A stretch of 22,310 bases of DNA from IMG/VR virus record IMGVR_UViG_3300022907_000108, positions 1-22,310 of that record. One strand, 5' to 3'. The notes under the pieces are model-generated. The model was not told the DNA's origin. It saw only the letters and a list, made by a program, of their open reading frames with translations, and searched no databases. The DNA comes from a virus. Each line of letters starts with the position of its first letter. Positions within the stretch are counted from its first letter, which is position 1. Below are positions 1-22,310 of the stretch, piece after piece. Made by a program: the position numbers and the translations under genes.

Positions 1-261
1 GAGTTAGTAAGTGTGTTAAAAAAAGATTTAGAAGACCTTGATAAAAGGTTTAACAAAAAGAATAGAGATGTAGGCAAGTTGGCCATACAAAAAACAGAAT
101 CTATTGAAAGAATTACAAACGGTGCAAGTGCGCTGGCTACAAGATGTATTGAAATAGCTAGTGGGTCACCACTAACGGAGAAAGAGTTAAATGCTACAAA
201 GAAGTCAGAAATCAATTCTGAATGCCCTTCTATTGCTAACCCTAACTATATTCCTTACTAG
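1..261 (+). CDS. i-spanin-like (Rz) protein, 5' end outside window
   Basis: The frame is open from base 1, so the GTG at 13 is probably internal and the gene begins upstream of the window. The visible 86 codons are charged and helical (KKDLEDLDKRFNKKN near the start), as in the periplasmic coiled-coil part of Rz-type inner-membrane spanins; the expected N-terminal membrane anchor would lie outside the window. A lipoprotein gene starts inside this one at 191 in another frame and runs past it, which is the classic Rz/Rz1 overlap. Spanins fuse inner and outer membranes in the last step of Gram-negative lysis. The call rests mainly on this architecture rather than on a recognised family motif. 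Confidence 0.6.
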   Translation, partial: ELVSVLKKDLEDLDKRFNKKNRDVGKLAIQKTESIERITNGASALATRCIEIASGSPLTEKELNATKKSEINSECPSIANPNYIPY

Positions 262-571
262 TTGTAGTGGAGTAAAACAGTTAAGCATATTCAAAGAAGA
301 AGTACCAAGAGCAAAACTAAATTTAGAAAAACCTACACCACTTGAATTAGAAAATTTAAGATGGATTATTATTACTAGTGCTAATGCTGAAGAAGTATTT
401 AAGAAACTAGAAGAACAAGGTATTGATCCAGTTTTATGGGGCTTAACAGATAAAGACTTTGAATTACTATCAAAGAACTTTGCGAGAATAAGAAATCAAT
501 TAAAAATAACAAATGACTTGCTAGACAAGTATAAAGAATATTACGAGGTAGAAGATGGCGAAACTAGGTGA
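191..571 (+). CDS. o-spanin-like (Rz1) outer-membrane lipoprotein
   Basis: The 126-residue protein has a hydrophobic N-terminal segment (residues 9-22) ending in a lipobox LTSC with Cys25, so it should be processed by signal peptidase II to a mature chain of about 100 residues. The ATG at 191 lies inside the upstream gene in the +1 frame, preceded by purine-rich GGAGAAAGAG, and the overlap is 71 bp. This embedded lipoprotein arrangement is typical of o-spanins, which bind the i-spanin and disrupt the outer membrane. At about 100 mature residues it is longer than lambda Rz1. It overlaps the next gene by 17 bp. An unrelated lipoprotein is possible, but position and overlap favour a spanin. Confidence 0.65.
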   Translation: MLQRSQKSILNALLLLTLTIFLTSCSGVKQLSIFKEEVPRAKLNLEKPTPLELENLRWIIITSANAEEVFKKLEEQGIDPVLWGLTDKDFELLSKNFARIRNQLKITNDLLDKYKEYYEVEDGETR

Positions 572-974
572 TAAAACTGACTTTAGTTATAGAGTAAAAC
601 GAGTTACAAAAGTTGTAGATGGTGATACAATAGATGTTATATTAGATATGGGGTTTGACATTTTGTTTGCTCAAAGAGTTAGACTATTTGGTATAGACAC
701 ACCAGAAAGTAGAACAAGAGATAAAGTAGAAAAAATTTATGGTTTAAAGTCTAAAAAGTTTTTACAAGAAAAATTAAAAAAAGCAAAAAAGATTACAATT
801 AAAACATACAAAAATTCAGAAACAGGTAAGTTTGGTAGAATACTTGGAGATGTATGGTGTGATGGCAAATCTGTTAATTCAGAAATGGTTAAAGTAGGTC
901 ACGCTGTCGCTTACTATGGTCAAAACAAGAAACTTGTTGAGGCTGCTCATTTAAGAAATAGAAAAAGAGTTTGA
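555..974 (+). CDS. Staphylococcal-nuclease-like (thermonuclease) protein
   Basis: This 139-residue protein matches the SNase (OB-fold) family along most of its length. Motifs are VVDGDTID (Asp22, Asp24), RVRLFGIDTPES (Arg43, Asp48, Thr49, Glu51) and GKFGRILG (Arg95). These correspond to the calcium ligands, general base and two catalytic arginines of staphylococcal nuclease, so an active calcium-dependent DNA/RNA nuclease is expected. No signal peptide is visible, so it probably acts in the cytoplasm, for example in host DNA breakdown or nucleotide salvage; that role is inference. It starts within the end of the o-spanin gene behind a GAGG sequence, and its TGA overlaps the next ATG. Confidence 0.85.
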   Translation: MAKLGDKTDFSYRVKRVTKVVDGDTIDVILDMGFDILFAQRVRLFGIDTPESRTRDKVEKIYGLKSKKFLQEKLKKAKKITIKTYKNSETGKFGRILGDVWCDGKSVNSEMVKVGHAVAYYGQNKKLVEAAHLRNRKRV

Positions 975-1255
975 TGGATATATTTTTTACAATACTTGTT
1001 GAATTTGGATTACCTGTTGCTGCTGCTGTGGTTATGGGTGGGTTCATATATATTATTTTAAAATATATTTTAGGTGGTGTTGTAGGTTCAGTAAAAGGTT
1101 TACACGGTATTATTATGGGTTTAGAAAACAGAATAGATACTATGAATAATGACCTGATACATATTGACACTTTAATATCATCAGCGTTACATCTCAAACC
1201 TGATTTAGATAGAATTGCTAGATCAGATGGAAAGAATGACGCAAGAAAAGACTAA
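974..1255 (+). CDS. Small single-span membrane protein, holin-like (paralog 1)
   Basis: The chosen start is the ATG at 974, which overlaps the upstream TGA (ATGA); a TTG at 971 is less likely. The product is about 93 residues: a short N-terminus, one strongly hydrophobic segment (about residues 5-30, rich in Val, Ala, Gly and Ile), then a helical tail with a charged C-terminus. The next gene has the same plan and recognisable similarity (GLPVAAAVVMGGFIYII versus GFATLAAIAMGWFIWFI; NNDLIHIDTLISS versus DNDLIRIKSKLNT). Size, topology and closeness to spanin genes suggest a holin or holin-like protein of the BhlA type, but no diagnostic motif exists. Confidence 0.6.
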   Translation: MDIFFTILVEFGLPVAAAVVMGGFIYIILKYILGGVVGSVKGLHGIIMGLENRIDTMNNDLIHIDTLISSALHLKPDLDRIARSDGKNDARKD

Positions 1256-1509
1256 TGACAATTTTAGAAATACTTAATCAATACGGTTTTGCGACACTAG
1301 CCGCTATTGCTATGGGTTGGTTTATTTGGTTTATCTATAACTTTATAACACAAGAAGTTACCAGTAAATTAGGAGAAGCAAATAAGGCTCTAATTATGTT
1401 GTTAGATAAGATACGAAGACTTGATAACGACCTTATAAGAATTAAATCTAAATTAAACACAGTCCTGACACTCCGAGAAGAAGAAAAGAAGAAAACTAAA
1501 GACGAATAA
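1255..1509 (+). CDS. Small single-span membrane protein, holin-like (paralog 2)
   Basis: This 84-residue protein is the tandem paralog of the gene just upstream, overlapping it by one base (TAATG). It has one N-terminal membrane segment (about residues 9-31), a predicted amphipathic or coiled-coil stretch containing LDNDLIRIKSKLNTV, and a very charged Lys/Glu tail. Two adjacent copies could act as a holin and its modulator, or as a hetero-oligomer. This is inference from topology and from the neighbouring spanins. It is the last gene before the late-type promoter motif and the curli cluster. Confidence 0.6.
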   Translation: MTILEILNQYGFATLAAIAMGWFIWFIYNFITQEVTSKLGEANKALIMLLDKIRRLDNDLIRIKSKLNTVLTLREEEKKKTKDE

Positions 1510-1510
1510 A

Positions 1511-1518
1511 CATAAATA
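1511..1518 (+). promoter_or_regulatory. Late-type promoter motif CATAAATA before csgF
   Basis: CATAAATA fits the T4-like late promoter consensus TATAAATA and the relaxed form NATAAATA known from T4-like marine phages. If the last A is at -6, as in T4, the predicted +1 is base 1524, exactly the A of the csgF ATG, giving a leaderless mRNA. There is no Shine-Dalgarno sequence before that ATG. It would drive the whole curli-type cluster late in infection. Confidence 0.5.
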
Positions 1519-1523
1519 GTAAT

Positions 1524-1982
1524 ATGAAAACACTAATTAAATTAAGTGTTTTCTTTGGAATTATACTATTTTCATCATCATTACAATCAAGTGAATTGAC
1601 ACAGGATTTTAAGAACCCTTCCTTTAGTGGAAATGGTTACTCAAACCACGTGTTATCTATACAACAACTTGAACACCAAAGAAAACAAAAGATAAAAGAA
1701 GACAAAGAAGCCGCTGAAAGGCAGGCTAAACGTGACGAAGACAATAAGACAATCAATCGTTTTATTGCTAACGTTGAAAGTAGAATTTACGCTAATCTAT
1801 CAAAACAATTAGTTGATAATATGTTTAGTGATACTGGACAAAATTCTGGTACTGCTGAAATAGAAGGTGCTCAAATTGTATGGACTAAAGATACAGATTT
1901 GGGAACAATTAATATTACAATTACAGCAGAAGATGGAACGGTAACAACATTAACTGTGCCCATAGGGGACTTTGGATTTTAA
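1524..1982 (+). CDS. csgF: CsgF-like curli assembly factor
   Basis: The 152-residue protein has an N-terminal signal peptide (cleavage near SLQSS/ELT) followed by ELTQDFKNPSFSGNGY, which lines up with the mature N-terminus of E. coli CsgF (FQFRNPNFGGN). In E. coli this segment inserts into the CsgG channel and forms its second constriction. A charged linker (residues 48-75), a helical stretch (FIANVESRIYANLSKQLVDN) and a beta-rich C-terminus (TINITITAEDGTVTTLTVP) also fit CsgF. The gene lies directly before csgG with a one-base overlap, the order csgF-csgG. The CsgG-CsgF complex exports and anchors curli subunits at the outer membrane. The linker is richer in Lys and Glu than in E. coli. Confidence comes from motif and neighbour together. 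Confidence 0.85.
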   Translation: MKTLIKLSVFFGIILFSSSLQSSELTQDFKNPSFSGNGYSNHVLSIQQLEHQRKQKIKEDKEAAERQAKRDEDNKTINRFIANVESRIYANLSKQLVDNMFSDTGQNSGTAEIEGAQIVWTKDTDLGTINITITAEDGTVTTLTVPIGDFGF

Positions 1983-2776
1983 TGTTTAAAGTATTATTAT
2001 TTTTGGCAGCTATATGTTTAAGTGGTTGCGCTACTGTACCTCAGATAGAGGACCCAAAACTATCTCTATCTCCGTTACAAGAAAAATTTGATAATATAAA
2101 AAAATTAGACGGACCTGAAATTACAATTGCTGTATATCAATTTACAGATAAGACAGGTCAAAGAAAACCAAGTGATAAGTTTTCACAATTAAGTAGTGCT
2201 GTCACACAAGGTGCTGAAGTATGGGTGATAGACGCATTACAAAAAGTAGGTAATGGGACTTGGTTTCAAGTTGTAGAAAGAATTGGATTAGATAATCTAA
2301 TCAAAGAAAGACAGCTGATAAGATCAACAAGAGAACAGTATGAAGAAGAAAAATCTAAAAGATTAAAACCTTTAAAGTTTGCTGGTCTTATACTTGAAGG
2401 TGGTGTTGTAGGTTATGACTCAAATATCGCAACTGGCGGTGCTGGTGCTAGATATTTGGGCATTGGAGTACAACAACAATATAGAGTTGATAACGTAACT
2501 GTTTCAATGAGAGTAGTAAGTGTTTCTACAGGAGAAGTCTTACTCACAGTTGCTGTTGAAAAAACTATATTATCTGTTTCATACGGTTCATCTGTATTTA
2601 AGTTTTTAGATTTAGGTACAAGAGCAATAGAAACTGAAACAGGAGTAACAAAAAACGAACCTGTTAATTATGCTGTAAGAGCAGCTATAGAACAGGCCGT
2701 AGTAGAAATTATATTACAAGGCGAAAAAGAAGGCCTTTGGAAATTTAAAGAGGAGAAAAAAGTAAATGTTAAATAA
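1982..2776 (+). CDS. csgG: CsgG-like outer-membrane curli secretion channel lipoprotein
   Basis: The 264-residue lipoprotein (lipobox LSGC, Cys16) matches E. coli CsgG (277 aa) along its full length. Landmarks are TIAVYQFTDKTGQRKP, WFQVVERIGLDNLIKERQLIR, LILEGGVVGYDSNIATGGAGARYLGIG, RVVSVSTGEVLLTV, KTILSVSYGSSVFKF and the C-terminal GLWKF. CsgG forms a nonameric 36-strand barrel that passes unfolded curli subunits across the outer membrane. The loop that forms the channel constriction (about residues 63-75, SDKFSQLSSAVTQ) differs from the Tyr/Asn/Phe ring of E. coli, so gating could differ. The gene is coupled to csgF (TAATG) and overlaps the curlin-like gene by 11 bp. No break or frameshift is seen. 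Confidence 0.93.
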   Translation: MFKVLLFLAAICLSGCATVPQIEDPKLSLSPLQEKFDNIKKLDGPEITIAVYQFTDKTGQRKPSDKFSQLSSAVTQGAEVWVIDALQKVGNGTWFQVVERIGLDNLIKERQLIRSTREQYEEEKSKRLKPLKFAGLILEGGVVGYDSNIATGGAGARYLGIGVQQQYRVDNVTVSMRVVSVSTGEVLLTVAVEKTILSVSYGSSVFKFLDLGTRAIETETGVTKNEPVNYAVRAAIEQAVVEIILQGEKEGLWKFKEEKKVNVK

Positions 2777-3479
2777 ACTGTTAATTACATTATTTGCTAG
2801 TATATTATGCTTTAACGTTTATGCTAACGACATTTATATAGAACAGGTCGGTGACGGCCTTGATTTGGACATTACACAAGACGGACAAAATAACGAAGTA
2901 GGTGACTCACTTACAGATATGATTTTAAACGGTGATAATATGACGTTTAGTATTACACAAACAGGTAACACAAACACTATTGACGCTACAATTAAAGGAT
3001 CAACTTATACAGGTACTTGGGCTTTTACAGGTAACTCAAACACAGTTGATTTACTTTGTAGCTCTACATCATCAGGAGATTGTGATACTGTAACACTTAA
3101 TATCACTACAACAGGTGACAACAACACCTTTGATTTTGATATTGGTGAAACTACAGACGCTTCATCATCTACAATTAGTTTTACACTTACAGGAGATAAC
3201 AGCGTTATCGCTGCTGCTGTTGACGGTGTAAGTGCTAATATATCTGTAACTTCAGATAACTCATCATCATTAGCAACAACTTCAGCAAATTCAGATGAAG
3301 GTAATGCTATTACTTTAGATGTTGATGGAGATGGCGATAGTGCTGGTCACGGCATTACAATCAATGTTACTGGCGGTGGAGGAACTATTGATGTTACACA
3401 ATCTGGTATCTATGACAACACAGTAGATTTAGATGTAACTGGTGATAGTTTTGATATAGACATAACACAATCGGATTAA
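2766..3479 (+). CDS. Curlin-repeat (CsgA/CsgB-like) secreted protein 1
   Basis: The 237-residue protein has a signal peptide (cleavage near NVYA/NDI). The mature chain is low-complexity, rich in Asp, Thr, Ser, Asn and Gly, with imperfect repeats of the type I-T-x-x-G-x-x-N-x-I/V (ITQDGQNNEV, ITQTGNTNTI, ITTTGDNNTF). These resemble the Q-x-G-x-x-N strand-turn-strand repeats of CsgA and CsgB. It is strongly acidic, and Gln is often replaced by Thr. One Cys pair sits mid-chain (CSSTSSGDC). The mature N-terminus NDIYIEQVG recurs in the gene at 4636. A strong GAGGAG precedes the ATG. Lying directly after csgG, it is the expected export substrate. Amyloid formation is inferred. Confidence 0.78.
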   Translation: MLNKLLITLFASILCFNVYANDIYIEQVGDGLDLDITQDGQNNEVGDSLTDMILNGDNMTFSITQTGNTNTIDATIKGSTYTGTWAFTGNSNTVDLLCSSTSSGDCDTVTLNITTTGDNNTFDFDIGETTDASSSTISFTLTGDNSVIAAAVDGVSANISVTSDNSSSLATTSANSDEGNAITLDVDGDGDSAGHGITINVTGGGGTIDVTQSGIYDNTVDLDVTGDSFDIDITQSD

Positions 3480-3480
3480 T

Positions 3481-3573
3481 ATGGACTTTGGAACAATAAA
3501 CTTAATATTAATTATAGGACTTTTAGTATATGCGAATATTGAACTTTATAATTTTATTAATCGTAATTTCTAA
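3481..3573 (+). CDS. Possible 30-aa membrane peptide
   Basis: An ATG immediately after the curlin-like stop opens a 30-codon frame, MDFGTINLILIIGLLVYANI and ten more residues, with a single hydrophobic segment and a basic end. It fills the 50-bp gap and overlaps the start of the FecR-domain gene by 44 bp in another frame. No ribosome binding site is visible, but the position allows translational coupling. In AT-rich DNA such hydrophobic frames also arise by chance, so this is tentative. Confidence 0.3.
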   Translation: MDFGTINLILIIGLLVYANIELYNFINRNF

Positions 3574-4636
3574 TTCTGCTCTTGCCTCTATTGGTAAAGT
3601 AAGCGAACATAAAGGCAAGGCAGAAATAGATAGAAAAGACGGTGACAAAGGTATCACTATTCAAAAAGATGTTGAAGTCTTTTCATACGATACAGTAAAG
3701 ACAGGTGATGGCCGTACAGGTATCACCTTTGTTGATGACACTAAAGTTGAGTTAACGGAACACTCAAAGTTAGTCATTGACGAGTTTGTTTATGACCCTA
3801 ACACCAACACAGGTGCGTTATCATTAAAGGCAAGTTTAGGAAGTGTAAGATATGCTTCAGGTCAGATTGCCAAAAATTCAAAACAAAATGTAAAGATTAG
3901 TACACCAACAGCCACAATTGCTGTTAGAGGTACTGACTTTGCTATGATTATAGATGAATTAGGTGGTTCTACTATTTTATTATTACCAAGTTGTGATACA
4001 AATGGTTTATGTTATGTAGGAGAGATAAGTGTAGAATCAGATGCTGGTCAAGTTATAATGAATCAGGCCTTTCAAGCAACAAGAGTTGAAGCACCAGAAG
4101 CAAAACCATTTAAACCTATTTTAGTAGATGTTGATGAAAGTATGATTTCAAATCTACTTATCTTATCACCACCATCAAACTTAAATACAGATGAGGCAGT
4201 AGAAGAAAAGAAAGCAGTTGCTGATGTTTTAGATATTGATTTTTTAGAAATAGATGTTTTAAACGAAGATTTACTAGCAACAAAAGATGATGATAACTTT
4301 GAAGAATTGGATATTGACTATCTAGCACAAGATTTTTTAGCAGATGTATTAGACCAAATTAACAAAGTATTAGCAGAAAGTTTTTTAAGTGAGTTAACAG
4401 ATGTATTTGTAAAGAAGAAACAAAAAGTAGGACAAGACGAGTTAACAGGTATTATTATTATTGACCAAGGAACATATTGGGAATTTAGACGAGAAGATAC
4501 AACTAACTTTGTACGATTAAAATTAAGTAAATCAAGTGAGTATGTTATTAATCTGTCACAAGGTGATTTTATAACAAGAGATTATATTGTAGGAGATGGA
4601 GGAGGTCTGAATAATATAGACCTATTACAACGATAA
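3530..4636 (+). CDS. FecR-domain periplasmic protein in the curli cluster
   Basis: The 368-residue protein has a signal peptide (cleavage near NSALA/SIG) and a FecR-like domain at about residues 45-145: GDGRTGITFVDDTKVELTEHS, then a beta-rich stretch with SLGSVRYASGQ and STPTATIAVRGTDFAM, the usual end of the domain. The second half is acidic with DIDFLEID/ELDIDYLAQD-type repeats, and a beta-rich tail follows. FecR domains sense or transmit signals in the periplasm, and stand-alone FecR proteins are often encoded beside CHASE2 cyclases, as here. The gene shares a one-base overlap (TAATG) with the next gene. It could instead be a structural or fibre-associated protein; the partner is unknown. 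Confidence 0.8.
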   Translation: MRILNFIILLIVISNSALASIGKVSEHKGKAEIDRKDGDKGITIQKDVEVFSYDTVKTGDGRTGITFVDDTKVELTEHSKLVIDEFVYDPNTNTGALSLKASLGSVRYASGQIAKNSKQNVKISTPTATIAVRGTDFAMIIDELGGSTILLLPSCDTNGLCYVGEISVESDAGQVIMNQAFQATRVEAPEAKPFKPILVDVDESMISNLLILSPPSNLNTDEAVEEKKAVADVLDIDFLEIDVLNEDLLATKDDDNFEELDIDYLAQDFLADVLDQINKVLAESFLSELTDVFVKKKQKVGQDELTGIIIIDQGTYWEFRREDTTNFVRLKLSKSSEYVINLSQGDFITRDYIVGDGGGLNNIDLLQR

Positions 4637-5448
4637 TGTATAAATTTTTAAAAAGATTAACAATCTGGTTATTTGTATGGATGGTTTTTTATTCTATCAT
4701 AGATAAAGTAAAAGCCAATGAAATTTATATTAGTCAAGCTGGCACAGGTAATGATGATACAACCATTAATGTAAACCAAGAAGGCGAAGACAATAAAGTA
4801 GATATGTCAATAGGTGGTACGGATAATACTATAACGTTTGAACAAAAAGGTGATGATGGTTATATTGGATATACTTCATTATGGGGAAGTGGATATAGTT
4901 GGGGTGGGGATTTAGATGGTAACGATAATAATTTAAACATCAAACAATACTGTAATCAAACACCTTGTGGTGGAGATAGATTTGAATTTCATATTTCAGG
5001 TAATAGTAATGATGTGGATTTTTATCAAGGTTATAGAGTTTATTCTGATGGTTCATTAGATACGATAGATGATTACGAATATGGTGGTCATTTTGTAAGA
5101 TTAGATATTCACGGTTCAAATAATACATTTTTAGGAAGTCAAAGGTCAAATAATTCAGGACACGAACATAGCAATACAACTTACATTTATGGAAATAATA
5201 ATGATGTTTTTACTGTACAATGGGGCAATCAGGACAAGACATTGAATTTGACTATAAATAATTCTGATAATGATGTTGATATGATTCAAAAGGGTAGTTC
5301 ATCTCATAGTGCCACAGTTTCAATAACAGGTAGTTACGGTACAGATTTAGATTTACTACAACAAGGTGGTACAGCACAATCATATTCACTTACACAAGAT
5401 TGTCAAACATTAGGAGGCTGTTCAGTTTCGGTGACACAAGGTAATTAA
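4636..5448 (+). CDS. Curlin-repeat-like secreted protein 2
   Basis: The 270-residue protein has a basic, hydrophobic N-terminal signal (cleavage near KVKA/NEI) and a mature start NEIYISQAG almost the same as that of the first curlin-like protein. Imperfect strand-turn repeats with G-x-x-N follow (INVNQEGEDNKV, GTDNTITFEQKGDDG, ISGNSNDVDF, SGSNNTF-like units, YGNNNDVFTVQ), ending in SVSVTQGN. A CNQTPC pair and a C-terminal pair (CQTLGGC) are present. It is rich in Asn, Asp, Gly, Ser and Tyr, as in amyloid subunits. Two different curlin-like proteins recall the CsgA/CsgB major-subunit and nucleator pair. Which is which cannot be told from sequence. Confidence 0.72.
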   Translation: MYKFLKRLTIWLFVWMVFYSIIDKVKANEIYISQAGTGNDDTTINVNQEGEDNKVDMSIGGTDNTITFEQKGDDGYIGYTSLWGSGYSWGGDLDGNDNNLNIKQYCNQTPCGGDRFEFHISGNSNDVDFYQGYRVYSDGSLDTIDDYEYGGHFVRLDIHGSNNTFLGSQRSNNSGHEHSNTTYIYGNNNDVFTVQWGNQDKTLNLTINNSDNDVDMIQKGSSSHSATVSITGSYGTDLDLLQQGGTAQSYSLTQDCQTLGGCSVSVTQGN

Positions 5449-7373
5449 TGAAAAAAATATTAACACATTGGACATTTGCTTTCTTAACATTATTCATTGT
5501 TACATATATTGGATTAAAAGACCCACAGATAAAAGAGATATTAAGATTAAAGTCATTTGACTTATTATTACAATCAGAGCCAAAAGAAATTTCACAAGAT
5601 ATACACATTGTCAGCATAGACGAGAAGGCCATAGAGAAGTATGGACAATGGCCTTGGAAAAGAGATGTACTTGCTGATGTAGTAAATCAATTAAGAGAAA
5701 AAGGTGCTGGTATTATAGTCATACCTATACTGTTTTCAGAATACGATAGACTAGGTGGTGATGAAACATTTATCAACACAATTTATCAAAATGGTGTAGT
5801 CATAGCACAAACAGGAACAAATCAAACAAATAAAAATGCTGTACCAAGAGGTGTCGCTAAAATAGGTGATCCGTTACCTTGGTTATTTGAATGGGGTGGA
5901 ATGTTAGGTCCTGTCAAAGAGTTTGGCGAATACGCTGATGGTGTAGGTGTAACAAACACAGCACCTGAAGTGGATGGTGTTGTAAGAAGAATACCATTAC
6001 TAATGAGAATAGGTGAAGAAATTTATCCTGCAATGGCAATTGAAGTTATAAGAGTATCAACAGGTGCACCAAGTTATCAAGTTAAAACAGGAGAAGGTGG
6101 TATAATTGCAATGAGAGTTCCTGGATTTAAAACTATAGAAACAGATGCAAATGCTCGTATCTGGTTAAGATGGAACAAAGGTTACATCACTACATCAATT
6201 GCTGATTTAGAAACAAGTGAAGTTAGATTAAACAACAAAACAGTAATCATAGGAATGAACGCTGAAGGTCTAGGTGGTGTCATTGCCACACCAGTTGGTG
6301 AAAGATATGCTTACGAGTTAACTGCTTCAACACTCTCAACTGTATTAGATGGTAAAAATATTACAAGAGTTGATATATCATTTATTGTAGAACTAGCTGT
6401 TGCTTTTGTAGTAGGGTTAGTAATAATATTTCTAACAAGATTTACACCATATTGGGTAATAGGTTTAGCAATTGTATTTTCAATATTAGGCTCAATAGTT
6501 TATTCTAATTATTTCTTTCAACAAAATTTAATGTTAGTAGATGTAACTTGGATTATTTTTACAATTGTTGTTGTAGGATTTCATAGTGTCTTTAATAGAT
6601 TTATATTAGAGTTTAGATTAAAACAACAAATAAGAAAACAGTTTGAAAAGTATTTGGATCCAAGACAAGTTGCTATACTTGTAAAGAATCCTGAAAAATT
6701 AAAACTTGGTGGTGATAGAAAAGAAATGTCTTTCTTGTTTATGGACATTGTAGGATTTACTCCTATTTCTGAATACTATAAAAACAAAGACGATCCTGAA
6801 GGATTGGTTGCTGTGATAAACGATTATCTAAATCGTATGAGTCAAATCGTTTTAAGAAATGGTGGTACGATTGACAAGTATATGGGTGATTGTATTATGG
6901 CATTTTGGAATGCACCATTAGATTGTCCTAATCACGCTGAGATGGCTGTAAAGACAGGTATAGAATGTGCTGAAGAAACTGAAAAGTTAAAAAAAGAATT
7001 TAGGGAGAAAGGTCTTCCTGATATAAACATAGGTTCAGGTGTTAACACAGGAACTTGTATTGTCGGTAATATGGGTAGTGAAAACCGATTAGATTATTCT
7101 GTTGTAGGTGACGCTGTAAACTTGGCAGCTAGACTTGAGGCTGCTACAAGAAATTATAGAGATGAAAATGGAAAGGTTACACCTTTGATTTATTCTTCCT
7201 ATACAAAAGAGCAACTGAAAAATATTAAGTCAATTGAGCTAGATAAAATTAAGGTTAAGGGTAAAGATGAGTTAGTAACCATTTATAAACCAGTAACAAA
7301 CTTAATGGAGGGTTATGACTTTACTTCAAAAAAGAAAGTTAAAACTAATAGCAAAAAGGATAATAAGAAATGA
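5448..7373 (+). CDS. CHASE2-domain membrane adenylate cyclase (class III)
   Basis: This 641-residue receptor has an N-terminal membrane helix (about 9-22), an extracytoplasmic CHASE2 domain (about 30-300, with HIVSIDEKAIEKYGQWPWKR), three membrane helices (about 309-331, 335-354, 361-385) and a class III cyclase domain (about 420-620). Metal-binding aspartates are Asp433 (FLFMDIVGFT) and Asp481 (IDKYMGD). Lys477 is the base-specificity lysine, Ser551 takes the position usually Thr or Asp, and Asn558 and Arg562 are the transition-state residues. All essential residues are present, so ATP-to-cAMP activity is likely. The gene is TAATG-coupled to the curlin-like gene, and a FecR-domain protein lies upstream. 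The ligand and the purpose in infection are unknown. Confidence 0.9.
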   Translation: MKKILTHWTFAFLTLFIVTYIGLKDPQIKEILRLKSFDLLLQSEPKEISQDIHIVSIDEKAIEKYGQWPWKRDVLADVVNQLREKGAGIIVIPILFSEYDRLGGDETFINTIYQNGVVIAQTGTNQTNKNAVPRGVAKIGDPLPWLFEWGGMLGPVKEFGEYADGVGVTNTAPEVDGVVRRIPLLMRIGEEIYPAMAIEVIRVSTGAPSYQVKTGEGGIIAMRVPGFKTIETDANARIWLRWNKGYITTSIADLETSEVRLNNKTVIIGMNAEGLGGVIATPVGERYAYELTASTLSTVLDGKNITRVDISFIVELAVAFVVGLVIIFLTRFTPYWVIGLAIVFSILGSIVYSNYFFQQNLMLVDVTWIIFTIVVVGFHSVFNRFILEFRLKQQIRKQFEKYLDPRQVAILVKNPEKLKLGGDRKEMSFLFMDIVGFTPISEYYKNKDDPEGLVAVINDYLNRMSQIVLRNGGTIDKYMGDCIMAFWNAPLDCPNHAEMAVKTGIECAEETEKLKKEFREKGLPDINIGSGVNTGTCIVGNMGSENRLDYSVVGDAVNLAARLEAATRNYRDENGKVTPLIYSSYTKEQLKNIKSIELDKIKVKGKDELVTIYKPVTNLMEGYDFTSKKKVKTNSKKDNKK

Positions 7374-7459
7374 AAAAAAAAGAAAACTATACTTACTCAA
7401 TTTACACTGGCTCAAAATTAAGAAACAAAAGTTACGGAGACGCAGAAAAACATTTGTGA
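7370..7459 (+). CDS. Possible 29-aa peptide after the cyclase
   Basis: An ATG overlapping the cyclase TGA (ATGA) opens a 29-codon frame starting MKKKENYTYSIYTGSKLRNK. The same frame reads on past its TGA with plausible composition to a further stop at about 7490, so it may be a decayed longer gene or a real micro-gene. There is no other support. The remaining sequence up to 7516 shows no other clear feature. Confidence 0.25.
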   Translation: MKKKENYTYSIYTGSKLRNKSYGDAEKHL

Positions 7460-7516
7460 AACTTTGGAAAATTAGAAGATTACAAGAATTAAGAACTATA
7501 CTCAAAGTTGCATAAG

Positions 7517-7524
7517 AATAAATA
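7517..7524 (+). promoter_or_regulatory. Late-type promoter motif AATAAATA
   Basis: AATAAATA fits the relaxed T4-like late promoter NATAAATA. Taking the last A as -6 places +1 at base 7530, which is the A of the next gene's ATG; the same exact geometry is seen at 1511-1518. No ribosome binding site lies between, so a leaderless late transcript is predicted. Confidence 0.45.
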
Positions 7525-7529
7525 CTATT

Positions 7530-7988
7530 ATGGCTGAATTAAACGACATACAGAAACTCGCTACAGATGTTCAGGTTCTTAAAACTGAAGTTGAACAGGT
7601 TGCAAGTGTTAATACAAAACTTGATAGCGCAATAGATAAACTAACTGATATATCGGGGAGCATTAAATCTATGTTGGCTGTACATGAAGAAAAACTATCT
7701 AAACAAGAGGATATTGATAAAGCAATATTCAACCTAATAGAGAGTCGTAGGGTTGAATTTGATACAAATTATAAAGAATTACACGCAAGAATCAACAAAA
7801 TACATACTCAATTAACTGATGAAATTGAGATGTCAGAAAAGCGTTTAATGTGTGAAATTAAGACTTTAAACTCAAATTTAGACGGTAGGATAGGCGTTTT
7901 TGAGAAATACAGATGGATCATTATAGGGGCGGCAATAGTGCTAGGATTGTCTATGCCTCAGTTGATGTCAGTATTTAAAATTCTGTAA
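7530..7988 (+). CDS. Coiled-coil protein with C-terminal membrane anchor
   Basis: The 152-residue protein is mostly heptad-like helix (residues 1-120, for example LATDVQVLKTEVEQVASVNTKLDSAIDKL) and ends in a hydrophobic segment (about 128-146, WIIIGAAIVLGLSMPQLM). I recall proteins with this plan, including a similar SGSIKSMLAVHEEKLSKQE-type segment, in T4-like marine cyanophages, with no known function. The C-terminal anchor would place the coiled coil in the cytoplasm or periplasm depending on topology. Roles in lysis timing or membrane attachment are possible but unsupported. The gene sits between the cyclase and the primase promoter. Confidence 0.75.
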   Translation: MAELNDIQKLATDVQVLKTEVEQVASVNTKLDSAIDKLTDISGSIKSMLAVHEEKLSKQEDIDKAIFNLIESRRVEFDTNYKELHARINKIHTQLTDEIEMSEKRLMCEIKTLNSNLDGRIGVFEKYRWIIIGAAIVLGLSMPQLMSVFKIL

Positions 7989-7995
7989 TAGGACC

Positions 7996-8024
7996 TTGAC
8001 AAAATAGTATATATAGTATATACT
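7996..8024 (+). promoter_or_regulatory. Consensus sigma70-type promoter before primase
   Basis: A perfect -35 box TTGACA (7996-8001) is followed by a 17-bp spacer and -10 box TATACT (8019-8024). The +1 is expected seven bases after the -10 box, at about 8031-8032, and the primase ATG is at 8032, so the transcript would have essentially no leader. No Shine-Dalgarno sequence is present. It is probably recognised by the host housekeeping sigma factor early in infection. Confidence 0.75.
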
Positions 8025-8031
8025 GTTTATT

Positions 8032-9048
8032 ATGAGTGGTTACATTGATTTAAATTATATATCTAAAATACAGCCTAGATTACAACAGTTTAAAAAGAAA
8101 CGAGAATACCTTTTTAATTTTCGTTGTCCTGTTTGTGGTGATTCTAAAAAGTCTAAAACAAAGGCAAGAGCATATCTTTATAGAGTAAAAAATGATATGT
8201 TTTTTAAATGTCATAATTGTAGTGCTTCACACAATCTGGCAAATCTTATAAAGTTAGTTGATAGACCTTTATACGACCAATACATTTTAGAAAGATATAA
8301 AGGTAGTAAACCATCAAATGACGCTGAAAGTTTATTTGATAAGTTTAAAACTAACACAAAACAAAAATTAAAATCTACACCTCTACAAGGCCTTACAGCC
8401 TTTAGTAACTTAAATGATGATCATCCTGCAAAGCAGTATTTGATAAAACGAAAACTGCCTACAGAATACTTTGACCGATTATATTATTGCGACAAGTTCC
8501 AAACGTATGTAAATAAGATACGCCCAGGGACTTTTGATAGTCTAAATAAAAAGTACGAACATCCTAGATTGATAATACCTTTTTATGATGTTGGTGGTGA
8601 AGTCTTTGCTTTACAAGGCAGAGCATTTGGTAAAGAACAACCAAAATATCTAACAATAAAACTACAGGAAAACAAACAAAAAATATTTGGCCTAGAACGA
8701 ATTAATCTACACAAAAGATTATACATAGTTGAAGGTCCATTAGATAGTTTGTTCCTTGAAAATTGTCTTGCGGCTGGTGGTGCTGATCTACAACTACCTG
8801 TTGAAAAAAAAGATGTTGTCTTTATTTTTGATAACGAACCAAGAAATAAAGAAATTATAGATAGAATGTATAAGTTGATTGATAAAAGTTATATGGTAAC
8901 AATATGGCCAGAAGGAACAAAAGAAAAAGATATTAACGAAATGATCGTAAACGGCAAGACAAAAGAACAAATACAAAAAATTATATTCGACAATACCTAT
9001 TCAGGTTTGTCAGCAATTACTCAATTAAATTCATACAAACGTTGTTAA
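8032..9048 (+). CDS. DNA primase, T4 gp61-like
   Basis: The 338-residue protein matches T4-type primases (gp61, 342 aa). It has an N-terminal zinc finger with Cys32/Cys35 (CPVC) and Cys60/Cys63 (CHNC), then a Toprim-type catalytic core with YIVEGPLDSL (Glu234, Asp238) and VFIFDNEPRN (Asp267). The C-terminus is helical. It makes RNA primers for lagging-strand replication with the phage helicase, which is not in this window. The start at 8032 is supported by the consensus promoter just upstream and by the zinc finger position, although no ribosome binding site is visible. nrdA follows after 10 bp, suggesting a joint early replication/nucleotide operon. Confidence 0.88.
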   Translation: MSGYIDLNYISKIQPRLQQFKKKREYLFNFRCPVCGDSKKSKTKARAYLYRVKNDMFFKCHNCSASHNLANLIKLVDRPLYDQYILERYKGSKPSNDAESLFDKFKTNTKQKLKSTPLQGLTAFSNLNDDHPAKQYLIKRKLPTEYFDRLYYCDKFQTYVNKIRPGTFDSLNKKYEHPRLIIPFYDVGGEVFALQGRAFGKEQPKYLTIKLQENKQKIFGLERINLHKRLYIVEGPLDSLFLENCLAAGGADLQLPVEKKDVVFIFDNEPRNKEIIDRMYKLIDKSYMVTIWPEGTKEKDINEMIVNGKTKEQIQKIIFDNTYSGLSAITQLNSYKRC

Positions 9049-9058
9049 GGAGAGAAAA

Positions 9059-11383
9059 ATGGTAATGGGAAACGAGTCTATAAATGTCAAAAAAAGAAAA
9101 GATAGAGGAACAGAACCTCTTAACATTGAAAAGATACATGAAATGGTTGAGTATGCTTGTGAAGATATAACTGGAGTATCTTCTTCACAAGTAGAAATGA
9201 AAAGTGGTTTACAATTTTATGACGGTATTACCACAGACGAAATACAACAGATTTTAGTTAAGTCAGCTGCAGATTTAATAGATTTAAATAATCCTAATTA
9301 CACATATGTAGCAAGTAGATTACTTTTATATTCATTGAGAAAACAAGTTATTGGTAAATTATGGGATCATCCACACCTATATGATCATGTTAAAAAAGTA
9401 GTTGAGATGGGACTATATGATAAAGAAATTTTAGAAAACTATCAAAGAAAAGATTTTGATAGAATGGAAAACTGGATCAATCATAATAGAGATTATGATT
9501 TTACTTATGCTGGATTAAGACAAGTGATAGACAAGTATCTAGTACAAGATAGAAGTACTAATCAGGTGTATGAAACACCACAATTTATGTACATGCTTAT
9601 TTCAGCAACGTTGTTTGCTAAATACCCAAAAGAAACGAGGATGAGTTATGTTAAAAAATATTATGACGCAATTAGTCAATTCAAAATCAATATTCCTACT
9701 CCCGTTATGGCTGGTGTACGAACTCCTTTACGTCAGTATGCGAGTTGTGTATTGGTTGATATTGATGATACCTTACCTAGTATTTTCTCTGGTGATATGG
9801 CGATTGGAAGATACATCGCTCAAAGAGCTGGAATCGGAATCAATGCTGGAAGAATACGAGGCATCAATGCTAGGATCAGAGGAGGCGAGGTCCAACACAC
9901 TGGTGTTATACCTTTTCTTAAAAAGTTTGAGGCAACGGTTAAGTGTTGCACTCAAAATGGAGTCCGAGGAGGATCAGCAACAGTCCACTTCCCAATCTGG
10001 CACCAAGAAATAGGTGACATTATTGTTCTTAAAAATAATAAAGGTAGTGAAGATAATAGAGTTAGAAAACTTGACTATTCAATACAACTATCAAAATTAT
10101 TTTATGAAAGATTTATAAACAACCAAGACATAACTTTGTTTTCACCACACGAAGTGCCTGAACTATATGAAGCCTGGGGAACACCAGAGTTTGATGAACT
10201 TTACGAGAAGGCAGAAAGAAAATTATCTATTAAGAAAACAAAAGTTAATGCACAAGAATTATTTTTTGATATATTGAAAGAACGTGCTGAAACAGGCCGT
10301 ATCTATATTATGAATATTGACCATTGTAATACTCACTCATCTTTCAAAGATAGAGTTTATATGTCAAATCTATGTCAGGAAATAACTTTACCAACCACTC
10401 CAATACAACACATTGATGGAGAAGGTGAAATTGCTTTATGTATTTTATCTGCCATCAATGTGGGTAAAATAAACAAAAGAGATGAACTAGAACCTTTATG
10501 TGATTTAGCAGTAAGAGCATTAGATGAAATTATAGACCATCAAAAATATCCTATCAATGCTGCTGAAATATCTACAAAGGCAAGAAGAAGTTTAGGTATT
10601 GGTTATATTGGCCTTGCTCACTATCTTGCTAAAAAAGGTTACAAGTATGAACAGAAACTTGCATGGAGACAAGTTGATAAACTTACAGAAGCATTTCAAT
10701 ATTTTCTATTAAAGGCAAGTAATCAACTTGCAAAAGAAAAAGGACAATGTTCAGCATTTAAACAAACAAAATATGCAGATGGTATACTGCCTATTGACAC
10801 TTATAAAAAAGACGTAGATGAATTAGTAAAAAGAGATTACACTTACGATTGGGAATGGTTAAGAAGTGAAATAAAAGAACATGGTTTAAGACACTCAACA
10901 CTTTCAGCTCAAATGCCAAGTGAATCATCATCTGTTGTATCAAACGCAACAAATGGTATTGAGCCACCAAGAGATTATTTGTCAGTTAAAAAATCTAAAA
11001 AGGGTCCTTTAAAACAAATCGTACCTGAATATAATAAACTAAAGAACTTTTATACACTACTTTGGGATATGAAAGGGAACGAAGGATATATAAATATCGT
11101 TGCAGTAATGCAAAAGTATTTTGACCAGGCAATATCGGGTAACTGGTCTTATAATCCTGAAAATTATACTGATGGTCAAGTGCCTGTATCAGTTATGGCA
11201 CAAGACTTATTGACGACTTATAAATTAGGTTGGAAGACTTCTTATTATCAAAACACATATGATAGTAAGAAAGATGAAGATGAACCTGCTCATCCAGTTG
11301 GGTTCCATGATAATGTACCAGAGGATAAACAAGAAGTAAAAGAGGAAGAGGATCCAGAAAACTGTGATTCTTGTACAATTTAA
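9059..11383 (+). CDS. nrdA: Ribonucleoside-diphosphate reductase alpha subunit, class Ia
   Basis: This 774-residue protein (E. coli NrdA 761) reduces NDPs to dNDPs for phage DNA synthesis. An N-terminal ATP-cone covers about residues 8-100. Active-site residues are in place: Cys230 and Cys461 (the redox pair), Asn437, Cys439 and Glu441 (NLCQE), Tyr729-Tyr730 of the radical path, and the C-terminal shuttle pair Cys769/Cys772 (CDSC). A good ribosome binding site (AAGGAGA) precedes the ATG at 9059; an in-frame ATG at 9065 is an alternative start. The stop overlaps the nrdB start. Glutaredoxin at 18282 may regenerate the C-terminal cysteines. No sign of intein, intron or frameshift. Confidence 0.97.
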   Translation: MVMGNESINVKKRKDRGTEPLNIEKIHEMVEYACEDITGVSSSQVEMKSGLQFYDGITTDEIQQILVKSAADLIDLNNPNYTYVASRLLLYSLRKQVIGKLWDHPHLYDHVKKVVEMGLYDKEILENYQRKDFDRMENWINHNRDYDFTYAGLRQVIDKYLVQDRSTNQVYETPQFMYMLISATLFAKYPKETRMSYVKKYYDAISQFKINIPTPVMAGVRTPLRQYASCVLVDIDDTLPSIFSGDMAIGRYIAQRAGIGINAGRIRGINARIRGGEVQHTGVIPFLKKFEATVKCCTQNGVRGGSATVHFPIWHQEIGDIIVLKNNKGSEDNRVRKLDYSIQLSKLFYERFINNQDITLFSPHEVPELYEAWGTPEFDELYEKAERKLSIKKTKVNAQELFFDILKERAETGRIYIMNIDHCNTHSSFKDRVYMSNLCQEITLPTTPIQHIDGEGEIALCILSAINVGKINKRDELEPLCDLAVRALDEIIDHQKYPINAAEISTKARRSLGIGYIGLAHYLAKKGYKYEQKLAWRQVDKLTEAFQYFLLKASNQLAKEKGQCSAFKQTKYADGILPIDTYKKDVDELVKRDYTYDWEWLRSEIKEHGLRHSTLSAQMPSESSSVVSNATNGIEPPRDYLSVKKSKKGPLKQIVPEYNKLKNFYTLLWDMKGNEGYINIVAVMQKYFDQAISGNWSYNPENYTDGQVPVSVMAQDLLTTYKLGWKTSYYQNTYDSKKDEDEPAHPVGFHDNVPEDKQEVKEEEDPENCDSCTI

Positions 11384-12489
11384 TGAAAACTGTATTTAAT
11401 AAAGATAAAAAACTAGATAGTACAAAACAACCAATGTTTTTTGGTGCAGATTTGGCTGTACAAAGATATGATACATTTAAGTATCCTGTATTTGATAGAT
11501 TGGCACAACAACAGTTAGGTTTCTTTTGGCGACCAGAAGAAGTATCTTTACAAAAAGATAGAAACGATTACTCTCAATTATCTGAATCACAAAAGTTTAT
11601 CTTTACATCTAATTTAAAATATCAAACAATGTTAGATAGTGTACAAGGTAGAGGGCCATGTTTAGCATTTTTACCTTTTGTATCCATACCAGAGTTAGAA
11701 GGTGCCATTGTTGCATGGGACTTTATGGAAACAATTCACAGTAGAAGTTATACATACATTATTAAAAATCTATATTCTAATCCATCTGACGTATTTGATA
11801 CAATTATACAAGATGAGAAAATAGAAAAAAGAGCAAAGTCTGTAACTGAAGGTTATGACAAACTAATTCAATTAGGTTACAAATATAAACTAGATCCTAA
11901 ATCAGTTGATGAATATGAACTAAAGAAAGCATTATGGTTATCACTAGTTACTGTAAATGTACTAGAAGGTTTAAGATTTTATGTATCATTTGCTTGTTCA
12001 TTTGCTTTTGGTGAACTTAAACTTATGGAAGGTAGTGCTAAAATATTATCATTGATTGCTAGAGATGAAAGTCAACATTTATTAATGTCACAAAGCATTA
12101 TTAATAATTATAGAAATAAAGAAAATGATAAAGTGATGAACAAAGTTATTAAAGATACAGAAAAAGAAGTTTATCAAATTTATGATGACGCAGTCCAAGA
12201 AGAAAAACGTTGGGCGACTTATTTGTTTCAAAAAGGTTCTATGATAGGCCTTTCTGAAAAATTGTTACATCAATATGTTGAATATATAGCAAATAGAAGA
12301 ATGAGAACTATAGGATTAAATCAAGTATATGAACAATCATCAAACAATAATCCATTACCATGGACACAACATTGGTTTAATAGTCGTTCAATGCAAAATG
12401 CTCCACAAGAAACCGAAATAGAAAGTTATGTTATTGGTGGACTTAAACAAGATGTAAAAAAAGATCAATTTAAAACATTTAAACTATAA
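11383..12489 (+). CDS. nrdB: Ribonucleoside-diphosphate reductase beta subunit, class Ia
   Basis: The start is the ATG at 11383, which shares a base with the nrdA TAA; an upstream in-frame TTG at 11371 is not needed. The 368-residue chain (E. coli NrdB 376) carries the di-iron and radical residues almost at E. coli numbering: Asp85, Glu116, His119 and Tyr123 (METIHSRSY), plus later ligands in LEGLRFYVSF and ARDESQHL. The radical tyrosine is therefore present, as expected for class Ia. It pairs with NrdA for dNTP synthesis. It ends one base before a zinc-ribbon gene, in a tightly coupled run. Confidence 0.97.
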   Translation: MKTVFNKDKKLDSTKQPMFFGADLAVQRYDTFKYPVFDRLAQQQLGFFWRPEEVSLQKDRNDYSQLSESQKFIFTSNLKYQTMLDSVQGRGPCLAFLPFVSIPELEGAIVAWDFMETIHSRSYTYIIKNLYSNPSDVFDTIIQDEKIEKRAKSVTEGYDKLIQLGYKYKLDPKSVDEYELKKALWLSLVTVNVLEGLRFYVSFACSFAFGELKLMEGSAKILSLIARDESQHLLMSQSIINNYRNKENDKVMNKVIKDTEKEVYQIYDDAVQEEKRWATYLFQKGSMIGLSEKLLHQYVEYIANRRMRTIGLNQVYEQSSNNNPLPWTQHWFNSRSMQNAPQETEIESYVIGGLKQDVKKDQFKTFKL

Positions 12490-12677
12490 TGGCAACACTT
12501 ACTCCACCAAATTTAAATAAAGTTACAATCAGTTGTAAAAATTGTGAAGTATCCTATCACGTTGAATGGGATGAAGAAATAGAACCAACTACTTGTCCTT
12601 TTTGTGGTGCAGACACTTCTATAGATGAAGAGGATGCAATTTTTGACAATGAAGAAGACGAAGACGATTGGAATTGA
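12489..12677 (+). CDS. Small zinc-ribbon protein with acidic tail
   Basis: The 62-residue protein contains two CxxC knuckles (CKNC at about 16-19 and CPFC at about 36-39), the signature of a zinc ribbon, followed by a strongly acidic tail (EDEDDWN at the end). Proteins of this kind between nrdB and recombination genes are common in T4-like marine phages and have no settled function; nucleic-acid or protein binding is likely. It overlaps nrdB by one base and the resolvase-like gene by 29 bp. Confidence 0.85.
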   Translation: MATLTPPNLNKVTISCKNCEVSYHVEWDEEIEPTTCPFCGADTSIDEEDAIFDNEEDEDDWN

Positions 12678-13194
12678 TTATAGTTTAACAAGTCCTGCTA
12701 TATGTGTATGTAGGGGTGAGTTTAAATTTGAAAATTGTAAGATATACTATCTTACAAACGTAAAAAAATATGAAGGTGATTATTGTAATGGACAAATAAA
12801 TGGCAGACTTCATTTACCCTATACCTCCGAGACACAACGACACGATCAAATTTCCGATTGGGCGATTAATATTGTTGATACTGCTATTGGTAATATTTTT
12901 GTAGAAGGATATTCATTTGGTAGTAAAGGCCTTGTGTTTAATCTAGCAGAAAATATGGGTGCCTTAAAACATAAACTGTACAAACTAAACAAAAGATTTG
13001 AAAGTATAGTGCCTGGTCAAGTAAAAAAGAATGCTACTGGCAAAGGCAATGCAGACAAGCTTAAAATGTATGAGCAGTTTGTAAAAGATACAGATATTGA
13101 TTTGATGAAAGAATTTGATCAAACAAAACTAAACAATCCTGTAACAGATATTGTTGATGCTTATTATGTAGGTAAAGCTGGTTATGATCGTTAA
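12649..13194 (+). CDS. RuvC-like resolvase/endonuclease
   Basis: The preferred start is the ATG at 12649, giving 181 residues that begin just before the first catalytic strand (TIGIDYS, Asp10); an ATG at 12625 would add eight residues. Glu86 (NIFVEGYSFG) and Asp167/Asp170 (PVTDIVDAYYVG) complete the acidic tetrad of RNase H-fold, RuvC-type nucleases. The role would be resolving branched DNA from recombination-dependent replication before packaging, as T4 endonuclease VII does with a different fold. The gene overlaps the zinc-ribbon and glycosyltransferase genes. The assignment is based on fold motifs; exact substrate is inferred. Confidence 0.8.
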   Translation: MKKTKTIGIDYSLTSPAICVCRGEFKFENCKIYYLTNVKKYEGDYCNGQINGRLHLPYTSETQRHDQISDWAINIVDTAIGNIFVEGYSFGSKGLVFNLAENMGALKHKLYKLNKRFESIVPGQVKKNATGKGNADKLKMYEQFVKDTDIDLMKEFDQTKLNNPVTDIVDAYYVGKAGYDR

Positions 13195-13870
13195 TGTTGT
13201 TTCGTTATTTTGGGGTACAAAATATTCACTTGACTATGTAAATGTCTTATACAATATGGTTAAAAGAAATTTAACTATACCTTTTAACTTTTATTGTATG
13301 ACAGATGATTTTAATAGAAACTTTGATAAACAGATTACATTATTACCTATACCTAAACCTGTTATGACTGGGTGGTGGAACAAGTTACATCTATTTAATC
13401 CTATCTTAGGACTAGAAGGTAATGTATTATTTTTAGATTTAGATATAGTTATATTAAACAACATAAATGAATTTTTTACAATAGGTAAAGATGAAGATTT
13501 TTATGTAATGAGAGATTTTGCTGAACCTAATACAATTAATTCAAGTGTATTAAGATTTAATATAGAATACCATAGTCATATATGGGATAGATATTTAGAA
13601 GACAAAACTAGGTTTGATACCTATCATAGTGATCAAAGCGTTATTAATTTAACTATGTTGAAAAGTCCTCAGACAAAATTCTTTCCAGATCAATGGACAT
13701 ATTCATATAAATGGCCTATAAGAGGTAACATAAAACAATACGATTCAAATAGATCACAAAATTATACCTTTAAACAGAATGCTAAGATTTCTATATTTCA
13801 TGGTAATCCAGATCCCCATGTAGCAATGCAACACGAATCAGGTAAATGGATAAAAGATTACTGGAAATAG
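13184..13870 (+). CDS. Glycosyltransferase, GT-A/GT8-like
   Basis: The 228-residue protein begins with a Rossmann-like strand (MIVNVVSLFWGTKYS). It carries a DxD motif in VLFLDLDIVIL (Asp85, Asp87) that binds the metal and nucleotide-sugar, and a late FHGNPDPH motif typical of GT8-like enzymes (His as third metal ligand). It would transfer a sugar to DNA, a virion protein or host surface glycans; the acceptor cannot be inferred. It starts inside the end of the resolvase gene and ends at the first AGAACA doublet. No membrane segment is seen. Confidence 0.8.
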   Translation: MIVNVVSLFWGTKYSLDYVNVLYNMVKRNLTIPFNFYCMTDDFNRNFDKQITLLPIPKPVMTGWWNKLHLFNPILGLEGNVLFLDLDIVILNNINEFFTIGKDEDFYVMRDFAEPNTINSSVLRFNIEYHSHIWDRYLEDKTRFDTYHSDQSVINLTMLKSPQTKFFPDQWTYSYKWPIRGNIKQYDSNRSQNYTFKQNAKISIFHGNPDPHVAMQHESGKWIKDYWK

Positions 13871-13885
13871 AACAAAACAAGAACA
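13869..13885 (+). repeat. AGAACA doublet, copy A
   Basis: Two AGAACA hexamers with an 11-bp period (AGAACAAAACAAGAACA) lie just past the glycosyltransferase stop, 41 bp before the -35 box at 13927. Copies B (16160-16176, opposite strand) and C (19969-19985) have the same period. A and C also share the following TTTAC. One helical turn between half-sites suggests binding of a regulator on one face of the DNA. Confidence 0.6.
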
Positions 13886-13901
13886 TTTACATCTAAAACC
13901 C

Positions 13902-13938
13902 TAATAAAATCAACACTTTTTAATGCTTGACTTTTAAG
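13902..13938 (+). repeat. Duplicated promoter module, copy A
   Basis: This contains TAATAAAATCAACA (13902-13915) and then a 23-bp block ending at TTGACTTTTAAG. The block recurs at 16201-16223 with one difference (AATGC versus AGTGC). The 14-bp motif recurs exactly but inverted at 16185-16198. The two intergenic regions are therefore related by duplication, with the upstream box flipped, or by convergent operator sites. Confidence 0.6.
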
Positions 13939-13955
13939 TATTTTTAGTGTAGCGT
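13927..13955 (+). promoter_or_regulatory. Sigma70-type promoter before 13985 gene
   Basis: TTGACT (13927-13932), 17-bp spacer, TAGCGT (13950-13955). The expected +1 is near 13962, leaving a leader of about 23 nt with an AAAGGAGA ribosome binding site before the ATG at 13985. Confidence 0.65.
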
Positions 13956-13984
13956 ATATGTATATGACAAATAAAGGAGACGCT

Positions 13985-14392
13985 ATGACTAAAGAATTAC
14001 ACAAATCATTTAATATTGTTTATAAACGAGAATATTTTAACTCCGAAGACGCAGACTATTTTTGGACTAGTTATTCAATGTATAAAAACGTACCTATTTC
14101 TAAAATTAAATATTATAGAAAACAGTTGTTAAAATTTAAAGATTATATGGACAAGTCTTTTAAAGAAGACGCAACAAACTTTGCTGGTGCTACTGCTATT
14201 GAGATAATCTATCCAGACGAATATTATCAAACTTATGAAGATGTATTCGGTCCAGAAACGGCTGCAGGCGACCATAATTTATTTAATGACTTTGGTCAAT
14301 TATACAAAAGACAAGGCTTTAGAAAAGACTTCGATCCAGATTTAACAAAAAAATATACAACTAAAAGAGAATACATAACACAATTAAATTAA
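13985..14392 (+). CDS. Hypothetical protein, 135 aa
   Basis: The start is placed at the ATG at 13985, behind AAAGGAGA. ATGs at 13958 and 13964 are in frame, but the first lies upstream of the predicted transcription start. The product is soluble, rich in Tyr, Phe, Lys and Asp, and I recognise no family. It contains aromatic-rich stretches (YFWTSYSMYKNVP, YPDEYYQTYEDVFG). It opens an early-type operon of small genes running to about 15226 under the promoter at 13927. Position and promoter suggest an early host-takeover role, but this is only inference. Confidence 0.75.
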   Translation: MTKELHKSFNIVYKREYFNSEDADYFWTSYSMYKNVPISKIKYYRKQLLKFKDYMDKSFKEDATNFAGATAIEIIYPDEYYQTYEDVFGPETAAGDHNLFNDFGQLYKRQGFRKDFDPDLTKKYTTKREYITQLN

Positions 14393-14402
14393 GGAGGACA
14401 CT

Positions 14403-14813
14403 ATGACAATAGACACAAATATAATATATACAAAAAAAAATATAGGTAAAAACTTATATTCAAAACAAACATACTATACAGTAATGGTAGAACAGCATGT
14501 GCTTGCAAAAGATAAAGACGAGGCAGATAAGTTATTTTTAGAAGGTGGTGGTATTAATCACTCTAAAATTACAACTGATATAACCGAAACAAAAGATGGA
14601 GTTGAAACAACTGTTGTTGACGCTAATTATTCAGACTCAGGCAAAACAACTTACCTTGGTAAAGTTGCATATGATGAGGATGATGAATATGCTGAAGAAG
14701 ATGGTAATGTTGTAATTGACACTTATGCAGATGAACATACTTTAACTGAAAAAGAAGAGTCAGACGTTGATGTTGCTATTCAGTTAGAATCAGAAAATCA
14801 AAGAGGTAAATAA
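14403..14813 (+). CDS. Acidic hypothetical protein, 136 aa
   Basis: A strong ribosome binding site (AAGGAGG) lies 5 bases before the ATG at 14403. The N-terminal half looks like a small beta domain (TYYTVMVEQHVLAKDKDEADKLFL, a strand followed by an Asp/Glu/Ala helix, as in many small phage proteins). The second half is very acidic (AYDEDDEYAEEDG) with no predicted membrane or signal segment. No family is recognised. It overlaps the next start by one base (TAATG), so the two are probably co-translated. The acidic charge could allow DNA mimicry, but nothing specific supports that. Confidence 0.75.
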   Translation: MTIDTNIIYTKKNIGKNLYSKQTYYTVMVEQHVLAKDKDEADKLFLEGGGINHSKITTDITETKDGVETTVVDANYSDSGKTTYLGKVAYDEDDEYAEEDGNVVIDTYADEHTLTEKEESDVDVAIQLESENQRGK

Positions 14814-15226
14814 TGTATAATGGTTATTTTGCTATCGCATTAGATAAACAAAGTTGTAATGCAGTTAAAAAAGGTGCTACAATGAGTGTGTTAGTATCAG
14901 ACCATATTACACTTGCCTTTAAACCAACAGTTAAAGTATTTAATAAGTACAAAAATCTTGTGGGTAAAAAAGTCGGTGCAATGATTAATGGCTACAGAGC
15001 AAATAATCACATTGACGCATATTGGGTAAAAGATATGTTTTTATTAGACAGTAATAAAAAATTAAAAAGAAGTGATAAAGGTGCTGCTCACATCACATTA
15101 TCACATAAAGAGGGTTATAAATCAGGTGACGCTAACACTATGTTTACAAATCCTAAAGTAAAAAATAAAAGACATGGTTACGTAGAAGGCACTATCAAAT
15201 ATTTTAATTACAACAAAGGAGTATAG
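14813..15226 (+). CDS. 2H-phosphoesterase-like protein (two HxT motifs)
   Basis: The 137-residue protein carries two H-x-T-hydrophobic motifs, HITL at 31-34 and HITL at 93-96, spaced 62 residues apart. This is the catalytic signature of 2H phosphoesterases. The first strand (GYFAIALD) is also typical. The family includes 2',3'-cyclic phosphodiesterases of RNA repair and the phage anti-CBASS protein Acb1, which destroys cyclic oligonucleotide signals. A role in RNA end repair or immune signal removal is therefore plausible but unproven. It is coupled to the acidic protein upstream and followed by a 48-aa membrane protein behind AAAGGAG. Confidence 0.65.
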   Translation: MYNGYFAIALDKQSCNAVKKGATMSVLVSDHITLAFKPTVKVFNKYKNLVGKKVGAMINGYRANNHIDAYWVKDMFLLDSNKKLKRSDKGAAHITLSHKEGYKSGDANTMFTNPKVKNKRHGYVEGTIKYFNYNKGV

Positions 15227-15227
15227 T

Positions 15228-15374
15228 ATGGAATGGATATTACTAATATTAATAATAATGATGACCGCTGTTGCAGTTGCATATTCGGGTGAAATATATT
15301 TGTATTTAAGTTTAGTATTTGGTTCAATTATTACCGATATACAAAATTTTATAAGAAAAATACTAGGTAAATAG
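15228..15374 (+). CDS. Small membrane protein, 48 aa
   Basis: A good ribosome binding site (AAAGGAG) at the end of the preceding gene leads to an ATG at 15228. The 48-residue product has a strongly hydrophobic N-terminal segment (WILLILIIMMTAVAVAYSG), a second moderately hydrophobic stretch (YLYLSLVFGSII), and a basic C-terminus (IRKILGK). One or two membrane spans are likely. No family is recognised. It ends just before the promoter at 15379. It is short but well supported by its signal and spacing. Confidence 0.6.
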   Translation: MEWILLILIIMMTAVAVAYSGEIYLYLSLVFGSIITDIQNFIRKILGK

Positions 15375-15378
15375 ACTA

Positions 15379-15407
15379 TTGACAAATTGATTAAAATGTG
15401 CAATAAT
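15379..15407 (+). promoter_or_regulatory. Sigma70-type promoter before 15414 gene
   Basis: TTGACA (15379-15384), a 17-bp spacer and AATAAT (15402-15407). Seven bases past the -10 box is base 15414, the A of the next gene's ATG, so the mRNA would be leaderless. This repeats the geometry of the primase promoter. Confidence 0.65.
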
Positions 15408-15413
15408 AATAGA

Positions 15414-15734
15414 ATGTCAAAAAAATTGACAAAAAGAAAACAATTTGAATTAGTAAAAAAAGATTATCATAAGTGGTTAGGTACATTAGGTCTTAACATA
15501 AATGTCAAAACTGGCCATATTATAAAATCAAAACGTGTATCTAAACCATTAGATATATCAATGTACAAAGTAAGAGATTCTATACCAACAAGTGATAGAA
15601 TAGTTGGCAATACTTATAGACGATATTATTCTACAAGTTTGCCTGAAGGTAAAACAATATCTATAGCATATAACAAAGGTGGATATCAAGTTGTTGATGC
15701 TAAAGATTTTAAATCTATGGGAAGGAAAATATGA
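15414..15734 (+). CDS. Basic hypothetical protein, 106 aa
   Basis: The start at ATG 15414 is chosen because the promoter's predicted +1 falls there; an in-frame ATG at 15396 lies within the promoter spacer. The product is basic (MSKKLTKRKQFELVKKDYHK at the N-terminus), soluble, with a beta-rich C-terminal half (GKTISIAYNKGGYQVVDAKD). I recognise no family; a nucleic-acid-binding role would suit the charge. It shares an ATGA overlap with the following secreted protein. Confidence 0.7.
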   Translation: MSKKLTKRKQFELVKKDYHKWLGTLGLNINVKTGHIIKSKRVSKPLDISMYKVRDSIPTSDRIVGNTYRRYYSTSLPEGKTISIAYNKGGYQVVDAKDFKSMGRKI

Positions 15735-15955
15735 GAACTTTAATGTTACTAACAATACTTGCTATTATGTCAACATCAATGGCAAAAGCAGATGAAAAAT
15801 ATGATTATTCTTCATGTGAGAATATGAATTGGTTACAAAAAGAAATATGCGAAGCTAAAATATTTCAAAAAACTAATTGGCAAAATGGTAAAGATCAAAC
15901 TACCAATACTATAAACAAAATTAAATCATTATTTGCAAATAACAATGCTTCATAA
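15731..15955 (+). CDS. Small secreted protein, 74 aa
   Basis: A clear signal peptide (MRTLMLLTILAIMSTSMAKA, cleavage near KA/DEK) precedes a mature chain of about 54 residues with two cysteines (SSCENMNWLQKEICEAKI) that could form a disulphide in the periplasm. The spacing CxxxxWxxxxxC recalls small periplasmic helical hairpins, but no family is recognised. Start and upstream stop overlap as ATGA, and GGAAGG lies just upstream. It is one of many exported proteins in this window. Confidence 0.7.
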   Translation: MRTLMLLTILAIMSTSMAKADEKYDYSSCENMNWLQKEICEAKIFQKTNWQNGKDQTTNTINKIKSLFANNNAS

Positions 15956-16136
15956 AATTAGTGATTTTTGTAAAAAGATTGACAGCATCAAAACTCAGGC
16001 TGATAAGTTATATAATTTAAAGTATAACAATCCTAAAACGCCTGAGAGGGATGCTGAAATCAATCACCTTATTGAAGATATACAATTAATGTGTAAGGTT
16101 GTGTCAAATGACACAAGTCCATACGATAAAAAATAA
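15945..16136 (+). CDS. Small helical hypothetical protein, 63 aa
   Basis: The ATG at 15945 is preferred over an in-frame TTG at 15933. The product MLHKISDFCKKIDSIKTQAD and following residues is helical, with two cysteines and no membrane segment. It overlaps the secreted protein by 11 bp, so translational coupling is likely. A perfect 7-bp hairpin sits near its 3' end. No family is recognised. Confidence 0.55.
   Translation: MLHKISDFCKKIDSIKTQADKLYNLKYNNPKTPERDAEINHLIEDIQLMCKVVSNDTSPYDKK
16099..16116. other. 7-bp perfect hairpin in gene end
   Basis: TTGTGTC-AAAT-GACACAA forms a 7-bp stem with a 4-nt loop inside the last codons of the 63-aa gene. No T-run follows on the + strand, so it is not a classical terminator. 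It may be an mRNA 3' stabiliser or chance. Confidence 0.4.
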
Positions 16137-16159
16137 CGAATCAATAGAAATAGGTCAGA

Positions 16160-16176
16160 TGTTCTTACTTTGTTCT
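16160..16176 (-). repeat. AGAACA doublet, copy B (inverted)
   Basis: On the minus strand this reads AGAACAAAGTAAGAACA: two AGAACA hexamers with an 11-bp period, as in copies A and C. It lies 35 bp before the -35 box at 16212, and the two intergenic regions share the same promoter module. Confidence 0.6.
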
Positions 16177-16184
16177 TCTAAAAA

Positions 16185-16223
16185 TGTTGATTTTATTAAC
16201 CTTTTTAGTGCTTGACTTTTAAG
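16185..16223 (+). repeat. Duplicated promoter module, copy B
   Basis: TGTTGATTTTATTA (16185-16198) is the exact reverse complement of 13902-13915. It extends here to GTTGATTTTATTAAC, an imperfect palindrome. The block 16201-16223 matches 13916-13938 at 22 of 23 bases and contains the -35 box. Confidence 0.6.
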
Positions 16224-16240
16224 ATATTCTGTGTTAGCAT
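16212..16240 (+). promoter_or_regulatory. Sigma70-type promoter before 16278 gene
   Basis: TTGACT (16212-16217), 17-bp spacer, TAGCAT (16235-16240). The expected +1 is near 16247, giving a leader of about 31 nt with AAAAGGA before the ATG at 16278. Its -35 region is nearly identical to that of the promoter at 13927. Confidence 0.65.
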
Positions 16241-16277
16241 TAGTACATAATGATTATTAACTTAACAAAAGGACACT

Positions 16278-16661
16278 ATGATAGATAAACAAACTATATT
16301 TGAAGAATTTAAAATTGCAAAACAAAAAGACTTGCAACAATCAACAAGAAACGAACCGTATGAAGATGTCTTTACAAATAGATTACAACTATTAAATTCA
16401 CATAAAGTTGCAAAAAAATCTAATCCGAAGATGTATAGAAACTTAGATATTAATTTTGATAATCTAATAAAAGCTTATTCAAGTCAATATCCAGTTGATG
16501 TTTTTTACAATGTCGGCTTCGGTAAATCTCTTAAACAATATCAATTTGATAAGATTATTGAAGAAATGACAGAAAAACAAAAAGAAAAAGAAGAACAATT
16601 AAGAAAAAAAGAAAAAGAAAAATTAAAAATTGAAGATGTTGAAGAAGTTACTTTTAATTAG
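16278..16661 (+). CDS. Hypothetical protein with charged coiled-coil tail, 127 aa
   Basis: A ribosome binding site (AAAAGGA) precedes the ATG. The N-terminal two thirds are soluble and mixed (MIDKQTIFEEFKIAKQKD at the start), and residues 93-118 form a very charged Lys/Glu helix (MTEKQKEKEEQLRKKEKEK). No family is recognised. It is the first gene of a run under the promoter at 16212, and its 3' end overlaps a lipoprotein gene by 26 bp, so the following envelope proteins are probably on the same transcript. Confidence 0.7.
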   Translation: MIDKQTIFEEFKIAKQKDLQQSTRNEPYEDVFTNRLQLLNSHKVAKKSNPKMYRNLDINFDNLIKAYSSQYPVDVFYNVGFGKSLKQYQFDKIIEEMTEKQKEKEEQLRKKEKEKLKIEDVEEVTFN

Positions 16662-17124
16662 TTGTTTGTTGTTGCTCTCTAATTGTGCTAGCAAACAGTC
16701 CTATATTGGTGCATCCACTACAGCGGCTGTTGCTGGTACAACATGTTGGCAATACATAAGTGACAATCCTGCTGTTGTGGCTACTTGTGCAGTTGCAGGT
16801 TCATTTAAGGGTGCAGATATTATGAATGCTGAAACAGACGATCAATTAATGACAAGAGCATTTGTAGATCATTTAGAAAATGCACCTAATAGTCCAGGGT
16901 TTACAACTTGGCAAAATCCTAAAACACAAAGTAATGGTATTATTAAAACAACAGGATTTTATTTAAAAGGTCCTATTAAGTGTACAATGGTTGAAACTAC
17001 ACATGATCAAAATTTAGATAATACAAGATTTTTTGATTCAATATTATATGGTAATCCATATAGAAGAATGGAATGGCATGAGGCTTGTAAGATGCCTGAT
17101 GGGAGGTGGATGATAAATGAATAA
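16636..17124 (+). CDS. Lipoprotein with 17-kDa-antigen-like tail
   Basis: The ATG at 16636 (rather than TTG at 16630) gives a 162-residue lipoprotein with lipobox LSNC (Cys17). A Gly/Ala-rich segment follows (STTAAVAGTTC, VVATCAVAGSFKGA), resembling a glycine-zipper region. The C-terminus (EWHEACKMPDGRWMI) resembles the end of Rickettsia 17-kDa surface antigens (ACRQPDGSW). Such proteins sit in the outer membrane of alphaproteobacteria. The phage may use it to alter or block the host surface; that is inference. It overlaps its neighbours on both sides, in the same transcript. Confidence 0.65.
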   Translation: MLKKLLLISCLLLLSNCASKQSYIGASTTAAVAGTTCWQYISDNPAVVATCAVAGSFKGADIMNAETDDQLMTRAFVDHLENAPNSPGFTTWQNPKTQSNGIIKTTGFYLKGPIKCTMVETTHDQNLDNTRFFDSILYGNPYRRMEWHEACKMPDGRWMINE

Positions 17125-17536
17125 AAAAAGAACTTTATTTTTTATATTTTTATTGTTATTGTTAATACCTATATTGATGAGCATTGCATTTTCAGATGAT
17201 TCATTTAATAATACTATGGATAAAATTGATAGATTAAATAATAATAAAGACAAAGTATATTATGATAAAATACAACCTCTAAACAATCAATATTGTTTTA
17301 TAAAGGTAGAAATAAAAGAAGTAAATGATGAAATAGTTAAACAGGAAGTCGTAGAATGTGCAGATGGTAGAAAGGCATATGACGGTCCAAGTTATTGGGA
17401 GTTATTTGCTCAGTTTTACTACGGTGATATGAATACACCTGCTTATTGCAGATACTATGAACGACCGAAACATGCTTATCACAAACCTGGTAAAGTATGT
17501 TTAGATAAGTATGGAAATTGGGAGGTGAAAAAATGA
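17117..17536 (+). CDS. Secreted or anchored protein with C-x-W-type tail
   Basis: The 139-residue protein has a long hydrophobic N-terminus (FFIFLLLLLIPILMSIAF), either an uncleaved anchor or a signal peptide. A Lys/Asn/Asp-rich region and a tail with four cysteines follow. The end (YCRYYERPKHAYHKPGKVCLDKYGNWEV) has the same spacing logic, C...G.xC..(D)xxGxW, as the preceding lipoprotein, so the two may share a distant fold. It overlaps both neighbours (the next by ATGA). An unusual motif WELFAQFYYGDMN lies mid-tail. Function unknown. Confidence 0.65.
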   Translation: MNKKRTLFFIFLLLLLIPILMSIAFSDDSFNNTMDKIDRLNNNKDKVYYDKIQPLNNQYCFIKVEIKEVNDEIVKQEVVECADGRKAYDGPSYWELFAQFYYGDMNTPAYCRYYERPKHAYHKPGKVCLDKYGNWEVKK

Positions 17537-17691
17537 TAAAAGGTCTATTGACACTTGCAATCTTATGGATTATCCTTGCATTTACTTGGGATCCATTTGT
17601 TTCTACAGTTGAAAAAACACAGGCTGTTGACAAAACAAAAGAAATAGTATATAATGTGTTTAATAATATGAAGGAGAAGGTTGATGAATAA
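17533..17691 (+). CDS. Small membrane-anchored protein, 52 aa
   Basis: The ATG at 17533 overlaps the upstream TGA (ATGA), with GGAGGTGA just before it as ribosome binding site. The 52 residues contain one hydrophobic span (GLLTLAILWIILAFTW) and a charged C-terminal helix (VEKTQAVDKTKEIVYNVFNN). The last codons overlap the start of the LPP20-like lipoprotein. Tight packing and the strong signal support a real gene; no family is recognised. Confidence 0.65.
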   Translation: MIKGLLTLAILWIILAFTWDPFVSTVEKTQAVDKTKEIVYNVFNNMKEKVDE

Positions 17692-18292
17692 AATAATAAG
17701 ATATGCTTTGATAGGTACTACAGCACTTGCTTTAACAGCTTGTTCAAGTACAACATACACTATCAAACAAGAAAAGAATAATCAGGTATTAAAAGTGCCT
17801 GCTTGGTACATGAAAGATTATTCTGAAAACAAAGAATGTGGTAAAACACTTTTTGGTAAAAATAAAACTAAACAATGTGTATTTGGTGTTGGTACAAGTA
17901 CATCACCAGACCTTGAACTTGCAATAGACAAGGCAATGATGATCTCAAAGGCTGAAGTTGCAGATAAAGTTAAAGGTGAAATGAATAAGAAGGCAAAAAT
18001 ATTTGTTACAGAATTGGGTAAATCTCAAAACAAAACAGTTGTAACAGATGTTGAGTCGACTCTAGTTAATGTAATTAAAAATACACAAGTAAGAGGATAT
18101 GAAGTGTTTGCTCAAGAAGTTACACTTACAAAACAAGGATACTATCGTGCTTGGATTGGTTTAAGACTACCTCTTGGTGAGTTTAATAAGATGTATCATT
18201 ACACAATAAATGAAGTTGCAGACTCTTATAACTTAAAGAAAGAGGCAGAAAAGGCATATAAAGAAGTAGAGGATCTAACAAGTGACTCATAA
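17684..18292 (+). CDS. LPP20-like lipoprotein
   Basis: The ATG at 17684 behind AAGGAGA gives 202 residues. A signal with lipobox LTAC (Cys20) is followed by VPAWYMKDYSENKECG, QCVFGVGTSTSPDLELAIDKAMMISKAEVADKV and YYRAWIGLRLP. This is the pattern of the LPP20 lipoprotein family (first described in Helicobacter), in which a W-Y motif is followed by a G.g.s...A..kA...A..e core. Function is unsettled; it is an outer-membrane lipoprotein and similar genes occur in T4-like marine phages as I recall. It overlaps the glutaredoxin gene by 11 bp. Confidence 0.75.
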   Translation: MNKIIRYALIGTTALALTACSSTTYTIKQEKNNQVLKVPAWYMKDYSENKECGKTLFGKNKTKQCVFGVGTSTSPDLELAIDKAMMISKAEVADKVKGEMNKKAKIFVTELGKSQNKTVVTDVESTLVNVIKNTQVRGYEVFAQEVTLTKQGYYRAWIGLRLPLGEFNKMYHYTINEVADSYNLKKEAEKAYKEVEDLTSDS

Positions 18293-18569
18293 AATAGAAA
18301 TATACTCAAAGCCTAATTGTGTTTATTGCGAGAAGTCTAAACATCTTGTAAAGACATTAGGCCTTGAGTACACAGAAAAAATGTTTGGTAAAGATTTTAC
18401 AACACCAGATCAGTTATTTGAGGCTGTAGGTAAACAAGTAAGAACTATGCCACAAATATTAATTGATGATAAACACGTTGGCGGATATAATGAATTGGTT
18501 GAGTATTTTGCTGACAAAGGTCTATGTAACTTTAAAGGTGAAGTAACAAAAAATGTTAATGACAAATAA
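18282..18569 (+). CDS. Glutaredoxin
   Basis: The start is GTG at 18282 with AGAGGA upstream; no ATG fits before the active site. The 95-residue protein has the dithiol motif CVYC (Cys13, Cys16), the cis-proline in RTMPQI (Pro57) and the glutathione-binding GGYNEL motif, as in class I glutaredoxins. It should transfer electrons from glutathione to disulphides, most likely the phage NrdA C-terminal pair, supporting dNTP synthesis. It overlaps the lipoprotein gene and the next gene. Confidence 0.93.
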   Translation: MTHKIEIYSKPNCVYCEKSKHLVKTLGLEYTEKMFGKDFTTPDQLFEAVGKQVRTMPQILIDDKHVGGYNELVEYFADKGLCNFKGEVTKNVNDK

Positions 18570-18930
18570 AAACGAAAATAACGTTATATTGTTTCCTAAG
18601 GTACCAAAGGTAAGACCTAATCAAAAGGCACAAGAGTTAGATGCTAAAAGACAGGAAATGATAAGACTACAACATAATAAAGTTTATGTACAGGCATTGA
18701 ATGATGATATTACTGAAGATATTTTAATGAAGTTAAAAGACGAAAACTTTAATTTAACAGACCCAACATTTTTGAAAGATTATAAACTTTTTACCGAATC
18801 AATTAGGTCGTTGTTGCTAAGACAAGTAAAGATGAAACATCCTTTACATGAAAGAGTTGATAATGCTGTAACAACAAAGGGTGAAGGTAAAGATGTATAT
18901 GCCATTACAATTGATTATAAAAAGTTTTAA
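18553..18930 (+). CDS. Hypothetical protein, T4-like marine phage type
   Basis: The 125-residue protein (ATG at 18553, in-frame ATG at 18559) has an N-terminal VILFPKVPKVRPN segment, a helical charged middle and a C-terminal half with ITEDILMKLKDENFNLTDPTFLKDYKLFTESIRSLLLRQ. This layout resembles small proteins of unknown function in T4-like cyanophages (a short basic N-terminus, then a helical domain with I-R-S-L-L). No enzymatic motif is seen. Its end is followed by the structured leader of the winged-helix gene. Confidence 0.7.
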   Translation: MLMTNKNENNVILFPKVPKVRPNQKAQELDAKRQEMIRLQHNKVYVQALNDDITEDILMKLKDENFNLTDPTFLKDYKLFTESIRSLLLRQVKMKHPLHERVDNAVTTKGEGKDVYAITIDYKKF

Positions 18931-18933
18931 AGA

Positions 18934-19020
18934 ATTCCATAAAGCACTTTGGAATACTATGAATGCTACAACGTGCCTAGTATTCAATAGTTTAAATGAG
19001 GCACATTATATAATAAGGAG
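18934..19020 (+). promoter_or_regulatory. Structured leader with overlapping inverted repeats
   Basis: Three helices can form in the 97-nt spacer. ATTCCA/TGGAAT (18934-18939 with 18950-18955) and GAATACTA/TAGTATTC (18952-18959 with 18978-18985) share bases and exclude each other. GTGCCT (18973-18978), mostly inside the second loop, pairs with AGGCAC (18999-19004), giving a possible H-type pseudoknot. AAGGAG (19015-19020) follows directly, so access of ribosomes to the 19028 gene could be controlled. The motif does not match a riboswitch I know. Confidence 0.55.
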
Positions 19021-19027
19021 TGAATAA

Positions 19028-19360
19028 ATGTTTAAATCATTATTCTCAAACGATTCAATGAAAATCGTATCAAAATCAAAAAAAACATCTACAAGAGGTA
19101 GAAAAACTTTGTCAAAAAGACAAAAAGTTTTAAACCTTTTATCAAAAGGTGCACCAGTATCTTGGAAATCTTTAAGAACTAAATTCGATTTAGGTTCACC
19201 AAGAGCTTTAATTGATACATTAAGATCAGAAGGAAATATGATCTATGTTAATCAAACTGCTAAAGGTACTTCTTACAGAATGGGTCAACCAACAAAAGCG
19301 ATTATCGCTGCTGGTATCCAAAAGTTATACGGCACTCCGTATGCTTACAAAAATGCGTAA
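19028..19360 (+). CDS. Small winged-helix-like protein, conserved in T4-like marine phages
   Basis: The 110-residue basic protein has a low-complexity Lys/Ser/Arg N-terminus (to about residue 28). A helix-turn-helix or winged-helix core follows: TLSKRQKVLNLLSKGAPVSWKSLRTKFDLGSPRALIDTLRSEGN, then a wing IYVNQTAKGTSYRMG and a helical C-terminus IIAAGIQKLYG. Proteins of this pattern are common in T4-like marine phages and appear to bind DNA. Its structured leader and good ribosome binding site suggest strong, regulated, possibly autogenous expression. Regulator versus chromatin-like role is open. Confidence 0.75.
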   Translation: MFKSLFSNDSMKIVSKSKKTSTRGRKTLSKRQKVLNLLSKGAPVSWKSLRTKFDLGSPRALIDTLRSEGNMIYVNQTAKGTSYRMGQPTKAIIAAGIQKLYGTPYAYKNA

Positions 19361-19378
19361 TCTCTCTCTTTAAAAACG

Positions 19379-19386
19379 CATAAATA
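19379..19386 (+). promoter_or_regulatory. Late-type promoter motif CATAAATA before 19439 gene
   Basis: CATAAATA fits NATAAATA. The +1 would be at 19392, leaving a 47-nt leader that contains the GC-rich hairpin and a strong GAGGAGGG. This is the leadered variant of the late motif. Confidence 0.5.
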
Positions 19387-19394
19387 AATGTAGA

Positions 19395-19411
19395 GGCGGC
19401 CTTGTGCCGCC
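19395..19411 (+). other. GC-rich hairpin in leader
   Basis: GGCGGC-CTTGT-GCCGCC is a 6-bp all-GC stem with a 5-nt loop in very AT-rich surroundings. It begins three bases after the predicted late +1, so it would form the 5' end of the mRNA. There is no T-run, so a terminator is less likely than a 5' stabiliser. Confidence 0.6.
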
Positions 19412-19438
19412 CTTACATAACAAAATGAGGAGGGCAAT

Positions 19439-19921
19439 ATGCCAACAAACACATCTAATATGAATATGCAATATAGTGGATCATCTGCTCCATTGCTACA
19501 CGAAATTCTAACTAAAGTAAATAACGCAAAAGACAAACCTAAAAAAATTGAGGTTTTAAAACAAAACGATTCACTTTCATTAAGACAAGTATTAAAAGGT
19601 GCATTTGATCCAAAAATTGAATGGGATTTACCACCTGGTAACCCACCATATACGGTCAATGAAGCTCCAGCAGGAACTGAGCATACGACTCTATACACAG
19701 AAGCTAAAAAATTATGGCATTTTGTAAAGGGTGCAGATGAACAACTTTCAAAAACAAAAAAAGAAATGATGTTTATTCAAATGCTAGAAGGTTTACACAA
19801 AGATGATGCTGAACTGATGGTCGCAGTAAAAGAGAAAGAACTTAATAAAAGATATAAAGGTCTAACGGATGCAGTGGTAAAAGAAGCATTTGGTTGGAAT
19901 GACGATTACAAAACGTCCTAA
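19439..19921 (+). CDS. DUF6433-like protein of T4-like marine phages
   Basis: The 160-residue protein matches a family I know from T4-like marine phages (DUF6433). Landmarks are PLLHEIL, LRQVLKGAFDPKIEWDLPPGNPPYTVNEAPAGTEHTTLY, MMFIQMLEGLHKDDAELM and DAVVKEAFGWNDDY. The family is conserved in T4-like cyanophages; its function is unknown. GAGGAGGG before the ATG is among the strongest ribosome binding sites in the window, and a late-type promoter with a hairpin leader precedes it, so the protein is probably abundant and late. Confidence 0.8.
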   Translation: MPTNTSNMNMQYSGSSAPLLHEILTKVNNAKDKPKKIEVLKQNDSLSLRQVLKGAFDPKIEWDLPPGNPPYTVNEAPAGTEHTTLYTEAKKLWHFVKGADEQLSKTKKEMMFIQMLEGLHKDDAELMVAVKEKELNKRYKGLTDAVVKEAFGWNDDYKTS

Positions 19922-19923
19922 AA

Positions 19924-19931
19924 CATAAATA
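19924..19931 (+). promoter_or_regulatory. Late-type promoter motif CATAAATA after 19439 gene
   Basis: CATAAATA lies three bases past the preceding stop codon. The expected +1 near 19937 is inside a hairpin (19932-19950) and no gene starts for 190 bp, so this site would produce a long leader or be inactive. Confidence 0.35.
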
Positions 19932-19950
19932 TTATAGAGTGATTCTATAA
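19932..19950. other. 7-bp perfect hairpin TTATAGA/TCTATAA
   Basis: TTATAGA-GTGAT-TCTATAA has a 7-bp stem and 5-nt loop. It is AT-rich and lacks a T-run, so it is a weak terminator candidate or an operator. Confidence 0.4.
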
Positions 19951-19960
19951 AATTCAACTA

Positions 19961-20011
19961 TAGGGTGTAGAACAAAAGTAGAACATTTACTTGATAAATT
20001 GTCACACCCTA
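19961..20011. repeat. 8-bp inverted repeat flanking AGAACA doublet
   Basis: TAGGGTGT (19961-19968) and ACACCCTA (20004-20011) are perfect inverted copies separated by 35 nt, and the AGAACA doublet is exactly inside the left arm. The repeat is GC-richer than its surroundings. It lies in a 204-bp intergenic region and could fold the spacer into a loop or be a regulator site. Confidence 0.55.
19969..19985 (+). repeat. AGAACA doublet, copy C
   Basis: AGAACAAAAGTAGAACA again has an 11-bp period. With the following TTTAC it differs from copy A at two adjacent bases out of 22. It lies 76 bp before the -35 box at 20062. Confidence 0.6.
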
Positions 20012-20061
20012 TTTCCCTTTGATTTACAGTATAAAAAACGGTTTATATTATCCGATTTTGC

Positions 20062-20090
20062 TTGAAACTCATACTATTTTCTGATATAGT
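20062..20090 (+). promoter_or_regulatory. Sigma70-type promoter before 20126 gene
   Basis: TTGAAA (20062-20067), 17-bp spacer, TATAGT (20085-20090). The expected +1 is near 20097, giving a leader of about 29 nt with AAAGGAG at 20111-20117. The TGCTTGA preceding and including the -35 start is shared with the promoters at 13927 and 16212. Confidence 0.7.
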
Positions 20091-20125
20091 AGCAGTATGA
20101 AAACAACAAAAAAGGAGAATACATT

Positions 20126-20329
20126 ATGTCAAAAGTAAAACAATATTATACTGATGAAGTTGAAAAAACAGTTGATAAGATTATCTTAAATTTTAAGAAT
20201 AATCTAATTAATTTAGAAACTGCTGTTGCTGAAATTATGAAAGTCGATAACCTTGATTTAATAGGTATTGATGAACACAATGTAGAAGAATGTATCCAAG
20301 ATACATTTTACGATAAGGTTACTTCATAA
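20126..20329 (+). CDS. Small acidic helical protein, 67 aa
   Basis: Behind AAAGGAG and the promoter at 20062, this 67-residue protein (MSKVKQYYTDEVEKTVDKII at the start) is helical and acidic, with a possible heptad pattern and no membrane segment. No family is recognised. It shares one base with the next start (TAATG) and opens the operon running to the endolysin-like gene. Confidence 0.7.
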   Translation: MSKVKQYYTDEVEKTVDKIILNFKNNLINLETAVAEIMKVDNLDLIGIDEHNVEECIQDTFYDKVTS

Positions 20330-20649
20330 TGAGAAAACCTTTATTTACATTATTTCTTGCTTTCGTTTATATATGGTCTTGGTCAATATTTAATGTTGTT
20401 AAGGCCGACACCTATAATAAAGCAGTTATAGGACATGTTATATCTGAAACTATAAAAGGTACAGATATTGATACAAAATATATTATGGAAAATGAGTTAG
20501 AAAAACTTGCTCATAAGTTTATGGTTGATTCAATATCAATACTACAGGCTTACTTACCTCAAATATTAGAGGGTGTTGCCGCTGATTTAAGACTACAAGT
20601 AGATAAAAAATACAAAGAGGAATTATTAAATGGCGAAAACAGTAACTAG
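20329..20649 (+). CDS. Secreted helical protein, 106 aa
   Basis: A signal peptide (FTLFLAFVYIWSWSIFNVV, cleavage near KA/DTY) precedes a helical mature chain of about 80 residues without cysteines (YNKAVIGHVISETIKGTDID, then KFMVDSISILQAYLPQILEG). It is probably periplasmic. No family is recognised. It overlaps the SprT-like gene by 20 bp. Confidence 0.65.
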   Translation: MRKPLFTLFLAFVYIWSWSIFNVVKADTYNKAVIGHVISETIKGTDIDTKYIMENELEKLAHKFMVDSISILQAYLPQILEGVAADLRLQVDKKYKEELLNGENSN

Positions 20650-21049
20650 AAAATCAAAAGCTCTGAAACTTAAAAGAAAGTTGAAAAAAGAATTTTCTGT
20701 AAAAAGAAAATATACAACTACTTACAAAGACATAAAGAAGTATTTTAAAGAATTAAATAATGCTATTTTTGATAACAAGTTATCTCCATTTGGCCAAATT
20801 CAAATAAAAGATTTAAAAAGAGAGAAGTGTGTGGGACAAGTTATTACATTTGAGTGGAAAAGAAAAGGTACACGAATGTATAAACTAGAAATGTTACCTG
20901 CCTATCCTGAAAAGAGAGATTTTATGGACACGTTAGTACATGAAATGGTACACTTGTACCAAATGCAAAACCTAGGTGATACTGGAAACCATAATGAAGT
21001 GTTCTGGTCTTTTTCACCAAAAGTAAACTATATTGGTTTACAACTATAG
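20630..21049 (+). CDS. SprT-like zinc metalloprotease
   Basis: The 139-residue protein has a basic N-terminus, then the SprT-type domain: HEMVH with His104, Glu105 and His108, and a third ligand His121 in GNHNEVFWSFS, as in SprT/Spartan proteases (usually HExxH...H). It may cleave DNA-protein crosslinks or host proteins. It lacks the C-terminal zinc ribbon found in bacterial SprT, which is common in phage copies. It overlaps the upstream gene, and 18 bp follow before the next ATG. Confidence 0.85.
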   Translation: MAKTVTRKSKALKLKRKLKKEFSVKRKYTTTYKDIKKYFKELNNAIFDNKLSPFGQIQIKDLKREKCVGQVITFEWKRKGTRMYKLEMLPAYPEKRDFMDTLVHEMVHLYQMQNLGDTGNHNEVFWSFSPKVNYIGLQL

Positions 21050-21067
21050 AAAGAAGAAAGTTATATT

Positions 21068-21346
21068 ATGAGTAAAAGTGAAAAAAACCATGTTGACGAT
21101 TGGTTAAAACAACAAATTAGAAAAGGCATAAACATAATTGATTATGTTTTACAAAACAATGTAAGTGAGTGGGAACTATATTATACAGGACATTTACACA
21201 AAGACATCCTAAATAACTTTCCAGGCAGAACAAGTAAAAAGATATTTAAAGGTTATAGAGAACTTTTAGATAATAGTAACCTTGTGTTTATTCAAAAGAA
21301 GTTTGAAGACCACGGCTATGAATATTACGTAAAGAAAGGTATATAA
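21068..21346 (+). CDS. Hypothetical protein, 92 aa
   Basis: Preceded by AGAAAGAAAG, this basic 92-residue protein (DDWLKQQIRKGINIIDYVLQ near the start) is predicted helix-then-strand, ending KKFEDHGYEYYVKKGI. It looks like a small winged-helix-type fold, but there is no decisive motif. The stop overlaps the next start (TAATG), pairing it with the following gene. Confidence 0.65.
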   Translation: MSKSEKNHVDDWLKQQIRKGINIIDYVLQNNVSEWELYYTGHLHKDILNNFPGRTSKKIFKGYRELLDNSNLVFIQKKFEDHGYEYYVKKGI

Positions 21347-21627
21347 TGAAACTATTGAAAAAACATAAAGAAATTTTACAAATGGTTGTAAAAGGCAAAG
21401 GTGAATTTAAGACACCTACTGTGCCAAAAGACCATTCCGAAGCAATACTTGACGATCTTGTTAAATTATACTTACAAGACCTTATTGTGTTTAATAGAGA
21501 ATATGATGTGCCATCTTTTGGTCCTAGTAGCGAACATAAAGTAAGATATAAATGGTATGTTGTTACTATGAATAAAAAGAAAACTTTAAAAGATTTGAAA
21601 AAGGTAATTAAAGATGGTAAAATTTAA
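21346..21627 (+). CDS. Hypothetical protein, 93 aa
   Basis: The 93-residue product starts MKLLKKHKEILQMVVKGKGE, basic and helical. It continues with a possible winged-helix pattern (AILDDLVKLYLQDLIVFNRE) and a strand-rich, basic end. It is coupled to the gene before and overlaps the endolysin-like gene by 14 bp. Size and plan resemble the preceding gene, so the two may be distant paralogs, but identity is low by eye. Confidence 0.65.
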   Translation: MKLLKKHKEILQMVVKGKGEFKTPTVPKDHSEAILDDLVKLYLQDLIVFNREYDVPSFGPSSEHKVRYKWYVVTMNKKKTLKDLKKVIKDGKI

Positions 21628-22198
21628 AGTTTTTATTAAAACAATGATGTTTGTTGTAGTAGTTACAGCAATGTCATTTGTATGGTATGGATATACACTT
21701 GATGGTAAACAAAGAGCAGAAGCTGCTGTACCATCATTGCCTGACTTTGAACACAATAGTAATCAGTTGTTTATAGATAATGTTAAAATGTGTGTCGAGT
21801 ATATTCATTTTTACAATGATATTAATAGAGTCAATTTAGAACTATTAATAGCACAGGCAGCTCTAGAGTCTGGTTGGGGAACAAGTAGATTTGCCAGAGA
21901 GGGTAAAAACCTATTTGGTATTCGTACATATGATTTAAGAGAGCCTCATATGTTACCTTGGAAAGATAAACCAAAAAAATGGGGCGTTAAAGTATTTGAA
22001 CATGAGTGTGATAGTGTTTTACATTATACTAAAACCTTAAACAATCACCATGCCTATCAAGGTTATAGACAAATGAGAGAAGAAGGTATTGATAATCCAT
22101 ACATGTTGATAGAAACACTGGATGCATATGCAAGTGATAAAAATTACTTTGCTAAAATAAAAAGTATTCTCACAAAAATAAGAGAGGACTATAAATGA
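21614..22198 (+). CDS. Bax-like glucosaminidase, probable endolysin
   Basis: The 194-residue protein has an N-terminal hydrophobic segment (about residues 8-27, IKTMMFVVVVTAMSFVWYG) that could be a signal-anchor-release or secretion signal. A glucosaminidase domain follows with LLIAQAALESGWGTSRFAREGKNLFG; Glu85 is the expected catalytic residue. The domain (Bax/FlgJ family) cleaves peptidoglycan glycan strands. As a secreted murein hydrolase in a phage, it is a good endolysin candidate, released through its own signal rather than a holin. It could also be virion-associated. ATGA overlap with the next gene. Confidence 0.82.
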   Translation: MVKFKVFIKTMMFVVVVTAMSFVWYGYTLDGKQRAEAAVPSLPDFEHNSNQLFIDNVKMCVEYIHFYNDINRVNLELLIAQAALESGWGTSRFAREGKNLFGIRTYDLREPHMLPWKDKPKKWGVKVFEHECDSVLHYTKTLNNHHAYQGYRQMREEGIDNPYMLIETLDAYASDKNYFAKIKSILTKIREDYK

Positions 22199-22310
22199 AA
22201 ATAATATTAAAATCTATGTTAATATTATTGTTAACAATTAATATCTTAAAGGCAGATATATTTTTTAAATATGATCATGCTTTAAATACAACAAATTATA
22301 TAGTTGAAAA
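22195..22310 (+). CDS. Exported protein, 3' end outside window
   Basis: The ATG at 22195 overlaps the preceding TGA, with AGAGAGGA upstream. The 38 visible residues begin with a signal peptide (MKIILKSMLILLLTINILKA, cleavage near KA/DIF) and continue beyond the window. Nothing more can be said of its function. Confidence 0.6.
   Translation, partial: MKIILKSMLILLLTINILKADIFFKYDHALNTTNYIVE

Follow-up and report, generated by a model that had tools for sequence, protein, structure and literature searches.

The closest described counterpart of the element reported here is the gene 32 operator of the T4-like phages T4 and RB69, a leader pseudoknot upstream of the Shine-Dalgarno (SD) sequence whose shape is kept though its sequence diverges; each of the two diverged operators is repressible by either phage's gp32 protein (PMC535899). 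Several unrelated leader structures, placed next to the SD, likewise stand ahead of homologous rpsO genes, which encode ribosomal protein S15 (PMC5100602). An H-type pseudoknot near the SD is also found in the preQ1-II, SAM-II and SAM-V riboswitches, and structured RNAs occur in the related phages Melnitz and Mosig as glnA-type glutamine riboswitches, which in Melnitz are described alongside the tmRNA gene (PMC9004378). One study that looked for known riboswitches in pelagimyophages and cyanomyophages detected none (PMC7029224).

We analysed a stretch of 22,310 nucleotides (the window) from the genome of a T4-like pelagiphage, whose ribonucleotide reductase shares 83% identity with the enzyme of Pelagibacter phage Mosig. 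The hosts of pelagiphages are the most abundant bacteria of the ocean, yet to our knowledge almost nothing is known of post-transcriptional control in these phages. In the window, a leader of 97 nt (18931-19027) separates the stop codon (18928-18930, plus strand) of an upstream gene of unknown function from the ATG of a winged-helix (wHTH) gene (19028-19360, plus strand), a 110-aa ORF of unknown function that belongs to PHROG 4973 and is the predicted target of the leader.

An earlier note on this DNA had likened the leader to that of T4 gene 32. The likeness holds as an analogy, but the gene downstream encodes a winged-helix protein and not gp32, the product of an ssb gene. Moreover, the wHTH leader has an extra hairpin (P1) with an invariant loop, a larger stem and a pseudoknot nearer the SD, and while gp32 binds its operator, binding by the wHTH protein is putative. 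The rpsO leaders serve a ribosomal protein rather than a phage gene, and, unlike them, the leaders studied here keep a common plan of P1 plus H-type pseudoknot. From the preQ1-II, SAM-II and SAM-V riboswitches they differ in that they have no Rfam match, leave the SD outside the pseudoknot, are confined to phages and precede a non-metabolic gene, and the glnA-type riboswitches are not reported at the wHTH gene and gave no Rfam match to the wHTH-gene leaders searched.

That the element matches no known motif, as the earlier note had supposed, is borne out by Rfam 15 (including SAM-II, SAM-V, preQ1-II and the glutamine RNAs), in which the window had no match at the gathering score; the best sub-threshold match (E 0.66) scored 18.5 bits, where 55.5 are needed. 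An Rfam search of the homologs gave no leader match, and no description of the motif was found in the published literature searched. There is also a large-scale survey of candidate viral structured RNAs, which might list it.

Structure of the leader

All elements of the fold lie on the plus strand. The hairpin P1 (18934-18955), which begins 3 nt after the upstream stop codon, pairs AUUCCA (18934-18939) with UGGAAU (18950-18955) around a 10-nt loop, UAAAGCACUU (18940-18949), whose positions are each conserved at 94-100%. P2 (pseudoknot stem 1; 18956-18991) starts at the base immediately 3' of P1, without overlap, and consists of 12 bp (18956-18959/18988-18991 and 18960-18967/18979-18986) with A18987 bulged. 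Within the P2 loop (18968-18978) lies the 5' strand of the pseudoknot helix, GUGCCU (18973-18978), whose partner, AGGCAC (18999-19004), ends 10 nt 5' of the SD, AAGGAG (19015-19020). The whole is a hairpin followed by an H-type pseudoknot in which the P2 loop is base-paired to positions 11-16 nt 5' of AAGGAG; the SD, which also precedes the gene in relatives, stays outside the pseudoknot, and the spacing between the two is 2-13 nt among members.

When scored with pseudoknots allowed, the window leader reached 42.2, compared to 23.6 ± 3.1 for dinucleotide shuffles, none of 60 of which was as good; the same test across relatives gave no equally good shuffle among 60 in 43 of 57 leaders. Nested folding of the single leader, in which pseudoknots are not considered, was not significant (z -1.3, with 21 of 200 shuffles equalling it). 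The T4 gene 32 operator has UUAAA/UAAA repeats separating its pseudoknot from the start codon. Read directly from the window, the wHTH leader has no such repeats in the corresponding interval, but its pseudoknot loop contains UUUAAA and its P1 loop UAAA.

Relatives and leader types

Relatives were gathered by a protein search (80 loci) and by a search with a 19-nt P1 core (101 contig stretches); a second protein search (alignment A1) returned largely the same contigs. The element is present in about 100 IMG/VR contigs, one copy per phage, as 57 distinct leader sequences, and the downstream gene is the same wHTH gene in every pattern match where it is readable. Its carriers are a group of marine SAR11-type phages. 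Covariance models detected a single significant copy per record in nine phage records, among them contigs of 166 and 171 kb, each time at the wHTH gene, and no significant copy in HTVC008M, Mosig or Melnitz; a weak match in Mosig (at 44688) is antisense inside a coding region and was dismissed as chance. A genome scan of 257 Gb revealed no genuine bacterial copy, its matches being due to chance except for one phage-like contig, L187 (NYSS01000113.1). This contig, on which the phage leader and gene are present, is binned in a Planctomycetota MAG and is probably a misbinned phage contig.

The leaders fall into types according to the pseudoknot helix. Type A, to which the window belongs, has GUGCC/GGCAC and type B has UGGCA/UGCCA, so that four base pairs are shared and only their strands have changed places; rarer helices are GUGUC/GACAC (L086), GGUAUC/GAUACC (L098), AUGCC/GGCAU (L085) and UGAGCA/UGCUCA. 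On the gene tree, the distribution of types A and B needs seven changes, at least four of them forced by well supported branches, and wHTH genes up to 99.4% identical carry different types. This swapping of leader types between near-identical genes suggests that the fold, and not the sequence of P2, is what matters.

Covariation

Type B (31 sequences, alignment A2) and type A (21 sequences, alignment A3) were aligned separately and compared with shuffle and slide controls. In type B, 96.2% of cells were paired and both sides had changed at 10 of 21 pairs, a covariation score reached by none of 500 shuffles; when partners were moved by 1-3 columns, pairing was only 22-44%. Type A gave 92.3% paired cells and both-side changes at 11 of 24 pairs, again with a covariation score that none of 500 shuffles attained. 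P1 was paired in 100% of cells in both alignments, double changes affected 8 of 12 P2 pairs in A3 and 9 of 10 in A2, and the pseudoknot helix was paired in 91.5% (A3) and 96.1% (A2) of its cells. RNAalifold, unprompted, predicted P1 and the core of P2 in both alignments. Compensated pairs were found even between rows differing at five columns or fewer, and a scan for variants of the central P1 pair yielded four contigs, all upstream of the wHTH gene and all compensated (C-G to G-C in two, to A-U in two). Helix cells held G-U far more often than A-C in type B (65 vs 5) and, more weakly, in type A (17 vs 9), an excess that indicates a sense-strand RNA.

On this comparative evidence, which we regard as decisive, the leader fold is kept by selection on the plus strand and is tied to one gene, making it nearly certain that the leader controls that gene, and P2 and the pseudoknot helix are free to vary in sequence provided that pairing is kept. 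The earlier note had proposed a pseudoknot with cis-regulation, to be checked by covariation in leaders of related phages and refuted by a lack of compensatory changes; such changes are abundant and, with the linkage to one gene, they support the proposal. Two of the three pairings it had drawn, the inverted repeat ATTCCA/TGGAAT and the link GTGCCT/AGGCAC, are real and correspond to P1 and the pseudoknot helix. The second inverted repeat, GAATACTA/TAGTATTC (18952-18959/18978-18985), is present and does overlap the first, but it is out of register: as a helix it showed no double changes and did not beat shuffles, in contrast to the corrected P2. In the correct register the overlap vanishes, leaving the suggested switch between overlapping repeats without support.

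Two other candidate pairings were rejected. A switch between UUCC of the P1 5' arm and GGAG of the SD is predicted in many members, but it is lost in those whose P1 pair is A-U or G-C, while P1 persists. Pairing of GCAC in the P1 loop with GUGC in the P2 loop is possible only in type A, the type B loops reading UGGCA.

Since covariation is strong, the target gene is obvious, and compensatory variants as well as leader swaps occur in nature, the function of the leader family is directly testable; the family would be an example of an RNA shape outlasting RNA sequence.

Leaders of distant wHTH homologs

Mosig-type wHTH genes, about 48% identical, have different leaders that are unrelated in sequence. 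One class of 18 sequences combines a long P1 with a 4-bp stem and a 3-bp pseudoknot joining the loop to the SD side; 97.6% of its cells are paired, and both sides have changed at 12 pairs, including all three pseudoknot pairs (variants GAG/CUC, GCG/CGC and GCA/UGC). A second class, of eight sequences, carries a conserved CGCC(N6)GGUUGUAAAAU downstream of AUUCC/GGAAU or AUUGC/GCAAU, and its pseudoknot is only partly supported (72% of cells paired). Searching the Mosig-type leaders with the R2 model gave nothing convincing (best E 2.7), so that by this test they are analogous in plan and not sequence homologs. In L306, L309, L311, L317, L328 and L351, P1 and then AUCGCC(N6)GGUUGUAAAAU precede wHTH homologs, with no Rfam match; this second conserved leader class has the appearance of a small structured RNA in its own right.

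The wHTH homologs of HTVC008M and Melnitz are without the element, and Melnitz is among the leaders that, on inspection, have promoter-like TTGACA/TATTAT in its place. By eye, TTGACA...TATTAT also lies directly 5' of the wHTH gene, with the pseudoknot leader absent, in L174, L326, L356, L358 and L366. L326, a viral contig with a wHTH homolog, also carries a tmRNA gene (permuted/alphaproteobacterial type) and a tRNA at 391-664.

Proposed function of the element

Winged-helix domains usually bind DNA. The AlphaFold (AF2) model of the wHTH protein has the HHH-beta-beta order of a winged helix, with modest confidence (mean pLDDT 60.5), preceded by a basic N-terminal tail rich in K and R. Foldseek gave no confident match to the model; on a second look the best structural match was Stf76 (Z 6.4), tied with other winged helices. 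Stf76 is reported to bind sites in its own promoter.

We tentatively prefer, while being close to evenly divided about it, the reading that the leader acts in cis to control translation of the wHTH gene and is bound by a protein, in all likelihood the one encoded by that gene. In the mRNA, the SD is directly preceded by the folded P1 and H-type pseudoknot; a protein would recognise the near-invariant P1 loop as an identity mark and the pseudoknot as a shape, and once bound would block 30S initiation at the adjoining SD. Translational control is suggested by the position of the pseudoknot, next to the SD but not enclosing it, and recognition by a protein is suggested by the near-invariance of the P1 loop. 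The likeliest partner may be the basic wHTH protein itself, which would then repress its own synthesis; this further step draws on the precedents of T4 gp32 and S15, and on the element being phage-specific, single-copy and located at a gene of nucleic-acid-binding type. Against an operator for a protein stand the two leader types at genes 99% identical and the unrelated Mosig-type leaders, which a sequence-reading protein would need to tolerate, as well as the HTVC008M and Melnitz homologs without the element, the modest confidence of the winged-helix fold and the usual preference of such domains for DNA. It is conceivable, though we doubt it, that one winged-helix family keeps P1 and a loop-to-SD-side pseudoknot over at least three sequence-unrelated leader classes, with cassette exchange, implying autogenous control by shape. 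If true, a winged-helix protein acting by RNA shape would constitute a new class of RNA-binding translational repressor.

The upstream flank bears on an alternative that needs no ligand. Of 35 distinct upstream ends in which an ORF is recognisable, 34 have their stop codon either 0-3 nt ahead of P1 or within the P1 loop, a placement that is constant although the upstream genes differ and are unrelated, and inspection of these ends revealed no shared promoter-like sequence. Both observations would fit translational coupling or insulation, whereby the upstream ribosome melts P1, the pseudoknot limits independent initiation and wHTH output tracks upstream translation; however, genome compaction also yields short spacing, and the near-invariant 10-nt P1 loop is left unexplained, and we judge this account unlikely, if worth weighing. 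A function in mRNA stability or processing, with P1 and the pseudoknot protecting the 5' terminus of a processed transcript of the wHTH gene, or defining it, strikes us as quite unlikely: a simple hairpin would suffice, and such a function would call neither for a conserved P1 loop nor for a pseudoknot constantly placed next to the SD, although a stable structure does stand 5' right after the upstream gene and a U-tract hairpin lies 3' of the gene in some relatives.

It is very unlikely that the element is a metabolite riboswitch of the preQ1-II or SAM-II kind, with an H-type pseudoknot beside the SD. Its topology and near-invariant P1 loop would suit one, and SAR11 and related phages use riboswitches (PMC9004378), but it has no Rfam match, no bacterial copies and a single gene context, ahead of a DNA-binding-type protein; in addition, the unpaired bases around the pseudoknot mostly differ between types, and the leaders of homologs are unrelated. 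Recombination exchanges leader types between genes, as might be expected of a DNA-level element such as an operator or a recombination or replication site; yet the type B set has its sense-strand G-U bias, and covariation of a pseudoknot would be meaningless in double-stranded DNA. Nor do the helices resemble an intrinsic terminator, which is a GC-rich hairpin with a U-tract behind it: they are AU-rich, and neither P1, P2 nor the pseudoknot is followed by a run of U. We regard a DNA-level element or a transcription terminator as highly improbable.

Downstream region and other genes

Immediately 3' of the wHTH gene (19360-19438), the window has a box, CATAAATA, and a strong hairpin (TGTAGAGGCGGCCTTGTGCCGCCCTTACA), followed by a DUF6433 gene. 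In many relatives the box reads TATAAATA and resembles a T4 late promoter, and the hairpin before the DUF6433 gene is highly variable in sequence, with its pairing apparently kept; other relatives have a hairpin and U-tract downstream of the wHTH gene instead. Elsewhere in the window, two ORFs (2766-3479 and 4636-5448) contain GDNNT-like repeats similar to those of curli-subunit proteins; curli pore genes have been reported in related phages (PMC9004378).
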